Virus record (IMG/VR): IMGVR_UViG_3300037010_001198
Span: 1 to 64,000 of that record
Reading direction: 5' to 3' (one strand)
DNA from: a virus
DNA length: 64,000 nt
Part shown: piece by piece, positions 1 to 64,000 of the stretch
How the letters are laid out: each line of letters begins with the position of its first letter
How positions within the stretch are numbered: the first letter of the stretch is position 1
Position numbers and translations under genes: made by a program
The notes under the pieces: model-generated
The model's database searches: none
What the model was told of the DNA's origin: nothing
What the model saw: only the letters and a program-made list of their open reading frames with translations

Positions 1-260
1 CCACCAAATATTCTGTTTGATTTTTCGGTTGATATATCAGAACTAGCCATTGCTAGCCCTTCATTCACTGCGCTATTTAATAGCCAACTGTCAGTTTCAG
101 GCCATTTGTTGACCACATCTCTGTACACATCATTACGATAAACACCTTCCATTCCACGATTGTAACAATATCGTACGACAGACGACAGTTGTTTTTGTAA
201 CTGTTCAATCGTTTGGATATTGTCATCTGTCGTGACAAAAGGTAGTTTAATCGTGATCAT
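1..260 (-). CDS. TnpB-like (IS605 OrfB) protein, N-terminal part, cut by window edge
   Basis: The reading frame starts at the ATG at 260 and stays open to the window edge, so only about 86 N-terminal residues are visible. They begin MITIKLPF and contain SSVVRYCYNR, WLLNSAVNEG and NRIFGG at the expected order and spacing. These match what I recall of the N-terminal region of phage TnpB-like RNA-guided nucleases (conserved S-VVR-YNR, LNSW and IFGG patterns). The RuvC catalytic residues and any guide-RNA region would lie beyond base 1, so activity cannot be judged. No clear Shine-Dalgarno precedes the ATG; translation may be coupled to the small ORF at 247-339, which overlaps the start. The IS200-type TnpA of this window is 61 kb away and oppositely oriented, so the two are not one element here. 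Confidence 0.6.
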   Translation of the reverse strand, partial: MITIKLPFVTTDDNIQTIEQLQKQLSSVVRYCYNRGMEGVYRNDVYRDVVNKWPETDSWLLNSAVNEGLAMASSDISTEKSNRIFG

Positions 261-339
261 TCGCAGGTTTACTCAGTTCAGTTGCTAGTGAAGAGATTCT
301 TAGATAACTTAGATAACTTAGAGTCTCTCCTGCTGTCAT
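247..339 (-). CDS. Possible 30-residue leader ORF upstream of TnpB-like gene
   Basis: ATG at 339 is preceded by GAGG six bases upstream. The frame runs MTAGETLSYL...NDHD and stops at 247, overlapping the TnpB-like start by 14 bases. Positions 301-318 hold two tandem copies of TAGATAACT, which encode a repeated SYL. A TATAAT-like box lies at 349-354 on this strand, without a good -35. I do not recognise the peptide. It could be a real small gene coupled to the TnpB-like gene, or chance. Confidence 0.3.
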   Translation of the reverse strand: MTAGETLSYLSYLRISSLATELSKPANDHD

Positions 340-363
340 GTACCTCATATTATACAACCCATG

Positions 364-392
364 TTGACAAATTACTCATAAGTATATATGAT
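364..392 (+). promoter_or_regulatory. sigma70-type early promoter
   Basis: TTGACA (364-369), 17-base spacer, TATGAT (387-392). It points into the rightward group starting at 442, with transcription expected to begin near 399. Confidence 0.75.
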
Positions 393-441
393 TGTATTTA
401 AGAGAGATAAAGAAAGTAATAATTATAACAAAGGACGCACT

Positions 442-756
442 ATGTCATTGGTACCAGACTATTCACTATCTGACGCGATTTATAACATTGTTCTTGAACT
501 CAAAAAAGCAAAAGCGAAATTTCCAAATTGGCCTACAGACCCACTTCATGCTCTTGCTGTTTTAGGTGAAGAATACGGAGAATTGAATAAAGCTGTTCTT
601 CAGTATTCACATGAACCCCACAAAACGAGCCTGGAAGAAATTCGAAGTGAGGCAATTCAAACAGCAGCAATGGCTATGAGATTTATTATGAATTTAGATC
701 AATATGTATACACTCAAAGCGAACAACACATACTGGATGTGCAATATGAAGATTAA
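442..756 (+). CDS. MazG-like nucleotide pyrophosphohydrolase-type protein
   Basis: 104 residues beginning MSLVPDYSL. The start at 442 is chosen because AAGGACG lies just upstream and because an upstream in-frame ATG at 388 falls inside the promoter. The helix LGEEYGELNKAV carries the EExxE metal-binding pattern of the MazG / all-alpha NTP pyrophosphohydrolase superfamily, and a later EIRSEAIQTAAMAMRF resembles the second metal-binding helix (ExxxD-like, with D replaced). Such enzymes cleave NTPs to NMP and PPi. It is the first gene of the rightward early group and overlaps the next gene by 11 bases. Family assignment is from motif only; substrate unknown. Confidence 0.6.
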   Translation: MSLVPDYSLSDAIYNIVLELKKAKAKFPNWPTDPLHALAVLGEEYGELNKAVLQYSHEPHKTSLEEIRSEAIQTAAMAMRFIMNLDQYVYTQSEQHILDVQYED

Positions 757-1456
757 CAAATCAATAATAGATTATATTCGGAATGTAATCAAAGTAGCAA
801 AAATAGCAGGAATTGATTCAGCAGTTTTTGAGAAAGACCTTGTTCGTGGTTTAGATGAAAACAAAACAGTGTTTATTCTACATAAAGACGATGTTCCTGA
901 ATTTCCATTTGATGGAATGGGTCTTGGGCGACTTGATTTGTTTTCATCACGATACGCTTTAGTCGATGGTCGTCCAGATGTCTCCATAGAAGGTGAAATT
1001 TCTACAAAAGATGGGACAAATCAGGTTACACAATTAACATTCAAAGCTAAAAATCTTAAAGTTGATTATCGTTGTGCAAACGCAACAATATTCAAATCTC
1101 CAAAAAATGTTAAAAATCCTATGATTTATCAGTTTTCGATAAATCAAGATGCCGTGGAAACACTGGTTAAAGCGCAAAGTGCGATGGGTGTTGAACACTT
1201 AACGCTTATTAGTAACGCAGACGGAATGCGCTTTGAATTAGTTGACACCAACAATGATGTATTTTCGCATGATTTTTCAGCCCAAGCTATTTCGATAGAA
1301 GAACGCGAAGATGCAATGTTTGTTCATCGTTATCCTGTTAAAACACTTATTGCATTGTTTAAACAAGACCCCGAACAGACTGTCGAATTAAATTTGAGTG
1401 GTATAATGAAAGTTCGTATTTTAGGAGTTGATGTATATGTCTTCCCAGCCATCTAA
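746..1456 (+). CDS. Candidate sliding clamp (gp45-like)
   Basis: 236 residues from the ATG at 746, which overlaps the end of the MazG-like gene. Length is close to T4 gp45 (228). The two-lobed layout also fits: an N-terminal part with MGLGRLDLFSSRYAL, similar in position to the conserved DLN-FLG-LSLF strand-helix, and a C-terminal part with LVKAQSAMGVEHLTLI, GMRFELVDTNND and a terminal VRILGVDVYVFPAI that resembles the last strand of clamp subunits. A clamp would ring DNA and tether the polymerase; RNase H, which acts with it at Okazaki fragments, is in the same group. Overall identity to gp45 is low by eye, so this is a fold-level guess. Confidence 0.45.
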   Translation: MKINKSIIDYIRNVIKVAKIAGIDSAVFEKDLVRGLDENKTVFILHKDDVPEFPFDGMGLGRLDLFSSRYALVDGRPDVSIEGEISTKDGTNQVTQLTFKAKNLKVDYRCANATIFKSPKNVKNPMIYQFSINQDAVETLVKAQSAMGVEHLTLISNADGMRFELVDTNNDVFSHDFSAQAISIEEREDAMFVHRYPVKTLIALFKQDPEQTVELNLSGIMKVRILGVDVYVFPAI

Positions 1457-1784
1457 TTTTGTAACAGAAGATCGTATAGGTATAGTCATGGTTGCATGGC
1501 ATAATGTGAGGAATAATCCGGAACTAATTCAAAAAGTATTAAGTTATGGTATAATTATTGGTGTTGAGAACTCAATCCTTGGAATCAATAACATAAAATA
1601 TCTTATTGCATCACCCCTGTTTGATATTGTTTACCCTGGACAAACCATTCCTAAATATGATGTGATTATCACACAAAGTGACAGAAATTATCAAATTAGT
1701 TTTCAAAAACAAATTGATGTTGTAAACGAATTAATTTTTAAAGAGGATTCAATCCATGTTTGGCCTATTCAAAAAGAAGAATAA
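1437..1784 (+). CDS. Hypothetical protein in RNase H group
   Basis: 115 residues starting MSSQPSNFVTEDR. AGGAG at 1423-1427 is nine bases before the ATG at 1437; the ATG at 1431 and TTG at 1428 are too close to it. It overlaps both neighbours, indicating translational coupling in the early operon. The sequence is mixed alpha/beta with hydrophobic strands (YGIIIGVENSILGI) and no motif I recognise. Confidence 0.7.
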   Translation: MSSQPSNFVTEDRIGIVMVAWHNVRNNPELIQKVLSYGIIIGVENSILGINNIKYLIASPLFDIVYPGQTIPKYDVIITQSDRNYQISFQKQIDVVNELIFKEDSIHVWPIQKEE

Positions 1785-2025
1785 TCAATCCAACGAAGAT
1801 AATAAAAAAGACAGCAACGACCCTTGGGTTCAGGTTGTTGGTGATCACGTTGATGCAAAAGGGATTAAAATAGAATTGGATTGGAATGATGCTTTTGTTA
1901 CTTATTTAAAAAACAATGGATATTCAGGTGTGGATGATGAAACCATTGTTCAAAAATGGGTTGCACATATGTATAAGCATGTAATGGAAAATATGAACGA
2001 TACACAAACTTCAAAATATGAATAA
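1756..2025 (+). CDS. Hypothetical small protein
   Basis: 89 residues starting MFGLFKKKNN, overlapping the previous gene by 29 bases and RNase H by 8. AGAGGA lies upstream. After a lysine- and asparagine-rich N-terminus it has a compact region, WVQVVGDHVDAKGIKIELDW then DETIVQKWVAHMY. This looks like a conserved T4-superfamily small protein of unknown role. No catalytic motif. Confidence 0.65.
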   Translation: MFGLFKKKNNQSNEDNKKDSNDPWVQVVGDHVDAKGIKIELDWNDAFVTYLKNNGYSGVDDETIVQKWVAHMYKHVMENMNDTQTSKYE

Positions 2026-2938
2026 TTCAGAAACTTTCCTCTGCGTTGATATGTCAAATATACTACATAAAACTTTTTATGTAAACGCCCGCGAAGATAG
2101 TGAAACACTTGCAGCACTTGCATATCATTCATCATTGACTACACTCAACAAATATCATAAATTATATAAGCCAACAAAAACCATTTTTGTTTTTGATCGT
2201 GATAATTGGAGAAAATACTACACAAAGTCTGAGGATTGTTATTCCCAAAAATTATATAAGGGTCAACGTCGTCAAAATATGACTCCAAGTGAAAGAAAAC
2301 GTTATGAAATTTTCTTAACGTTTATTAGTGATTTTGAAACATTAATGAGAGAACATACCGGAATTGTGTGTTTAGCAGGTGATATGTTGGAAGCAGATGA
2401 TTTAATCGCAGGTGTTGCGGAAATATATTCTGACCAAGATACAGTTATCATTCTATCAGCAGATAAAGACATGATTCAGTTACTGAAGTATCCTAACGTT
2501 CAATTAATTGATCCAGCAACTGGAAAAAATAGAACTCTTGAAGAATGGGATAATGATGTTGATTACTTTATGTATACCAAGTGTCTTCGTGGAGATATTG
2601 GTGATAATGTTCAGTCTGCATATCCAAGGATTCGCAAAACACGAATCAAAGAAACATACACTGACCCATATAAACGTTTAAATATGATGAAAGAAACATG
2701 GACAGATCAAAATAACAGAACGATGGTAGTTGGGGATTTGTTTGAAGAAAATCAATTATTGATGAGTTTAACAAACCAACCAGCTTGTATTCGTAGGAAA
2801 ATTTTTGAAGTTATTGAACATGAAATTAACAATCCAGGTAAATATTCTCATTTCCATTTCATTAAATTCCTTGGAAAATATCAACTCAAAAAAGTTGTAA
2901 GTCAGCTGGACTTATTTGTTCCACTATTAATGGGTTAA
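2018..2938 (+). CDS. rnh: RNase H / 5'-3' exonuclease (FEN family)
   Basis: 306 residues, matching T4 RNase H (305). Acidic metal-binding positions of the FEN fold are visible: D11 (LCVDMSN), D60 (FVFDRD), E125-A-D127-D128 (LEADDLIAG), D149-K-D151 (SADKDM) and D193/D196 (RGDIGDNV). The enzyme removes RNA primers and some adjacent DNA from lagging-strand fragments. It is the last gene of the rightward group and overlaps the 3' end of the leftward membrane-protein gene by 4 bases. A short hairpin ATGGG-CCCAT (2930-2945) followed by CTTTT spans the stop codon and may act as a weak terminator. Confidence 0.9.
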   Translation: MNNSETFLCVDMSNILHKTFYVNAREDSETLAALAYHSSLTTLNKYHKLYKPTKTIFVFDRDNWRKYYTKSEDCYSQKLYKGQRRQNMTPSERKRYEIFLTFISDFETLMREHTGIVCLAGDMLEADDLIAGVAEIYSDQDTVIILSADKDMIQLLKYPNVQLIDPATGKNRTLEEWDNDVDYFMYTKCLRGDIGDNVQSAYPRIRKTRIKETYTDPYKRLNMMKETWTDQNNRTMVVGDLFEENQLLMSLTNQPACIRRKIFEVIEHEINNPGKYSHFHFIKFLGKYQLKKVVSQLDLFVPLLMG

Positions 2939-3384
2939 GTCCCATCTTTTGGGGGTGGTGGAGCTTTAGTTCCACCCGAATCAGATGAATCATCGTCTCG
3001 GTTTGGAATTTTTCCGTGTTTCAACCACTCATTAAAACCTGCACCACCGACGAGATATGTCAAGTAAACACCCAATACATCAACTTCTAGATGTCCTTTA
3101 TCTGCAAATGTTATAATTACCCACGTTGATATGATTACACCAATTAAGTATCCCATCTTATATGGAGATGTTTTACTTGTGGCGCTGTCTACTATTAATT
3201 GTTCCCACTGAATAGGACTATTTGGATTTTTGTCTGCTTTAACAAATAACCAAACAAAGAAACCCATGATCGAAATTACGAACCATGATGCTGTAGAAAA
3301 AGGAAGTCTTGTAGCTATAAAAGTAAAAAAATTACCAATCGCAGTTGCAATTTCACCCAGTGTGGATATAAATGTCGTTACCAT
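2935..3384 (-). CDS. Small membrane protein, holin-like candidate
   Basis: 149 residues from the ATG at 3384, preceded by GAGAGATA; an in-frame ATG at 3396 is also possible. Three hydrophobic segments are visible: FVISIMGFFVWLF, YLIGVIISTWVIITF and LGVYLTYLVGGAGF. A charged, proline-rich tail follows (KHGKIPNRDDDSSDSG, then APPPPKDG). Three membrane spans, small size and a charged C-terminus fit a class I-type holin, but no family is recognised. It is a single gene facing away from the PAAR gene, apparently with its own late promoter. Confidence 0.7.
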   Translation of the reverse strand: MVTTFISTLGEIATAIGNFFTFIATRLPFSTASWFVISIMGFFVWLFVKADKNPNSPIQWEQLIVDSATSKTSPYKMGYLIGVIISTWVIITFADKGHLEVDVLGVYLTYLVGGAGFNEWLKHGKIPNRDDDSSDSGGTKAPPPPKDGT

Positions 3385-3393
3385 ATTATCTCT

Positions 3394-3420
3394 CATAAAT
3401 ATTGTATATACGTATTTATT
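3394..3420. promoter_or_regulatory. Divergent T4 late-type promoters
   Basis: CATAAATA on the plus strand (3394-3401) points to the PAAR gene. AATAAATA on the minus strand (3413-3420) points to the membrane-protein gene. The boxes are 11 bases apart and their expected transcripts cross, so the two genes may be expressed together late. Confidence 0.5.
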
Positions 3421-3433
3421 AAAAAGGTAAAAA

Positions 3434-3733
3434 ATGCCAGCACAAACAAGAGTAGGAGACATAGGAATTGGAGTGTGTCCTTGTCATGATTCTCCAGTTA
3501 CATATGTTACTACGTTCGTAACTGGAGCCAATTCAACATTTGCAAATGGTCAAATTTCTTGTATTGTTGGAACACTAGGGATTTCCAGTTGTGGACACAT
3601 GACTACTGCTTTTACAGGTTCTCCAGATGTATTTCTTGAAAATCAGCCAGCACATAGAATTGGAGACACAGGTTCTAACTGTGGACCATATTCAGTTGTA
3701 ACAGGTTCCCCAGACGTGTTTGATAATTTATAA
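3434..3733 (+). CDS. PAAR-domain spike tip protein (gp5.4-like)
   Basis: 99 residues, the size of T4 gp5.4 (97). PAAR proteins cap the central tail spike with a metal-stabilised cone. The sequence has the characteristic opening RVGDIGIGVCPCH and the repeated strand pattern FTGSPDVFLENQPAHRIGDTGSNCG followed by VVTGSPDVF; Cys and His residues (C15, C17, H18, C43, C53, H55) could hold the apical metal. AAAAAGG precedes the ATG. It belongs functionally with the gp5-like spike protein at 35837-37222, although it is on the other strand and 32 kb away. Confidence 0.88.
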   Translation: MPAQTRVGDIGIGVCPCHDSPVTYVTTFVTGANSTFANGQISCIVGTLGISSCGHMTTAFTGSPDVFLENQPAHRIGDTGSNCGPYSVVTGSPDVFDNL

Positions 3734-3743
3734 TGGAGATAAA

Positions 3744-4553
3744 ATGATTGATACAGTTACAGGTTTATTAGCTGCTGGTCAACAACCAGTGGGAACAATT
3801 GGAAGTTTATATAAAGATCCTTCAGCAGAAGGACGAAATGTGTTATTGGATGAAAAAACTTCTCTACTTGATATTCATGATTATTTGGGTTTACCACAAC
3901 CAACCGTTAGTACTTTTGATAATTTTGATACTATCGTATCAAATCATTTCCTTGGTTCAAATGGTTCTCCCGGGAAGATAGATAAAATGCCCCAAGAGCT
4001 TGCATTGACACAATCAGTATCTGCTGTTAGAAATATAATAAGCCAAGCTGAACCCACCCAACCAGGACCAACAACAAACTCTTCTGGTTGCCCAAGTTTG
4101 TTTGATGATATTTTTGGAACCATAAAAAAGATTTCTTCAGTTATTGGAAATGCTTTAACAAGTATAAAATCAGCATTCCAAAGTGTATTTGATGATATTT
4201 CTGCATTTACAGGAAAGATTTATAACTCAATAAAAGATTTAGCTAAAGATGTTGTCGGAAACCCTGTTGTCAAATCATTCCTTCAAGGTTTGTCAGATTT
4301 TACAACAAAAATAGGTAGTGCTGTTAGTGATACAATAACAGCTGTAGGAAAAGCAATTGGAGACTTCACAACATTAGTTCAAAAAGAAACAGCAGAACTC
4401 GGAAAGGCAATGAAAGATCTTTTAAATTTTCATTTTTTAAGTTCTTTGAATACCACAAATCCTTGTGTTCAGGATATACACAATCAAACAATCAACAAAG
4501 ACCAATTAAGTTCAACTGTGATTGCTGCGCTGAAAAGAATCACAATCACGTAA
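3744..4553 (+). CDS. Virion-associated candidate next to PAAR gene
   Basis: 269 residues from the ATG at 3744, preceded by GGAG. The N-terminal third is polar; residues from about 115 to 230 form a run of amphipathic helices rich in Phe, Ser and Ile (IKKISSVIGNALTSIKSAF, IGSAVSDTITAVGKAIGDF). The end has a pair of Cys-containing polar stretches. No family is recognised. Its place directly behind the PAAR gene suggests a spike- or tail-associated protein; that is inference from position only. Confidence 0.55.
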   Translation: MIDTVTGLLAAGQQPVGTIGSLYKDPSAEGRNVLLDEKTSLLDIHDYLGLPQPTVSTFDNFDTIVSNHFLGSNGSPGKIDKMPQELALTQSVSAVRNIISQAEPTQPGPTTNSSGCPSLFDDIFGTIKKISSVIGNALTSIKSAFQSVFDDISAFTGKIYNSIKDLAKDVVGNPVVKSFLQGLSDFTTKIGSAVSDTITAVGKAIGDFTTLVQKETAELGKAMKDLLNFHFLSSLNTTNPCVQDIHNQTINKDQLSSTVIAALKRITIT

Positions 4554-4629
4554 ATTTCTATACACTTTTTGTTGGTTTTCGTATATAATATACAAAACGG
4601 TTGAATGAAATACAGTGAAATCACAATTA

Positions 4630-6117
4630 ATGGAATATAACCTTTTTATACAACGGAATGGTAAATTAACTATATCTCCGTCGTATAATAAAATTATAAA
4701 CAAACATGAATTTTTATTTAACCGAATCAGAGAATTAACAAAATTTTTACCTGAACACGTTTCAACATATGAACGACTTTATTGCATATTACATAATATA
4801 AGTGAATCTCCAACGTGTGGGTATTGTTCTAACTTAATTCAATTTAGTCAAGGCAAAAAACACTATGCAACATATTGTCGCTCGTGTGTTCAAAAAGTTC
4901 CCGAAATAAGAGAAAAATATTACCAAAAAATGGAAGATAAATATGGGGAGAAAATCCCAGCAAAAGTTCCATCTATTCAGCACCAGATTCAATCTACAAT
5001 GGTTGAAAGATATGGAACATCAAGCTACTTGGGATCAGATAAACACAAGAATGATCAAATAGAAAAAAATAATTTATTACGAGATGGTCTTTATCCGAAC
5101 ACATTTAAAATTAAAGACATTTTACACAAAATTGATGACCCAGGTTGGTTAACTGAAGAGAATAAAAATAAATCCTTAATTCAGATTGCAACTGAACTTA
5201 ACGTAAGTCCGTCATTAATCCAAAAACGATTCAATTTGTTTGATATCACCGTTCAACAACATTTCCAATCTCAACCAGAACGCGAAGTTTGCGATTTTAT
5301 TGCTTCACTTGGAATCGAAGTACAAACGAGAGTAAAAAAGTTTGGACCAGAAGTAGATGTTTATCTTCCAGAATACTCAATTGCTATAGAAATTGATGGA
5401 GTATACTGGCATAGTGAATTGAATGGAAAAAACAGAACATATCATATATCCAAAACAAATATGTTAAATTTACATGGTATTAGATTAATTCACATTATAG
5501 ACGTTGAGTGGATTAATAAAAAAGATATTGTAAAATCGAGAATTTTATCATTATTAAATAAAAATACTGAAAAAATATACGCCCGAAAATGTAATATCGT
5601 AAATGTTAATTTTTCAGAAAGAAGAAATTTTATGAATGCGTATCATATTCAAGGTGATGTTGGTAGTTCTTATAACATAGGTCTTACGTTTGAAGATAAA
5701 TTAGTAAGTGTTATGACTTTTGGAAAACCGCGATATGGAAAAGAAGAGTACGAATTAATCCGATTTGCTTCAAAACTTAACACCACTGTTGTGGGGGGTG
5801 CATCTAAATTATTTAAACACTTCATTTTAGAAAAATCTCCCGCGTCTGTAATATCCTATAGCGATAAACGATATAACACAGGAGGAGTATATTTAAATTT
5901 GGGGTTTACATTATCCCACACAAGTTCACCCAATTATTGGTATTTTCACAGAAACAATCCATATCAACTATACTCAAGGAACGTATTTCAGAAACACAAA
6001 TTGAGTGAAAAATTGGATTTATTCGATCCACTTAAAACTGAATGGAATAATATGATCAATAATGGTTATGATCGTATATGGGATTGTGGCAATGATGTGT
6101 GGACTTGGAAACCATAA
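4630..6117 (+). CDS. Free-standing homing endonuclease, copy 1 (PD-(D/E)XK/EDxHD type)
   Basis: 495 residues from ATG 4630 (GTG 4615 is an alternative). Order of parts: zinc-finger-like C63xxC66...C83xxC86; DNA-binding spacer with a VERYG motif; helix-turn-helix near 182-203 (SLIQIATELNVSPSLIQKRF); nuclease core at about 215-265 with VDVYLPEYSIAIEIDGVYWH (D243, E254, D256, H261); and a C-terminal region of about 200 residues ending CGNDVWTW. The C-terminal part (GGASKLFKHF, SYSDKRYNTGGVYLNLGF) has an acetyltransferase-like look. Three relatives lie in this window. It sits between the PAAR-linked gene and the gene at 6192, on the plus strand. Nuclease family from motif; mobility inferred. Confidence 0.8.
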   Translation: MEYNLFIQRNGKLTISPSYNKIINKHEFLFNRIRELTKFLPEHVSTYERLYCILHNISESPTCGYCSNLIQFSQGKKHYATYCRSCVQKVPEIREKYYQKMEDKYGEKIPAKVPSIQHQIQSTMVERYGTSSYLGSDKHKNDQIEKNNLLRDGLYPNTFKIKDILHKIDDPGWLTEENKNKSLIQIATELNVSPSLIQKRFNLFDITVQQHFQSQPEREVCDFIASLGIEVQTRVKKFGPEVDVYLPEYSIAIEIDGVYWHSELNGKNRTYHISKTNMLNLHGIRLIHIIDVEWINKKDIVKSRILSLLNKNTEKIYARKCNIVNVNFSERRNFMNAYHIQGDVGSSYNIGLTFEDKLVSVMTFGKPRYGKEEYELIRFASKLNTTVVGGASKLFKHFILEKSPASVISYSDKRYNTGGVYLNLGFTLSHTSSPNYWYFHRNNPYQLYSRNVFQKHKLSEKLDLFDPLKTEWNNMINNGYDRIWDCGNDVWTWKP

Positions 6118-6191
6118 ACGATTGGTTCCTTCTTTTTTTCTTAGTGTAAATATTTGTCATGCATATGCATAACACATTTAAGGAGAAACAA

Positions 6192-6647
6192 ATGCAAGGA
6201 AAATATAGAAACATTGAATGGCTGGAATTGGAAGGTGGAATTTTAACTGAATGTGCAATCATGAAACGTTCAAGTGATGGTCATGTTTGGTTTTTCCCAA
6301 TTAAACCACTTGATATGGTTGATAAACAACGGTTATTGAAGATTCTTCGTAACCGTAATGCTGAACTTTACGAACTCTGGGATTTGATGTCTCAAATCAC
6401 ACTTGGTAACGGCGTTAATGCTTTGACGTATTTTAACCAACTTGTTAAAGTTAGAACTCCATCAGGACAAGTTCTACCATTTGGAAGTGGACAATACGGA
6501 ACACCTGTTCAAGCACAAGGCCCATATTCAAACCAAACTACGTTTGCAAACAACCAATCAGAACCAATGGCACCAATGACAGATTCAAGTCAATTACAAG
6601 CCGCTGTTGAAACTGCTAAAGCACCTGCTCGAGGTCGAACAAGATAA
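6192..6647 (+). CDS. Hypothetical protein with Gln/Pro-rich tail
   Basis: 151 residues from ATG 6192, preceded by a strong AGGAGAAA. The first 90 residues are compact (WLELEGGILTECAIMKR, DGHVWFFPIKPLDMVDKQRL), the rest is a low-complexity tail with repeated PVQAQG, NNQSEPMAPM and a basic RGRTR end. The pattern resembles a small conserved T4-superfamily protein of unknown function. A weak TGTAAATA box lies at 6145-6152. A strong terminator follows. Confidence 0.65.
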   Translation: MQGKYRNIEWLELEGGILTECAIMKRSSDGHVWFFPIKPLDMVDKQRLLKILRNRNAELYELWDLMSQITLGNGVNALTYFNQLVKVRTPSGQVLPFGSGQYGTPVQAQGPYSNQTTFANNQSEPMAPMTDSSQLQAAVETAKAPARGRTR

Positions 6648-6662
6648 TATGAAGCCACACAA

Positions 6663-6691
6663 AATAAAAGGCCCCAATGGGGCCTTTTATT
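6663..6691. terminator. Bidirectional rho-independent terminator
   Basis: Perfect 13-bp stem AATAAAAGGCCCC / GGGGCCTTTTATT with a 3-base loop and T-runs on both sides. It separates the convergent genes ending at 6647 and 6704. Confidence 0.92.
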
Positions 6692-6703
6692 TTTTCAGAA
6701 GAA

Positions 6704-7795
6704 TTATGTACTTCGTGCTACCTGAATCGATAAAACGTACTTAATAGTCAATGTTCTATTGGCACTCTTTCTCACGGGACTGAAAATTAAATGTGTTAAT
6801 AATCGTTCACCCTCTAATGCAGGATTGGTTGGATCATTTTGAAAACCTTGATCTTGACCAGCAACAGCAGGACTCACACTCCCCCCAAAACCTGTCAAAT
6901 TAGAAAACAACCAATTAGATGGAATCGTTGAGGGCGTCGTGATGTTAATAGATGAAGTGCTACCACTTGAATTAGATACAAAGCGAAGATTTCCAAAGGT
7001 GTTCACAGTCCCAGATGCATTAGATATAGCAACAGTTGCACCAACTAACACGGAGTTAATGATATTTGTTAAATCACTAAATAAAATATCACCACCTGCA
7101 CCACTACCTACACCTGTGTCAATTGTTATAACCTGTGCTGTTCCACCATCGACGGAAATAGTAAATGTGTAATTTGTATTAATAGCCAAACCCGAAGAAT
7201 CAGTATCTAGTTTGTTACTTACATTCACTTCCTGATAACCAGGAGTTGCGTTGTGTGGTGCTCCTGTTGTATATAACCCGATTTCATCAAAAACAAATGC
7301 ATCCCCTGTAGATTCGGAAGGTGGAAGAATATCAGTAGTAGATTGTCCAGCAGGCTCAAATGGATTTAGTGTAACAGAAACTGTAACAGATGAAATTAAT
7401 CCACTCTCTGAACTAACAACAGAATTTTTTGCAACATCATTTATGGGAGATGCTCCAGGTCCCGTGTCATCCAAAGTAGACGAGTCATCGACAATCTCAC
7501 TGTATGTCTCGTTATAGAGAGATGATTTCCACCCCGCTGTATCTGGTGCTTGACCATCGTTTGGTGTTTTGTATGTAATCGTATATGCAGCATCAACAAT
7601 TGTTCCACCATTACCAAATGCCATACGATAAATGTAAAAATTATTTTCATTTGAGAGTGCTCGTGCAAAAACACGTGCCATATTTTCAGGGTGTATAGCG
7701 TTCGTCTTATCTAATAAGACATTATTTAAATCGTCTGTAATGCGTACATGTCCTTTTACACTAACAGGAAGGAAGTCTTTATTATTAAAATTCAT
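6704..7795 (-). CDS. Virion structural protein (tail or baseplate)
   Basis: 363 residues from ATG 7795 with GGAGAAAC upstream. It opens with a short ordered region (DFLPVSVKGHVRITDDLNNV) and continues as beta-rich, Gly/Ser/Thr-rich sequence typical of phage appendage proteins, ending with a predicted strand region (RTLTIKYVLSIQV). No named family recognised. It has its own late promoter inside the 3' end of the endonuclease gene upstream, and it starts within that gene's stop codon (ATGA). It is the most promoter-distal virion gene of the leftward block. Confidence 0.7.
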   Translation of the reverse strand: MNFNNKDFLPVSVKGHVRITDDLNNVLLDKTNAIHPENMARVFARALSNENNFYIYRMAFGNGGTIVDAAYTITYKTPNDGQAPDTAGWKSSLYNETYSEIVDDSSTLDDTGPGASPINDVAKNSVVSSESGLISSVTVSVTLNPFEPAGQSTTDILPPSESTGDAFVFDEIGLYTTGAPHNATPGYQEVNVSNKLDTDSSGLAINTNYTFTISVDGGTAQVITIDTGVGSGAGGDILFSDLTNIINSVLVGATVAISNASGTVNTFGNLRFVSNSSGSTSSINITTPSTIPSNWLFSNLTGFGGSVSPAVAGQDQGFQNDPTNPALEGERLLTHLIFSPVRKSANRTLTIKYVLSIQVARST

Positions 7796-9309
7796 TGTGT
7801 TTCTCCACGTTGTGCTGTATTTATGGTGAACTTTATTAACCCACAATCCCATATCCTAAAAATTCCATTATTCTTACAGTTAACAACTTCACTCGAGTGT
7901 TCATCATATTTAGTAAGAATTTTTTTAAGATTATTGTGTCTGAAATTAAATTTGTGTATTCGTTTGTGATTAACAACATAATGATAATCAGGAGCAATGA
8001 TATACTCCAAACTAAAACCAGTTTTGTGATACAAATTCCCTTCTCCCCATCTTCTGTCAGCAAAAGATACAAGTTGCGTGGGATTGTAGTTTTTAATAAA
8101 ATATGTTAGTAGTTTACTAAAACCTCCCACAACTTGTGCAGAAGTAGAATATCTATTAATTATATATCTATTATTTTTTTGTTTGATTAATCCCATACAA
8201 GCAACCAGTTCGTGTGTATCATACAAACCAATATTAATAGAACTTGGACCATTACCTTGAATATGAGTATTTTCAAAAAATATTTGTTTTTCTTGTGTTG
8301 AAACATTAGATATATATGTTTGTCTAGCAAATACCCGTTTACGAGGGTCTTTTCCTAATATCGCAAGCAATTTCAATTTTACTATATCCTGTTTTAGTGT
8401 CCACTCATCTTCAAAAATTGTTATTAATCTAATGCCTTTAAGTAACAATTCGTTTAATTTATTTAAATGTGAATTTTTGGTGTTACGTTCAAAATAATCA
8501 CTATGCCAATACAATCCACAATATTCTATAGCAATATTATAATCTGGTAAAAAAACATCAATTTCTTTACCAGAAGTTAAGATTGTTCTATTGTTGAGTT
8601 CCACAGAGGTGAAATTTTGAAGAAATGAACCAATTTCTCGTTGAGCAAGTGATGTATTAAAATGTTTAATAGGAATATTGTACTTGTGTAAGTAATTCGA
8701 AACTGTGGTAGGATTTACTTGTAGATTGTTGGATATTTCTGCACACGATTTTTGTAAAACATGGTGTTCATGCGTCAACCAATTTATATCATTTAACAAC
8801 GACAAAGGTTCATCACTAAAGTGTTGTTGAGGGTTTATTACTCCATAATTTGAAGCAAATGTATTGATGCGTTTTTGTTGAATGGATGAATTTTTCCAAT
8901 GATGATCAACTCCGTAACGAAACAAACAAGTATTTTTTCTTTTTTGTTTTTGTTCATCTGTTTGTCCCCCATATTCCACACCATATGTTTTTAACATAGT
9001 CTGTTTGTGTTTATTTCTTGTTTGAATATTGGATTGAGCACATATTGAGGAACAAAAAGTTCTATACGAAGATTGAACAAATGATGAAATCTTCCCACAT
9101 TGTGGACATCTAGGAACCGAAGTTATGTCTTTGAAAATACACAATAACCGTTCTTTCATAGAAGGTAAATAATCTTCTATATCAAGAAATTTAGTAAAAT
9201 CAATTATTTGTTGTTCAATCGAAGGATGTTTAACTAATATTCTTTTATAATTATTAGAAATTCCTTTTTCAGTTAGAATACCATTTTGTTTTAAAATACT
9301 TTTTAACAT
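7792..9309 (-). CDS. Free-standing homing endonuclease, copy 2
   Basis: 505 residues. Zinc-finger-like C68xxC71...C86xxxC90; repeated short NUMOD-like DNA-binding motifs (KTYGVEY, FRYGVDHH, SNYGVINP); helix-turn-helix near 188-211 (CAEISNNLQVNPTTVSNYLHKY); nuclease core EIDVFLPDYNIAIEYCGLYWHS with D251, E262 and H269; and the shared C-terminal domain (VVGGFSKLLTYF, SFADRRWGEGNLYHKTGF) ending RIWDCG. It groups with copy 3 by IEYCGLYWHS and DYHY. It has a late promoter and is coupled by ATGA to the structural gene downstream. Confidence 0.8.
   Translation of the reverse strand: MLKSILKQNGILTEKGISNNYKRILVKHPSIEQQIIDFTKFLDIEDYLPSMKERLLCIFKDITSVPRCPQCGKISSFVQSSYRTFCSSICAQSNIQTRNKHKQTMLKTYGVEYGGQTDEQKQKRKNTCLFRYGVDHHWKNSSIQQKRINTFASNYGVINPQQHFSDEPLSLLNDINWLTHEHHVLQKSCAEISNNLQVNPTTVSNYLHKYNIPIKHFNTSLAQREIGSFLQNFTSVELNNRTILTSGKEIDVFLPDYNIAIEYCGLYWHSDYFERNTKNSHLNKLNELLLKGIRLITIFEDEWTLKQDIVKLKLLAILGKDPRKRVFARQTYISNVSTQEKQIFFENTHIQGNGPSSINIGLYDTHELVACMGLIKQKNNRYIINRYSTSAQVVGGFSKLLTYFIKNYNPTQLVSFADRRWGEGNLYHKTGFSLEYIIAPDYHYVVNHKRIHKFNFRHNNLKKILTKYDEHSSEVVNCKNNGIFRIWDCGLIKFTINTAQRGETQ
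7818..7825 (-). promoter_or_regulatory. T4 late-type promoter for 7795 gene
   Basis: CATAAATA on the minus strand, inside the last codons of the endonuclease gene and 23 bases before the structural gene start. It would allow late expression independent of the endonuclease. Confidence 0.6.
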
Positions 9310-9332
9310 TGGTTACAAGATAATAGTGAAAG

Positions 9333-9340
9333 TATTTATG
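9333..9340 (-). promoter_or_regulatory. T4 late-type promoter for endonuclease copy 2
   Basis: CATAAATAC on the minus strand 24 bases before the ATG at 9309. Confidence 0.55.
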
Positions 9341-9370
9341 ATTCAATTAAAATAGAGTTAAACATAAAAA

Positions 9371-9390
9371 GGGGCGAATTTCTTCGCCCC
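9371..9390 (-). terminator. Terminator of the 9416 gene
   Basis: 8-bp stem GGGGCGAA/TTCGCCCC closed by a GAAA loop as read on the minus strand and followed there by TTTTT. Confidence 0.88.
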
Positions 9391-9415
9391 CAAATCTTCC
9401 CTTCCCTTGAGAATT

Positions 9416-10018
9416 TTAAAGTTTAAACTGTTTAACTTTTCCACCCTTTTTAAGAGTTTTGCTTTTCGCAGCCCATTCACTCTTAAACATCTGCAAACGT
9501 TTTCCATAATCTTCAAATACGGTCCATTCGTCACCTTCTGCTAAAACTTCTCCGTTATCATTCATAATATAAAACACTTCTCGGAGTTTGTTTTTCATCA
9601 AGTAGAACATCGTATTTGCGTAGGCAGGAGAAACTCCATGATTTGCAACGAACACGGAAAACTCTTTTCTGGTTGCATTTGGATGGTCTTGTAGGAATTT
9701 ACGAGCTTGTGCAACCTTTTCTCCGCGTGACTTTGTAGAAGCTTCACCACCGTTATGTTCTGTTGATTTGGCTGTTTTATTTGCGGGCTTTGATGTTGAT
9801 TTGCCACTTGGTGCCTCATCATCGTCTTCGTCTTTTGAACTTTTATTCCCAACAACTTTATCAGGGTCAAAATCTTTAACCTTAACACCACGTTTAGCTA
9901 AATCTTTATCTGCCTTTGCAACCAGTGCTTTTTCAGATGGGGACAAATCATCTTCATCGTCTTCCCATTCTGTTAAGGTACTATATTTTTTATTTTCAAG
10001 TGTTCCACGTAATTTCAT
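9416..10018 (-). CDS. Acidic-linker protein with small C-terminal DNA-binding-like domain
   Basis: 200 residues from ATG 10018 (GGAGAAAAC upstream). Residues 15-100 are a highly charged linker (EDDEDDLSPSEKAL, KDEDDDEAPSGKS). Residues about 105-145 (ARKFLQDHPNATRKEFSVFVANHGVSPAYANTMFY) resemble a short helical module seen in several T4-superfamily proteins in which a helix is followed by a TRKE turn and an Ala/Tyr-rich recognition helix. A final basic part (KTLKKGGKVKQF) follows. DNA binding or a role as a virion DNA-associated protein is inference. It has a perfect TATAAATA promoter and its own terminator, so it is a single-gene unit. Confidence 0.6.
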   Translation of the reverse strand: MKLRGTLENKKYSTLTEWEDDEDDLSPSEKALVAKADKDLAKRGVKVKDFDPDKVVGNKSSKDEDDDEAPSGKSTSKPANKTAKSTEHNGGEASTKSRGEKVAQARKFLQDHPNATRKEFSVFVANHGVSPAYANTMFYLMKNKLREVFYIMNDNGEVLAEGDEWTVFEDYGKRLQMFKSEWAAKSKTLKKGGKVKQFKL

Positions 10019-10042
10019 TTGTTTTCTCCAATTAATTTTATC

Positions 10043-10050
10043 TATTTATA
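10043..10050 (-). promoter_or_regulatory. T4 late promoter, consensus TATAAATA
   Basis: Exact TATAAATA on the minus strand, between the stop at 10053 and the start at 10018. Confidence 0.75.
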
Positions 10051-10052
10051 CT

Positions 10053-10265
10053 TTAACCAACAACCCTTGCATTTCCTGTAAATCCTGTAGTAAATGTGAC
10101 TGTTATTGTGTTAATGTCTGTATGTTGAACACTTAATGGAAAGATTTTCTCCAGATTTCCAGAATTGACAACATACACGTCTATAACTCCAGCATTTGTT
10201 CCTAAATTGTGAGCAATTGTCCAAGAAGACGAACTCGTTGATTGAATGTGATTATATTGAGCCAT
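10053..10265 (-). CDS. Single-module HNLG-type fibre protein
   Basis: 70 residues that are just one copy of a module repeated through this region: SSSWTIAHNLG, then a strand V-DVYVV, an I-P-S pair, and NTITVTFTTGFTGNARVV. The same module ends several larger fibre proteins here. A stand-alone copy could be a trimer tip, a decoy or exchange stock for recombination; none of these is shown. AAGGAGAAAC precedes the ATG. Confidence 0.7.
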   Translation of the reverse strand: MAQYNHIQSTSSSSWTIAHNLGTNAGVIDVYVVNSGNLEKIFPLSVQHTDINTITVTFTTGFTGNARVVG

Positions 10266-10275
10266 GTGTTTCTCC

Positions 10276-10503
10276 TTAAACTACTGTAGCACGACCAGCT
10301 TGTGCAGACGAAAATGTGGCAACTAACGTATTAGCATCAGAAACAATCATTGATGAAGGCACAATCTTTGTATATGTTCCTCCATCCAAAACCCAAAAAT
10401 CTACACAAGGCATATTCGTTTGAAGATTATGTGTAATTGTCCAAGCTGTTGATGCTGTAGATTGTTCAAAATAAAATGTATTTGAAATTATTTTCATTCC
10501 CAT
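10276..10503 (-). CDS. Single-module HNLG-type fibre protein
   Basis: 75 residues from ATG 10503, chosen because GGAG lies seven bases upstream; an ATG at 10515 overlaps that site. After MGMKIISNTFYFEQ comes one copy of the module: STAWTITHNLQ, DFWVLDGGTYTKIVP, DANTLVATFSSAQAGRATVV. It sits 12 bases downstream of the two-module gene. Confidence 0.7.
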   Translation of the reverse strand: MGMKIISNTFYFEQSTASTAWTITHNLQTNMPCVDFWVLDGGTYTKIVPSSMIVSDANTLVATFSSAQAGRATVV

Positions 10504-10514
10504 GATTTTCTCCA

Positions 10515-11150
10515 TTAAACCAGTTTAGCAACACCAGTAATTGCACTGGTAAATGTTATTGTGACCTGAAAAGCATCATCGACTTTAATGGAATAAGGTT
10601 GAATTTCTTCTCCAGTGCCATCGAATACACGAACAATAGGAACATAACCTAACCAATGACGAACAACCCAAGTGGCTGATGGTGTTGATTGTGTATATTC
10701 GTATGCATATTGTGGAGTAATTAAACCTCCATACAAATTATCATCTCCATACATACAAACAGCAGTTCCCGATGCAGCTGTATTGAATGTAACCATAATA
10801 GAGGAATCGTCCACATAATATATTGCATCTGGAATAATTTGATTGTTCGTATCATCAAATATTTGAACAAGAGGATATATTGGAGTTGTTGTTATTGCAG
10901 TTGTAGTGTTGAAATTGTGTTGAATTGTCCAAGAAGTGCTTGGCGTAGACTGTGTTAACACAAATGTGTCATGTTTTGGTCCTAATGGAACCCAAATAGG
11001 GTTTACACCAACCTGAATACAAATCCAAACTCGTTTACCTTTAAAAGTAATTCTTCCTACAACAGGTGTTAAGGGAAAATCTGCTTCAACTTGCAAAGCC
11101 ATTTGTTGAGCTTGGTTATCGTTTAAATTTAAGTCACCATAAAATTTCAC
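10515..11150 (-). CDS. Two-module fibre protein
   Basis: 211 residues starting at GTG 11150, eight bases after GGAGG. The start is supported by alignment to the neighbour: VKFYGDLNLNDNQAQQMALQ here, MKSYGDIDLNNNQMQRMALQ there. The N-terminal about 60 residues (VVGRITFKGKRVWIC...WVPLG) form a conserved attachment-type domain; two HNLG modules follow (TSWTIQHNF...TFNTAASGTA and ATWVVRHWLG...TFTSAITGVAKLV). Probably a short tail-fibre component. Confidence 0.72.
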   Translation of the reverse strand: MKFYGDLNLNDNQAQQMALQVEADFPLTPVVGRITFKGKRVWICIQVGVNPIWVPLGPKHDTFVLTQSTPSTSWTIQHNFNTTTAITTTPIYPLVQIFDDTNNQIIPDAIYYVDDSSIMVTFNTAASGTAVCMYGDDNLYGGLITPQYAYEYTQSTPSATWVVRHWLGYVPIVRVFDGTGEEIQPYSIKVDDAFQVTITFTSAITGVAKLV

Positions 11151-11166
11151 AACATGCCTCCTTAAA

Positions 11167-11577
11167 TTAAACTGTTGGATAAACTGTGGTATCACCAAAC
11201 ATAACAACTGCACGACCTGTAATACTAGTTCCAAAGGTTATCGTAAGACTATTATTGTTAATTGGGACAACCGAATTAGGAATTAACATGTTTCCTGTAT
11301 TATCATAAACCTGAACTAATGGACTACCTGCATTCAGATTGTGAACGACAGTCCAAGATGATGAAGCAGTATTTTGATCATGCGTATATGTATTTGTTGT
11401 TCCTGTTAAAGGAATCCAAGCTGGAACTCCAAGAGTAATTTCAGCACAAATCCAAACTCTCTTTCCTGTGTAAGCAATTCTACCAACTACGGGGGGGTTT
11501 GGGAGATTTGCTTCTTCTTGAAGAGCCATGCGCTGCATTTGGTTGTTGTTAAGGTCAATATCTCCATAAGATTTCAT
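11167..11577 (-). CDS. One-module fibre protein, paralogue of 10515 gene
   Basis: 136 residues. The same N-terminal domain as its neighbour (MKSYGDIDLNNNQ, PVVGRIAYTGKRVWIC, WIPL) is followed by one HNLG module (SSWTVVHNLN, QVYDNTGNMLIPNS, NSLTITFGTSITGRAVVMFG). GGAG precedes the start. It heads a group of four small fibre genes under the late promoter at 11609. Confidence 0.72.
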   Translation of the reverse strand: MKSYGDIDLNNNQMQRMALQEEANLPNPPVVGRIAYTGKRVWICAEITLGVPAWIPLTGTTNTYTHDQNTASSSWTVVHNLNAGSPLVQVYDNTGNMLIPNSVVPINNNSLTITFGTSITGRAVVMFGDTTVYPTV

Positions 11578-11608
11578 TTTTTATTCTCCGTAGTTTGTGT
11601 CATAGTAG

Positions 11609-11616
11609 TATTTATG
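11609..11616 (-). promoter_or_regulatory. T4 late-type promoter for small fibre genes
   Basis: CATAAATACTA on the minus strand, 32 bases before the start at 11577 and just past the terminator of the 11671 gene. Confidence 0.65.
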
Positions 11617-11629
11617 ATTTAGGAGAAAC

Positions 11630-11655
11630 AAAAAAGCCTCCGAAGAGGCTTTTTT
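11630..11655 (-). terminator. Terminator of the long fibre gene
   Basis: 11-bp stem AAAAAAGCCTC/GAGGCTTTTTT; on the minus strand the loop is TTCG and the stem ends in six T. Confidence 0.92.
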
Positions 11656-11670
11656 GTAAGAGTTTTAAAA

Positions 11671-14517
11671 TTAACCCTTAACACCCATAACAATACAGGT
11701 TCCAGCGACAGCTGTGTTAAAAGTAACTGTAACTGTGTTTGCATTTGTAAATGTGATGCTTTGTGGAATAATAACTTCATCAGTATCATCAACGATTGTA
11801 ACAACAACATATTTCTGACCAATATTGTGTGTGATCGTCCATGATGTAGCAGCTGTTCCAACTGTTCCTTGGTGATAAATCTTCTGTGCTTGCCATGCAT
11901 TACCATCAGCAATAAGAGCTGTTCCAGGAGTTGTTGCAGGAGCTGTTCCAACATCATGCAAATCACCAAGGTTAATACCTGCTGTGTTCACAGAAACAGT
12001 AACTGTTCCAGCGTTTTCAACTGTAGTAACTGTTGAACTACCAGCAATTGTCAATGTTGCACCAAGAGCTACTGCACTAGAACCTGTATCACCAGCAACT
12101 GTAATGGTGTTGTGTGATAACGCAACTGCACCGGCTGTAACTGCGAAGTCTGCACCGAAACTAGCAACACCCTTCTGTGAAGAAGAAGCATTAGAAGCAT
12201 TGATTGTGATTGTGTTAGCTGTAACTGCAGTTGTGATACCTTGACCTGAAGTTCCTAATACTGAGAATGTTTCACCAAGAGCGACTGGATCAGCAGTACC
12301 TGTATCAGCAGCCATTGTGATGGAACTGTTTGCAAGCTTACTGTTACCAATTGTTCCAAGAACAACATTACCAGAAGTTACTGTAAATTCAGTTGCATCA
12401 AACTTAGCAACACCCTTCTGTGAAGAAGAAGCATTAGCAGCTGTGATTGTGAATGTAGAAGTTCCTGCTGGGGATTCAACAACATCAGAAGCGATACCTT
12501 GTACGGAGTCACCCTTGATTTGTAACGTATCACCAAGAACTAATGTATCGGTAGCTGTATCACCGTTAATTGTGAATGAAGGATGTGCTAACATTGCATT
12601 TGTAACACCAGCAGCACTGATCTTCAAGCCTGTAGCAGACTGTTCCATTCCAGAACCTGAATCAAGAACGAATGTTAACTGACCACCTGTAGCTGTACTT
12701 GTAAGCTGAACAGCCTTACCAGATACAACGTCAATACCAACTTCATCAGTAGGTAATTGAACAATACCAGCACCCATGTTAATGTAAACTGTGTTACCAG
12801 TGTTAGCCAAACCTGTACCCCAAACGAATGCTTGACCACCAGAGAACTGGCTGAATGCAACACTGTCGGTTCCAACTGTAGTAACTGTAGCTGTTTCTGT
12901 CCAACCTGTACCTTCGTTGACTGTACCTTGCTGAACGAATGTAGCTGATCCATCAAATTCTGCTGCTGTATTCATATCTGCTGCACGAGTCATTGCTGTA
13001 GCTGCACCATTGAACACATAGATACCATTTTCGGAAGCAGTTGTTTGATCTTTTACCAATACACGGTCACCCGCTGTAAGAGTAATACCATCAATCGCGG
13101 CACCAGGAGCAGTAATTGTTACATTTCCTGTGGTTGCAACTACAACTGCAGGCTTCCATGAAAGACCATTAACTGCTGAATCAACATATGCCTTGTTAAC
13201 TGCTTGTGTGTTTGCTGTTGGGGCATCTGGAAGAGTGATATATGTACCAGAGGACATGACCAAATTACCAGTCATTGTGTCACCAGCAACGTTAACATAA
13301 GTTGCATCAACAAGAGCTGTAATGTCTGCAGTAACAACTGCTGTAGTTCCTGTTACACGACCAAATGTGTCTGTAGCTAACTTCAAGAATGTACCTGAAC
13401 CTGAATCTGTAACAGTTGCAAGACCAAATGTTGTATCTGTAGTAACACCAGAAGCATCACCAGTAATAACTAACTGACCAGAATTAACTGCGAGTGAACG
13501 TGTTGTTGCTGTACCATTACCCGTACGGACGACATAACCAGTTGTTGCCAAACCTTCATAAGCAGCTAAATCATTTGCAAGAGCAAGTGTTGGGTTACCA
13601 GAAGCACCATTCCCGTTTGTGACTGTAATACCAGCTGCAGGAGCTGTTAATGTACGATAGGAAATTGTTGTACCATTAGAAGCAAGAATTCCGGTACCGC
13701 CTGTAGCAACTGCACCTGTGGCTGCATCCAACTTACCGATAGCAACTTGAAGACTGTCAGTCGAACCAACAATTGCTGTTGAAGAATAGCTATGAGCAGC
13801 TGAACCATCAGTCATACCCGTGAATGTTTCTAGATTTAGAACATCACCTTCGTTGTTTGTAATACGTGCATCAAAACCATTGATGTTAGCAGCTGTTTCT
13901 GTAATTGCATGAAGCTTAACGAAGTCTGCATTTACTGCACCAGCAGAATAAAGTTGATTAACTTCTGTTGCTGTTGTTGTAACATCGGTTACATCAGCAA
14001 GAACTAACGTATGATTATGCCACTTTGCATCACCGGATCCATATGGATCATATGGATCAATGGCTTGATATTGAAGGAATTGTCCATTCGTTGCATTAGC
14101 ATTATGTAAACCTGTGTTAACGTCTAACAATTCTGACAACTCATTATCAGAATTAATTGCTGTGTCCAATTGCATAATTGCATCTGCAACAGAAGTTGGT
14201 GTCGTAATATAACTTGCACTTGTATATGGGTTAGCATTAAACGTTCCGTCGGTGTTTAAACCAACAGCAGTCTCAATGTTATCAACTTCTGTTTGAAGAG
14301 CTGTGGCGTTTCCACCTGTTGCTAATCGCACCCAAGCTGTACCATCAGCGTAGTAATAACCAATTCCAGGATATGTCGTCCCAGCACCTGTTTGGAAAGC
14401 AATACGACCCGCTGTTGTTGCCGCCAAAGAGGTCAAATCGGATACCCGTTCCATCACTGCATTCTGAAGTTCACCAGCGCCTAGTGTAGAAAATTTTAAA
14501 TTACCATTAACTTGCAT
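11671..14517 (-). CDS. Long tail-fibre protein
   Basis: 948 residues. The first about 75 residues (MQVNGNLKFSTLG, TAGRIAFQT, YYYADGTAWVRLAT) are a diverged version of the N-terminal domain of the 10515 and 11167 genes. The long middle is low-complexity beta repeat, rich in Ala, Thr, Gly and Val. It includes two copies of NASSSQKGVA.F-type repeats (about residues 695-790) and an NTQAVNKAYVDSAV helix typical of phage fibres. The last about 70 residues are one HNLG module (ATSWTITHNIG...TFNTAVAGTCIVMG). Probably trimeric and receptor-facing. Own late promoter and terminator. Confidence 0.8.
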   Translation of the reverse strand: MQVNGNLKFSTLGAGELQNAVMERVSDLTSLAATTAGRIAFQTGAGTTYPGIGYYYADGTAWVRLATGGNATALQTEVDNIETAVGLNTDGTFNANPYTSASYITTPTSVADAIMQLDTAINSDNELSELLDVNTGLHNANATNGQFLQYQAIDPYDPYGSGDAKWHNHTLVLADVTDVTTTATEVNQLYSAGAVNADFVKLHAITETAANINGFDARITNNEGDVLNLETFTGMTDGSAAHSYSSTAIVGSTDSLQVAIGKLDAATGAVATGGTGILASNGTTISYRTLTAPAAGITVTNGNGASGNPTLALANDLAAYEGLATTGYVVRTGNGTATTRSLAVNSGQLVITGDASGVTTDTTFGLATVTDSGSGTFLKLATDTFGRVTGTTAVVTADITALVDATYVNVAGDTMTGNLVMSSGTYITLPDAPTANTQAVNKAYVDSAVNGLSWKPAVVVATTGNVTITAPGAAIDGITLTAGDRVLVKDQTTASENGIYVFNGAATAMTRAADMNTAAEFDGSATFVQQGTVNEGTGWTETATVTTVGTDSVAFSQFSGGQAFVWGTGLANTGNTVYINMGAGIVQLPTDEVGIDVVSGKAVQLTSTATGGQLTFVLDSGSGMEQSATGLKISAAGVTNAMLAHPSFTINGDTATDTLVLGDTLQIKGDSVQGIASDVVESPAGTSTFTITAANASSSQKGVAKFDATEFTVTSGNVVLGTIGNSKLANSSITMAADTGTADPVALGETFSVLGTSGQGITTAVTANTITINASNASSSQKGVASFGADFAVTAGAVALSHNTITVAGDTGSSAVALGATLTIAGSSTVTTVENAGTVTVSVNTAGINLGDLHDVGTAPATTPGTALIADGNAWQAQKIYHQGTVGTAATSWTITHNIGQKYVVVTIVDDTDEVIIPQSITFTNANTVTVTFNTAVAGTCIVMGVKG

Positions 14518-14552
14518 TTTATTCTCCTGAAAATTTTTTGTTGTTTAAACCT

Positions 14553-14574
14553 GTGTGTTTTTGCAAAAACACAC
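14553..14574. other. Hairpin in leader of the long fibre gene
   Basis: 10-bp inverted repeat GTGTGTTTTT/AAAAACACAC with a 2-base centre, between the late promoter (14599) and the start (14517). It lacks a T-run beyond the stem; it may stabilise the 5' end of the transcript. Confidence 0.4.
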
Positions 14575-14598
14575 CAAAAGATATTACTATCATGTTTA

Positions 14599-14606
14599 TA
14601 TTTATG
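14599..14606 (-). promoter_or_regulatory. T4 late-type promoter for long fibre gene
   Basis: CATAAATA on the minus strand, in the gap between 14517 and 14647. Confidence 0.6.
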
Positions 14607-14646
14607 GTTATAAAGTTACATTCAAAAACTTCGTTGATTCCCCACG

Positions 14647-14886
14647 TTATTCTGTGAAACTCTTATTTAATCTACGCACTGATGTCGTTAATTGTTTAAT
14701 TGTATTGTTGAATGTGATTGGTTCAACTAAAATCTTTCCAAAATCAAAATTTTGTAAAAAATCATTACTGACGTTATTAAAAACAAACGTTCCTTTTCCA
14801 TTAGTTTCAACTGTAATAGTATCAAGTTCATAATTATTAATTTTTAAGCAAGCAGCCAAAACTATATCACTCGTTTTATATTGCAT
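14647..14886 (-). CDS. Small protein resembling DUF5659
   Basis: 79 residues: YKTSDIVLAACLKINNYEL, then GKGTFVFNNVS and a C-terminal helix IKQLTTSVRRL. The order (YKTSD-LAA helix, FVF strand, N-x-I-K-L helix) fits the DUF5659 pattern as I remember it; function unknown. It has a late-type promoter, so it is probably made with virion proteins. Confidence 0.6.
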   Translation of the reverse strand: MQYKTSDIVLAACLKINNYELDTITVETNGKGTFVFNNVSNDFLQNFDFGKILVEPITFNNTIKQLTTSVRRLNKSFTE

Positions 14887-14904
14887 TCTAATATCCTTTT
14901 ATGT

Positions 14905-14912
14905 TATTTATG
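14905..14912 (-). promoter_or_regulatory. T4 late-type promoter for 14886 gene
   Basis: CATAAATAAC on the minus strand, overlapping the stop region of the gene ending at 14908. Confidence 0.55.
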
Positions 14913-15474
14913 CTAATTTGAACAATATTAAATGGGCGAAACCACTCATTGGGGTTGTAAATGTTACAGTAATTTGGTTTGCGTCATCAATGATGGTTGA
15001 GTCAGGAAAGATGTGTTCCCTGGCTGTTGTGTATATTTGACAAATTAATGATGTAGTATTTTGATTGTGTTGAATTACCCATTGGTTCACAGAAGATGTT
15101 TGTGTGTGAACATACCCAAACGCTGGAAAGGAAATAATTTGACCACTTCCTAAATTTGTTTCTATCCAATTAATTTCACTATTTGGTAAAGCACCAGTAG
15201 CGAAATCTCTTACTTCTCCAGGCTGACTGACATATTTATAATACGTATCTCCAGAGCGAACAAAAGATCCAGATGTATATCCATTTTGAAGATATACTAA
15301 CATACCTTCTGTTAAACGTTGACCTGAAATGTTTGTTAAATAATCTCCAACAGTTCCTGAAATACTTTGCAAAGTTCCACGAAGGTCAGTATCAATTGCA
15401 ATAGGAGCATTGGAGTTTGGTGCCCAAGTTCCAGGCCATGTGTTTTTGGTTAGTCCGTTATAATTTCCACTCAT
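14908..15474 (-). CDS. Fibre or baseplate protein with terminal HNLG module
   Basis: 188 residues. Residues 1-110 hold a polar beta region with GMLVYLQNGYTSGSFVRSGD, similar in style to carbohydrate-facing or linker domains. The C-terminal 70 residues are one HNLG module with the His replaced in context (NQWVIQHNQNTT...TFTTPMSGFAHL). It overlaps the previous gene by 4 bases (ATGA). Confidence 0.68.
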   Translation of the reverse strand: MSGNYNGLTKNTWPGTWAPNSNAPIAIDTDLRGTLQSISGTVGDYLTNISGQRLTEGMLVYLQNGYTSGSFVRSGDTYYKYVSQPGEVRDFATGALPNSEINWIETNLGSGQIISFPAFGYVHTQTSSVNQWVIQHNQNTTSLICQIYTTAREHIFPDSTIIDDANQITVTFTTPMSGFAHLILFKLA

Positions 15475-16766
15475 GATATACTCACATATGTATTACCAGG
15501 CTGTAGAATAATTCCATATAAATTGTAGCTAACAGGAACATAACCAGAAGGTAGCGGGGTTGGTTGTAACGATACAGAATTTCCTGTTGTAACGGAGACA
15601 TCTGATAATAATGATGGTGAAGCACCAGTTTTAAACGTTGTTGGTTGAGTTGCCGAAGTTTTGATTGCAAACCAGAATGCTTGAGGAACAACTGCATTAT
15701 TCATGATATACCCAGAAAGTGCTTTTACTTGATCTCCCAACTGTGTTACTCCAGCAGCGAAGCCTGTTCCATTAACGATATTACTAACTGTTGGAACAAC
15801 TGCAACAGATGCTGTCCACAAATAAAGAGATGGATACGTGAATGCTGCAGATAAAATAGATGCCGACGACGATAGTTGAGCTGTATAGGATGTCCCAGTA
15901 ACTGATACAGGTCTTGTAAACGTTGTTAAACAAGTTAAAGTTCTTGTTATACTAATGTTGTCTTTGATGATTGGAACTATAAATGTAAACGTTCCGTTGG
16001 ATGTTGGATTGTTAACATTTCCTCCAACAGGAGTAACAGAACTAGAACATACAGCAGCAACATTATTTATACCTGAAACAGTAATTGTGTATGGAGTAGA
16101 AGTATATGATGATAAGAATGTTTGACCGGTTAGATTTCCCAACAACAGTGTTAAGGTTGGTGTTACCCACGTAATGTTTATTTGGGCAGCGTTATCTGTA
16201 AACGGTAGCTCTCCGGAACCTGTTGAGTAATTAAAACTAATAACTCCGTTAACACTGCCTCCGTTAATTGTAGTAGAAATAGGACGAATATACCCAGATG
16301 GTGGAGTTGTAAATTGTTGTGTCCAGCTTATTCCACCGCTTGGTGTTGGGAGCATAGACCCAGCTGTAAAATTTTCCAAAGGACTTATTGAACCTGTTGT
16401 AGCTGTAATACTTCTAACAGAACTAATATATTCTGTTGTAAAATCCGGCGGATTAGCAACTGAAATATTAAAACCATTAGCAGGAACGTCCCAATTAAGT
16501 GAGGTTGATGGAAGTGGTGAAGCCGACAGTGTCGGTGAAAAAGTTGCAAGAACTAATTCTAGTAAATTATTCGGATTAAAACTCGCAGACCGAACTAACT
16601 GTAACACACCTTTATCGATAAACCCTGTTAATGTTCGTAAGTTGTTGTTTTCAGTCCATACAAGTGGATCAACACCTCCACTACTTCCACCTCCACTACT
16701 CGGATTACTTTTTGCAACCCACTTACCTGTGTCCTTGTCAATATATAATGGAACCAAATTAGACAT
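15471..16766 (-). CDS. Virion structural protein, beta-rich
   Basis: 431 residues. The opening MSNLVPLYIDKDTGKWVA with a Gly/Ser hinge (SSGGGSSGG) is followed by long beta-rich Ser/Thr/Pro sequence with repeated segments such as TGQTFLSSYTSTPYTI and RPVSVTGTSYTAQL. The short N-terminal VPLYIDKDTGKWVAK resembles a motif found at the start of phage fibre and spike proteins. A tail-fibre or baseplate-associated protein is likely; no exact family. Confidence 0.65.
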   Translation of the reverse strand: MSNLVPLYIDKDTGKWVAKSNPSSGGGSSGGVDPLVWTENNNLRTLTGFIDKGVLQLVRSASFNPNNLLELVLATFSPTLSASPLPSTSLNWDVPANGFNISVANPPDFTTEYISSVRSITATTGSISPLENFTAGSMLPTPSGGISWTQQFTTPPSGYIRPISTTINGGSVNGVISFNYSTGSGELPFTDNAAQINITWVTPTLTLLLGNLTGQTFLSSYTSTPYTITVSGINNVAAVCSSSVTPVGGNVNNPTSNGTFTFIVPIIKDNISITRTLTCLTTFTRPVSVTGTSYTAQLSSSASILSAAFTYPSLYLWTASVAVVPTVSNIVNGTGFAAGVTQLGDQVKALSGYIMNNAVVPQAFWFAIKTSATQPTTFKTGASPSLLSDVSVTTGNSVSLQPTPLPSGYVPVSYNLYGIILQPGNTYVSIS

Positions 16767-16779
16767 CTATAATTTCTCC

Positions 16780-17748
16780 TTATGATTGATCAAGAATGAC
16801 TTGTTCTTCGATACTAACATAAATTGTATCAGAATCAACTACCATCCCTATTCGTTGTATTGAACCTGTTTGGGGAACAACAGTTGTAATTTGTCCTGAT
16901 GCTCCAACAAATAAAGGAGTAGAGGCTGGAACCGTCCAATTCCAATTATTGTTTGTTATATATCCGCCAGAATGAATTATTCCTTGATCGCCAACATTCA
17001 TATCCCACTTTACAATCCCAGCCGCTGGTTTGGTTTGATCCAAGTAAGATGCTAAAACAAGAGTGTTATAATCTTGGTAAGCAACAACAGACCACTGGGG
17101 AATTGCTTCTTTCGCAATGCATAAATCGGTTGCACCTTCCAACACAACATTTGAAACTCTCGAAAGATGTGAGATGATTGGTGATTCTGTCGTTAGGTAT
17201 TGACCTTTATTATCACGTTGCCACTTTTTTATCGGTTTTTCGTCATTATCAAACAAAATAAATCCAGAGTTTACTCCAATATTTAAACCTGCTTGTGAAC
17301 CTGGAAGGTATGGAATGATTACTGAACTATTATCATATTTTGCAGCAAAACACCGGATACAAGGAACCCACCTGGATCCATTCCAGTAATTCATTAATGT
17401 GTTTGTCAAGTCAAACCAGTGTTGATCTGTAGCAGGATTTGAAGGTGCTGAATAAAGGTATTTCGGTTCGTGTGAAGTATATCCAAATGTTCTAACTGCA
17501 GTTACGGGATCAATGTCCCAATATAACCATTGATCGTTAGAACCTGTGAAAGGACCCCATGCATGTGTCACTGTTACTGTTTCTTCAAACAAATAATCTG
17601 TATCATTAAAAGCAAAATTTATGATAGTGGGAGTGGGAGATACTACAAGATTGATAAATTGTCCACCACTTACTTTTTGTAATGCCGCAGGGTTTGAATT
17701 ACTATCAACCTGCAAACGAACTAATCCTTGTCTGAAAGGCACATACAT
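16780..17748 (-). CDS. Virion structural protein
   Basis: 322 residues, starting MYVPFRQGLVRLQVD, first gene after a consensus late promoter. It contains HWFDLTNTLMNYWNGSRWVPC (about residues 105-130), a W-D-L-NGS-W pattern also present in the 784- and 2899-residue neighbours. Aromatic- and Asp-rich beta sequence follows. Likely a tail or baseplate component. AAAAAGGAAA precedes the start. Confidence 0.65.
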   Translation of the reverse strand: MYVPFRQGLVRLQVDSNSNPAALQKVSGGQFINLVVSPTPTIINFAFNDTDYLFEETVTVTHAWGPFTGSNDQWLYWDIDPVTAVRTFGYTSHEPKYLYSAPSNPATDQHWFDLTNTLMNYWNGSRWVPCIRCFAAKYDNSSVIIPYLPGSQAGLNIGVNSGFILFDNDEKPIKKWQRDNKGQYLTTESPIISHLSRVSNVVLEGATDLCIAKEAIPQWSVVAYQDYNTLVLASYLDQTKPAAGIVKWDMNVGDQGIIHSGGYITNNNWNWTVPASTPLFVGASGQITTVVPQTGSIQRIGMVVDSDTIYVSIEEQVILDQS

Positions 17749-17770
17749 AGTTTTTCCTTTTTATTATTAA

Positions 17771-17778
17771 TATTTATA
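17771..17778 (-). promoter_or_regulatory. T4 late promoter, consensus TATAAATA
   Basis: Exact TATAAATA on the minus strand, 22 bases before the start at 17748. A second weaker AATAAATA lies about 20 bases upstream. Confidence 0.75.
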
Positions 17779-17820
17779 TTGTTATGTTTATATTTATTTA
17801 GGAGGGGTTTTGTTCCCCGT

Positions 17821-20175
17821 TTACGTAGTCGTAACAACTAACCAAGGATCCAATTCCGAAGACCACCCTTGACCCCATCCACGTCCTGATAACCAAGTTG
17901 GTTGTCCAGAAAGTGTCCCCATTTGTAAAGTTGATATTAACGTTCCACCAGAAAGAGTGATTGTTGTATATGCATAGTTAACAGTATCCACTTGAATGTT
18001 GGTTACAACCCAGTTCCAAGCTCCAATATCATTAACTGATTGTTGAATAGTAACTTGTGAACCAACACTGAACATTCTTCTTAAATCACCTTTTACAGTA
18101 ACCGTATTGTTGATTATATCAATTCCAATAATTGGAGTTGTTGGTGCTGAATAATACATGTATCCCCAACCAGCAGGATTTACATTCTCGTCTATATCTA
18201 CATTTATTCTTTCAGAGAAAACAGCAACCTCTTCCACAATTTGTCCATACGGTAATACTATTTCTTGAGGTTGCCCTTCTATACGTGAAGGAATTCCAGG
18301 AAGTGGCTCCACGGGAACAATAGTAGTTTGAGTAGAAATTGGATCATATGTTGATTGAACAACAGTCCATTCTCCATCATTGTTTCCAGAACCTTCAATA
18401 ATAAATATAGAACCTGGAACGAAATAATGAGTTAAGTCGGTTGGTCCAGAAGGATCAACAACCACGAATGTTCCAGGATTTTCACCAACAGGAAGTGTAA
18501 CCGAAACAATATCTACAGGAACAGATTGAGTTGGGAATCCAATTTCAAAATCAACGGTTTCTTTGATTTTTGTTAATGCTGTCGTTGATGGAATATGTGA
18601 ACAAACATTTGGGAGATCAAAATTGGAAACGTTTAATATTTCAACATCTCCACTAATCAACGGAATATCAAGATCTAAACCAGCAACACCATATCCATGT
18701 GTCGGATCCCAAGTCATAAACAATTCTGAAGGATTCCCGTTTGTTGCATCAACAACTGTAGAAATTTGGGCAAAAAGTGCAGTAACTTCAGTTGTGTTCG
18801 TTAATAATTTATATTGAACAGAACTAACATTCCACACACCATCGTTTCCAGTTGAATCTTTAATTATAAATGTTGAACCGACACTAAAACTCGCCGTCTG
18901 TTGTCCAGCAACAGAAAATGTTGCACTTGGAAAAGATGAATCAAATACTGTAGACGTAACCGAACACCCAGTGTTCCCATTGAAATCTTCGACGAATGGA
19001 ATTAATGGTCGAGTTAAAGATTCTACATTTATTATGTTAAATGTTGGCGAAAGTGGATCAATAATAGGATGATTATACATTGGATCAAGATCATTAACTG
19101 GAATGGTTTCACTTAATACAAAATATTGACTATCAATTGTAATCCATACAGAATTAACAGAATATTGGAATAATGTTTGTGATGACGTTTTATACCAGTA
19201 TTCTCCAATTACAGGGGACACAGGAGGAGTGTTTGCTACAACTGGTGGAGTAACCAAGATCCAATTACTACCATCCCATTCAGATAATTCATTTGGTGTA
19301 GGAGCATACCACAACGTCCCGGTTGCCCAGTGGACTGTTGGATCAGGAATTACACTTGAATAAATTATACCATCCGCTGTGGTATCAGTTACGTGTTGAA
19401 CTGTTAATTCTGAAAAGGTTATATCATTACATATTTTATTAATTAACCAAGAACCGTTGTGATGATTATTTGAGTTAGTAATTGTAAAAGAATTTCCGAC
19501 TGAAAAATATTGGGACACATCACCTGTAACATACATAACATTCTTCATAGAACGAAGGTTTAACGGAGAAGCACCGATAGCACTATCCGTAGAATATGCT
19601 GCAAACAGTCGGAGAGTTATTTTATCCGAGATACATTCAACAATTAATTTTGTAACAGTAATTTCGGTTAAAATATGATTTTCGTCTCGTTGAGGTTGTG
19701 TTGTTGTAACAGGAATTTCTATTACTCTCCACTCTCCGTCATTGGAAAAAGTATTTGCAATTGTAAATTTAGTTCCAATGGGAAAGGTAGATGTTTGATC
19801 ACCAGCCACATATAAAATGTTAGGATATTCAATATTAATTACACAAATAGATTGTCCAGAACTTGTTATCAATGTCCCCGGGCGTTCATTAATTGGTTCA
19901 AAAGAACACTGATTCATATCAACTGTAGAATTTAGTTTCCGAACATACGTTTCACCCCAGGGTTGAGTTCCATAACCTTCCATACACCCAACATTACTAA
20001 AATCGTATACAGAGTCAATTTTCATATCAAACAGTTCTGTTACAGAAACTTTAATGTTTTCAGAATAAACGTATTCGACTAAAACTTCAATAATTTTCGA
20101 ATGGAATGGTTTAATATCTTGTGTAAAATTTACAAGAGCGAGGATCGGATCAAGATTGCTGATAGTATTAGCCAT
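17821..20175 (-). CDS. Virion protein with five NDGxW-type repeats
   Basis: 784 residues, coupled to the giant gene upstream by an 8-base overlap. An N-terminal helical part (ALVNFTQDIKPFHSKIIEVLVEYVY) is followed by at least five repeats of a beta unit. Each has a GDxxxxFxVGxxFxI strand and an NDGxW turn, near residues 125-150, 217-245, 425-445, 585-605 and 705-725. W-x-x-NSVW / WDGSNW patterns occur between repeats. It ends with a Trp-rich tail (WLSGRGWGQGW). Probably forms baseplate or tail-tip extensions; its position corresponds roughly to gp8 in T4 order, but no gp8 similarity is visible. Confidence 0.7.
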   Translation of the reverse strand: MANTISNLDPILALVNFTQDIKPFHSKIIEVLVEYVYSENIKVSVTELFDMKIDSVYDFSNVGCMEGYGTQPWGETYVRKLNSTVDMNQCSFEPINERPGTLITSSGQSICVINIEYPNILYVAGDQTSTFPIGTKFTIANTFSNDGEWRVIEIPVTTTQPQRDENHILTEITVTKLIVECISDKITLRLFAAYSTDSAIGASPLNLRSMKNVMYVTGDVSQYFSVGNSFTITNSNNHHNGSWLINKICNDITFSELTVQHVTDTTADGIIYSSVIPDPTVHWATGTLWYAPTPNELSEWDGSNWILVTPPVVANTPPVSPVIGEYWYKTSSQTLFQYSVNSVWITIDSQYFVLSETIPVNDLDPMYNHPIIDPLSPTFNIINVESLTRPLIPFVEDFNGNTGCSVTSTVFDSSFPSATFSVAGQQTASFSVGSTFIIKDSTGNDGVWNVSSVQYKLLTNTTEVTALFAQISTVVDATNGNPSELFMTWDPTHGYGVAGLDLDIPLISGDVEILNVSNFDLPNVCSHIPSTTALTKIKETVDFEIGFPTQSVPVDIVSVTLPVGENPGTFVVVDPSGPTDLTHYFVPGSIFIIEGSGNNDGEWTVVQSTYDPISTQTTIVPVEPLPGIPSRIEGQPQEIVLPYGQIVEEVAVFSERINVDIDENVNPAGWGYMYYSAPTTPIIGIDIINNTVTVKGDLRRMFSVGSQVTIQQSVNDIGAWNWVVTNIQVDTVNYAYTTITLSGGTLISTLQMGTLSGQPTWLSGRGWGQGWSSELDPWLVVTTT

Positions 20176-23100
20176 TCATTGCCTCTTTTGAAGTTTCTAA
20201 TATTCTTATTCCATGCAACGCAATGGCTGAAGTTTTAAATATGTCTCCATATTCGCTTTTTAGTGACATTGCATCGTGGAGACATGAGAAAAATATTCTA
20301 TTGGTATCAGAGTATGCAAAAGTGTTATAAATGTAATCCATAGCAGTCAAAATATTCTCTGGTGTATCGAAACTGTATGTATCGAGAAATGCTGATTTGT
20401 CAACAGGAGATAAATCATAATTTGGATTTTCAATTTCATTAATAATTGTATTTAGAGCCAAATCTTTATCTACAAAACTTTGACCTTCTCCCATACCAAT
20501 TCTCGTTGCACTATCATTTAATTGATCATATAAAACCCTATCCAAAGATGGAACAGGAGTGTTATCGTCATGTAACTTATATCCTACGACAGACTCTGTT
20601 AATTTATTCCACAACGTTCTGGATATTACAACGTTCTGTTCTTGTCTAAACAATTCCCACTGTGTATGAACATTTTTCTTTGTTAGACTGGAAGAAATAT
20701 CACTATCATCACGAAGAGATGCGTCTGTTTGGAAACGAACTTTAAATCTGTCGTTTTGTGAAATAAATCTTGAAATTCCTCTGATTACAACACTATTGAA
20801 ACGTTGGAGTGTTCCATCAATACCCAACATAAACATATATGGTACTGACGGAACTTTCAACAAGGATTTAATTTCAGATAATGAAAGTGTGGTTGCCGTT
20901 GGTCTAACGTTCTTATTCATAACCCAGAAGTAATACTTTGTGTCTACTATGTTTCCTTGATTGTCTATTGTATTAACACTGGTGTATGGTGTAAATAAAG
21001 TGTATTCAATCATCGTGTTCGGAAGAGTTGAAACATCAACATTAAATAAAGGATATTCAAATGTAATCGTGTCACCAACGTTTAATGTTGTTGGATCAAA
21101 AGTAACATAAGCACCCACACTGGAAAGAGCATCAAACTCAGCACCAGCGGTTAACACATCCCAACTCGAGGTTGTTTCATTCCACTGAACGATACGACCG
21201 GGTGTGAATAGTGTCCAATCTCCAGTCGGACTTGCTCCAACCTTATATGAATCTTTGTCCATAGGATTCGTTGGTGGTTCATTTAAAATCGTACTTATTA
21301 TAGAAGTTGTGTGTGTGGTCGTTTTTAATATTCCATTAACATAAACGTTTACAACTTGACCATTATCAATGTTATGATCCAACCTTAAATCAATTTGTTC
21401 TAAAAATTGAACTGGGAATACTGAAACACTACTAATAGTATCATATAAAACCTGAATTCTTGGATTTGTGTCTATTCTTTGATAATCTGAATAAGTTGGT
21501 GGTAAAGTAGAATCTGTGTTAATATTGACACGTCTATAAATTACTTTCATTGGAGTTCCAGAAGGTAATGAATACTGGTCTAATTCTGTATTAGATGCTT
21601 GTGATAATACATACGCGTCCCAATTTTCAGGAGTTACGGAAGATTCAGTCCATTGTAAGACATCAAAAGAACTCCAATCTGTAGGTTTGCCCCAGTTTGT
21701 AATTCTATCACTAACGTTAGGATAAACTATTGGATCATAGTATGGTGTATATCCAAATGAGCTAGTTCGCAACCAAATCTTTCCAACTTCCTGTGAATTC
21801 CAATTTGTTCTTGGAACAAATTCTTCTTGATAATACATAGTTCCTGTTAATCCAGATGAAATGGTATTGTTATACGTTGCTGGATCATTATCACGTTGTA
21901 TATCGATTAAACTTATAGGAACTTGATAATGGAATCCAACAGCTGGATGCCAAATCATAATAGACGATATCACATCCTTGGATTGTTTATCTATTAACTT
22001 TGCTGGATTGTGTTTTTGTTTTGAAACAGAAAACACATAAACAGAATAATTAAAGTTATCAGAACTTGTAATAGTAATATGGTTGTTGTTAAGTTGAGAA
22101 ACACCACTTACCAAAACAGAAGAGATTTTTGTAACTGGATCAAATTTCACAACTTGATAACCATCATTGTTTGGTAGTATTACGTCAACAGGACTTCCAT
22201 TGCATGTTCCAGTAATAACACCAATCACACCAGCACTAAAATAAAAATCTAATGTTGGATTTATCGTAGAACGCTGATCAGGAAAATATTCCCAACGAAC
22301 ATCATCTGTTGGTGTAATCGTTATGAAGGTTGGATCGAAATTTGAAGAAGCGAATTCTAACCTTAATTCATCTTTCTTAATATCTTCAGGTTCAATGTTG
22401 ATATCATTAAAATATTTTCTTGTTAGATTTCCAAACTCACCAACTTTGTAAGCCCAAAAATCGTCGATTTTTGCGTCAACAAACAATCTTGCATTAATAA
22501 AAGCTTTAACTGCGTTAATTGATCCTTTGTTGTGAATCATACCTCTCCAAAATATAAATTTAGATTTTGAATTAATACCGATATTGTCAAGGTAATCTGG
22601 TGATTCGTATCCTAAAGCAGCACGAGCGTAATCAAGAAAGTCAGCAGTTTCATTTACCTTAAACGTATCATAATACAATTGCATATTGTCAACAGTATTT
22701 TCGATGTTTTGAACTGTTTGTTCACCATTTAAGAAATAACCACCTATGTTTGGTCTAAACGTATAAGCAGCACCTTTTTCAAAGGCAAGAGTGAATTTAC
22801 TTGTACTCAATCCGAGAAATGGATCAAATATTAAGAAACCATCTGTTGTACGATCATTAAAAACAATTGCATGTTCATACCCATCCAGGAACAAGTGTGC
22901 ACCACCTAAATGAGGAGTGGTATACGGATTAATAGATGCATCTTGGTTTGAATTTACCGCCCCTGACTGCGAATACACACTTCCACAAAGAAAACATTCT
23001 CTGATACGACTCTTCGTGTCTTCTCGAAATATGAAAACAGATGAACTTGGAAGAGTATCTCCAAACTGATCATATACTGTGGAATCGACACGAACATCTG

Positions 23101-26100
23101 AATAAGGTTGTGAATATATATTCGATATTATTCCTTGTGGTGTTTTAAACCATATATTGTTTCTGAAAGGATTAACTTCATGTAAGACTTCTCCCGAAAT
23201 TGGTTGATTGGGCGACACTGGGAAAACGTTTAGTACTGTAAGTATTATATCGTCTCCACCTCCAAAGTTAGCTCCAAGGACAGAGATAGTATCACCCGTA
23301 TTATACTGCATTCCAATTTTGTTAATATTTACAGAAATTACCTTATTGTCTTGTACCACAATATTGACAGTTGCCCCTGAACCTGTTCCGGTAATGGTTT
23401 CAGTTTGAATATTAATATATTTTCCTGACGAGTAACCCACCCCTTGAATCAAATTACCTAATACTGAAATACTACCTGGTGACGTTGGGTTGCCTTGAAT
23501 AGTAACCAATCCTAAACCAGAATAAATTCTTCCAATTAAACGTTCAATTTCTGTTTGCCAATTCAAAATTTTTCCAGTTTGGATATCAACTTCTACTGCT
23601 TCTGGTTCATTGAAAGCCCACCCTTGGTCCATTAACCAATTTGAATACCCATCAATTAAATTGATAACCGATTGGACTCCAGTAACATACATTGGAACAA
23701 GACTTGTATTCGTTGTTCTCTTGTCGAGTGCAACGTGTTTCCATATATTTGATGTTTGTGTTCCGTCTAAAGCAACAAATGTTCCAACTAACTCTTCAAT
23801 GTATACCGCTGAACCAGGACTGGTTATATCAATTGAAATTCCATTAACAGCGTTATTATATGAAGATGCAAGTTTGAATTGGTTACCAGCAACTTTTATA
23901 ATGTAATATGTTGTGTTTGGTGCAAGAGGAGTTGGATAAAGTTCTACCGAAGTTACCTGAACTGGTGAACCAGTAAACCATGTCAACGTATCGTCTTGAA
24001 CATAAATAATATCTTCTCCTGGGATTGGTGTTCCAGCAACGTTTGCCCACGGAAGCATAATATCACCAATAGTGGAACCAACGTCGTTAATTGTATTAAA
24101 CGAACACGGATAACTCTTAATACCATAATAATTAATCGTGTGTCCAATTGGTGATGGTGTACTCAACCTAAACACCCAATCTGAACCATAGTATTTTGGA
24201 ACTTTGTTGTTATGATTTAAAGTCCAATCCGTTCCTACAGATTCTGTCGTTACTAATAAAGCATCTACCCAGAAATTTTTCATATCAGGAGTTTTCTTAA
24301 CAAGAACTTGATAGTCTTGAGGTATAATAGAAAAATAATCTGCAGCAACATCCAAAGATTTGGAATTAATAAAAGAGCCAGTTTGGTACGTTAAGTTTGC
24401 ATTCCAATTAATCCATTTCTCTTTAAAATCAGAAGTGTTTATATCAAGATTATTGAATCTAATAAAGTTTACATACCACTGATTTAATCCGTTTAATACA
24501 ATATTCTGATCAACGGAATTCAAATCTCCGTGGAATATTGCGTCTTTGTGTGAGTAAACCTTTTTAGTTCTGTTATCAATTTGCAATCCAGCAACGTTGA
24601 TAAATGTTGGTCCAAACACAGCATGTAGGAATCTCGCGGGTTGCATTCTAAATGCAATATGTAACAATCCATATAGGAAATAAGAAGAATTTCTCCAGGT
24701 ATATTCCGTAACACCCTGTTGACCAAAAGAGAATGGGTCAGAGAATGATGGGATATATTGGTTGATAATACTAACACTATTGAGGAAAGTGTTAGTATTC
24801 CCTTGAACGTATGGAGCAAGCAATGTATCGGTTGATGTGTCAACACACATAAAATTGTATACCGGTGCTTGTGTAGGAGATTCGACTAACCCAGTTCCAA
24901 CTGTGATGTTGTCCGGAAGTAAAGCTCCAACGGGAATTATTCCATTTTTAATATTATTCCACATCGAATTCGTCCAACGGCGGAGACCAGAGGTGTCTTT
25001 GTATTGACTATCCCACCAAATTGGTTTATTATAATATCCTTGTAATTTCCAAGGCAAAAGATGTGGATACTGCGTTCCAAAGTTTTTCTCATATATTCCT
25101 TGGTAGCTCGCATCCCATATAGTTGGTGAACCGACTTTAACAGCTGGAATATAACTCGGAGAAATGGAGTTATAGTTCCATGTAAACGGATTGCTTATAT
25201 CAAAATTGTTAACAGATGGATTACTGTTAGTTTGTTGAATATAATCAAAGTATTGTTCTTTTAAATATGTAACGAATACATCTTGTTCAGATGTTGATGA
25301 TAGTAGTGTTGAAAAATCAAACACTGTGGAATCAAAATCTGGAACAGCTTCATATAATTTAAGTTCAGCTTGATAAATCACATTCGCTATAATTTCTTCC
25401 AATACAATTGGTTTCCAAGCTGGTTCAATATATCCTGGAGTTATATGGTCATTTTTGTCTTTAACGATCTCCCAGCCAAGTGGTACTGAGTTCGTTCTAA
25501 CATATAAAAGTCCACTTGTTCCATCTAACCAATATGTTCCTACTGGATTAAAAATCGAAGGTGCTCCACCAGATGTACTAATAACATTAAATCTGTACAA
25601 CACCCCACCCGTGTCCATCCAATATTGTCCTTTTTGTACCGTCGGCCAAACAGGGCGCGTTGTTATTGGACCTTGAACTCCGTTTGTTGACTGTAACAGT
25701 TTCGTATAAATCGATTTTGATGTTGACGACGGAACAGAGATATTGGAAATATGTCCATCATGATGAAGAACCTGTTTAATTCCCAAATCTACATCAAATA
25801 ATATTGCTGGAACAACTGGACGTGATAGTTTTAAATATGGAAGAGTTGTTATCCAATTTTTAATACCAAGTCCTGTTAACGTGTTGTGTGTAGTTGAATC
25901 ACCAAACGAATTATCGAGGAATTCATTCTGTTCAAACAATGTTATAACGTAATCAGAAATAGCTTTATTAATATCCTGATAGAAAGGATCGCTCATATTT
26001 GTAAGTAACAAAATGGCATTCTGTAAAAAGTATTCTTGTAGAAGTGTTAGATTGTAATCATATCGAGAACGAGCAAAATCAATAATAGCTCTTGGATTCG

Positions 26101-28867
26101 TTGACGTTTGAAACATTGCAGATAAGAATGTGTCATAACTATCATTAAATTCTTTTATAGTCCCACCAACACCAAAATTTGGTATATTTAACAATCTATA
26201 AAAATCAGAAGTTACAGAACTAAACTCAACAGGAGGGGTTTGAGCATTAATAATAGACGTAAAGTGAGTATATATCTCTGAAAATAACACAACCTTTCGG
26301 TTTTCATGATGAATGTTAAACATCATCTGACTTGGAATTTCCCAATCTGTTGGACCCAAAGGTGTATCAATTCCAGCAATCCGTTTTACTCCATTAGAAT
26401 CAATATATGAATCTCCATAAGCTAATTGATACTCATTTCTTTGTTTTGGAACATATTGAGAATCTGATTCAGGAATTCCACGTCTCCAAATACTTTGAAG
26501 CCCAGTGGGGTTTGAAGGTTCAATAGCCCAAGAATCTTTATAACAAGTTATTGCACCTGTGTCAGTATTAAGTAATTGTTGTTCAAAACCAAATTCTTTT
26601 CCATTATTAGTGACCGCAATTCTTCGACCAACTCTAGGATCCACAGAATATGTTGATCCTTCCTGAAACCCGAAGATATTGTTGGCTGTATAGGTTGTTG
26701 TTCCATCAACATTAAAAATATCAAATAATGGATATTGTGTTTGTTCGGTTTTGATTTGTTCAACAAGACGATATTTAATTAGAGTTGTAAAAATTGAACT
26801 AAAGTTTGTTGTATAAAAATTTACATCTGTAGAAGTTCTTACTTCTATCTCAGATAGATATTGATCGCTCAGTGCCGCTGGAATTGTTTCTATCGATACA
26901 TTTGAAAATTGAGAAACAGGATAAAAGAACTGAATTGTGTTCCCGTGTGTTCCAGGATATGAATGTCCAGTAGACGAAACGACTGCTGTTTCAGCAATAT
27001 TGGAATACGATGGATCGTTGGCCCCAGTAAAGTTCCCAGAAATGTACTCCCCAGGGATGTCTGTACTCCATCCTTCAATATACGTTCCGTATTGACGTTT
27101 TCCGTCAACATAAACACGAATAGTATCTCTACCAACCAAGAAAAGATCAGGGAGTACAAAAGTGTTATATCCAGCAGCAGGTAAAGGTCCAAATGACAAT
27201 TGAGGAATTACTGTTGGACGGGTTTGAAGATTCACAGGAACCGGAGTTGGTGTTTCTGTCAAAGCCCATTGTGAGAAGAAACTTACCCAAGCGTCACCAA
27301 GACTCGTTGTGGTAAGAACAAAATCGACTGTTGTATCAGTTGTTAATCCCAATATGACTTGTGCTGTGTCTTCTACTACTAAAAATTTAGTAGTGTTTGT
27401 TTCAGGATCATAACCATCACTACCTGGACCGTGAGTCGTATCTGCTTGATATATTGTTAATGTGAATACAGAGGAAGGTACTTCATTGACGTGGATTTTG
27501 TTCCCAGGTTGAAGCATACTTCTATGATCACCATCAACAGTAATTGTTCCAGGGTTTGATAGTGTAGAAGTCGATATACCTAAAACTTTAAATTTTATAC
27601 CCATTTCATAAAGTGTTGGTTCACTATCTACGCTTATCCAATCTTGTAGATAACTTCCTCTGTACGACCATTTATATTTTGTATATGACCACTGGTTTAA
27701 TTCAATATTCGGATTATACTCAATAATTGGCATTGTTGCTCTAATTGCCAATGAAATATTGGGAACATCCGCTTGGTGATACCACTTATTTTGGGCAGAC
27801 CAATCATCTGTTTGGTTTATACAGAGAGAAGATTCAACAGAGTCCCATGGAAAAATTCCCGAAGATAAATCAGAAGGAGCAAAGAGAACCCATTTTTCTC
27901 CATCCCATGCTCTTAGTTTTGGACGGGGTGGCGTTCCAATCGGATCTGAGTCGTTAATTTTATCAACGTCGTTAATATCATACCAAAAAAATGGGTTAAA
28001 AGTATAAACAGTAGAACCAACAGTAAGTTCGGATATATTATCATAACTAACCCAACTACTTCCCATCCATCGTTTAAATTGCTTGGCATCAGTATCAAAC
28101 CACAATGAATATAGTGGAGGAGATGATGGTGCTGTATTTATAGGACCAGTAGGTGGTTCTGCAGTAAATTCATTTATGTGCCACCAATTGAGAGAATTGT
28201 CATCCCACTGTGTCATATCCCAACCAACACTTCCATTATAACAAGCGCAATCTCTAATAATTTGAAGCCGTGAGAGTTCGGATTGCATTTGAGCAACAGT
28301 GGTGTCAAACTCTGATTGAGATACTCCTCCTGATGCCGGTCCTCCAGCAATATAACTTGCTATACTCGATGTTAAAACATTAACCCGAGCCACAGCGCTC
28401 GCGCAAGTGTTTTTTATTGTTATATATTGAGGTGCAGAACCGGCAGGATCATACCAATAATATTTTCCCCAATTAACAAGTTTATCAAAATCAACAGGTG
28501 GTGCAAAATTAAACTGTGTTGTGTTCCCCCACAACGGTAAACGTTCTGGATCAACTCCCAAATCAGAAGCTTTTGTTAAAATGTCAGCATAAGAAGATAG
28601 ATAATTAACAGTTGCTATCGTTGAGTTTAAAAGTGGTTGGAGTTGGTAGGCCTGACGTTGAACAGATGGTTCAGGTATTCTTGTGCTTTTACTATAACGT
28701 GTTGATTTTTTTCCAATAGTTCCAAACGTAGGTGTTAACTCGGACTTCGTTAAATAACGATTTGGGCCGTTTTCTAAAAATGAATTATTAACGTCTGTTC
28801 TAAACGTGTCTGGTAAAAGCTCTACAAGGTTAGTCCTTGGTTTTTTGTAATCTGAATTATCTGTCAT
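20168..28867 (-). CDS. Giant virion structural protein (gp7 position)
   Basis: 2899 residues from ATG 28867 (MTDNSDYKKP). Directly follows gp25 and gp6 in transcription order, the place of baseplate wedge gp7 (1032 residues) in T4. The N-terminal about 150 residues (LVELLPDTFRTDVNNSFLENGPNRYLTK, IPEPSVQRQAYQLQPLL, LPLWGNTTQFNFAPPVDFDKLVNWG) resemble large virion proteins of marine T4-like phages as I recall them. Repeated W-x-D...W patterns occur (SLWFDTDAKQFKRWMGSSW, QYWMDTGGVLYRF, GTYWLDGTSGLLYV). Very few Cys. A gp7 role is inference from position. One of the longest genes possible in such a genome (8.7 kb). Confidence 0.75.
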   Translation of the reverse strand: MTDNSDYKKPRTNLVELLPDTFRTDVNNSFLENGPNRYLTKSELTPTFGTIGKKSTRYSKSTRIPEPSVQRQAYQLQPLLNSTIATVNYLSSYADILTKASDLGVDPERLPLWGNTTQFNFAPPVDFDKLVNWGKYYWYDPAGSAPQYITIKNTCASAVARVNVLTSSIASYIAGGPASGGVSQSEFDTTVAQMQSELSRLQIIRDCACYNGSVGWDMTQWDDNSLNWWHINEFTAEPPTGPINTAPSSPPLYSLWFDTDAKQFKRWMGSSWVSYDNISELTVGSTVYTFNPFFWYDINDVDKINDSDPIGTPPRPKLRAWDGEKWVLFAPSDLSSGIFPWDSVESSLCINQTDDWSAQNKWYHQADVPNISLAIRATMPIIEYNPNIELNQWSYTKYKWSYRGSYLQDWISVDSEPTLYEMGIKFKVLGISTSTLSNPGTITVDGDHRSMLQPGNKIHVNEVPSSVFTLTIYQADTTHGPGSDGYDPETNTTKFLVVEDTAQVILGLTTDTTVDFVLTTTSLGDAWVSFFSQWALTETPTPVPVNLQTRPTVIPQLSFGPLPAAGYNTFVLPDLFLVGRDTIRVYVDGKRQYGTYIEGWSTDIPGEYISGNFTGANDPSYSNIAETAVVSSTGHSYPGTHGNTIQFFYPVSQFSNVSIETIPAALSDQYLSEIEVRTSTDVNFYTTNFSSIFTTLIKYRLVEQIKTEQTQYPLFDIFNVDGTTTYTANNIFGFQEGSTYSVDPRVGRRIAVTNNGKEFGFEQQLLNTDTGAITCYKDSWAIEPSNPTGLQSIWRRGIPESDSQYVPKQRNEYQLAYGDSYIDSNGVKRIAGIDTPLGPTDWEIPSQMMFNIHHENRKVVLFSEIYTHFTSIINAQTPPVEFSSVTSDFYRLLNIPNFGVGGTIKEFNDSYDTFLSAMFQTSTNPRAIIDFARSRYDYNLTLLQEYFLQNAILLLTNMSDPFYQDINKAISDYVITLFEQNEFLDNSFGDSTTHNTLTGLGIKNWITTLPYLKLSRPVVPAILFDVDLGIKQVLHHDGHISNISVPSSTSKSIYTKLLQSTNGVQGPITTRPVWPTVQKGQYWMDTGGVLYRFNVISTSGGAPSIFNPVGTYWLDGTSGLLYVRTNSVPLGWEIVKDKNDHITPGYIEPAWKPIVLEEIIANVIYQAELKLYEAVPDFDSTVFDFSTLLSSTSEQDVFVTYLKEQYFDYIQQTNSNPSVNNFDISNPFTWNYNSISPSYIPAVKVGSPTIWDASYQGIYEKNFGTQYPHLLPWKLQGYYNKPIWWDSQYKDTSGLRRWTNSMWNNIKNGIIPVGALLPDNITVGTGLVESPTQAPVYNFMCVDTSTDTLLAPYVQGNTNTFLNSVSIINQYIPSFSDPFSFGQQGVTEYTWRNSSYFLYGLLHIAFRMQPARFLHAVFGPTFINVAGLQIDNRTKKVYSHKDAIFHGDLNSVDQNIVLNGLNQWYVNFIRFNNLDINTSDFKEKWINWNANLTYQTGSFINSKSLDVAADYFSIIPQDYQVLVKKTPDMKNFWVDALLVTTESVGTDWTLNHNNKVPKYYGSDWVFRLSTPSPIGHTINYYGIKSYPCSFNTINDVGSTIGDIMLPWANVAGTPIPGEDIIYVQDDTLTWFTGSPVQVTSVELYPTPLAPNTTYYIIKVAGNQFKLASSYNNAVNGISIDITSPGSAVYIEELVGTFVALDGTQTSNIWKHVALDKRTTNTSLVPMYVTGVQSVINLIDGYSNWLMDQGWAFNEPEAVEVDIQTGKILNWQTEIERLIGRIYSGLGLVTIQGNPTSPGSISVLGNLIQGVGYSSGKYINIQTETITGTGSGATVNIVVQDNKVISVNINKIGMQYNTGDTISVLGANFGGGDDIILTVLNVFPVSPNQPISGEVLHEVNPFRNNIWFKTPQGIISNIYSQPYSDVRVDSTVYDQFGDTLPSSSVFIFREDTKSRIRECFLCGSVYSQSGAVNSNQDASINPYTTPHLGGAHLFLDGYEHAIVFNDRTTDGFLIFDPFLGLSTSKFTLAFEKGAAYTFRPNIGGYFLNGEQTVQNIENTVDNMQLYYDTFKVNETADFLDYARAALGYESPDYLDNIGINSKSKFIFWRGMIHNKGSINAVKAFINARLFVDAKIDDFWAYKVGEFGNLTRKYFNDINIEPEDIKKDELRLEFASSNFDPTFITITPTDDVRWEYFPDQRSTINPTLDFYFSAGVIGVITGTCNGSPVDVILPNNDGYQVVKFDPVTKISSVLVSGVSQLNNNHITITSSDNFNYSVYVFSVSKQKHNPAKLIDKQSKDVISSIMIWHPAVGFHYQVPISLIDIQRDNDPATYNNTISSGLTGTMYYQEEFVPRTNWNSQEVGKIWLRTSSFGYTPYYDPIVYPNVSDRITNWGKPTDWSSFDVLQWTESSVTPENWDAYVLSQASNTELDQYSLPSGTPMKVIYRRVNINTDSTLPPTYSDYQRIDTNPRIQVLYDTISSVSVFPVQFLEQIDLRLDHNIDNGQVVNVYVNGILKTTTHTTSIISTILNEPPTNPMDKDSYKVGASPTGDWTLFTPGRIVQWNETTSSWDVLTAGAEFDALSSVGAYVTFDPTTLNVGDTITFEYPLFNVDVSTLPNTMIEYTLFTPYTSVNTIDNQGNIVDTKYYFWVMNKNVRPTATTLSLSEIKSLLKVPSVPYMFMLGIDGTLQRFNSVVIRGISRFISQNDRFKVRFQTDASLRDDSDISSSLTKKNVHTQWELFRQEQNVVISRTLWNKLTESVVGYKLHDDNTPVPSLDRVLYDQLNDSATRIGMGEGQSFVDKDLALNTIINEIENPNYDLSPVDKSAFLDTYSFDTPENILTAMDYIYNTFAYSDTNRIFFSCLHDAMSLKSEYGDIFKTSAIALHGIRILETSKEAMNG

Positions 28868-28898
28868 ATGCCACACCAATAATAACAACTGTTTAGGT

Positions 28899-28906
28899 TA
28901 TTTATA
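28899..28906 (-). promoter_or_regulatory. T4 late promoter, consensus TATAAATA
   Basis: Exact TATAAATA on the minus strand 32 bases before the giant gene start. Confidence 0.72.
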
Positions 28907-28952
28907 GTGCATTATGTTTTCAGAAAAACTGGGAGGGTTATAGTAATTTATA

Positions 28953-30584
28953 TTACCAATTTTTAAAAATTTGGAATTTGATTTTTCCACAATCCCACAA
29001 TCGAAGAATTCCATTAGCATCACAGTTCTGTTTTTCACTTAAAGAAGAATCAAAATTGTCTAACCGAAGTGGCAGATATTTTCGTCTAAAATTAAATTTA
29101 TGATATCGTATATTATTTTTTATATAATAATAGTCTGGTTTTAGTTGTTTCACATTTTTAAACCCAACAGACAAATATAACTGCCCTTGACTATACCGCA
29201 AATCAGCGAATGTTTCAATAACATTCCACTCGTATTGTTTTTTCAGAGCAGACAGTAACCGTGAAAATCCCCCAACAACAATCTTTGATGTTGCATACCT
29301 ATTAATCAACAGCACCCCACCTTTGTTTTGTATCACAGATATACATGCGACCAAAGAATTGTCTTCAAACAGTCCAATATTTATACTTCCAGGACCATCC
29401 CCCTGTAAATGATATTGCTCAAAAAACCTCTTCTTTTCGTTCACCCCAACCATTTTAATAGATAATTTTCTTGCAAACACTCTCGATTTTGTGGATCGAT
29501 TTAGATTATGTAACAACATATCTTGTATTGTGGTTTGTTTTGTGAACCATTCATCCTCATATATTGTAAAAAGACGAATGTTTTTATCCAAACACAATTT
29601 ATACTTGTTATAGTGGTATGTTGAATTTTTTCCAAGTTGCTCGCTATGCCAATACAATCCACAATATTCTATTGCAATTTTATACTCGGGTAAATATATG
29701 TCTAATTCCAGTGGAGCAATAATATTTCTAACATTCGTCTCGACCTTCAATCCATTACTAATTAAAAATTGGGATATTTGGTTTTGTCCAACAGACTCAT
29801 GAAAGTGTTTCGTTTCTATTCCAAATTTTGTTAAATATCTCCCCACTGTGGTATCATTAACTCCAACCCTTTCCGCGATTTGTGTTAAAGGTTGTTTAAG
29901 TTCAACGTGTTGGTGAAATAACCATTCTGGATCATTTAATTTGTTTAGTGCGTCTTCTGTAATATGTGTTTGTGTAGGATGTTCCCGAGAAAATTTTTGT
30001 AAATTTGTCGCTTTTGTTTTTTGTTTGAAATTTTCTTCCTGTTGTATATAATCCACCCCATACCGTTCAACGTTTGTTCTTCTTACTTTTTGTTGAAACT
30101 TTGGTAATAACATGGGATGAATAACACCATATCTTTGCAAGTTTGTGTTTATCGCTTTAGACTTTATGCTGTCTAATTGGTTTGGGTTGGACACTCCATA
30201 GAGTAACACTGAATTGTCTCGTTTCTTTTGAATTATAGAAGGAACCTTACTAATATTTGATACTCCGAATGTGGCTATCACCCCATCTTTACACAACTGT
30301 TGTTGGATGGGGTCTTTGTTTTTACAAGAAACGCTACAGTACGTGTTAAAACCGGAGGAAAATAATCGTCCCCATTTTGTTGGCCTTCCACAAATTTTAC
30401 AGGAGGGGAGTTGTGAAATGTTATTGATAAAACAAAAAAATCTTGCTGCAGGAGGGGAGTTTGGTGGTAAAAAGGAAGTTTCACTTAAAATTCTTTGTCG
30501 TATCAATGGTCTATTTTCTAACAAAGATGTTAATTTTTTTGTTCCCCCTGTTTCAATATGGTACTTCATTATTTGTTTCAACAT
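28953..30584 (-). CDS. Free-standing homing endonuclease, copy 3
   Basis: 543 residues from ATG 30584, with GGGAGAG upstream. An upstream in-frame ATG at 30608 overlaps the late promoter box and would not be transcribed. Zinc-finger-like C62xxC65...C83xxxC87; five short RYGV-type DNA-binding repeats; helix-turn-helix (LTQIAERVGVNDTTVGRYLTKF); nuclease core LELDIYLPEYKIAIEYCGLYWH; shared C-terminal domain (VVGGFSRLLSAL, TFADLRYSQGQLYLSVGF) ending RLWDCG. Closest in the window to copy 2. It lies exactly between gp6 and the giant gene. Confidence 0.8.
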   Translation of the reverse strand: MLKQIMKYHIETGGTKKLTSLLENRPLIRQRILSETSFLPPNSPPAARFFCFINNISQLPSCKICGRPTKWGRLFSSGFNTYCSVSCKNKDPIQQQLCKDGVIATFGVSNISKVPSIIQKKRDNSVLLYGVSNPNQLDSIKSKAINTNLQRYGVIHPMLLPKFQQKVRRTNVERYGVDYIQQEENFKQKTKATNLQKFSREHPTQTHITEDALNKLNDPEWLFHQHVELKQPLTQIAERVGVNDTTVGRYLTKFGIETKHFHESVGQNQISQFLISNGLKVETNVRNIIAPLELDIYLPEYKIAIEYCGLYWHSEQLGKNSTYHYNKYKLCLDKNIRLFTIYEDEWFTKQTTIQDMLLHNLNRSTKSRVFARKLSIKMVGVNEKKRFFEQYHLQGDGPGSINIGLFEDNSLVACISVIQNKGGVLLINRYATSKIVVGGFSRLLSALKKQYEWNVIETFADLRYSQGQLYLSVGFKNVKQLKPDYYYIKNNIRYHKFNFRRKYLPLRLDNFDSSLSEKQNCDANGILRLWDCGKIKFQIFKNW

Positions 30585-30607
30585 AACACACTCTCCCTCT
30601 GTATCCA

Positions 30608-30615
30608 TATTTATA
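30608..30615 (-). promoter_or_regulatory. T4 late promoter, consensus TATAAATA
   Basis: Exact TATAAATA on the minus strand, 24 bases before the endonuclease start at 30584. Confidence 0.7.
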
Positions 30616-30655
30616 CACTATAAAGGGAGTTTGGTGAAACATTATAAAAAGGTAA

Positions 30656-33600
30656 CTAGTTTGTTCCTTGCTTAATAGCGAGTCTGTTAATAGAGCTAAT
30701 AAGTTCAATATCGTTCACAGTCACATCAGCAATAAACAACTCGTCTTGTTTCGCGTTCACCTGGAATAAATCTCCAAAGAAATTCGTGGAATATAGAGGA
30801 ACCAATACAACAGAGTCAATATCAACTGGTAATGCGGCATGAATGGCAGCAGCCAATTCCGTAAAATAGAACGTTTCACCAAAATCCCATTGAGAAATAT
30901 CAAAGAACGTATTAACTGTTCCAATAATTTTTAGTTTTATTTGATTATCAGTTAACGTGGAATGAGGAGACCGAATTACTTTTATTACAGCTTGTAGATT
31001 TTGAGGAGCATGTTTACCAAATAAAATTTTAAAATTTCCTGAATGGAGAATCATACTATCTGAAATCATTCTATTGTCGATCAAGTATGCATAAGACGTT
31101 CTTAAATCAAATGGTGTTGGGGCCGTTGGTTGGCTTTGTAGATACCCATCCAACCAACGACGAATACTTGTATAATATCCTCTTGAAATGATGTACGTAT
31201 CAATTATATTCATCGCAGCTGGGTCCACCAACTGATTATTAGGAGTTCTGTGCATCCACATGAAGTTTAATGCATTTCTACCAGTTCTTCTTGTATATTG
31301 AATACCGGTTAGTGTATCTGTATGAATATTATTATCAGCATCACTGAACGATGAAGGTGAGAATAATTCAACAGTTTGATAGTTAGTTGGAAGAATTGTC
31401 CAATATTCATCTCCTGACGCTCTTGAGAAGTAAACATACTCAGTTATAGTTACAGGACCCCCTGAAGCATTTATGGTTCCAGCATCATATAATAAATCAC
31501 TTCCGGGTAAATTTGGACTAATATCTCTTGCGAGCGCTGCGAAAGGTAAAACACCACCTGTCTGTATAGTTGGATTTATAAAATCACTCAACGGAACATA
31601 GGTTGGACTCGGAAAGTCTGGAAACAAATCGCCATTGTTATCAGCATAGATTACACTAAACTGGTTAATGTTTGGAAGACCAATATCAGTCGTTGGCCCT
31701 GTTCCTGTTTCAACATAAACAGAATCTAAAATGATTAAGTTTGTATTGTTTAACATCGTTCCTGTTCGGTCCTTATTCTCATTCGCTTTCAATAAAACTA
31801 ACACATCATTTCCAGGATTTAACGAATCGTAATTTATAACCTGATTTTCATTATTAAACCAAAACTTCGTTGTTGGACTTTCAGCAACCATTGTAGCACT
31901 TTTGTACGACACAAGCCAGGAGTTAATATCTGCACCTTTTTGAATTTTAATATACCAATCATTAGTTGAACCCAAAATCCAAGAGTGTGAAGAAGGATCA
32001 TGATTATATAACAAATAACCATCAGAGTTTGAATAATCAACAGAAGAAATAAGATTAAACTCATCTATTGTAAACGTTCTAGCTTTTGCATCAATACCAT
32101 CACCCTTCATTGTTCTGTATAACATCAACCCTGGATCAGATAATAACGGTTCTACATAATTACGGATTACAACATCAGCATTCAGGGAAGGGCTTATCGG
32201 AGGAAGTGATAATATGTTATCGGATAAATAAACTGCTAAATCGTCACCAAAAATCTTAATATTGTCATACATTCCACTAGGATCAACGAAATCTACGTAC
32301 TTAACATAATTTGATTCACCAGCAAATGTTCTATTGAATGACCGTATTTTTAATATCGTTTGGTCTTGAAGCATAAACGTGTTATAGTCCCGACCACTGA
32401 CCATACGATCTTGTGTGTAATAAACAGATGGAGCCATTCTACGAATATGTTCAATGTCTTCTGTTTGAGCAGCATTTTGGAGTGTCGACGTTGCTGAAAA
32501 CGTGAATGTACAAGTTCTTGCAATTCCGCTAACATCAACATACGTGAAACTTGTCGAAACGTTATTAATAGAACTTTGGGGGATGACTACATTTTCGTTT
32601 GCAGAGGTTCTAACCCAAAAATGGAACAACCCACTTGGAATTTCTGCAAATTCACCATCTCCAAAAATAATTCTAACGTTATCATTTTCAAGTGTTTCGA
32701 TTTCATACTTATTTCGAATTACGTTGGTATTGTATATGATGTTTTGGGCTTGTGCTAAATCGACGGGGAACCACTCTCCCTCAACTGAATTTCGAGTATA
32801 GATTTCGTTCCCTGTCACTGTCTGAAGTGTTACAGGATCAACGTTATTAATCCAAACATCAGTTTCGTTTATATTAGTTTTGTTAATATCAAAAGTTTGG
32901 TTAGGGGTAATTCCATCAAAAGTATTTTGGACTAACTGAAGAGTTCCTTGTTTAGTGAAGAAAAAGAAACCAGTTCCCGAAGAACCATCTCCCAGACCGT
33001 CAGAACCATACAATAGAGTATTTGGGATGTTAATTTCTGGACGCTTTTCGTATGGACCGTCACTGTTTAAGGACGACGATACCAACTCCATAGGATATGA
33101 TGTTCCAGAAACAGATACAGAATATGGGAACACACCAGTTGGCGTTGGGACGTTATTGAGAGTATATAATTCAAACAACACATCTTGTACTTGAACTCGA
33201 TCATCTGGTGATACACTACCAAACGGTTGTGTTAAAATATGATCCATAACCAACAAAAATTGATCTTTCCAATTCGTGTTTGAGGTATCATTCCAAGTTA
33301 TTTTAGTCCCTGATAAATTAGTTCCATTGGAATCATATATCGGTTCAGTTGTAGAGATTGATGTTAGTTTTACGAGTCCTCTTGCAGGTATATTCCGAGA
33401 AGCCTTATAAGAGATTAATTTTGCCAAGCGTAAAATTGATTGTTTTCTTTGTGCAGTAGGAAGAAAATTCTCTTGTGAATTCATATCAACACGATATGTT
33501 ATTAATTCTCCAACATACGCAAATAATTCAAGAATAGCAATGAATTCCGAACTTTCAATATAATCATTATATGTTTCAGGAAAATATAATTGAACATAAG

Positions 33601-33712
33601 CAATTAAACTCTCTTTTATTGATTGGTAATCAAATGCAGTAAAGTTTATATCTTGAAATGCTTTATAAACTGTTTCCCAACTTTCTGCTGCTGAAATTAT
33701 TCGTCCACTCAT
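30656..33712 (-). CDS. 6: Baseplate wedge protein gp6 (baseplate J family)
   Basis: 1018 residues from ATG 33712 (MSGRIISAAESW), preceded by GGATATTAG; longer than T4 gp6 (660). The N-terminal region YPETYNDYIESSEFIAILELFAYVGELITYRVDMNSQENFL-like helices and the hallmark RRMAPSVYYTQDRMVSGRDY (about residue 450) mark the gp6/baseplate J family, which forms the inner ring of the baseplate with gp25, gp53 and gp7. The extra length lies in the C-terminal half, with inserted beta regions. Order gp5-gp25-gp6 matches the T4-type baseplate cluster. An oppositely oriented endonuclease gene separates it from gp25. Confidence 0.88.
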   Translation of the reverse strand: MSGRIISAAESWETVYKAFQDINFTAFDYQSIKESLIAYVQLYFPETYNDYIESSEFIAILELFAYVGELITYRVDMNSQENFLPTAQRKQSILRLAKLISYKASRNIPARGLVKLTSISTTEPIYDSNGTNLSGTKITWNDTSNTNWKDQFLLVMDHILTQPFGSVSPDDRVQVQDVLFELYTLNNVPTPTGVFPYSVSVSGTSYPMELVSSSLNSDGPYEKRPEINIPNTLLYGSDGLGDGSSGTGFFFFTKQGTLQLVQNTFDGITPNQTFDINKTNINETDVWINNVDPVTLQTVTGNEIYTRNSVEGEWFPVDLAQAQNIIYNTNVIRNKYEIETLENDNVRIIFGDGEFAEIPSGLFHFWVRTSANENVVIPQSSINNVSTSFTYVDVSGIARTCTFTFSATSTLQNAAQTEDIEHIRRMAPSVYYTQDRMVSGRDYNTFMLQDQTILKIRSFNRTFAGESNYVKYVDFVDPSGMYDNIKIFGDDLAVYLSDNILSLPPISPSLNADVVIRNYVEPLLSDPGLMLYRTMKGDGIDAKARTFTIDEFNLISSVDYSNSDGYLLYNHDPSSHSWILGSTNDWYIKIQKGADINSWLVSYKSATMVAESPTTKFWFNNENQVINYDSLNPGNDVLVLLKANENKDRTGTMLNNTNLIILDSVYVETGTGPTTDIGLPNINQFSVIYADNNGDLFPDFPSPTYVPLSDFINPTIQTGGVLPFAALARDISPNLPGSDLLYDAGTINASGGPVTITEYVYFSRASGDEYWTILPTNYQTVELFSPSSFSDADNNIHTDTLTGIQYTRRTGRNALNFMWMHRTPNNQLVDPAAMNIIDTYIISRGYYTSIRRWLDGYLQSQPTAPTPFDLRTSYAYLIDNRMISDSMILHSGNFKILFGKHAPQNLQAVIKVIRSPHSTLTDNQIKLKIIGTVNTFFDISQWDFGETFYFTELAAAIHAALPVDIDSVVLVPLYSTNFFGDLFQVNAKQDELFIADVTVNDIELISSINRLAIKQGTN

Positions 33713-33734
33713 TCTAATATCCATATGTTTTTTA

Positions 33735-33742
33735 TATTTATC
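33735..33742 (-). promoter_or_regulatory. T4 late-type promoter for gp6
   Basis: GATAAATA on the minus strand 23 bases before the gp6 start. Confidence 0.5.
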
Positions 33743-33787
33743 ATTCGTTACACAAAGGTTGAAATGCGTTAAAATCTTTTCTTTCGG

Positions 33788-33795
33788 TATAAATA
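33788..33795 (+). promoter_or_regulatory. T4 late promoter, consensus TATAAATA
   Basis: Exact TATAAATA on the plus strand 24 bases before endonuclease copy 4; back-to-back with the gp6 promoter. Confidence 0.7.
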
Positions 33796-33818
33796 CACAT
33801 ATCAAAAAGAACGCAAAA

Positions 33819-35393
33819 ATGAAAATAAATTATGAAGAACTTATAACAGAAGTTTTATATACCTCCAAGTCAATATCTTTGATAGCATCAGAACACAGCA
33901 TATACACCAACACGTTATCAAAAAGAGTTAAATCTTTTCTCAACATCAAAACAATTGATGATATTATAAAATGGTGTGATATTGTTGATGATACAAGAAA
34001 AATAATATCTCCACGAGACAAAAACATGCAGGTATTGTGGGAACAAATAATAAATTCGACTTCTTTTTTATCTCCCAATAGTACATTAAGAGAAAGATTG
34101 TATTATATTAAAAATAACACATCAACACCACCCAAATGTTTTTGTGGAAATGACTTAAAATGGAATACAACCACACAAAAAACATTTAATACATATTGTA
34201 GTCAAACGTGTGCGTTTTGTGTGTCAGATTCAAATTTAAAACGAAAACAAACAAACTTGAATCGTAGAGGAGTTGAGTATGCATATCTGGATGACACGGT
34301 TCGTGAGAAAAAAGAAAAAACAATGCTGGAGCGGTATGGAGATATAAATTTTAACAAATCAACGATTTCCATAGAATCTAAACGTGTATTATCAAACAAA
34401 CAATCACTCCAAGAACTATATGATAAACACAAATCTACATTTTCAATTGCATCTGAATTAGGAGTTAGTCAGGCACACATATCAAACACACTAGCCAAAC
34501 ATTCAATTCCAACCCAAACACACAACTCGTCTTTCGAACAACACATCAGAGATTACGTCGAATCTTTGGGGGTAATCAGCGGAAAAAGTAGAAATATCAT
34601 TCCCCCACAAGAACTTGATGTTTATATTCCTTCACTAAAACTCGCGTTTGAGTGTGACGGTTTATATTGGCACAGTGAACAGTTTAAAGAACCTAATTAT
34701 CACTTAAACAAAACTAAAGAATGTGAAAAACGAGGTATTAGACTAATTCATGTTTTTGAACATGAATTTATAAATCACCCAGATAAAGTAAAATCAAGAA
34801 TCTGTTCATTGTTAGGAAAGAATCAACGAATATATGGAAGGCAGTGTGAGTTACGAGAAATATCTTTTAAAGAAGGGTTTAGTTTTTTTGAAAAAACTCA
34901 TATTCAAGGAGGATGCAGGAGTTCTTCTGTAAATTTAGGATTATTCTTCGACAAAGAACTTGTTGCATGCATGTCATTCTCGAAAACCAGGTATACCAAA
35001 TCTGCTCAGTTTGAATTAATTAGATATAGTACTAAACTCTTTACCACAATAGTAGGAGGACCTTCTAAATTATTTAAAGCATTTGTTAAATCGCACCCAA
35101 CTGCTTCAATTGTTAGTTATTCCGATAAAAGATGGAATACTGGAAATTTATATAATCAACTGGGATTTGTCCGAACACACGATTCATCTCCAAATTATTT
35201 TTATTTTAATCAATCCAAAGGATTGTTTCAAGTATACTCTCGAATCAAGTTCCAAAAACATAAATTAACAAATTTGTTGGAACGATACGACCCTAACCTC
35301 ACTGAATATGAAAATATGAAGAACCATGGATATGAAAGAATCTGGGATTGTGGAAATTCTGTATGGATTTACACTCCCAATTATTCAAATTGA
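33819..35393 (+). CDS. Free-standing homing endonuclease, copy 4
   Basis: 524 residues from ATG 33819; an upstream in-frame start at 33759 would precede the promoter. Helical N-terminal extension of about 70 residues absent in the other copies; zinc-finger-like C107xC109...C127xxxC131; LERYG motif; helix-turn-helix (STFSIASELGVSQAHISNTLAKH); nuclease core ELDVYIPSLKLAFECDGLYWHSE; shared C-terminal domain (IVGGPSKLFKAF, SYSDKRWNTGNLYNQLGF) ending RIWDCG. Closest to copy 1. Inserted between gp6 and gp25 on the opposite strand; its last 13 bases overlap the gp25 3' end. Confidence 0.8.
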   Translation: MKINYEELITEVLYTSKSISLIASEHSIYTNTLSKRVKSFLNIKTIDDIIKWCDIVDDTRKIISPRDKNMQVLWEQIINSTSFLSPNSTLRERLYYIKNNTSTPPKCFCGNDLKWNTTTQKTFNTYCSQTCAFCVSDSNLKRKQTNLNRRGVEYAYLDDTVREKKEKTMLERYGDINFNKSTISIESKRVLSNKQSLQELYDKHKSTFSIASELGVSQAHISNTLAKHSIPTQTHNSSFEQHIRDYVESLGVISGKSRNIIPPQELDVYIPSLKLAFECDGLYWHSEQFKEPNYHLNKTKECEKRGIRLIHVFEHEFINHPDKVKSRICSLLGKNQRIYGRQCELREISFKEGFSFFEKTHIQGGCRSSSVNLGLFFDKELVACMSFSKTRYTKSAQFELIRYSTKLFTTIVGGPSKLFKAFVKSHPTASIVSYSDKRWNTGNLYNQLGFVRTHDSSPNYFYFNQSKGLFQVYSRIKFQKHKLTNLLERYDPNLTEYENMKNHGYERIWDCGNSVWIYTPNYSN

Positions 35394-35809
35394 ATATTGA
35401 GTTCAAACCCCGAAACCATATTAAGTTGGATGAACTGGAGCATGATGTTAGCACTTACAGAATTTGAATCATAATTTGGGGTTATTGACAAATTCAGTAA
35501 ACTAACTCTTGGGTCAGCATTTATAACTCTTGTTATTTCATCTTCTAAAATAACCAAGGAAGTCGAGTCCAGTGGTTCAAATAACAAATCAGGAATAATA
35601 GTACCTTGAGATGGTTGCATGACTCTAGACCCTTTGGTCGTACAAATGTTATTCAAAATATCTTGTTTTACCAAATTTACGTCTTTTAATGAAAAATTGA
35701 CATTTGGTCCACTATCAGGAGAAGATTGGTATACAATAGATGAACCAGCATTCACCACTGTATTACAAACTCCATAAAATTTAGTTGAAAACCCTTTATA
35801 CGTAGCCAT
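35381..35809 (-). CDS. 25: Baseplate wedge protein gp25
   Basis: 142 residues (T4 gp25 has 132). The GPW/gp25 signature is visible: NFSLKDVNLVKQDILNNI, TKGSRVMQPSQGTIIPDLLFEPLD, then EDEITRVINADPRVSLLNLSI. gp25 nucleates sheath assembly on the baseplate with gp6 and gp53. It lies 27 bases downstream of the gp5-like gene. Its 3' end overlaps the convergent endonuclease by 13 bases, so the endonuclease stop codon is inside the gp25 C-terminal codons. Confidence 0.88.
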   Translation of the reverse strand: MATYKGFSTKFYGVCNTVVNAGSSIVYQSSPDSGPNVNFSLKDVNLVKQDILNNICTTKGSRVMQPSQGTIIPDLLFEPLDSTSLVILEDEITRVINADPRVSLLNLSITPNYDSNSVSANIMLQFIQLNMVSGFELNIQFE

Positions 35810-35836
35810 ATCAAATCCTTGCGTTTGGTAATATAT

Positions 35837-37222
35837 TTACCTTCTCCAATACTTTCCTCGAGTCTTATCTTCATAACCAATAGAGGGATCATCATATGAA
35901 TATTTTGGTTCATGTGAGTAATCTGTTTTTGTTGTTGTTCGAGCATATGGTTCATGAGATGGAAGCCTGTTTGTCCATTTGGCAGGTTCCTCTCCAGCAA
36001 CTGCCGCCTCGGAAGGTGGAGAACCGTTAAAATGAACTTGACTTCCTTTACCTAATATGTTCCCACCAGCAAACAAATGAAGTGTTCCACCTGTTTTAAT
36101 CATTCCTTCAGTTCCCACATTAATATTTAAATTTGTGTCTGTCTGTAAATTCATATCTGAAGCCGAATGAACTTTAACATACGTTCCAGCCTTTATATGC
36201 AAGTCTTCTATCGTTTGAATTCTTACTTGTTTAGTGAACATATGAATTGCTTCGTCAGCATACATACGAATTGATTTGTTCGCCGTAAAATTAATATCAC
36301 CTTCTGTTCTAACGTTAACTTTCGTTGCTGAATATATGTCAATGTTTCCATCTTCATCAAATTCTATCCAACTGTTTCCGTTGCTTGTATTAATATAAAT
36401 TCTTTCATTTGTGTCATCTAAAATTATTTGGTGGCCAGATGTTGTTCGAATTTTAACTCTACAATTTTCTTTCCTGTCATCCATTGATATTGAATGGAAA
36501 CCAGGTGATGTCCAAGAATACACCTGTGAGTCAAAATTTTCTTTTGTAGTAGATGATGCTAATGTTGGTTCAATTTGACTTAATCCATATCCCTGTCTAA
36601 TATTAACTGTTTTCCCATCAGCTGATGTAAACTTGTGATCTTTGTCATCAGGTGTTGAATTTATTCCATCTGTTATATAGAAATCACCAGAAGTCGCTGA
36701 AACAGAATAATCAGCACCCCTTGTTCTCCATTCATAGTTCCCTGTTCTTGAACCAAAAGCGTTTGTTTGATTATCATATAAAGGTTGAATTGGTTGTTCG
36801 TATGAATCAAGTGGCCCATCTGGTTCTCCGTCCCCAAATATGAAACGTCCGTGTGGGAGTGTGTGACTCAAACGTTCTGTGTGTAAACTTCCAATCCACA
36901 ACCTTGACATTGGATGTCCATCAATACACGTAACAACCACCGTTGTTCCAATCTTGGGAATATTCCAAAACCCATAAGCAACTGGACCATTAGAAGAAGC
37001 TTCTTCAGTTCCCCTTTTAATTTTATCATTATTAACAGTTCCACCCAGAGGGGAAACACATACAGCCCACGGAAGATTTTCAGTTGGCATATCAGGTCTG
37101 TCACCATAACTTGGAACCAATACACGAACTCTTCCAGTTTGTTGAGGGTCATTTGTATCAACAACAGTACCTACTGTAAACCCAGAATAATTTGGATTAT
37201 TAAAAGTAGAAGAAGTAGACAT
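35837..37222 (-). CDS. 5: Central spike / baseplate hub protein gp5-like, no lysozyme domain
   Basis: 461 residues. N-terminal OB fold (GFTVGTVVDTNDPQQTGRVRVLVPSYG), a middle part with GFWNIPKIGTTVVVTCIDGHP and LWIGSL, then a C-terminal beta-helix with repeated short strands (TKVNVRTEGDINFTA, SIRMYADEAIHMFT, DLHIKAGTYVKVHSASDMNLQTDTN-type). This is the gp5/VgrG needle architecture. The T4 lysozyme domain between OB fold and needle is absent, as in many marine T4-like phages. The PAAR protein at 3434 should cap it. The C-terminal about 60 residues are polar and Tyr/Lys-rich. Confidence 0.85.
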   Translation of the reverse strand: MSTSSTFNNPNYSGFTVGTVVDTNDPQQTGRVRVLVPSYGDRPDMPTENLPWAVCVSPLGGTVNNDKIKRGTEEASSNGPVAYGFWNIPKIGTTVVVTCIDGHPMSRLWIGSLHTERLSHTLPHGRFIFGDGEPDGPLDSYEQPIQPLYDNQTNAFGSRTGNYEWRTRGADYSVSATSGDFYITDGINSTPDDKDHKFTSADGKTVNIRQGYGLSQIEPTLASSTTKENFDSQVYSWTSPGFHSISMDDRKENCRVKIRTTSGHQIILDDTNERIYINTSNGNSWIEFDEDGNIDIYSATKVNVRTEGDINFTANKSIRMYADEAIHMFTKQVRIQTIEDLHIKAGTYVKVHSASDMNLQTDTNLNINVGTEGMIKTGGTLHLFAGGNILGKGSQVHFNGSPPSEAAVAGEEPAKWTNRLPSHEPYARTTTKTDYSHEPKYSYDDPSIGYEDKTRGKYWRR

Positions 37223-37223
37223 A

Positions 37224-37844
37224 TTATGTTATATCCCTAAACCACGATATATAATCACCAGGAAAATCCTTTATATTAAACAAAAACGGGACCTGGGTGG
37301 CTACGTGAAATCGCGCCTGGAATAAATCCCCTACTAAAATTTTAGTTGATATGTTTATAAAATGAGGATCACTGGGATAAATTATCAATGTTCCACGTTG
37401 GGGGTTGAAACCAAAATTCCATTGAGGGAATTCAAGTTTTCCCCCATAAACTTCAAACTCATCATCAAAGGGAATATTATCTTGATAATCCGACAAAAAC
37501 AAAATTGCAGAAAAGTCACGATCTCTTGTTTTAACCCATTTATTGTGTAAACGAGAACTATTTTCACAAGTAAATGAACCTTCAGCACCTTCAGTGAGCC
37601 ACTCTATTAATATTGGTTCTGTTCCTCTATATGATACACCATAATGTTGTTCTATTTGGGGAATGATTTGTTCAAACCTACTAAAAAGAATTTTTTGAGC
37701 TTCATCGTTTTGTCGAATTGTTACTTGAGGAATTCCTTCTTTATTCGTTTCTGGCATCAAAAAATCAACAGCATTCACAATTTGTTCACACAACAAAGGA
37801 GAAACAAAATTTTGAATTACAAGAAAAGGTGATTTAACTTCCAT
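37224..37844 (-). CDS. 2OG-Fe(II) oxygenase-like protein
   Basis: 206 residues. The core RDRDFSAILFLSDYQ, VYGGKLEFPQWNFGFNPQRGTLIIYPSDPHFI and TKILVGDLFQARFH fits the prolyl-4-hydroxylase-like double-stranded beta helix found in many T4-superfamily phages. The distal His (PSDPH) and the Gly-x-x-x-x-R region are present. The usual proximal HxD is not clear: the candidate is L-H-N-K, without the Asp. It may be degenerate or use another ligand. It lies between the peptidase-like gene and gp5, coupled to both within a few bases. Confidence 0.7.
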   Translation of the reverse strand: MEVKSPFLVIQNFVSPLLCEQIVNAVDFLMPETNKEGIPQVTIRQNDEAQKILFSRFEQIIPQIEQHYGVSYRGTEPILIEWLTEGAEGSFTCENSSRLHNKWVKTRDRDFSAILFLSDYQDNIPFDDEFEVYGGKLEFPQWNFGFNPQRGTLIIYPSDPHFINISTKILVGDLFQARFHVATQVPFLFNIKDFPGDYISWFRDIT

Positions 37845-37847
37845 ATA

Positions 37848-38819
37848 TTATGACTCCAGGTTTTCCATAATTTTTATTGTATCCATTTTAACATGTCCCA
37901 GTAACGTCGAAAACGTGACTTCTTGTTTTACCAAGTACTCATACAATGCATGAACATCAGACGTTTTTCCTGTTAAACTGTCTTCTGTTCCACAAACAGA
38001 TTCATCTATTTCAAGACCTTCTATCTCTTCCAATATTAACTCCCATTCTTCAGCAGAAACCGGAACAGACAAATCAATAGATTCTAATGTCGGATCGATC
38101 TTATAACCAATACCACTTAATAAATTCATTCCGATTAATAATTTATCTTCCATATCTTCCCTATCATTCAGGTTAAACATTACATCTGGAACAACCTTTT
38201 CTCCATACTTAACAGTAAACTGAACAACAGGACGATATTTGATTCCTCCATCGGCTGATTGTACAGATTGGTATTGAGCTAAACCAACCGAATATCGTTT
38301 TCCGTTAAATTCAAAATCAACGATCTCTTGCTCTGGTTCATATGGATCTTTTCGGATTTTAATATTTGTAGCATGAAGTGAGTTTATTGTTGCTCCAGTG
38401 TCTACTTTTCCACGAATGGTCTGATTATCATTAAAACCATTCAATATAACGTCTATGTGAGAACCTATCACTGGCTCTTCAGGTTTTTCGTTCTTACTGG
38501 CTTGCTGGGACTCTGTCTTCATAACACTTTCTTCAGAACCACCCCTGAAATGACCAACAAGTTTTACGAGAAGTGGAGAAATGACAAGTCCAGATTTCAT
38601 AGACCAAACCAGTACCAACCGTTGTCCGGAGGATTTTGGGTGTTCGTTGTAAAGTGCTAATATTTTCTTTCCATTGTTTAATTCAATCACGCTTGATGGA
38701 ATTAAACTTTCTCTAAAAGAAAAGGCTGTTGCACCAATTGTTATTTCACTTGGAATTTTTGAAATTTCGTGTGATTTAAATGCTTTATTTAATTGCTCGA
38801 TTGAAGTAAACGTATCCAT
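37848..38819 (-). CDS. Retropepsin-like (RimB/ATP-dependent zinc protease-type) aspartic peptidase
   Basis: 323 residues. Residues 134-152 read TIRGKVDTGATINSLHATN, the DTGA active-site loop (D140) of the PF05618/RimB-like family, followed by VDFEFNGKRYSV, RPVVQFTVKYGEKVVPDVMFNLNDRE and LLIGMNLLSGIG, which is the second half of the single-lobe retropepsin fold. An N-terminal about 110 residues of unknown role and a C-terminal helical tail flank it. The substrate is unknown; virion-protein processing is a guess from its place among structural genes. Confidence 0.72.
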   Translation of the reverse strand: MDTFTSIEQLNKAFKSHEISKIPSEITIGATAFSFRESLIPSSVIELNNGKKILALYNEHPKSSGQRLVLVWSMKSGLVISPLLVKLVGHFRGGSEESVMKTESQQASKNEKPEEPVIGSHIDVILNGFNDNQTIRGKVDTGATINSLHATNIKIRKDPYEPEQEIVDFEFNGKRYSVGLAQYQSVQSADGGIKYRPVVQFTVKYGEKVVPDVMFNLNDREDMEDKLLIGMNLLSGIGYKIDPTLESIDLSVPVSAEEWELILEEIEGLEIDESVCGTEDSLTGKTSDVHALYEYLVKQEVTFSTLLGHVKMDTIKIMENLES

Positions 38820-38842
38820 TGTAATAATCCCCGACTTTAGGT

Positions 38843-38850
38843 TATTTATT
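38843..38850 (-). promoter_or_regulatory. T4 late-type promoter for the peptidase-gp5-gp25 group
   Basis: AATAAATAAC on the minus strand 24 bases before 38819. One mismatch from consensus. Confidence 0.5.
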
Positions 38851-38883
38851 AAACCTGCATTGTAGAGAAAACAAAGGAGGGTT

Positions 38884-39555
38884 TTATTTCTTCACACGGT
38901 TGGTATAAAATTCATTCACACGTTTTTTGAGAGGTGACACATAAGGTAAAATATTCTTTTTAAATATAAGAGGAACTGCACCTTTTTCAACAGCCATTAT
39001 AGTTACAATTTGTAAAATTTCTTCTCCAAAGTTTTCCAAATAAGCAAGAGCATAAAAAGTTTCTTGAAGAAAATAATCTTCAATCATACTTTCATCCTTA
39101 TTCCCGTTTGAAGTTTTAAAGTCAATAACCGACAACACTTTATCAAATTCCGCAATACAATCAACCCTACCAGCAACTTGAAATTCTTTACTGTACAGTG
39201 GTACTTCTTGAACACGTATATTGTTTATCCTATTAAGCCCAAATCTTATCTGATTGAACAGCTTAACATATTCATTTGGCTGACCCTTAAGTGGATCTTC
39301 TTCGTTATTTAAATACTTTTCAGCTATTAAATGAACTGCTGTTCCTCGCTCAGCACAACGATCAGTTTCTTTCTTGGCTTTATCGGGACCTAGCATCTTC
39401 TTCCAATTTTCAAGATGTGGCTTTTCCTTTGTTCCTAAAACAGACGTAATAGACGGATACAAATCACCTTCAGGAGTTTTATACCACCGCAACCCATCAA
39501 CCGTCTTTGTTTTCATTTCCTCGAAAACAGGAACGTTCACATGGTTAAATCTCAT
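38884..39555 (-). CDS. PD-(D/E)XK exonuclease (RecB/Cas4-like)
   Basis: 223 residues. Motifs in order: RGTAVHLIAE (H75), VQEVPLYSKEFQVAGRVDCIAEF (E117, D132), VIDFKTS (D145, K147) and QETFYALAY (Q164). This is the full RecB-type nuclease core, in a size typical of phage exonucleases of this class. It starts within the stop of the 39552 gene (ATGA). Likely acts on DNA ends in recombination or host DNA degradation. No helicase partner is adjacent. Confidence 0.82.
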   Translation of the reverse strand: MRFNHVNVPVFEEMKTKTVDGLRWYKTPEGDLYPSITSVLGTKEKPHLENWKKMLGPDKAKKETDRCAERGTAVHLIAEKYLNNEEDPLKGQPNEYVKLFNQIRFGLNRINNIRVQEVPLYSKEFQVAGRVDCIAEFDKVLSVIDFKTSNGNKDESMIEDYFLQETFYALAYLENFGEEILQIVTIMAVEKGAVPLIFKKNILPYVSPLKKRVNEFYTNRVKK

Positions 39556-39818
39556 TGGGTTGGTGTATTCTGTGTAGTTGGTTGTTGAGATCCAGGCTGA
39601 GGAGGCGGCTGAGGTGCTTGAGGAGGCTCTGTTCGTCTTTGAGAACTCAACTGTTTTTGTTTTTGAGCTAACTGTTGTTGTAAACGAATTAATTGATCGT
39701 TGAGTGGCTTCGATGATTGATTCATTTTAGCTTGCAAAGCAGAAATTTGTTGTTGTAGGTTCAACACATCAGCAGCAAGATCCTCATTTAATATAAAATC
39801 AGAGAATGATACTTTCAT
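39552..39818 (-). CDS. Small coiled-coil protein with Gln/Pro-rich tail
   Basis: 88 residues. MKVSFSDFILNED at the N-terminus, then a heptad-rich helix (DVLNLQQQISALQAKMNQ...LIRLQQQLAQKQKQL), then a Pro/Gln tail. Coupled by ATGA to both neighbours. The N-terminus resembles the short amphipathic capsid-targeting sequences of T4 core proteins with an L-x-E cleavage site (FILNE); that is inference. Confidence 0.6.
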   Translation of the reverse strand: MKVSFSDFILNEDLAADVLNLQQQISALQAKMNQSSKPLNDQLIRLQQQLAQKQKQLSSQRRTEPPQAPQPPPQPGSQQPTTQNTPTQ

Positions 39819-40780
39819 TGTGTTACTCCTCTATCATTATAACTATAATCATCGTTATTATAATCATCATATTCATCGTCATCAACAGATGCAGCTTTTT
39901 CATGACGATATCGAGCCAATTTTGCTAACTTTTGTGCTTCTTTCTTTTCATCGTTTTGTTTTTTGAAAAAATCCTCCATATTGAGGATTTCTTCCTCACC
40001 CTTAATCTTCGCTTCAGCAGTCTTTGCAGCAAACTCTGCTTCTTTGGAATTATATTCTGCTTCTTTCGCTTTTGCTTCTGCTGTTCTTGCTTCTGCGTCA
40101 GCTTTTAACATCGCAATAACTTTATCTAAAACCGATGTTGCTTCAGATTCGCCAGGTGGTTGATCCCCATCACCCATGTCAAGATCTCCAGAATTATCGT
40201 TCATTCCAGGAGATTCTCCGGTTGTATCATCAAGTGATAGTGATTGGTTACCATTATCTGTTCCTTCAGCACCTCGAGCTGGAACTTCTTCTTCGTCTTC
40301 TTCAACCTCACCCCAATCAACGTGAACGATTTCAAATTTGTCTTTTAAATTAAACAATATCTCCGCAACCTCTCGAGGATCTTCATTTTTGTCATAAAGA
40401 ATTTCAGAGAGGGTTTTTTCAAATTGATCTGCTTGATTTGCACGAACGTAAACTTTTACTGTTTGTCCGTTGTCATCTTCAACACCAAACGCAACTGTGT
40501 GTTTTTCAAAGTTAAAATCTCTTTGAGCGTTGTTTAGTTTGGAAATAACATCAATTGCTTTGAATCGTCCTTCTTCAGTTTCTTTGAGAAAAGAATTCAA
40601 CAAACTTTCTCTCAATCCACGAGCATCATTATGAAACACAATTCGTTGAACCTTTATGTTTTTTTCTTTCTGACGCTTGATAGGTTTTGAAAAAAGAACA
40701 CCTCGCACCCCAGCAATTCCTCCTGCTGTTGTTGCACCAGCTGCAGCTGTTTCTTTTAGTAATTTACGAATATGCTTCAT
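39815..40780 (-). CDS. Hypothetical protein, capsid-targeting-like N-terminus and acidic linker
   Basis: 321 residues. N-terminus MKHIRKLLKETAAAGATTAGG has the form of a T4 capsid-targeting sequence with L-K-E before small residues, a possible prohead protease site. Residues about 40-150 form an alpha/beta domain (RIVFHNDARGLRESLL, HTVAFGVEDDNGQTVKVYVRA). An acidic linker follows, then an alanine/lysine/glutamate helix (TAEAKAKEAEYNSKEAEFAAK) and an Asp/Tyr-rich end. Family not recognised. It heads the leftward group that continues into the nuclease gene and has a consensus late promoter. Confidence 0.55.
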   Translation of the reverse strand: MKHIRKLLKETAAAGATTAGGIAGVRGVLFSKPIKRQKEKNIKVQRIVFHNDARGLRESLLNSFLKETEEGRFKAIDVISKLNNAQRDFNFEKHTVAFGVEDDNGQTVKVYVRANQADQFEKTLSEILYDKNEDPREVAEILFNLKDKFEIVHVDWGEVEEDEEEVPARGAEGTDNGNQSLSLDDTTGESPGMNDNSGDLDMGDGDQPPGESEATSVLDKVIAMLKADAEARTAEAKAKEAEYNSKEAEFAAKTAEAKIKGEEEILNMEDFFKKQNDEKKEAQKLAKLARYRHEKAASVDDDEYDDYNNDDYSYNDRGVTQ

Positions 40781-40809
40781 ATACCAATCCTTTTTCGGGT
40801 ATTATGGTG

Positions 40810-40817
40810 TATTTATA
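40810..40817 (-). promoter_or_regulatory. T4 late promoter, consensus TATAAATA
   Basis: Exact TATAAATA on the minus strand 30 bases before 40780. Confidence 0.72.
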
Positions 40818-40820
40818 CAA

Positions 40821-40853
40821 AAAGAAAGGGAGACACAAAGTCTCCCTTTCTTT
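40821..40853 (-). terminator. Terminator of the helicase group
   Basis: 13-bp stem AAAGAAAGGGAGA/TCTCCCTTTCTTT with a 7-base loop, followed on the minus strand by a T-run. It ends leftward transcription from the gp41 group before the late block. Confidence 0.9.
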
Positions 40854-40863
40854 CAAAACAAAA

Positions 40864-41169
40864 TCAATCCAAGACTGTCGTATTTGAGTGTTTGAATGTT
40901 CGCCAAGGGAGTTCAGTTTCGAAAACTACCCCAGTAGAATGTTCTACCCAATCTGAAAACGAAAACATTGTTTCATATACAGAATCAACATACTCTTGAT
41001 ATTGTTTAAACAAATCGATTAATCGATTTTGCTCATCCTCGTTGAATTGTGAAATATCAACGGCCCGAATGTTATGCGGAACTGTTATTGTTGGAATTAT
41101 TGTCCGTGTAGATACCTCTCCAGAGTCTTTTTCATACTTAATTTTGATAGGTTCATACGCACGAATCAT
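40864..41169 (-). CDS. Small WYL-like conserved protein
   Basis: 101 residues. IKIKYEKDSGEVSTRTIIPT resembles the first strands of WYL domains (Y-x-x-x-G-E-x-S-x-R-x-I-x-P), and NIRAVDISQFNEDEQNRLIDLF fits the helix after them. The C-terminus ELPWRTFKHSNTTVL is compact. WYL folds bind nucleic acid or nucleotides; nothing shows that here. GGAGATTTT precedes the ATG. Last gene before the terminator. Confidence 0.6.
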   Translation of the reverse strand: MIRAYEPIKIKYEKDSGEVSTRTIIPTITVPHNIRAVDISQFNEDEQNRLIDLFKQYQEYVDSVYETMFSFSDWVEHSTGVVFETELPWRTFKHSNTTVLD

Positions 41170-41178
41170 AAAATCTCC

Positions 41179-41454
41179 TTAAACAGTTCCACCATCAGCG
41201 ACGGGTGTATCAGCTACTGGGGCTTCTGTAGTGACCTCTGGAGTAACTTCATCGGGAGTCTGTGAAGCCTGAATTGCGGCAGTGATATCTGTCGAAAGCT
41301 GGCGAAGTGCAGCAGACAAAGAAATATGCTTAACCTCAACGTCGGCGCGTTCTGCGAAAACCTTTTCGTAAACAGCTACAAGCCGTTGAATTTCTTGTGA
41401 AAGATCTGCTACCTTTAATTCTTTTCCGTCCATGTTTAATGTTTCAATTGTCAT
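41179..41454 (-). CDS. Small helical protein with acidic Pro/Thr/Val tail
   Basis: 91 residues from ATG 41454, chosen for AAAGGAGAAAATT just upstream. A helical half (LSQEIQRLVAVYEKVFAER, LSAALRQLSTDITAAI) is followed by a repetitive TPEVTTEAPVADTPVADGG tail. Family unknown. It lies between the helicase and the WYL-like gene. Confidence 0.6.
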   Translation of the reverse strand: MTIETLNMDGKELKVADLSQEIQRLVAVYEKVFAERADVEVKHISLSAALRQLSTDITAAIQASQTPDEVTPEVTTEAPVADTPVADGGTV

Positions 41455-41467
41455 AATTTTCTCCTTT

Positions 41468-42817
41468 TTAAATGTCAATTAAATCTGATAATCTTGAACT
41501 TCGTTGTTCGAGGTTATTTATTTTTTCACCAGATTTATTATCTGATGATTTACCTACAAACGTCAAGGGTTTTATTCCTGGAGGATTTTCTACCCGTAAC
41601 GCCTTCCTTTCCCATTTCAACTCTACACGCTTTCCAACACCTTCAGCTGAACGAGTTTTCAAGAATTCTAAATGAATTTCTCCTGCTGCTCTCATTACAT
41701 TATTAAATATTATAGAAGCGTATATATCTGTTGTATTAATTTTACTAATACCACCTGCTATATGACTATGATTCAATTCAGATGTAGTAACCGCTGAACG
41801 GTTTTGTTGTGATGCTGATATTCCAATCATATTATAATCAACAAGAATCTCACACACCTGCTCTGTTACTTGTTTATCCTTCTCATGTACATTATCTGCT
41901 GATACCTTTTCATTTGGGTTCATCAAATCCAAATAGTCGAGAATTATTAAATCGGGAGGAAATCCCCTACGTAGTATATATTCTCGTAAAAACCCTCGTA
42001 CTCTATTAGGGGTAGTTCCAGAAGGTAAACGTTCGATGTGAATATCAACTGTTTCAACTCCTGTTTGTTTTTGAATGTTTTGACGGATTTGTTCCATCAT
42101 ATGATCAATTTCAATCTCTCGGTTAGTTATCTCTGTTTGTTCAATACTTGTAACCATACTGAAGAAACGTTTTGCTATCATTTCTTCAGGGAGTTCAAAA
42201 CTTAAATATAAAATACGAAGTCCATGATTAATGAGATAATTTAATCCAAAATTGGCCATCATAATTGACTTACCACCGCCGGAATTCGCTGAAAACAATA
42301 ACAATTCTTTACGACGTAAACCACCACCAAGGATATTATCAAATTCTGTGTATCCGGATGCGAGAGCTGGGTGTTGTTTTAATCGTTCAAGTAGTTCTTT
42401 TCTATCTTCGAACAATCCAACACCAGCTTGGGTAAACACAGACGTTGTGATAGCTTCTCGAAGGTTGGATTCAATCTTTCCATAATCTCCTTTATTATAT
42501 AATTCAACGGAATCGAGGATTGCTTGTCTAATCGCAGCTTTTTTACAAAAACTTTCGACTTCTGTTAATGCATATCTAGTTTGGTCTGTTGTTAATTCAT
42601 GTTTGGTAAATTTTGTTCCTGATTCGGCTTCAACTTGTTCCAAGGAAGCAATTGAGTTATATTGATTGTAATAAATCAATATAAAATTGAGAGCTTTTTG
42701 CAGAGTAACGTCAAAATATTTCGCATGTATAATGGGTTCACATAACCCAAAAACATCCACAGATGATAACATATATTCAATTAATAACTTTTGCTTTGCT
42801 ACATTTTCTATTTCCAT
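41468..42817 (-). CDS. 41: Replicative DNA helicase gp41 (DnaB family)
   Basis: 449 residues (T4 gp41 has 475). N-terminal helical domain, then the RecA-like ATPase: Walker A SANSGGGKS (residues 176-184), FELPEEMIAKRF helicase motif, Walker B DLIILDYLDL (around D294), SASQQNRSA (motif 3-like) and a late KTRSAEGVGKRVELKWERK arginine region. Forms the 5'-3' hexamer that moves on the lagging strand and works with primase gp61 (56373-57380). First gene behind a sigma70-type promoter. Confidence 0.93.
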   Translation of the reverse strand: MEIENVAKQKLLIEYMLSSVDVFGLCEPIIHAKYFDVTLQKALNFILIYYNQYNSIASLEQVEAESGTKFTKHELTTDQTRYALTEVESFCKKAAIRQAILDSVELYNKGDYGKIESNLREAITTSVFTQAGVGLFEDRKELLERLKQHPALASGYTEFDNILGGGLRRKELLLFSANSGGGKSIMMANFGLNYLINHGLRILYLSFELPEEMIAKRFFSMVTSIEQTEITNREIEIDHMMEQIRQNIQKQTGVETVDIHIERLPSGTTPNRVRGFLREYILRRGFPPDLIILDYLDLMNPNEKVSADNVHEKDKQVTEQVCEILVDYNMIGISASQQNRSAVTTSELNHSHIAGGISKINTTDIYASIIFNNVMRAAGEIHLEFLKTRSAEGVGKRVELKWERKALRVENPPGIKPLTFVGKSSDNKSGEKINNLEQRSSRLSDLIDI

Positions 42818-42840
42818 ATATCTTCTCTGATAATTTATTT

Positions 42841-42869
42841 ATTATACGTTACAACACCTTGACCTTCAA
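42841..42869 (-). promoter_or_regulatory. sigma70-type early promoter for gp41
   Basis: On the minus strand: TTGAAG (42869-42864), 17-base spacer, TATAAT (42846-42841), 24 bases before the helicase start. Confidence 0.65.
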
Positions 42870-42872
42870 CAA

Positions 42873-44081
42873 CTACATGACCATAATTGCAGGGTAAACG
42901 ACTTGTTGTTGGTCCTTTCTCACGAACAGAATTCCACTTACTTGTGTGGTAACAACGAGAGATGACTTGAGAGAGAGTTTTGACGCATCAATTATATGTG
43001 TGGTATCTTTGTCATATGCTGTGTATGGGTCATCAGAGAGCAGAACGTATACTGATGATGGTTGTATTGGATAATCAACTACAATTTCACCTATCACATT
43101 AGAAATTTCAATAGATGGAGATACACTGATGATAGTGTTTCCAGTTGCGGTTTGAGTTGAATTAATAACTTGGTATTCTTTATCGTTCCCCTTTGAACCA
43201 ACAACCTTGAGTGTTTTTGCTGGAAGCTGAGTAATATCTAAAAAACCAGGTACTGAAAATGTGTGTTGAGAAGTATCAACTGCAATTATGGGAAACGATT
43301 TCGTATTAGTTAAAAAGAATGTTGAACCATCAACGATAAGAGGATTTGCGTTAATATCATCATCTAAACGAGTTGTTTGAACATTCCACGATTTACCAGC
43401 AAAGAACACTTTATTAAGTAACACACCTGCCGATTGTTGTTTCCACCATGGAGATAGTGGAGAAGTGTCAGTGGTGAACGTGATTGGAAAAAGAGATATT
43501 AATTGTCCGGTAATACCTGATATAAATCCAATCTTAATTCCAGATAAATCAAACGTTAGTGGAACTGCTAAAGAAAGAACTTTCCCACCTGTTATATTTA
43601 CCAAAGGAATCTGGGACGGTTGTTGAGTTAAAATTGTTTCTCTTTGAGTGTCTGTAACTGATGAACGAGCAAAACATTGAACTACTCCTGTCCTTGATTC
43701 GGTAAATGTAATATGTACTTCAAAAGGATCTACATATTGAACAGTATAATCTGTTGTCTCAATCAGAGTTCCATCTGGTAGTTTTATATGAACTTGAAGG
43801 GAAGGATTCGTTCCAAGATTGTGAACTACTTTCCACAAACGTAAAGCAACTGTTTGATATAACTTATAATAAACTCTTCGTGGTAACCAATCTTGAAGTC
43901 CAGTAGGATCTGGAGCTGGCAATTTTCCTTGGATGTAAGAAGACTTAATTCCTGTTTGAACTAATTTTCCCTTACACCCGTTTGTGATAATACAACGAGA
44001 CATAATTTCCAACCCATCTATAACTTGAGGAACATCTATATCTCGTTTGCAAGTATCACAAGTGTAAGAAACAACAGCCAT
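42873..44081 (-). CDS. Virion protein candidate: zinc-ribbon-like N-terminus plus HNLG module
   Basis: 402 residues. Residues 1-45 have CxxC...C...C (TCDTCKRDI, SRCIITNGCKGKL), a small zinc-ribbon-like fold. Residues about 75-140 are one HNLG module (LWKVVHNLG...VHITFTESRTGVVQCFA). The rest is beta-rich with a region similar to the NDGxW repeats of the 17821 gene (LKVVGSKGNDKEYQVI). It lies 27 kb from the fibre genes, next to helicase. It is probably a fibre- or baseplate-type protein; the zinc ribbon is unusual for one. Confidence 0.6.
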   Translation of the reverse strand: MAVVSYTCDTCKRDIDVPQVIDGLEIMSRCIITNGCKGKLVQTGIKSSYIQGKLPAPDPTGLQDWLPRRVYYKLYQTVALRLWKVVHNLGTNPSLQVHIKLPDGTLIETTDYTVQYVDPFEVHITFTESRTGVVQCFARSSVTDTQRETILTQQPSQIPLVNITGGKVLSLAVPLTFDLSGIKIGFISGITGQLISLFPITFTTDTSPLSPWWKQQSAGVLLNKVFFAGKSWNVQTTRLDDDINANPLIVDGSTFFLTNTKSFPIIAVDTSQHTFSVPGFLDITQLPAKTLKVVGSKGNDKEYQVINSTQTATGNTIISVSPSIEISNVIGEIVVDYPIQPSSVYVLLSDDPYTAYDKDTTHIIDASKLSLKSSLVVTTQVSGILFVRKDQQQVVYPAIMVM

Positions 44082-44085
44082 CGTT

Positions 44086-44370
44086 TTATCCTTTTATTAA
44101 TTGAATCCCAGTCGTTTGAGTTATATATTCCCGCTCAACGCCGTCCAAGACTTTAAAGTGACCAGCAACAGCATGACGCTCAAGTTCAATTGTAACTTTT
44201 TCACCACCACTCATCGTCCATGGAACCAAATTTAAAATCATTCTATCTGTCATTTGTTGTGGAACAACACAATATGGATTCTTGACAAGATATTTATCAT
44301 CTATCATTGGACTATCGACATCCCCTATAACTTCTTCACCGTTTATTAATTTAAATCCTTTAACTGACAT
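44086..44370 (-). CDS. Small Sm-like conserved phage protein
   Basis: 94 residues. KGFKLINGEEVIGDVD, YLVKNPYCVVP and LNLVPWTM give a small beta barrel pattern, similar to Sm/Lsm-like proteins common in marine T4-like phages. RNA binding is possible but not shown. GGAGTTTTAC precedes the ATG. Confidence 0.5.
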   Translation of the reverse strand: MSVKGFKLINGEEVIGDVDSPMIDDKYLVKNPYCVVPQQMTDRMILNLVPWTMSGGEKVTIELERHAVAGHFKVLDGVEREYITQTTGIQLIKG

Positions 44371-44379
44371 GTAAAACTC

Positions 44380-44718
44380 CTATAACAAATAGTTGTTCAT
44401 CATACTGACGAACGATGTAGTCCATGATATTTCATTTATTCCAACAACACGAGAATAAATCAAAATTAAATCATAGAGTGTGAAAATTGTTCCTGTAAAA
44501 AAGTATGCATAAGAACCAAGAAGCAATGATTCAAGGGTCCACAATATATTACCTGAAAAAAATAATAACCAAGGGATTGGTGACTGTGCGGCAATTTGTG
44601 GACTTAACAGAGTAGTAGTTCCAAATATAAACGAACAACCAACAATAAGTTGTAATAATTTTTTATGATTCGTTGTTATCGTTTGAAGATAGAACCACAA
44701 CATGGAAAGATCAATCAT
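44380..44718 (-). CDS. Small integral membrane protein
   Basis: 112 residues from ATG 44718; GTG 44730 is the other option and no start has a strong ribosome site. Three or four hydrophobic spans: LLQLIVGCSFIFGTTTLL, IPWLLFFSGNILWTLESLLLG, YAYFFTGTIFTLYDLILIY. The size and W/Y placement recall small PnuC-like or SWEET-like half transporters in phages, but no family can be fixed. Overlaps the LysM gene by 8 bases. Confidence 0.6.
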   Translation of the reverse strand: MIDLSMLWFYLQTITTNHKKLLQLIVGCSFIFGTTTLLSPQIAAQSPIPWLLFFSGNILWTLESLLLGSYAYFFTGTIFTLYDLILIYSRVVGINEISWTTSFVSMMNNYLL

Positions 44719-44959
44719 TTTCGTACCCACGTTTGTGTTGTTTCATTCCTACAAAACCTAAAAATAACGGAATTTTAACTTGTTGTCCTAAATGAGGGAC
44801 ACCACCCCCGTTTATTTCATTGTAACGTTCTGTAAATTTAACTAGCATATCTTCTGACATGTCGTTGTGGTTATACTTACGGATAATCGCTCTAATTGTT
44901 TCTCCTGACCCGAAGGTATGATACACAAAATTGATTCCCTCTTTTTCTTTCGTTTCCAT
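44711..44959 (-). CDS. Stand-alone LysM-like protein
   Basis: 82 residues that are mostly one LysM pattern: VYHTFGSGETIRAIIRKYN, then EINGGGVPHLGQQVKIPLF. LysM binds N-acetylglucosamine-containing glycans or acts as a structural clip in baseplates (T4 gp53 region of some relatives). Flanked by a membrane protein and an unknown gene, so a cell-wall role is as likely as a baseplate role. C-terminal 15 residues are polar. Confidence 0.65.
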   Translation of the reverse strand: METKEKEGINFVYHTFGSGETIRAIIRKYNHNDMSEDMLVKFTERYNEINGGGVPHLGQQVKIPLFLGFVGMKQHKRGYEND

Positions 44960-44961
44960 AT

Positions 44962-45555
44962 CTATCTCTTTATTTGTTGTAATAATTCATTGTAATTTGG
45001 AAATGTGTTCGCATTAACAGCATAATAATATGGAATATTGTATATTATTATTTCACAACCCTCAACAATGCCCCGTTCTAGTTCGTTCTCTACGTACGAA
45101 TAAATCATTAAGTCTTTAACAATATCAGCTATATTGTCTACATTCAACTCAATTTTCTCTAATAAAGACTCGAAGGTATTTTGGTATTCGGAATTTGAAT
45201 TTTTTATTTCTCTGCTATATGCAAATTTAAATTCGTTTGTTGGAAAAACATAATAGGGTTGTGTTAGTTTGTTTTTAACAAAAGAACGTTCACCGTTTGC
45301 AAATATAGATCGTTGGTGAAAATTTGAAACGTTGAATTTATTGAAAAAGGCTTCGTTGAAAATATCTATCAAATCACTCTGTCGTTTGTGAAAACGAATC
45401 TTCATCTTTACAAAATCTTCAGTGTGATTTAAAAAGCCTTTTAACAGAGGTTTATCTGTCATAGACAAAAATTGATTGCAATTATTAGATAACAGCATTA
45501 TTTGTTCTGCTGATAACTTGCTGTCATGTTCTTGGAAAAGTTCTTGGATTTTCAT
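44962..45555 (-). CDS. Hypothetical conserved protein
   Basis: 197 residues from ATG 45555 (MKIQELFQEHDS). Helical N-terminal part, then a conserved-looking core SIFANGERSFVKNKLTQPYYVFPTNEFKFAYS and two C-terminal helices. The core suggests a real T4-superfamily family that I cannot name. The N-terminus has the short amphipathic form with LFQE, like the capsid-targeting sequences discussed elsewhere. A weak TGTAAATA box lies at 45575-45582. Confidence 0.6.
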   Translation of the reverse strand: MKIQELFQEHDSKLSAEQIMLLSNNCNQFLSMTDKPLLKGFLNHTEDFVKMKIRFHKRQSDLIDIFNEAFFNKFNVSNFHQRSIFANGERSFVKNKLTQPYYVFPTNEFKFAYSREIKNSNSEYQNTFESLLEKIELNVDNIADIVKDLMIYSYVENELERGIVEGCEIIIYNIPYYYAVNANTFPNYNELLQQIKR

Positions 45556-45595
45556 ATACAAAATTATTTTTGTATATTTACAATACAAACACAGA

Positions 45596-45625
45596 GAGGG
45601 ATGTCCCCTTAAGGGAACATCCCTC
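45596..45625 (-). terminator. Strong hairpin between 45555 and 45645 genes
   Basis: GAGGGATGTTCCC / GGGGACATCCCTC with one mismatch and a TTAA loop on the minus strand. There is no long T-run after it, so it may be a weak terminator or an RNA-stabilising hairpin. A second inverted repeat, ATCTACAT / ATGTAGAT, lies at 45629-45654. Confidence 0.5.
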
Positions 45626-45644
45626 ATTATCTACATGATTTTAC

Positions 45645-45941
45645 TTATGTAGATTTTTGTTCTTTTTCACTTTTTACATCTTCAATCAACCTATTACAGT
45701 CCGAAATCAACTTCGGTACCATGTAACTCGGCCCACGTTTGATGTTGTCGATAAAGTACGCCATTTCAACTTGATAATTGTAATGACGTTCTCCTTCCAA
45801 TTCTCTTGCCGATGGATCTTTCCACCTAGCCAACTGGGCTAATGGAAGACCACGAGAAGCTTCTTGAAAGGAACGGTTTAAGTAATCAACTGTCTTGTGG
45901 ACGTTAACCACTCGTACTTCACGTTCACGGTTTTCTGCCAT
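45645..45941 (-). CDS. Hypothetical protein
   Basis: 98 residues from ATG 45941, with GAGG upstream; a long upstream extension of the frame runs through the promoter and is not used. Charged and helical: REREVRVVNVHKTVDYLNRSFQ, ARWKDPSARELEGERHYNYQVEMAYFIDNI. No family recognised. The Shine-Dalgarno can pair with CCTC in the leader (45948-45960), a possible but very short sequestering hairpin. First gene behind a sigma70-type promoter. Confidence 0.62.
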   Translation of the reverse strand: MAENREREVRVVNVHKTVDYLNRSFQEASRGLPLAQLARWKDPSARELEGERHYNYQVEMAYFIDNIKRGPSYMVPKLISDCNRLIEDVKSEKEQKST

Positions 45942-46008
45942 AAAATACCTCTTTGTGAGGTTAATATTCCCATTTCTGGGGCTCATTTGTGGTGAACACC
46001 ACAAGATC

Positions 46009-46037
46009 ATGATAAAATAACTCAAAGAAAAAGTCAA
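46009..46037 (-). promoter_or_regulatory. sigma70-type early promoter, leftward
   Basis: TTGACT (46037-46032), 17-base spacer, TATCAT (46014-46009) on the minus strand, driving the 45941 gene and possibly those after it. Confidence 0.65.
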
Positions 46038-46053
46038 CAAATAAATTATGGTG

Positions 46054-46082
46054 TTGAGGTATTTCATGTAATACAATATAAT
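46054..46082 (+). promoter_or_regulatory. sigma70-type early promoter, rightward
   Basis: TTGAGG (46054-46059), 17-base spacer, TATAAT (46077-46082), driving dCMP deaminase and ribonucleotide reductase. It is divergent from the promoter at 46009-46037, with the -35 boxes 16 bases apart. Confidence 0.68.
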
Positions 46083-46160
46083 TGTGTCTATTAACTAAAA
46101 AGTTTTTTCTAAACAAAAGGTTAGAAAAACAATAAAAACAACAATAAATAAAACTCACCT

Positions 46161-46574
46161 ATGAAAGAAAAATACAAAAAAGCACACATGAAGGTGGCAT
46201 TCATTTATGCTTCCTTGTCTCACTGTATAAAAAGAAAAGTTGGTTGTGTTATAGTTTTAAACGATTCGATCATATCGTTTGGTTATAATGGAACTGAAGC
46301 AGGTGAAGACAATTGTTGTGAAGATAAGGATGGTAATACTAAACCAAATGTAATACATGCAGAAGACAATGCTTTGAAAAAACTCAAGCGAGAACACCGA
46401 ACAGCCAAAGGTTCGTCTATGTTCATCACCAAACAACCATGCATTCGTTGTGCTGAAAAGATTGTCGAAGAGGGGGTAACAGAAGTTTTTTACAATGAGA
46501 CGTCCAAAACTAACGACAATCGGGGAATGGATTATCTCAAGAAACACGAAATATATACTGAACAAATACAATAA
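46161..46574 (+). CDS. cd: dCMP deaminase
   Basis: 137 residues. Zinc and proton-shuttle motif H66-A-E68 and P93-C94-I-R-C97 identify the cytidine/dCMP deaminase fold; T4 Cd has 193 residues. It converts dCMP to dUMP, feeding thymidylate synthesis. An extra Cys pair in the insert (EDNCCEDKDGN) may bind a second zinc, as in T4 dCMP deaminase. It is followed after 20 bases by the reductase gene, forming a nucleotide operon. Confidence 0.9.
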   Translation: MKEKYKKAHMKVAFIYASLSHCIKRKVGCVIVLNDSIISFGYNGTEAGEDNCCEDKDGNTKPNVIHAEDNALKKLKREHRTAKGSSMFITKQPCIRCAEKIVEEGVTEVFYNETSKTNDNRGMDYLKKHEIYTEQIQ

Positions 46575-46594
46575 TTTTAACAGGAGAACAGTAA

Positions 46595-49228
46595 ATGATT
46601 GACAACCAAGGAACCACTTTCGAAGATTCATTTTCCGAGGAAGTGTGGAGAACAACATATAAAGACCATAATGATATAACAATAAATGACACAATACGTA
46701 GAGTTGCAAAAGCTGCAGCAAGTGTTGAAGATCAGAACAAACAAGACCTGTGGGAAAATAATTTTTACGATATGTTGTCTGGGTTTAAATGTACTACTGG
46801 TGGGAGAATTTATTCAAACGCTGGTACAGAGTGGAATGGAACCACATTAATGAATTGTTTTGTGAGTCCCAGAGATAATTATGATATTGATTCTCTTGAT
46901 GCAATTTTAAAAGACGTTAGTAATCAATGTCAAACACTCAAGTCTGAAGGTGGTTGGGGTCAAAACTTTTCCTTCATTCGTCCCAGAGGATCGTTCATTG
47001 GAGGAATTGGTGTAGAATCTCCTGGTGCTGTAAAATACATGGAAATTTATGACAAAACGTCTGATGTAATTACAGCAGGTTCTGGCAAAAAGAGTGAACA
47101 CAAAAAAGCCAAAGGAAAGATTCGTAAAGGTGCTATGATGGGTGTTATGGACGTTTGGCATCCTGATATTATTGAATTTATCACAGCCAAACAACAGCCA
47201 GGGCGTTTAACAAAGTTCAACATTTCAGTTAACTGCACAGATGAGTTTATGGAAAAGGTTGTTAAGGTTTTAGAAATTGAACGAGATATTGAATATCTTA
47301 AAAATAAAGAAATTCAGGTTCTTGATAATAAAGATGTAACATCCAGTTCAGATTTACAAATTTCTATACTAGAAAACGAAAAAGAAATATTGGACCAGTG
47401 GTCCCTCCGTTTTCCTGATACTAAACACCCAAAATATAAGGAAGAGTGGCAAGGCAATATTAAAGATTGGGAGTCAAAAGGATACCCAACTACAACCCAT
47501 AGAGTTGTTTCTGCTACTTGGTTGTGGAATTTAATTATGGAAAGCACATACAATCGTGCCGAGCCTGGAGTTTTATTTTTAGACCGTGCAAACTATTTTG
47601 GTCCATTAAATTACCTTGAAACAATATATGCCACAAACCCTTGTGGAGAACAGACACTAGCTCCGGGGGGTGTTTGTAATTTGGGTTCGCTCAATCTAAC
47701 TCAATTTATAAATAAAGACAGAACTGGTTTCGATCTTGAAAAGATTGCAAAATATACAAAATACTTAAATCGTTTTCTGGATAATGTGAGTTCATTATCA
47801 AATGCCCCTCTTCCTGAATACACAGATTCCATGAAAAACAAACGTAGGGTTGGGATTGGAATTCTTGGTTGGGGGTCAGCTTTGTTTATGTTGAAAGTTC
47901 GTTTTGGAAGCGAACAAGCAGCTGAACTTCGTGAACAAATAATGAGTACAATTGCAAAAGAAGCATATAAATCCTCTATTGATTTAGCAGAAGAGAAAGG
48001 AATGTTTACATACTGTAATCCTGAACTTCATGCTAAAGGTCCATTTATTCAAAGTTTAAATTTATCAGCAGAGTATATGAAAAAACTACAAACAACAGGA
48101 ATAAGAAATTCGTCCCTGTTATCAATCCAACCAACAGGGAATACAAGCATTCTTGCAAACGTGGTTTCGGGCGGTTTAGAACCAATTTTCATGCCTGAAT
48201 ACATTAGAACCGTTATTGTTGGAACAATGCCGGAAGAAATTGCTGATGTGTGTCCTAAATGGTATGAAGGTGCTTGGCACGAAACAGAGATGTTTAAAAT
48301 TGCACTGGAAGGTGATGAAGAGATTCTTCGTGGAGTTGGTCCAAATGGAACGGTCTACAAAATTGACAAAAACCGAGGATTGACTAAAGAGGTGTTATGT
48401 CAAGACTACGGAGTTCGTTGGTTGAGTGAACGAAATGAATGGGACCCAAGTGCAGATTGGGCAGTAACAACACTAAATCTTGGCGTGAATGACCACGTTA
48501 CTGACCTTAAAGGTTTTGCTCGTTGGGTAGACTCTGCTATGTCTAAAACAGTGAATGTTCCAAATGATTACTCATTTGAAGATTTCCAAAACATTTACCT
48601 TGACTCATTTAATAGTGGAGTTGTTAAAGGTGTTACCACATATCGTTCCGGGACAATGACAACTGTGTTATCTGCAAAAGAGGAAACATTAAATGGGGAA
48701 GAAGAGATTATCCTCGAAGACGTTAAAGTTCCAAATCAAGCACCGGCAATGGTGAGCACGATCAAAGCTGATGGGAAGAAGTGGTATTTAACTACTATTC
48801 TTGATAATTCTGGAGTTCGTCCAATTGCGTTCTTTGTTCACACGAACCATTATGAAAAAACAGTAACAACTCATGATGCTGTTGAACGTTTAATAAAGTT
48901 AGCAACCGATAAAGGCATTCCAAGTAAGTGGATTGAAGATACCCAGAAAAAAATGGACATTGATAACAATCCAACCAAAATCGCCAGGGCAATTAGTTTA
49001 AACCTTCGTCACGGTGTACTTATTAAAAATGTCGTAGCTGTCCTTGACCACGTTGAAGACATTTATGTTGGCTCATTTTTATTCCAAATTCGTAAATTTT
49101 TATCAACATACATCAAAGATGGAGAAAAAGTTGAAGGAGAAAAATGTAGTAATTGTGGCGGAACTAACATAATTTTCAGTGAAGGATGTAAACGCTGCAA
49201 CAATTGCGGGTCCAGCCGTTGTGGGTAA
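46595..49228 (+). CDS. nrdJ: Adenosylcobalamin-dependent class II ribonucleotide reductase
   Basis: 877 residues in one polypeptide. The ten-stranded barrel signatures are present: NCFVSPRDN (first redox Cys, about residue 88), SEGGWGQNFSFIRPRG, NPCGEQTLAPGGVCNLGSLNLT (radical-site Cys near 350), SIQPTGNTSILANVVSGGLEP, and a C-terminal Cys-rich tail CSNCGGTN...CKRCNNCGSSRCG that re-reduces the active site. Absence of an adjacent small subunit and this tail fit the B12-dependent class II enzyme. It makes deoxynucleotides without oxygen but needs host-supplied cobalamin. T4 itself has class I. CAGGAG precedes the start. Confidence 0.9.
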   Translation: MIDNQGTTFEDSFSEEVWRTTYKDHNDITINDTIRRVAKAAASVEDQNKQDLWENNFYDMLSGFKCTTGGRIYSNAGTEWNGTTLMNCFVSPRDNYDIDSLDAILKDVSNQCQTLKSEGGWGQNFSFIRPRGSFIGGIGVESPGAVKYMEIYDKTSDVITAGSGKKSEHKKAKGKIRKGAMMGVMDVWHPDIIEFITAKQQPGRLTKFNISVNCTDEFMEKVVKVLEIERDIEYLKNKEIQVLDNKDVTSSSDLQISILENEKEILDQWSLRFPDTKHPKYKEEWQGNIKDWESKGYPTTTHRVVSATWLWNLIMESTYNRAEPGVLFLDRANYFGPLNYLETIYATNPCGEQTLAPGGVCNLGSLNLTQFINKDRTGFDLEKIAKYTKYLNRFLDNVSSLSNAPLPEYTDSMKNKRRVGIGILGWGSALFMLKVRFGSEQAAELREQIMSTIAKEAYKSSIDLAEEKGMFTYCNPELHAKGPFIQSLNLSAEYMKKLQTTGIRNSSLLSIQPTGNTSILANVVSGGLEPIFMPEYIRTVIVGTMPEEIADVCPKWYEGAWHETEMFKIALEGDEEILRGVGPNGTVYKIDKNRGLTKEVLCQDYGVRWLSERNEWDPSADWAVTTLNLGVNDHVTDLKGFARWVDSAMSKTVNVPNDYSFEDFQNIYLDSFNSGVVKGVTTYRSGTMTTVLSAKEETLNGEEEIILEDVKVPNQAPAMVSTIKADGKKWYLTTILDNSGVRPIAFFVHTNHYEKTVTTHDAVERLIKLATDKGIPSKWIEDTQKKMDIDNNPTKIARAISLNLRHGVLIKNVVAVLDHVEDIYVGSFLFQIRKFLSTYIKDGEKVEGEKCSNCGGTNIIFSEGCKRCNNCGSSRCG

Positions 49229-49237
49229 TCATAACTT

Positions 49238-49274
49238 CAGCGGGGAATTTTCTTCCATACAAAATTCCCCGCTG
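49238..49274 (+). terminator. Terminator of the nucleotide operon
   Basis: 14-bp perfect stem CAGCGGGGAATTTT / AAAATTCCCCGCTG with a 9-base loop, then TTTT; ten bases after the reductase stop. Confidence 0.93.
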
Positions 49275-49312
49275 TTTTACTTCTACCACACAAACAGGTA
49301 TGTATACAGATA

Positions 49313-49366
49313 TTAATTCACCATCAACAGATAGTTGAGGTTGGTAATTTTATAAACTTTATACAT
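49313..49366 (-). pseudogene. Possible remnant of GIY-YIG homing endonuclease (N-terminal 17 residues)
   Basis: On the minus strand, ATG at 49366 opens MYKVYKITNLNYLLMVN and then stops. MYKVYKITNL is the usual opening of free-standing GIY-YIG endonucleases. The rest of the domain is missing; the stop is followed by the reductase terminator region. A perfect late promoter (49393-49400) points at it. It may be a truncated relic. Chance is possible for so short a match. Confidence 0.35.
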
Positions 49367-49392
49367 CAACGTATCCCCAGTTGTTGTACATG

Positions 49393-49400
49393 TATTTATA
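49393..49400 (-). promoter_or_regulatory. T4 late promoter without an intact downstream gene
   Basis: Exact TATAAATA on the minus strand, 27 bases before the ATG of the GIY-YIG-like remnant. The downstream transcript would run antisense to the 3' end of the reductase gene. Confidence 0.55.
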
Positions 49401-49460
49401 GTGGATGTTGTGAGGGTAAATAAATTGTTAGTAAATAAAATGAAGAAATAGGAAAACACA

Positions 49461-49700
49461 ATGTGTGATGATAAATTGTTTTTAAAAATGAAAGCACGAC
49501 AGGTAAAACCAGAACAGTTACACTGCACCCAGAGTTCTAGGTGTTGGTGTAACCAACTGTCCTTTCGGTTTCCTCTCAACCAAATACAAGACGATTGTAT
49601 GAGTCCTCAACAGATGTTAGACACATTTGAAAGTCAATTAGATAGACATGATAAAATCTATCTAAATAATCTACTTAACCGAGAATTTATTAATAATTAA
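49461..49700 (+). CDS. Small CWC-type cysteine-rich protein
   Basis: 79 residues with C in H-C-T, C-W-C-N and D-D-C-M positions (LHCTQSSRCWCNQLSF...DDCMSP), like the Cys_rich_CWC family of small zinc proteins. AGGAAAACAC precedes the ATG. Its antisense has a longer open frame (49313-49579) that is taken as a shadow because the CWC pattern is on this strand. No promoter seen. Confidence 0.6.
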   Translation: MCDDKLFLKMKARQVKPEQLHCTQSSRCWCNQLSFRFPLNQIQDDCMSPQQMLDTFESQLDRHDKIYLNNLLNREFINN

Positions 49701-49707
49701 GGAATAT

Positions 49708-49887
49708 ATGCAAGAATTTATTCAATTGAAATTTCTTTTTATAGACGAAGATAACCATCACCACAAATTAACATTCGATTCAATCGACGGAAAAAATACT
49801 GAAGTTATTGAATATAGTGGAGATAAACAACTACTTAAAGATAAATGGAACACAATCAAAAAAGAAATTGAATTTTTTTTAGATTAG
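49708..49887 (+). CDS. Small hypothetical protein
   Basis: 59 residues starting MQEFIQLKFLF, seven bases after the CWC gene stop; AAGGAAT upstream. Content is helix- and strand-compatible (EVIEYSGDKQLLKDKWNTIKKEIEFFLD), with a His cluster HHH. No family recognised. It converges with the small gene at 49884, overlapping by 4 bases. Confidence 0.6.
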   Translation: MQEFIQLKFLFIDEDNHHHKLTFDSIDGKNTEVIEYSGDKQLLKDKWNTIKKEIEFFLD

Positions 49888-50063
49888 GATTTTGGTTTCT
49901 CTCGTTCCATATAAACAAGTAAACTTTCAGGTGATCCACAACTATCTCTCCAGGAACACACAGAGAGAGCTGCAGTTGAACAATCATCTAAGCCATAACA
50001 AAATGGCGGTTCTGGTTTTCTGTGTTGTTTAATTTGTTCAAGTAAAAAACACCTGGACTTCAT
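49884..50063 (-). CDS. Small cysteine-rich protein
   Basis: 59 residues starting MKSRCFLLEQIKQH, starting inside the end of the 50038 gene in another frame and ending with a 4-base overlap with the convergent 49708 gene. Five Cys (C5, C22, C28, C37, C42) in CFLLEQ, FCYGLDDCS and SVCSWRDSCGS suggest a zinc-binding or disulphide-stabilised mini-protein. Last gene of the long leftward topoisomerase operon. No family recognised. Confidence 0.55.
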   Translation of the reverse strand: MKSRCFLLEQIKQHRKPEPPFCYGLDDCSTAALSVCSWRDSCGSPESLLVYMEREKPKS

Positions 50064-50184
50064 TCGTCTGTTTGATTAGTGTGTCTACATCATTCGTTCG
50101 TCGATAATCACCAAGAGAATTATTAATGGATGCAGATGCATCCATTAAAACTTGAAGTAAATCTGATTGTTGAGAATTTTTCAT
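50038..50184 (-). CDS. Small hypothetical protein
   Basis: 48 residues from ATG 50184 (MKNSQQSDLLQVLMDASASI); GAAGAAG lies upstream and the previous gene ends one base earlier. The frame extends upstream without a better start. Amphipathic helix then charged loop RRTNDVDTLIKQ. Unknown. Confidence 0.5.
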   Translation of the reverse strand: MKNSQQSDLLQVLMDASASINNSLGDYRRTNDVDTLIKQTNEVQVFFT

Positions 50185-50185
50185 T

Positions 50186-50422
50186 TTAATAATCTTCTTC
50201 ATCGTATTTGTTTGATTTTTTGATATCATAATCATCTTCGATATCATAACTAACAACATCTTCAGCCCATTCAGCCAAATTATTAAATGTCATGTCTTCT
50301 ACTGGATCATAAATTTTACCATTTTCCAATATTTCAATCCCATAATCGTCCATTAATTCTTCTGGTGTTGCTTTTTTTGCATAATTTACTAAACGATTAA
50401 CTTCATGGTTGTTGCGTTTCAT
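50186..50422 (-). CDS. Small acidic protein
   Basis: 78 residues, MKRNNHEVNRLV at the start and a strongly acidic C-terminus (DVVSYDIEDDYDIKKSNKYDEEDY). GGAG 15 bases upstream. Central GIEILENGKIYDPVEDMTFNNLAEWAEDV could be a small domain. Unknown function; possible DNA-mimic charge pattern is only an impression. Confidence 0.6.
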   Translation of the reverse strand: MKRNNHEVNRLVNYAKKATPEELMDDYGIEILENGKIYDPVEDMTFNNLAEWAEDVVSYDIEDDYDIKKSNKYDEEDY

Positions 50423-50443
50423 TTTAAAAAATATTCTCCAAAA

Positions 50444-50629
50444 TTAAAATTTAATAATCAAATAAACGAAAGTAATAAGTAATACAAGATTTAAAACAAA
50501 ACTGGCGTATACCCAATTGACTAATGGTTGAATTTGTTTTGTTGTTTGTTGAATAATAAGTTCACTGGCTTGTTCCATTGACTGTTTGTGTGCGTCAGGG
50601 GTAATAATATCATCGCTGTATGTTTTCAT
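50444..50629 (-). CDS. Small tail-anchored membrane protein
   Basis: 61 residues: a soluble N-terminal helix (DAHKQSMEQASELIIQQTTKQIQPLV) and one C-terminal membrane span (VNWVYASFVLNLVLLITFVYLIIKF). AAAGGAC precedes the ATG. Overlaps the previous gene by 20 bases. A lysis-accessory or membrane-anchoring role is possible. Confidence 0.68.
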   Translation of the reverse strand: MKTYSDDIITPDAHKQSMEQASELIIQQTTKQIQPLVNWVYASFVLNLVLLITFVYLIIKF

Positions 50630-50939
50630 TTTTTGTCCTTTGATTTTTATTTGTGGTGTCCAATAATGCGTTTATTGCATTAAGACTAACGGCTTTGTTG
50701 GGTTCAGTGTCAGGAAAGTTCTGAATGTGTGTTTTCATTTGAATCAAATCATTTTCCCCATCAACCCCTATTAAACCAACTAATGCAGAACGTAACACAG
50801 AGATTTGTTGTTCAGCTTTTCGGAGTGGGTGTTGTTCACACACTCTAATGTGTTCAGTTAATATATCACTCCCAAATGCCGGAGTGTCTTGAGGATATTC
50901 GTGTCCACAATATACACAAGTAAGTATTCGTCCGGTCAT
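50610..50939 (-). CDS. Zinc-finger-like protein with helical tail
   Basis: 109 residues. CVYCGHEYPQ...LTEHIRVCEQHP gives a CxxC...H...C zinc-finger pattern of a type seen in many phages, followed by helices (KAEQQISVLRSALVGLIGV). It starts in the stop of the 50936 gene (ATGA). DNA or protein binding unknown. Confidence 0.68.
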   Translation of the reverse strand: MTGRILTCVYCGHEYPQDTPAFGSDILTEHIRVCEQHPLRKAEQQISVLRSALVGLIGVDGENDLIQMKTHIQNFPDTEPNKAVSLNAINALLDTTNKNQRTKNENIQR

Positions 50940-51169
50940 TTTTTCAAAAATCCGATTAAAAATTGAACAACTTGATAAAGCCTTGCCTTCTCTTCAACAG
51001 TTCTGGCTAATGAATCTATCCATTCTAAGTCTGTTAAATCACCAACTAACTCATCATACTCCGCTTGAGTAATTGCACCCGAATCGAGAGCTGTTTTGGC
51101 TCTTTGGGCTTGTTGACCCAAAAATACAGCCGTTTGGTCTGTTGAAGAAAGTATGTCGCTGATATTCAT
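50936..51169 (-). CDS. Small helical protein, DUF-type SHOCT-like segment
   Basis: 77 residues, helical. TALDSGAITQAEYDELVGDL resembles the short G-x-I-T-x-x-E-Y-x-x-L helix pair of SHOCT-type and similar oligomerisation modules. A C-terminal hydrophobic run (YQVVQFLIGFLKK) may touch membrane. It lies 2 bases after the lipoprotein gene. Function unknown. Confidence 0.6.
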   Translation of the reverse strand: MNISDILSSTDQTAVFLGQQAQRAKTALDSGAITQAEYDELVGDLTDLEWIDSLARTVEEKARLYQVVQFLIGFLKK

Positions 51170-51171
51170 GT

Positions 51172-51564
51172 TTATTGGTTCCTTTTAGATGTAGAAGACC
51201 TCATCGCCGTTTCTGCAGATTGTTGAATGATATCAAGTTTAATTGAACAAAATGTTTGGGGCATATTCCCCTTATCCACGGACACATTAAGTTCATCTAC
51301 CATTTTTTTGATTTCTGTGGCCATTTGAAATGTTTCTTCGTTATACGGTTCATATTTTGTATATATTACAGCGAATGCAGAATCGTCTCGAAGTCGTGAA
51401 GCGTAATATCTAACTTGCTCCTGATTACCACAAACTTGTTTTGCCTCCATTGCTTCTGCTGCGATGCGAGTGAATGTAGAATATTCATTAGCATCATACT
51501 TGGCACCAACTACAGAACATCCCGTTATCACAGAGATTAGTCCTATCATTAAAAATTTATTCAT
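51172..51564 (-). CDS. Predicted lipoprotein
   Basis: 130 residues from ATG 51564, preceded by GGAGAAAC. MNKFLMIGLISVITGCSVVG is a lipoprotein signal peptide with lipobox ITGC (Cys16). The mature part is helical and charged with two further Cys (QVCGNQ, TFCSIK). An outer spanin subunit would look like this, but there is no clear inner spanin beside it; the two small membrane proteins of the same operon (50444, 53082) are candidates only by position. Confidence 0.7.
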   Translation of the reverse strand: MNKFLMIGLISVITGCSVVGAKYDANEYSTFTRIAAEAMEAKQVCGNQEQVRYYASRLRDDSAFAVIYTKYEPYNEETFQMATEIKKMVDELNVSVDKGNMPQTFCSIKLDIIQQSAETAMRSSTSKRNQ

Positions 51565-51761
51565 CGTTTGTTTCTCCGTTTGCCTCATTTGTGACACCAA
51601 TTCGGTGTCGAATACAATATGATACCCATAGTGGATGTTCAGCTAACGCTTTAAAATCAATGTTATTTGGCATGGGTTGGACATTAACAAGTTCTTCCGC
51701 TATGATATTTAGGAATATTTTCACGGAACAGATTAATCATTTCTTGTATTGACTTATCCAT
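51557..51761 (-). pseudogene. Small gene apparently split by a frameshift
   Basis: ATG 51761 overlaps the gp52 stop and has GAGG upstream; it encodes MDKSIQEMINLFRENIP then stops at 51684. Another frame, open from about 51733 to 51557, encodes IAEELVNVQPMPNNIDFKAL...HPLWVSYCIRH and ends over the lipoprotein start. Joined by one base shift near 51705-51720 they give a plausible protein of about 68 residues with tight coupling at both ends. It could be a mutation, a sequencing indel or programmed frameshifting. GTG 51724 and ATG 51673 are possible starts for an independent second ORF. Confidence 0.45.
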
Positions 51762-53085
51762 ATTTTTTTAATACCTCTTTAAGTTCGTTTATGTAAACAT
51801 TCACTCTTTTTTCAGGGAAAGTCAACAAATTAACATATTCTTCCCTTTGATCTAAAGCACTTTGTAACTTTTGTTCTACTTTATGTTTCTCATCTTCAGT
51901 AAAACGATATACCGGAAGTGACGATATATAGTCAAGATAAACTATTCCAATATATTCAAGATATTCTTCCAGTTCACTTTTTGATTTTGTTCTTGTAGCA
52001 ACACCATTAACGTTTTTTTCAATCGCTGTGATCACATCTCTAAATTTTTGAATTTCAATATCAAGTAAATCTACCAAACGTTGATACCGTTTGGTGTAAA
52101 ATGCTAATCTCCAGTCTGTGAACTTTTGTATAACATCAACAAAGGTAGTATTTAAAACTGTTTCACCATCAAAATAAACTACATTCATGATTTCTGTTTC
52201 AGCATTGTATAACTGCAACAGTTTAATCATATCTTCATTGCTTGTTTTATTTACAAAACCGCGTGCAAATTTTACAATAATGTCTATCTTGTCTTTTGAT
52301 AAATCATCATATCCAACAATCTTGAAATCTTCTTCCAAACTATCCAAATGTTCTACATATTTTTTATGAACAACACCATATGGAAGTTTAGTTATTTGGA
52401 TTTCTGATGAATTTAGTTGTTTAAATTCACCCTCAAACACATAGCGAGAGTTTGTTGTTTTAACATCGTCAACTTTTGATACAGCTCGGCATTCAATCGG
52501 TTTAAAAAACGGTAAAACTTCATTAACTGTCTTTTTATTTAAATGAGAAAGTTGAGCATTTATTATATCTTTTAAATCAAAAGGAAGGATATTACACTTA
52601 AACCCTCCAGTCATACCAAAAGAAGGATTAAGTAAAACAATAGGAACCAGAGGAAGAAAGTATAACGGTTCTTCCAGAGTGTCATCGTAATTGGGTTGCA
52701 TGGGAATTATTTCAATGTCCCTAAACACAACATCTTTTGTAAACTCCGATACTTTAACACTTGTATACCGAGGTGCACCATAGCTTCCAGGAGCTAACAT
52801 GGTTCCAAAAGCTCCATACCCAGTAAGCAATGGGATATTGTTACTCCAAACCCCAGCCATATTACTCAACACGTCAGATATTTCCGAGTGCGGATGGAGA
52901 GGCATAGTTGCACCAGCAAGAGACGATGTTTTCATCTTGTCCCCATTTCTTCCTATCCACAATCCCCGTCTTTGACTAGCTTTTAATCCATCAGACAAAT
53001 GAGGAATGGCTCTATCAGAAATTGTATATAAAAAATATTGTTTACGTTGATCTTTAATGTATTCAGAACTTACTGGGGTGATCAT
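51754..53085 (-). CDS. 52: DNA topoisomerase II medium subunit gp52
   Basis: 443 residues (T4 gp52 has 442) from ATG 53085, which overlaps the stop of the small membrane protein (ATGA). GyrA/ParC-type signature: RAIPHLSDGLKASQRRGLW near residue 25, GATMPLHPHSEIS, and GSYGAPRYTSVK with the DNA-linking Tyr. Cuts and rejoins DNA with gp39 to relieve supercoils at replication forks. The long upstream extension of the frame overlaps other genes and is not used. Confidence 0.92.
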   Translation of the reverse strand: MITPVSSEYIKDQRKQYFLYTISDRAIPHLSDGLKASQRRGLWIGRNGDKMKTSSLAGATMPLHPHSEISDVLSNMAGVWSNNIPLLTGYGAFGTMLAPGSYGAPRYTSVKVSEFTKDVVFRDIEIIPMQPNYDDTLEEPLYFLPLVPIVLLNPSFGMTGGFKCNILPFDLKDIINAQLSHLNKKTVNEVLPFFKPIECRAVSKVDDVKTTNSRYVFEGEFKQLNSSEIQITKLPYGVVHKKYVEHLDSLEEDFKIVGYDDLSKDKIDIIVKFARGFVNKTSNEDMIKLLQLYNAETEIMNVVYFDGETVLNTTFVDVIQKFTDWRLAFYTKRYQRLVDLLDIEIQKFRDVITAIEKNVNGVATRTKSKSELEEYLEYIGIVYLDYISSLPVYRFTEDEKHKVEQKLQSALDQREEYVNLLTFPEKRVNVYINELKEVLKKYG

Positions 53086-53225
53086 AATAACGTACTCATG
53101 TAACCGAAATATGGTAATGATCCAACGATAAGCATACATGCAAAAGGATTCCAACCAGCAAAGGCAGGGAATACTACTATCATCCATATCAAAGATAATA
53201 GTATTAACATAAGTTGTGATTTCAT
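53082..53225 (-). CDS. 47-residue membrane protein between phosphoesterase and gp52
   Basis: Starts inside the stop of the phosphoesterase gene (ATGA at 53225-53222) with GAGGGG upstream, and ends inside the gp52 start (ATGA). MKSQLMLILLSLIWMIVVFPAFAG is a hydrophobic span or signal peptide; a second hydrophobic stretch, CMLIVGSLPYFGYM, follows. The two overlaps strongly support translation. Function unknown. Confidence 0.65.
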   Translation of the reverse strand: MKSQLMLILLSLIWMIVVFPAFAGWNPFACMLIVGSLPYFGYMSTLL

Positions 53226-53866
53226 AGTCCCCTCTCGTCTAAAATATCTTGGAAAGATTTTGGAGTGTAATTTAAATGTTCCACACTCACGTTAATGTGT
53301 CTCGGGTTTTCTGTTTTTTTGTTATGAATGTGTCCATGAATCTGAAACCAACCAGTAGGGATATCCCACCAAGGGTGGTGAGATATTGCAAAATTTCTTA
53401 CAGTCTTGATGAGATGGATTTCATCGAAATTGTATCGAATTGGGGTTTTGCTGTGGTAATCAAAATCGTGGTTTCCCATAATTAAGATTTTATACCCTGG
53501 AAGCGATGATAATATCTCATCGTTGATACGTGTTGGGTTTCTCATAGCAACATCACCAACCCAAATAACAATATCGTCTTCCTTGACACCATTCACGTAA
53601 TTATTAATCATACGAACATCCATTTCAGCAACCGTGTTAAATGGACGATCACAATACTTGATGATGTTTTGGTGTCCGAAGTGAGGATCACTCCAAAATT
53701 TTAATTTGCACGGATCCACTTCATCAAGATTTATTTCTGTATTCTTAATGAAAGACTTATGGTTTTTATATGGATTTATATTCTTAACCATAGGACTAAA
53801 CGGGAGTGTGTCGTCCCGTTTAGTTAACTGCCCAAGTAAATGAGTCCGTGGTTCAAAGTTTTTCAT
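53222..53866 (-). CDS. Calcineurin-like metallophosphoesterase
   Basis: 214 residues from ATG 53866. The five motifs are visible: WSDPHFGH (D-x-H), VWVGDVA (GD), IMGNHDFD (GNHD), ISHHPWW and IHGHIHNKK (GHxH). Two metals expected. An N-terminal extension of about 55 residues precedes the domain. Such phage enzymes are diverse; a nucleotide or nucleic-acid phosphatase is likely. Overlaps the 53853 gene by 14 bases. Confidence 0.88.
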   Translation of the reverse strand: MKNFEPRTHLLGQLTKRDDTLPFSPMVKNINPYKNHKSFIKNTEINLDEVDPCKLKFWSDPHFGHQNIIKYCDRPFNTVAEMDVRMINNYVNGVKEDDIVIWVGDVAMRNPTRINDEILSSLPGYKILIMGNHDFDYHSKTPIRYNFDEIHLIKTVRNFAISHHPWWDIPTGWFQIHGHIHNKKTENPRHINVSVEHLNYTPKSFQDILDERGL

Positions 53867-54047
53867 TTTCCGTATTCTCAATCATCAACGAATAATCTCT
53901 CAATAATTCATCTAAAGTCAACGACAACACGCCGATGTGAGCCATCACCAAATTTAAATTCAAAGGATTTTTTTTAATCTGTTCAAACGATTGAGCGATT
54001 TGAGACGCCCGTTCTTTAAGTAATTCTGATTTCGATGGTTCACTCAT
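53853..54047 (-). CDS. Small helical protein
   Basis: 64 residues, MSEPSKSELLKERASQIAQS then two more helices (LVMAHIGVLSLTLDELLRDY). Begins one base after the gp39 stop. No family recognised. The frame extends upstream into gp39, but the internal ATG at 54047 is best placed. Confidence 0.58.
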   Translation of the reverse strand: MSEPSKSELLKERASQIAQSFEQIKKNPLNLNLVMAHIGVLSLTLDELLRDYSLMIENTENEKL

Positions 54048-54048
54048 T

Positions 54049-55935
54049 TTAAATATCCTCTGTTTTGGTGGATAACCAGTCTTTTCTCGCTTGGGAATCT
54101 TCACTGAATAATAACTTCATTACATCTTTCATATTTGAATCTCCTATAATTGGAAGATAAAAACGTTCATCGTTTATTATCATCTCCCAATCTTCTTTTT
54201 CCATTGACCCTAAACCTTTGAAGTAACTAATTGTCCAACCTTTATACTTATCTCTTTGTTTTTCGTAATCTTTTTTAGTTGTAAAATGAACTCGCTTGTT
54301 TCCTTTAACAGCACAAACGTTAGGAGCAATCAATCTATAAAAATATGGTGGTTGTTTTGGATCAAATAATTCCGGCCAAAATTCATAAAACAAACAAACG
54401 AGAGTTGTGATAATGTCAGAACCATCCGGGTCTGCGTCAGTCGCAATTACAACACCTTTACCAAATCGAAGTTCTTGTTTGTAAACTTTTTGTCCTGGGA
54501 CCAATCCAATTGCAGCCAACAAATCTTTCAATTTTCCCATTTGTAAAACTTGAGCAACTGTTGAACCATAAACGTTGTTAATCTTTCCACCAAGCGGAAA
54601 ACTTCCGATTGTTCCAGGATCTCTCACTTCCACTAAACTACTCGCTGCTGATAGACCTTCTGTAATAAACAATTTACATTTCATTCTTTCACGTCCAACA
54701 GCATCCAACAAGCCTGGAACTTTCTTCTTGAGCGTCTTTTTAAATTCTTCGCTTGCTTTCTTGTTCGCATTCGTATGATGACGTTCATTAGCACGCTCAA
54801 GAACTAGAGATAACCACTCTTTATTTCTTTTTGAAAATAAAGACCACCCACTTGAAATTAAATTGTCCAATTCTTTACGAAGATTTGGTCCAATCAGACG
54901 AGTTTTGCTTTGACTGTCATACACTGGGTCCGAAATTTTCAAAGAACCCAATACTAGGAGATTTTGACGAATATCATTCTTTGTGACTTCAGCACCCAAC
55001 TTCTTTGCGTCTTTTCGCAAATGTTCAACTGTTGCGTCAACAAAAGCATTTACGAATTGTGTATTACACATCCCCCCATCATACAACAAAGAACTGTTAA
55101 CCCAAGTAAACACTTGCTCATCTTGTCCTTTATATTGATCTAGAATAACAAAAAATTCAAATCCCTCTATCCCAAATCTGAAATATTCATTTGATATTTT
55201 CTTAACAACATCCTCTAGTCCATTTTTAAAATTAAACTTTTCATTGTTGTAAAAAACTGTTGTATTGGGATTATTGAAGGCCACCTCAATCGCTCTATTT
55301 CGCATTACCTCTGAAGGTAGTTCGACGTCTTTGTACACTTCTGGATCAAGACTGAATGAAATCGTTGTTCCCGTCTCTCGTTTGTTTGTTTTTTTAATCG
55401 TGGGGGGATGAATAATTTCAACACCATTACTAAATTCTTGAATATATTCTTTTCCATCACGAACGATTTCAATTTTAAATAACGTCGAAGTATATGCTGT
55501 CGCTGCGGCTCCAATCCCGTTTTGTCCTATAACTCCTGTAACTTTTTCATCCTTAAAATTTCTTCCAGACCTCAAAGACCCAAACACAACTTCTGGTGTG
55601 TGTTGCCCAGTTTCCATTTTTCCAATTGGCACACCTCTCCCATTATCTTTTATACTATAATAACCGTTTTTGGTATCAGATACGATAGTCAATTCTTTAT
55701 TTTTAATTAACAAATGAGAAAACTCATCTATACAATTATCTATAATTTCTCCAACTGCTTTATATGCAGCAGGAATAAAGGTAAATTCGCTTAACACGAG
55801 AGATTCTGCAAAAATTGGAATTCTAACTGTAGTTGGAACTATAGAACCAAAATAGATTGGTAATCTCATTCTTACGTGCTCTCTGTCAGAGAGCACAACA
55901 ATATCTTTTTCGGTATATGTTTTATTTTTTTCCAT
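54049..55935 (-). CDS. 39: DNA topoisomerase II large subunit gp39 (fused gp39/gp60 form)
   Basis: 628 residues in one chain, where T4 splits this protein into gp39 and gp60. GHKL ATPase motifs: EIIDNCIDEF, DNGRGVPIG and GVIGQNGIGAAATAY. TOPRIM part: ITEGLSAASSL (catalytic Glu) and VIATDADPDGSDI (DxDxD). Then a KGLGSMEKEDWE motif typical of GyrB/ParE. First gene of the long leftward operon, with a clear sigma70 promoter. Partner of gp52. Confidence 0.93.
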   Translation of the reverse strand: MEKNKTYTEKDIVVLSDREHVRMRLPIYFGSIVPTTVRIPIFAESLVLSEFTFIPAAYKAVGEIIDNCIDEFSHLLIKNKELTIVSDTKNGYYSIKDNGRGVPIGKMETGQHTPEVVFGSLRSGRNFKDEKVTGVIGQNGIGAAATAYTSTLFKIEIVRDGKEYIQEFSNGVEIIHPPTIKKTNKRETGTTISFSLDPEVYKDVELPSEVMRNRAIEVAFNNPNTTVFYNNEKFNFKNGLEDVVKKISNEYFRFGIEGFEFFVILDQYKGQDEQVFTWVNSSLLYDGGMCNTQFVNAFVDATVEHLRKDAKKLGAEVTKNDIRQNLLVLGSLKISDPVYDSQSKTRLIGPNLRKELDNLISSGWSLFSKRNKEWLSLVLERANERHHTNANKKASEEFKKTLKKKVPGLLDAVGRERMKCKLFITEGLSAASSLVEVRDPGTIGSFPLGGKINNVYGSTVAQVLQMGKLKDLLAAIGLVPGQKVYKQELRFGKGVVIATDADPDGSDIITTLVCLFYEFWPELFDPKQPPYFYRLIAPNVCAVKGNKRVHFTTKKDYEKQRDKYKGWTISYFKGLGSMEKEDWEMIINDERFYLPIIGDSNMKDVMKLLFSEDSQARKDWLSTKTEDI

Positions 55936-55965
55936 TTACTTTTCTGTTACAATCATAGTATAACA

Positions 55966-55994
55966 ATTATATCATATATTAGAATAAAAATCAA
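55966..55994 (-). promoter_or_regulatory. sigma70-type early promoter for gp39 operon
   Basis: TTGATT (55994-55989), 17-base spacer, TATAAT (55971-55966) on the minus strand. No other good promoter is seen until 49884, so it may drive the whole leftward group. Confidence 0.75.
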
Positions 55995-56179
55995 ATGAAA
56001 CGTTTAACTTATGAAGAATTTATAAAGCCTTCGTAAAAGAACAAGAAATATTAAAAACCTTCAACGGTAAACAATATAAACTCAAAAAACGTTTTGGAGG
56101 ACACAGCGAGTGTCTGAATTTAACAGATGAATATATCTGTTATATCCAAAACCTTTTAAACTTCAGTTCGTTGTCTTAA
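55995..56179 (+). pseudogene. Small rightward gene broken by one-base loss
   Basis: ATG 55995 encodes MKRLTYEEFIK, then the frame meets TAA. The -1 frame continues without interruption as AFVKEQEILKTFNGKQYKLKKRF...IQNLLNFSSLS to TAA at 56177-56179. Restoring one A in the ATAAAG at about 56027 gives an intact protein of about 61 residues. No Shine-Dalgarno is seen, and the start overlaps the gp39 promoter -35. Could be a decayed gene or a sequence error. Confidence 0.4.
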
Positions 56180-56190
56180 TTATTTTTACC

Positions 56191-56376
56191 TTAGATATCG
56201 TATGTTTTATGCATGTCTTCCCAAGTGGGTTTGTACATCTTTTCCCACTTTTCAAACTCTTCGTTTTCTTTTTTAATTCGTTCACGGACCATGTCTTGAA
56301 ACTCTTTCGTTTGAATTCGGTCGAGTATTTGTTTGAGCACTTCATCCGCGTGTGCTTTTTCAGCTTCTGTAATCAT
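56191..56376 (-). CDS. Small charged helical protein
   Basis: 61 residues, almost all helical and charged (VLKQILDRIQTKEFQDMVRERIKKENEEFEKWEKMY). AGGAGTAAAAGG precedes the ATG. Starts in the stop region of primase (4-base overlap). Unknown function. Confidence 0.6.
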   Translation of the reverse strand: MITEAEKAHADEVLKQILDRIQTKEFQDMVRERIKKENEEFEKWEKMYKPTWEDMHKTYDI

Positions 56377-57380
56377 TTCCTTTTACTCCTTTCGCATAAC
56401 AAACTCACACGTAGTTCCGCTTCAAACCCATATACAACATTTTCCATTAACGTCTTCATTACAAATAACTTTCCATATTTTACGATTGCGTCGTTAACAT
56501 CTTTACAATCGTCAAAAGGAAGAACACAAACACCCCAACCATGTTGAATTCCCTGAAGTGCTAACAATCCACCGTCACCTTTCCTGTCAGGAATTACAAC
56601 TTTTTTTCTTGGAGAAGCATTTATAAGTGATATCTGATGTGTAGACATTTCATTACCAAATACTGCAACTCCTTCTATATGAAATGCATCAAAAAACCCT
56701 TCTACTACAAATAACGGTTGTTCGGTGTTCGAAAACAAATGATCAAATCCGTAAATTACCGAACCTTTTGATACACTTTCAGAACTTAAATATTTTGTTT
56801 TCTTTGAATCTGTTAAATCTCTGCCTTGCCAAAAAACCAATCTGTCGTCTTTGTATATTGGAATAATTAATCTGTGTTTCCACATATTTTCCAATTTTGT
56901 TCCACCTTTGGACAAATAAAACTTATAATCATCAATATCTATTCCACGAGTAAGAAGATATTCCTGAGCAATTTGGCTCCACACATCATCCTCATCTTGT
57001 ATAACTCTATAGAAATGTTTTGGAAGAGGTATCGTGTTAATTGCTTGAAATGTTGTTTTGGTTGGTGATGAAGTTTTTTGTAACTTTTTCCTTTTAAACA
57101 ACTCAAACTTTAGTTTTGTTATAACGTCTTCTGGAACTCCGAATGAATCTAAAACTTTTATCATATCATCAGATAAAAACCCAATCTCTTCATCATAAGT
57201 AGCTGCTATGGAACAATTAAAGCAGTGGTATGAAGTTTTTACATCTTCAAACTTCCACCCACCACGCTTTTTATATTTGTGGTCATTACATACGGGACAG
57301 CGAAGAGTATACCAACCTTTCGGTGAGGTTTTACTGGGCAATGGGATATATTGCCTAACTATACTCTCAACACTGTTCAT
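56373..57380 (-). CDS. 61: DNA primase gp61
   Basis: 335 residues (T4 gp61 has 342). CHC2-type zinc finger C28xxC31...C53xxC56, then TOPRIM motifs FVVEGFFDAFHIEG (catalytic Glu) and VVIPDRKGDGG (DxD-like). WKHRLIIPIYKDDRLVFWQGRDL is the conserved linker before TOPRIM. Makes the RNA primers for lagging-strand synthesis with gp41. It lies 15 bases after the ClpP-like gene and so is in its operon. Confidence 0.92.
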   Translation of the reverse strand: MNSVESIVRQYIPLPSKTSPKGWYTLRCPVCNDHKYKKRGGWKFEDVKTSYHCFNCSIAATYDEEIGFLSDDMIKVLDSFGVPEDVITKLKFELFKRKKLQKTSSPTKTTFQAINTIPLPKHFYRVIQDEDDVWSQIAQEYLLTRGIDIDDYKFYLSKGGTKLENMWKHRLIIPIYKDDRLVFWQGRDLTDSKKTKYLSSESVSKGSVIYGFDHLFSNTEQPLFVVEGFFDAFHIEGVAVFGNEMSTHQISLINASPRKKVVIPDRKGDGGLLALQGIQHGWGVCVLPFDDCKDVNDAIVKYGKLFVMKTLMENVVYGFEAELRVSLLCERSKRK

Positions 57381-57395
57381 AGAAAAGAACTATTC

Positions 57396-58088
57396 CTATA
57401 CCGTAGTAGCTTCTAGAACTGCTTCTTTTGACTCCACAACTGTCTTGGTTTTCTTAACCTTCGGTGGTTTAGGAGCATCTGCGAGTTCTTTTGCTTTAGC
57501 TATATTTTTTAGACGTTTGTTGATTTGATCAGAATCCATCCAAAAATCTTCACCTTTAATAATTTGATTAACTTCATCAGGAGTCAAAAAAGGAACACAG
57601 ACATTCTTTAGAAGATTGTTGTACAGTTGGATAGCAGCAGTCAGTTCTTTGAATTGTTCGTTCCCTTTTGCACCTGAAGAACCACCACCTGAAAAATCGT
57701 GGAACATCATTCGACAGTTTTCATGAACAATGTGTTGGTCTGCTGCAAGAAATATAATTGCTCCCATAGACGATGCTTCAGCTTCTAATACTGCTACGAT
57801 GGTTGCATCTGATGAACGTAAAGCATTGACAATTTGAATGCCTGTATCCAATCTTCCACCCGGAGTATTTAAACAAATAAACACCATATCATCAGCTCCC
57901 GCATGACGAATTGTGTGAATCATGTCTGTGTATTCGCTAGGCTCTCTAATTGTTGAACTAATGTAAAACCAATATTCGGTTGCTTGATGGGTATGACTGT
58001 ATAACGTGAATGCGGGTGGGCTTTGTAAAGGGAGGTCATCAAAATCTTGTTCGGAATTTCTACTTGAATGCTTTATAATTTTTTTCAT
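57396..58088 (-). CDS. ClpP-like serine protease
   Basis: 230 residues. ICLNTPGGRLDTGIQIVNAL (oxyanion region), LEAEASSMGAIIFLAA with nucleophile S107, and NCRMMFHDFSGG with catalytic H130 match ClpP. The third catalytic Asp is not obvious where ClpP has it (near FWMDSDQINKRL). A basic Lys/Pro tail (PKPPKVKKTKTVVE) is added at the C-terminus. ClpP needs an AAA+ partner such as host ClpX or ClpA. It has its own sigma70 promoter directly downstream of the tmRNA terminator. In other phages such proteins act as prohead proteases, but early-type control and distance from capsid genes argue against that here. Confidence 0.85.
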   Translation of the reverse strand: MKKIIKHSSRNSEQDFDDLPLQSPPAFTLYSHTHQATEYWFYISSTIREPSEYTDMIHTIRHAGADDMVFICLNTPGGRLDTGIQIVNALRSSDATIVAVLEAEASSMGAIIFLAADQHIVHENCRMMFHDFSGGGSSGAKGNEQFKELTAAIQLYNNLLKNVCVPFLTPDEVNQIIKGEDFWMDSDQINKRLKNIAKAKELADAPKPPKVKKTKTVVESKEAVLEATTV

Positions 58089-58121
58089 ATTATTTATTCC
58101 TTAAGTGGTTATTAAGTATTC

Positions 58122-58151
58122 ATTATACAGGATAATTTCAAAAGAAGTCAA
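58122..58151 (-). promoter_or_regulatory. sigma70-type promoter for ClpP-like/primase group
   Basis: TTGACT (58151-58146), 18-base spacer, TATAAT (58127-58122) on the minus strand, 34 bases before the ClpP-like start. Confidence 0.72.
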
Positions 58152-58157
58152 GAAAAG

Positions 58158-58185
58158 AAAAAGGGGGACCGAAGTCCCCCTTTTT
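58158..58185. terminator. Terminator after the tmRNA
   Basis: 12-bp perfect stem AAAAAGGGGGAC / GTCCCCCTTTTT with a 4-base loop (TTCG on the minus strand). T-runs on both sides. Confidence 0.93.
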
Positions 58186-58189
58186 GAAA

Positions 58190-58355
58190 CGTTGTGTAAT
58201 AAGGCGTTTCGCACCCCATTAACGGTCAAGCCGCTAAACGAGTTTCCCCGTAGAATGAATCATTTGCATTTATATGCTTTGCTATCTTAACGTCATTCGC
58301 CTGACGAGTTGCTTTATTAAGTACTCATTGTCCCAATCGAAACCATGACGGCCCC
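58190..58355 (-). other. tmRNA coding piece
   Basis: Begins with acceptor strand GGGGCCG at 58355, passes the D-like arm, pseudoknot 1 hairpin and tag frame, and ends in the stretch before the terminator. A GGGGTGCGAAACGCC segment after the tag stop may form the 3' stem of this piece. Confidence 0.75.
58226..58267 (-). other. tmRNA tag-coding frame (ANDSFYGETRLAA)
   Basis: GCA resume codon at 58267 then AAT GAT and ten further codons to TGA, encoding ANDSFYGETRLAA. AND at the start and LAA at the end are the usual tag ends; the final LAA is the degron read by ClpXP in bacteria. Confidence 0.85.
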
Positions 58356-58440
58356 CTCAAAAATACACAACACTGGCCCGGATTACTTTACATGACTCAT
58401 ATTACAATGAAGCATGATTTCATTTTGTCCTGTGCACTTT

Positions 58441-58555
58441 TGGTGGAGCCGAGGAGAGTCGAACTCCTGTCTTGAAACCCTTTCCAAAAGAAAGTTTACA
58501 ACCATTGCAAAATAATTTTAAAATTGCTTTGCAATGGCAACTATCCTCTGACTAA
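58441..58555 (-). other. tmRNA acceptor piece
   Basis: Ends CGGCTCCACCA at 58441. Upstream of the T arm are a 10-bp hairpin CCATTGCAAA / TTTGCAATGG (58537-58502) and a CTTTC-GAAAG hairpin, which could be part of the 3' pseudoknot region. The 5' end is uncertain. Confidence 0.65.
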
Positions 58556-58613
58556 TCCAATAGCTAAACCATAAAATGATAAAGCTAGAATTAAAAATCT
58601 GATATTCTTTACA

Positions 58614-59408
58614 TTATTTAGGTGATAATAACTGATAGCCCCAATATTCAATGATTTCTTTCTTAGGTTCAAAGAACTCATTAATTCTACTAACGATATC
58701 TGGATAGTATTCTATAAATCGCTTAAACTTATCATCTGCATCATTTTTGAGCTCTTTGACTTTTTGTCCTTTTATCCAAAGTTCTGATGAGAAATCAATA
58801 TACTTTAGTTCAGGGAGCCATAGAGCCATTTGATCTCGATGATATTCCGGTCTAGCAATAAAATCCTCATAAGTCATCACATAAGCAGTATCGCCTAAGA
58901 GTGCGATATTATCTCTTTGCACCTCAAGTGTACGTGTTACGTGGTAACAAATTTGATCTAATTGTCGAATAGGATCCATTTGAAATGTAGCTTTACGGAA
59001 GATAGATTCTACGTAGTGGTAAGGATTTCGAACTGATAGTATCCAGTTTAAATCATTAAAGTGAGGTAACATAGATTTAATTCTAAATATATCAGCTGGT
59101 GTCTTTTGCATTTTAATAGTGGCATATGGGTTTGTATTTCCCCAATTCTCTTCCCAGCGTGATTTAATCCAAGGCCAGTTATAGTTAGCTGGATCAGAAT
59201 ACACATGTTCCATATTCGCTTCAATTGAATGAGGTCCGTTTAATTTAAAATAACCTCCTGGCGCACAGATATTTCCTTCAACAAAATCCTTTTTACCATT
59301 AAATTCATTAGGACTTACTAAAGGTGTTATGTGTGGTACTGTTTCTAGAAGTGAATGTAGTAGTGTACTGCCACAAAAGTTAGGAATCGCTAGGAATAGA
59401 TAGGTCAT
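58614..59408 (-). CDS. Sulfotransferase-family protein
   Basis: 264 residues. FLAIPNFCGSTLLHSLLE (residues 5-22) corresponds to the 5'-phosphosulfate loop and ILSVRNPYHYVESIFRK (123-139; R127, S135) to the 3'-phosphate motif of PAPS-dependent sulfotransferases. It would move sulfate from PAPS to a carbohydrate, lipid or protein hydroxyl. It closes the adhesin cassette, 18 bases after the glycine-rich gene, and lies directly before the tmRNA. The target is unknown; modification of a surface glycan or of the fibre are possibilities. Confidence 0.75.
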   Translation of the reverse strand: MTYLFLAIPNFCGSTLLHSLLETVPHITPLVSPNEFNGKKDFVEGNICAPGGYFKLNGPHSIEANMEHVYSDPANYNWPWIKSRWEENWGNTNPYATIKMQKTPADIFRIKSMLPHFNDLNWILSVRNPYHYVESIFRKATFQMDPIRQLDQICYHVTRTLEVQRDNIALLGDTAYVMTYEDFIARPEYHRDQMALWLPELKYIDFSSELWIKGQKVKELKNDADDKFKRFIEYYPDIVSRINEFFEPKKEIIEYWGYQLLSPK

Positions 59409-59426
59409 TATTAATTTAGATTAAAG

Positions 59427-60320
59427 TTAAGTGATGCCACCATAGACTCGGGTATTACCAGATACCCAAGTAATTGCATTACCATTAGTATTGATAGCGA
59501 GGCCATGGCCTCCACCATTACCACCAGCAGCAGCCATACCTCCACCTTTACCACCCTTTCCACCACTAGCACCACCTCCACCACCTCCACCACCACTCCC
59601 ATAAGGAGATCCATTACCTCCATTTTGTCCAAGCCCGCCGCCATAGGCTATATGCACTCCTCCACCGCCATTACCGCCGTTAACCAAACCACCATTATTA
59701 CCGTATTGGTAGCCATTTCCACCTACACCAGAGATAGATCCAGCACCTCCACCACCGCCATCACCGTTAGAGCCTCCACCACCTCCACCACCGCCGCCGC
59801 CACTATAAATATACCCATTAGCATTAGTGATGGACACAGGCCATTGGAGGTTTATGCCAGGTCCACCGGCTATACCAGGAGTACCAGTAGCGAAGGTTGT
59901 CGAATTACCTCTACCACCTTTACCACCAGCACCAGCTATGTATCCATTATTTACAATAGAAATGGTGTCACCAGTCGCCCAACCACTACCAGTATCCAAT
60001 GAATAGGTAGTTCTACTAGTAGATCCAACCACTACACCACTGTTGATTGTTAAATTAATAGTGGAAATACCAGCTCTATAGTTACTACCTCTATTAGTAT
60101 AGATATTATAATTCTTAACATTACTAGCTATGGTAATATTAATCACATTACTATTGCTGTGTGATTTACCATATCCGTTTGCTAGTGATATTGAACCACT
60201 TGGAATACCGAATAAACTACGTACTGCTGCATCGTTTAATGAAATAGTAGCTGACGCTGAATAACCTAATTCTACGTCTACTTCTCCTAAATCTATAGCA
60301 CCACTAGCTGGTAATGTCAT
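59427..60320 (-). CDS. Glycine-rich tail-fibre adhesin (gp38-like)
   Basis: 297 residues. The N-terminal part (MTLPASGAIDLGEVDVELGYSAS, then SLFGIPSGSISLANGYGKS) is a fibre-binding region. From about residue 125 the chain is dominated by glycine-rich motifs (GGKGGRGN, a run of ten Gly, GGNGGGG, GGKGGKGGG) separated by short variable loops (GYQYGNN, VHIAYGGG, QNGGNGSPYGSG). This is the pattern of polyglycine-II adhesins such as T-even gp38, where the loops bind the receptor. Downstream of its likely chaperone in the same cassette. The strand opposite has a long open frame caused by glycine codons; it is a shadow. Confidence 0.78.
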   Translation of the reverse strand: MTLPASGAIDLGEVDVELGYSASATISLNDAAVRSLFGIPSGSISLANGYGKSHSNSNVINITIASNVKNYNIYTNRGSNYRAGISTINLTINSGVVVGSTSRTTYSLDTGSGWATGDTISIVNNGYIAGAGGKGGRGNSTTFATGTPGIAGGPGINLQWPVSITNANGYIYSGGGGGGGGGGSNGDGGGGGAGSISGVGGNGYQYGNNGGLVNGGNGGGGVHIAYGGGLGQNGGNGSPYGSGGGGGGGGASGGKGGKGGGMAAAGGNGGGHGLAINTNGNAITWVSGNTRVYGGIT

Positions 60321-60331
60321 AATGAATCCTC

Positions 60332-60805
60332 TTATTGTGTAACTGGCGACCCATCAGCATTAGTGACAGCCACACCGAATGGATTGGTTATTACTGAGGG
60401 AGGTATTGGCCAAACTACAGTAGTTGGGAATCCAGATTGTGTTGGTAGATTCCGTAATGCTTCACGATATGTAGCCCAATTAGTAGAAATAGGAGCTGCA
60501 GGCGAGTCAGGCAATTGCGTTTTGTCTGTAAGTGCTAATAGACGATTTCTAGCACGTCTAATTGCCAGTCCCATATCACTAACAGTAGGAGGCGTGATTA
60601 AAGACTGTAATGTAGCTTCGTTAGTGGCTGTAACTGGAGTCTGTGCTGCAATGTAGTTATCATAGTAGCTATCCAATAATGTGGTTAATGCAGTACCTTC
60701 AGGGTATAAGCCATTTACAATAGGTAGAGGAAAATTAATGTTATTGCCATTAATATTTAAAACGATAACGCCATTTTTAATAGAAGTAATTGTGTAGTTA
60801 GACAT
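60332..60805 (-). CDS. Tail-fibre assembly chaperone-like protein
   Basis: 157 residues. AIRRARNRLLALTDKTQLPDS, WATYREALRNLPTQSGFP and WPIPP are the signature of phage tail assembly chaperone proteins (PF16778-type), which usually sit beside adhesin genes. AAGGAAT upstream. Supports the adhesin call for the following gene. Confidence 0.82.
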   Translation of the reverse strand: MSNYTITSIKNGVIVLNINGNNINFPLPIVNGLYPEGTALTTLLDSYYDNYIAAQTPVTATNEATLQSLITPPTVSDMGLAIRRARNRLLALTDKTQLPDSPAAPISTNWATYREALRNLPTQSGFPTTVVWPIPPSVITNPFGVAVTNADGSPVTQ

Positions 60806-60814
60806 CTGTATTCC

Positions 60815-61129
60815 TTATAAATTTGTATTAGGGTAAGGTAATTCTTTACCACCATTGAAATCTTTAATAGATTCAATGATGATGGGTAATAGATATTCTT
60901 TGAAATCTATATCTGTAGCAGGATCAAGTCCACATTTTCCTGTTAAGCTATCAATACTATCATCATTTGCTGGTTTAATTATCTTGTATTCAAAAAGTAA
61001 TTCATGATTACCATCAACTGATACAATAGATACATTCCAGAAATCTAGAACTAAACCAGCGTAAGGACCTATATTAACAATTAGTCTAAGGTCATATATA
61101 TTTGGTCTAACTACAAAGTAAGGTTTCAT
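60815..61129 (-). CDS. Hypothetical protein in adhesin cassette
   Basis: 104 residues, beta-rich: YFVVRPNIYDLRLIVNIGPYAGLVLDFWNV, LFEYKIIKPANDD, then EYLLPIIIESIKDF. It reads like a small all-beta plus helix protein; no family recognised. Probably part of the same transcript as the chaperone, 9 bases apart. Confidence 0.6.
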   Translation of the reverse strand: MKPYFVVRPNIYDLRLIVNIGPYAGLVLDFWNVSIVSVDGNHELLFEYKIIKPANDDSIDSLTGKCGLDPATDIDFKEYLLPIIIESIKDFNGGKELPYPNTNL

Positions 61130-61160
61130 GATTTTATTATCACTATTAATTTCTGAATTT

Positions 61161-61349
61161 TCAAGTAGCTGCTAATCCATATCTATCTAGACTAAGACTA
61201 CCTCTCACAGCAGCTACACAAGGAGTGTTGTCGCAAATGAAGGGATGGGAGTCGGCATTAGTATCGCGGTATTCCCACTCGTGAGGAGATTCCAACCGGT
61301 CTAGTAAAGTTGGCTCGGGCTTACGCTGGACTTCCGGCAGATTTTTCAT
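61161..61349 (-). CDS. Small hypothetical protein, first in adhesin cassette
   Basis: 62 residues, polar (MKNLPEVQRKPEPTLLDRL, HEWEYRDTNADSHPFICDNTPC). GAGG lies upstream. Contains two Cys near the middle. No family recognised. A late-type box (61377-61384) precedes it. Confidence 0.55.
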   Translation of the reverse strand: MKNLPEVQRKPEPTLLDRLESPHEWEYRDTNADSHPFICDNTPCVAAVRGSLSLDRYGLAAT

Positions 61350-61376
61350 TTGTTTGGCCTCGTATGTATTAATATC

Positions 61377-61384
61377 TATTTATG
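61377..61384 (-). promoter_or_regulatory. T4 late-type promoter for adhesin cassette
   Basis: CATAAATA on the minus strand 28 bases before 61349; overlaps the start codon of the divergent transposase. Confidence 0.5.
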
Positions 61385-61801
61385 TTAATTCATTCAAAGT
61401 ATTGTAATTTTAATCTATCAGTTCACATAATTTTTGTCTGTAAATATCGTAAGAACCTTTTAATTAAGTTTGGCGACGAAATTAAACAGTTATTATCGAG
61501 GTCTGATCAATCCAAATCTTATAAAATCAAAACTATCGAGGTAGATCAGGATCACGTCCACATGATGATTGATTTCACTCCTGGAGAAACTGTTCAGAAT
61601 ATTGTCAAACAGTTAAAATCTTACACTGTGTTTCATATTTGGGACAGGTATCCAGAGTTAGAACATCAATTCTGGAAAAAGAAGATGTTTTGGTCAGATG
61701 GATATTTTGCTTGTTCAGTTGGAGACGCAAGTAGAGAAACAATTCAGCGTTATATTGAAACTCAAGGTGGTCGTCCACAACTAATTCATCCCCGATGCTG
61801 A
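61382..61801 (+). mobile_element. tnpA: IS200/IS605-type Y1 transposase (TnpA)
   Basis: 139 residues. HUH motif D57-H58-V59-H60 (VDQDHVHMMI), catalytic Tyr near Y124 (QRYIETQG), and the conserved opening SKYCNFNLSVHIIFVCKYR with KKMFWSDGYFACSVG identify a Y1 transposase of the IS200 type. It moves single-stranded DNA and has no inverted repeats. A right-end-like hairpin follows the gene. No TnpB partner is adjacent, and the left end of the element is not clear. Complete length suggests it could be active. Confidence 0.88.
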
Positions 61802-61812
61802 AGCATCTGGGG
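61790..61812 (+). repeat. Right-end-like hairpin of the IS200-type element
   Basis: CCCC-GATGC-TGAA-GCATC-T-GGGG: a 9-bp stem with a one-base bulge, overlapping the tnpA stop codon and followed by TTTTC. IS200/IS605 ends carry such imperfect hairpins; it may also terminate the transcript. Confidence 0.6.
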
Positions 61813-61848
61813 TTTTCTTAGTTGAGAGATTGATAAATCACTAAAGTA

Positions 61849-61876
61849 ATTATACAACATGATACGTTTTCGTCAA
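61849..61876 (-). promoter_or_regulatory. sigma70-type promoter, leftward
   Basis: TTGACG (61876-61871), 16-base spacer, TATAAT (61854-61849) on the minus strand. Transcripts would run antisense across tnpA before reaching the adhesin cassette. Confidence 0.6.
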
Positions 61877-61880
61877 CAGT

Positions 61881-62432
61881 TTAATTAAACCTTTTTAAAA
61901 CCAAGAAGGTTAAATCATCTGTTTCTTCACCACTCTCAATTTTAAAGTGTTTATCCATATATTTAATTGGAAAATATTTGTTCCCTGGATATGTTCCTTT
62001 AACAACTGTTAAATAAATTGTGTTTGTCCACGCCAAAGCTTCCAAAAACACCTTTTCTCCACCCAAAATAAACACACTTCGAGTTTCTTCATTCGGTAGT
62101 TCTTCGATAACACTTCTAATGAATGGAACAAACTTAACAGAATCATCAGAAGGGAGTCCTTCAGTCTTTGATGTAAGAACATATGAATCTCTTCCAGAAA
62201 GTAAAGGTGTTGTTGGATCACCACCTCGAGATATCTTCATCTTCAGAATTTCTTCGTATGTTCTATATCCCATAATACAGATGGAATTGTCGGTGACTTT
62301 TTTAAAATGTTTAAAGTCGTCTTTTGCAAATGGTTGGTCTTTCCATGGGATATCTCTGTCATTTCCAAACACCCCATTTTTGTCAACTGCAACGATTATA
62401 TTAAGAAACATATCCTGTCCAAGTATTTTCAT
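61881..62432 (-). CDS. frd: Dihydrofolate reductase
   Basis: 183 residues from ATG 62432, supported by ATGA overlap with the preceding frame; ATG 62411 is an alternative. IIVAVDKNGVFGNDRDIPW with the catalytic acid in DDFKHFKK, ICIMGYRTYEEIL and VFILGGEKVFLEAL are DHFR signatures. Regenerates tetrahydrofolate for thymidylate synthesis, in line with dCMP deaminase and NrdJ in this genome. Confidence 0.9.
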   Translation of the reverse strand: MKILGQDMFLNIIVAVDKNGVFGNDRDIPWKDQPFAKDDFKHFKKVTDNSICIMGYRTYEEILKMKISRGGDPTTPLLSGRDSYVLTSKTEGLPSDDSVKFVPFIRSVIEELPNEETRSVFILGGEKVFLEALAWTNTIYLTVVKGTYPGNKYFPIKYMDKHFKIESGEETDDLTFLVLKRFN

Positions 62433-62641
62433 TTTGAGTGAGATACCTCTTCTACCAAACTGTTAAAATCTTTTAAAATATTTTCTGGTAATATATAATG
62501 AAATGTTATTTGGAGACCAGTGGGAACCAAGTTCATACCTCATTCCAATTCATCCTTAGCCACATTATTTGGTCCACAGGTAATTACTCGACTCAAATCG
62601 ATCAATCTTTCACTTTCAGGTAATTCGATAAACTTACTCAT
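62429..62641 (-). pseudogene. Small gene with in-frame TGA
   Basis: ATG 62641 encodes MSKFIELPESERLIDLSRVI...AKDELE, then TGA at 62542-62540, and the same frame continues GMNLVPTGLQITFHYILPEN...VEEVSHSK to a stop overlapping the DHFR start. It could be one 70-residue gene with a TGG-to-TGA change, or two coupled ORFs, since ATG 62536 has AATGAGGT just upstream. The first ORF overlaps the HAD gene stop, so coupling holds at both ends. Confidence 0.5.
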
Positions 62642-63168
62642 TTTAATGTCTCCAAAATTCGAATGTAATCATTATACATTATTCCATTATTGTCGTCAAC
62701 TAAAACTCTATGTTTTTGAGGGAACTGTTTGATGGATGTGTCGTCATCAATCGAAACCCATTTAACAATTTCTGGATGTTCATTAAGCCAATCTTGAATT
62801 TCTTCAAATCTGGATCTGTGTGGATGGTATTTCGTCACATGTGATCCTGATTCAATGTTCCTGGGAGTACACCAATGATCGTGTAATGTAACTTTGAGAC
62901 CGTTCACGCCAAATAAAGCCAAAATCTCTTCTTTTGTGTGTAACTCGCGCCACGTTGATGATATAACAACTTCCGCATTAGTAATTTCAATCGCTTGATT
63001 TAACATTGTAACAGCGATAGGGTCCATTCTCCAATATGAGATGAATGGATGTAAAACGTCTTTTAAATGTTCAGGCATTTTTGCATGAAGTTTATTTTCC
63101 GGGAACAACATTGCTCGTGTTGAGAACAACGGTCCATCGAAGTCAAGAAAAATAATTGGTGTTGTCAT
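62638..63168 (-). CDS. HAD-like phosphatase
   Basis: 176 residues. Motif I FLDFDGPLF (D9, D11), motif II VVISSTWRE and a terminal SIDDDTSI (motif IV-like) define the HAD fold, close to small phage HAD proteins of the nucleic-acid-repair-associated group. Substrate unknown; nucleotide 5'-phosphatase is plausible in this nucleotide-metabolism neighbourhood. Starts inside the stop of the 63165 frame (ATGA). Confidence 0.82.
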   Translation of the reverse strand: MTTPIIFLDFDGPLFSTRAMLFPENKLHAKMPEHLKDVLHPFISYWRMDPIAVTMLNQAIEITNAEVVISSTWRELHTKEEILALFGVNGLKVTLHDHWCTPRNIESGSHVTKYHPHRSRFEEIQDWLNEHPEIVKWVSIDDDTSIKQFPQKHRVLVDDNNGIMYNDYIRILETLK

Positions 63169-63333
63169 TTCAGTAAGTATTCCAGTGTCTTATATTTAAC
63201 ATATTGGTGTAATGATTTTCTTGCGGAATCTTCATCGCTTTTGTCTATATTAGACAACATCTTTTTAATGAAATAACTCGATCTTATTATGTACCAAGCC
63301 CTTTTGACTTCTATTATATTTTGTTCTCGTCAT
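63165..63333 (-). pseudogene. Small gene apparently split by a frameshift
   Basis: ATG 63333 (ATGA overlap with the Acb1-like stop) encodes MTRTKYNRSQKG... and stops after 22 codons. Another frame, open from 63329 to 63165, encodes IIEVKRAWYIIRSSYFIKKMLSNIDK...YKTLEYLLK and ends in an ATGA overlap with the HAD start. A one-base shift near 63305-63315 would join them. ATG 63260 could start an independent 31-residue ORF. Confidence 0.4.
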
Positions 63334-63851
63334 TTTGTTCCGTGAGTTTCCGCCCAATCTAAATTTAAATCTTCCGAATATTCTTCAACAATTTCTAAAG
63401 GAAAATCAAACTTTGGAAGATTGTCAATATTAAAATTACCAATATTATATGACAAAGTAATGTGGGGGTCATATTTATCATAATCGTACGTAGCTTCATG
63501 TTCTTTCATATATTTTTCATGAAGATCTTTTAGTTCTGGACAATTAATTTTCATAATCAAACAATTCCAAGGCTCTGTTGTCTTATCCGTTGGAGAAGTT
63601 TTCCACACATGATAACCTATGAACTTGGCTTCCATTGGTTCTTCCAACATCCCTCGTGGTTCAAAGTCAGGAAGAAATTTCCGACTATATAATACAGTGG
63701 TATGAATCTTTTCAGGAGCAACGGGGTTTGGAACCTTGTATTTCTTTAAAAAAGTTTGAATGTGTTCAATCGTTTCAGGTGAATAATTGACTCCAGCATA
63801 AGTTCCTTTTTGTTGTTTTCTTTTTTCTTCAAACAAATTAATTAGTCTCAT
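63330..63851 (-). CDS. acb1: Anti-CBASS cyclic-nucleotide hydrolase, Acb1/gp57B-like
   Basis: 173 residues (T4 gp57B has about 152; an N-terminal extension of about 15 residues, MRLINLFEEKRKQQK, is added here). Two H-x-T motifs of the 2H phosphoesterase fold are present: KIHTTVLYSR (H50) and DPHITLSYN (H130). GTYAGVNYSPETIEHIQTF and PWNCLIMKI match the T4 57B layout. Acb1 hydrolyses the cyclic oligonucleotide signals of CBASS defence. Other 2H enzymes (ligT-like) are possible, but the T4-type HTTVLYSR context favours Acb1. Confidence 0.78.
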   Translation of the reverse strand: MRLINLFEEKRKQQKGTYAGVNYSPETIEHIQTFLKKYKVPNPVAPEKIHTTVLYSRKFLPDFEPRGMLEEPMEAKFIGYHVWKTSPTDKTTEPWNCLIMKINCPELKDLHEKYMKEHEATYDYDKYDPHITLSYNIGNFNIDNLPKFDFPLEIVEEYSEDLNLDWAETHGTK

Positions 63852-63881
63852 ATATTAAATCCAATTCTCTGGTCTTTGTAT

Positions 63882-63998
63882 TTACTCAATTGTCAAAGTC
63901 CTGTAATAGTTTTGTCCTTTTGTGAATTCTCCATCTACTATATGTTGTCCACCCCGATACAACAACGTCTGGCGTGGAATGAATGTATCAGAATCCAT
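63882..63998 (-). CDS. Small protein, possibly cut by window edge
   Basis: 38 residues from ATG 63998, MDSDTFIPRQTLLYRGGQHIVDGEFTKG... to TAA at 63882. The frame is open to the window end, so the gene may begin further right. Contains a beta-hairpin-like YRGGQHIVDGEF. Unknown. Confidence 0.45.
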   Translation of the reverse strand: MDSDTFIPRQTLLYRGGQHIVDGEFTKGQNYYRTLTIE

Positions 63999-64000
63999 TG

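Follow-up and report, generated by a model that had tools for sequence, protein, structure and literature searches.

A circularly permuted tmRNA gene of betaproteobacterial type upstream of a predicted ClpP gene in a phage contig

The locus considered here raises the question of whether a phage carries a working ssrA gene of its own, in circularly permuted form, and whether the ClpP-family gene beside it takes part in the function of that RNA. The DNA analyzed, referred to below as the window, comprises bases 1–64000 of a 72,685-bp IMG/VR virus record, and its neighboring genes encode topoisomerase II subunits, primase, a DnaB-like helicase, a baseplate hub/tail lysozyme, tail-fibre assembly proteins and ribonucleotide reductase. 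The topoisomerase is nearest to those of large myophages, and the source appears to be a T4-like phage, with a host among the Betaproteobacteria suggested by the match to the beta-type tmRNA model.

The minus strand of the window carries, at 58536–58158, a circularly permuted tmRNA gene with the tag ANDSFYGETRLAA, as identified by Rfam covariance models and by ARAGORN. When the 64 kb were searched, RF04321 (tmRNA_permuted) matched with 124.1 bits against a cutoff of 47 (E = 8.7e-24) and RF01850 (beta_tmRNA) with 120.2 bits against a cutoff of 84 (E = 5.1e-36). Both models, which describe nested pairs only, are aligned end to end (1–213 of 213 and 1–331 of 331 positions, respectively) and span both pieces, with the acceptor/T piece 5′ of the tag piece on one strand, and thus in permuted order; no other Rfam family, the one-piece tmRNA RF00023 included, reached its gathering score in the window. 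Independently, ARAGORN called a tmRNA* at 58533–58135 with the same tag. These three detections and the surrounding phage genes bear out the initial annotation, which had proposed a phage-encoded permuted tmRNA with this tag and had named a covariance-model search as its check, a search in which the permuted models indeed match both pieces in permuted order. The elements that it had listed (acceptor halves, T arm, tag frame and terminator) were all located on the minus strand, and the processed ends it predicted at 58355 and 58441 agree exactly with the acceptor 5′ start and the end of the ACCA (Table 1). Its span of 58190–58555 placed the gene correctly, but the limits set by the models lie slightly lower at both ends. 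It had suggested that such a copy could sustain ribosome rescue or redirect the tag. It had also been unsure of precedent, and phage permuted tmRNAs are in fact already described as a kind in PMC9004378. Neither a blastn search of window positions 57300–60400 against named phages nor a comparison of the window tmRNA with plasmids gave a match.

Table 1. Coordinates of the features in the tmRNA–clpP region of the window
Feature	Position	Strand	Basis or remark
Acceptor (3′) piece	58441..58536	-	5′ limit 58536 by RF01850, 58503 by RF04321
T arm AGGAG-TTCGACT-CTCCT	58468-58452	-	sequence
Acceptor 3′ strand CGGCTCC	58451-58445	-	followed by ACCA ending at 58441
Intervening segment between the pieces, 85 nt after CCA	58356..58440	-	sequence, folding
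Coding (5′) piece	58158..58355	-	acceptor 5′ strand, D-arm region, tag frame, 3′ hairpins
Acceptor 5′ strand GGGGCCG	58355-58349	-	sequence
Pre-tag hairpin	58291..58308	-	stem modelled in RF01850
Tag reading frame, resume codon GCA to stop TGA, ANDSFYGETRLAA	58226..58267	-	ARAGORN and sequence
Intrinsic-terminator-like hairpin with T tail, 12-pair stem	58158..58185	-	terminator scan
Promoter-like site TTGACT-18-TATAAT, between tmRNA and clpP	58122..58151	-	11/12 consensus positions
Inverted repeat CCATTGCAAA...TTTGCAATGG, upstream edge of the tmRNA gene	58502..58537	-	sequence
Predicted ClpP-family serine protease gene, 230 aa, Ser107/His130/Asp181	57396..58088	-	profile, alignment, structure model
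Sulfotransfer_3 family match (8.8e-8), gene upstream of the tmRNA, close to tail-fibre genes	58614-59408		

The two acceptor halves of the window gene (GGGGCCG/CGGCTCC) form 7/7 pairs in the permuted order, including G3-U70, the AlaRS identity element. Counted with the CCA, the intervening segment has ends that can form an unbroken 13-pair stem continuing the acceptor stem. Terminator-like sites number four in the stretch against a shuffle mean of 0.6, and three of the four are the hairpin at 58185–58158 or its other strand; the evidence from the promoter-like site, on the other hand, is weak, because five such sites were found against a shuffle mean of 3.2 (sd 2.0).

Relatives were collected by scanning a degenerate pattern for AND..YGE.[RS][LF]AA over viral contigs and over 84,980 bacterial and archaeal genomes. 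The pattern matched 69 viral contigs, several of them near-identical, three being the contigs of L002, L003 and L010 and four those of L094–L097. As the pattern fixed most of the tag letters, their conservation is no independent evidence; the stop codon lies outside the pattern, and in 69/69 viral matches the tag frame is followed directly by a stop (e.g., ANDAFYGEDRLAA), with TTCGA at most 170 nt upstream of the tag in 66 of them. The genome collection gave 18 pattern places, 16 of which are standard one-piece tmRNAs according to ARAGORN. L108 is cut by a contig end and resembles one-piece tmRNAs in its upstream part, L107 is an ordinary frame, and L115 has a one-piece call together with an overlapping second ARAGORN call, permuted and with an unrelated tag. 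Since none of the 18 places is a permuted tmRNA with this tag class, the combination of permuted gene and tag class is confined to viral contigs in these scans. We note that the one-piece tmRNAs of many Betaproteobacteria MAGs (most of L100–L117) carry the tag ANDSFYGESRLAA, one residue from the window tag.

The tags of tmRNAs that were found through ClpP, and not through the tag, end in hydrophobic-Ala-Ala in 12 of 13 cases, the exception being L091 (ANVNMQFALAL); the tag frames of L003, L004, L010, L013 and L087 were read by eye or script. Many of the tag loci without a linked ClpP gene share a different neighborhood. Across 79 loci, ClpP-linked ones included and many of them short, a family whose representative matches phrog_11543 lies directly downstream in 46 and an exonuclease-family gene upstream in 39. 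A conserved hairpin inside the tag, as suggested by the window, L003 and L010, was rejected on inspection, being broken by mismatches in other tags. Separately, the permuted tmRNA of the viral contig L005 is highly typical of the beta type (269.2 bits) and possibly host-derived, and the record of L005 has no ClpP match.

Acceptor stems were parsed with a script that makes no demand on the acceptor letters and takes the placement with the most pairs beside the T arm; an earlier table, which had demanded TCC at the 3′ end, was redone in this manner because a required 3′ TCC forces U70. Among the 70 tag-bearing genes (the window and the 69), 63 could be parsed, and 62 of these have 7/7 acceptor pairs, a raw count from the most-pairs placement without a shuffled baseline, the remaining gene, L076, having only five. 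There are 11 different fully paired stems, after correction of a 1-nt register slip in three classes (eight genes), and the pairs 4-69, 5-68 and 6-67 switch type among the parsed genes, with G3-U70 in 63/63. The unparsed genes are L018, L021, L025, L036, L043, L052 and L082, of which L018, L021 and L036 are read only in the earlier table. The usual T-loop motif is TTCRA, and unusual T loops with acceptor pairing kept occur in L002/L021, L010/L064, L018, L036 and L004 (the last by eye).

The segment between the two pieces is highly variable among relatives, with 50 distinct segments (counted with CCA) of 15–212 nt and a median of 73. An end-stem of at least eight unbroken pairs is found in 32 of the 50, where simple shuffles give 3.2 on average, and 18 fall below this length; in 17 folded examples the end-stem stacks on the acceptor stem and places the variable part at the apex. 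Inside their intervening segments, L033 and L070 contain putative genes, frames of 47 and 61 codons, respectively, each with a start signal of the AAGGA type; a small gene considered in the segment of L057 was rejected, as its frame continues into the tmRNA. When 12 of the 69 tag loci were searched against Rfam at a lax E-value, no known family besides tmRNA was found for their segments, and four sub-cutoff matches (E 0.083–0.74) were taken as chance. The small frame of L070 and an inserted frame in L002 have no relatives in named phages, and three of these small frames gave no good PHROG match, the lowest E-value, 0.0048, being that of the L033 frame. In L002, a domain of the tmRNA gene has been swapped naturally: over a stretch reaching from the tag to past clpP, this locus is 98.7% identical to the window, while its positions 4387–4802 substitute 416 nt, carrying a 74-aa frame and a different (foreign) tRNA-like part, for 191 nt of the window including the tRNA-like part, with the tag part kept. 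Taken with the odd T loops and the five pairs of L076, this replacement makes either tolerance or decay possible.

Downstream of the terminator and the promoter-like site, the window encodes a protein that matches PF00574 with an E-value of 8.6e-11 and PDB ClpP chains with 1e-9 at best. A structure model built from 16 sequences has a mean pLDDT of 76.7 (57.3 in a first model), and its best Foldseek hit is ClpP (E = 1.4e-8, TM-score on target 0.68). Ser107, His130 and Asp181, which from the PDB alignment and E. coli ClpP numbering we take to be the catalytic triad, are invariant in 16/16 ClpP sequences, and by fold and triad the protein is a predicted ClpP peptidase. It matches 1574 named phage records, and ClpP-like genes are common in phages.

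Scanning viral contigs with the ClpP alignment gave 20 loci. In 16 of them the ClpP gene is preceded on its own strand by a permuted tmRNA, detected by covariance model in 13 (L002/L007, L003/L008, L004/L009, L010, L013 and L087–L094) and by ARAGORN in three (L095–L097), with L094–L097 looking like one virus. Linkage is lacking in four: L011, where the contig extends 507 bases upstream, L012, L098, whose contig has a tmRNA about 12 kb upstream, and the distantly matching L099 (26% identity). No tmRNA is found in the records of L011, L012 or L099. From the end of the tag to the first ATG of clpP, the distance is 102–1151 nt (13 loci). Approached from the tag, ClpP lies downstream on the same strand in 7/69 loci (L020, L021, L030, L034, L041, L064 and L082, with L082 an additional linked case), and L029 is too short to be judged locally, its contig having a ClpP gene (L094).

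From its sequence features, we read the gene as probably a working phage ssrA of the betaproteobacterial permuted type, one that would sustain ribosome rescue and tagging during infection. A precursor would be transcribed from the minus strand, with the intervening segment folded as a hairpin atop the acceptor stem, and host tRNA-processing enzymes would excise this segment to leave an RNA of two pieces with a CCA end. Host AlaRS could then charge the RNA via G3-U70, and host SmpB would bring it to ribosomes stalled on broken mRNA, which is expected to be abundant during infection. The tag ANDSFYGETRLAA, the C-terminal end of which is like those of known ssrA tags, would direct the released protein to ClpXP-type proteolysis, so that rescue and tagging would be kept up on the terms of the phage, perhaps with the involvement of phage ClpP subunits. 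No SmpB was found in 22 different phage records (0/8 and 0/14) and no AAA_2 domain (ClpX/ClpA/HslU class) in 8, records that may be incomplete, which implies that the phage must use the SmpB, AlaRS, processing enzymes and Clp ATPases of the host. A partnership of the tmRNA with the phage ClpP is plausible, its one basis being the gene neighborhood. We regard as unlikely a further-reaching version, namely a phage tag-and-degrade module in which ClpP, mounted on host ClpX or ClpA, digests tagged proteins, and in which the intervening segment acts as a docking site that accommodates exchangeable RNA inserts and, in L033 and L070, even small genes.

The chances are about even that the tmRNA–clpP neighborhood is simply a gene order inherited within a T4-like phage group, and as such uninformative on joint function. 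Such inheritance would suit the order of clpP and then primase that the window has in common with Xanthomonas phage XacN1 (ORF177 for the Clp protease, ORF176 for DNA primase), whose permuted tmRNA is yet about 49 kb from the ClpP gene, and it would suit the Synechococcus phage BUCT-ZZ01, in which about 41 kb separate a permuted tmRNA from a ClpP match that is weak (6.9e-13). The genome of phage Melnitz carries a permuted tmRNA but gave no ClpP match; no permuted tmRNA accompanies the ClpP-like genes of RAS14, AAS21, PWH3a-P1 and phi-pp2; and of 11 other tag-bearing contigs (51–170 kb) searched whole, ten gave no ClpP match and one a weak match (2.8e-9). The frequency of ClpP-like genes in named phage records, and gaps of 0.8–1.15 kb in L003, L087, L092 and L093, point the same way. 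What an inherited order accounts for less readily is that the 16 linked loci keep order and strand while their ClpPs, L002 apart, are just 41–69% identical to that of the window. Because the named-phage controls have the two genes apart or alone, we consider the linkage genuine within one broad group without holding generally.

The RNA itself might alternatively act as a decoy, titrating SmpB or charging and dampening host trans-translation instead of performing it. PMC4131195 and PMC11915505 report a tmRNA of mycobacteriophage DS6A with little beyond the tRNA-like domain, and the inhibition of E. coli tmRNA by such a molecule, and the absence of SmpB from the 22 records would also fit; a decoy, however, would need neither a frame that is open and stopped in all pattern matches nor a proteolysis-type tag end, and we judge this reading improbable. 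We give still less credence to a host ssrA copy that is decaying or a passenger, acquired by recombination and useless to the phage: the clade of the matching model (beta type), the T-loop oddities and the replacement in L002 speak for it, but it sits poorly with compensated acceptor variation that keeps seven pairs in all but one of the parsed genes, with a terminator of its own and a spread over dozens of contigs, and with a tag class unseen with a permuted gene among the pattern matches of the genome collection. A working phage ssrA remains our preferred reading.

For a 2021 phage set, PMC9004378 gives 133 unique phage tmRNAs, 53 of them permuted; 79 bacteriophage tmRNA sequences are counted in PMC11915505, and earlier phage ssrA genes are listed in PMC4131195. 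No description of the ClpP linkage, the tag or the tmRNA family of the window was found in our searches of open-licence PMC text, and a tmRNA family with a neighboring clpP may be previously undescribed. A family that shares one tag class and numbers at least 69 viral contigs, part of it tied to a ClpP gene, is hereby added to phage-encoded ribosome rescue, and, as the tag sequence can be searched for in infected-cell proteomes, why phages carry tmRNA can be put to the test. Furthermore, ARAGORN called no tmRNA at seven loci where a model match exceeds its cutoff (L002, L004, L010, L013, L087, L090 and L091), so that counts of phage tmRNAs made by ARAGORN alone are probably low.

With bacterial ClpP (PF00574), the predicted window protein shares the fold and, by alignment, the Ser/His/Asp triad, at about 17% identity over the structural alignment and with poorly predicted protein ends. 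XacN1 (AP018399) resembles the window in having a ClpP-family gene followed by primase, and a permuted tmRNA, here in two copies (123.2 bits) that are not beside clpP and whose tag, ANANTFDYALAA, differs from that of the window. These copies lie at AP018399.1 37231–37530 and 356026–356325, with no tmRNA feature annotated at 36000–39000 of the record, around the first; the BUCT-ZZ01 gene lies at ON615601.1 116952–117248, in a record stretch viewed without a tmRNA feature. According to PMC9004378, Methylophilales phage Melnitz and related pelagimyophages are T4-like and carry a complete permuted tmRNA, as the window does, and the Melnitz gene groups with Alphaproteobacteria and adjoins a glutamine riboswitch and a transcription coactivator, unlike the beta-type gene of the window; RF04321 scores it at 113.4 bits, against 124.1 for the window. 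The one-piece tmRNAs of Betaproteobacteria MAGs come within a single residue of the window tag, but are standard genes in cellular genomes. Close in build is the betaproteobacterial two-piece tmRNA (RF01850/RF04321), with which the window gene shares the permuted order, the G3-U70 acceptor, the T and D arms, the GCA resume codon and the Leu-Ala-Ala tag end, and from which it differs in being phage-borne, in a 13-residue tag with YGETR in place of the 10-residue ANDERFAIAA of the typical beta-type gene L005, and in an intervening segment where a run of nine model positions corresponds to 65 nt in the window.
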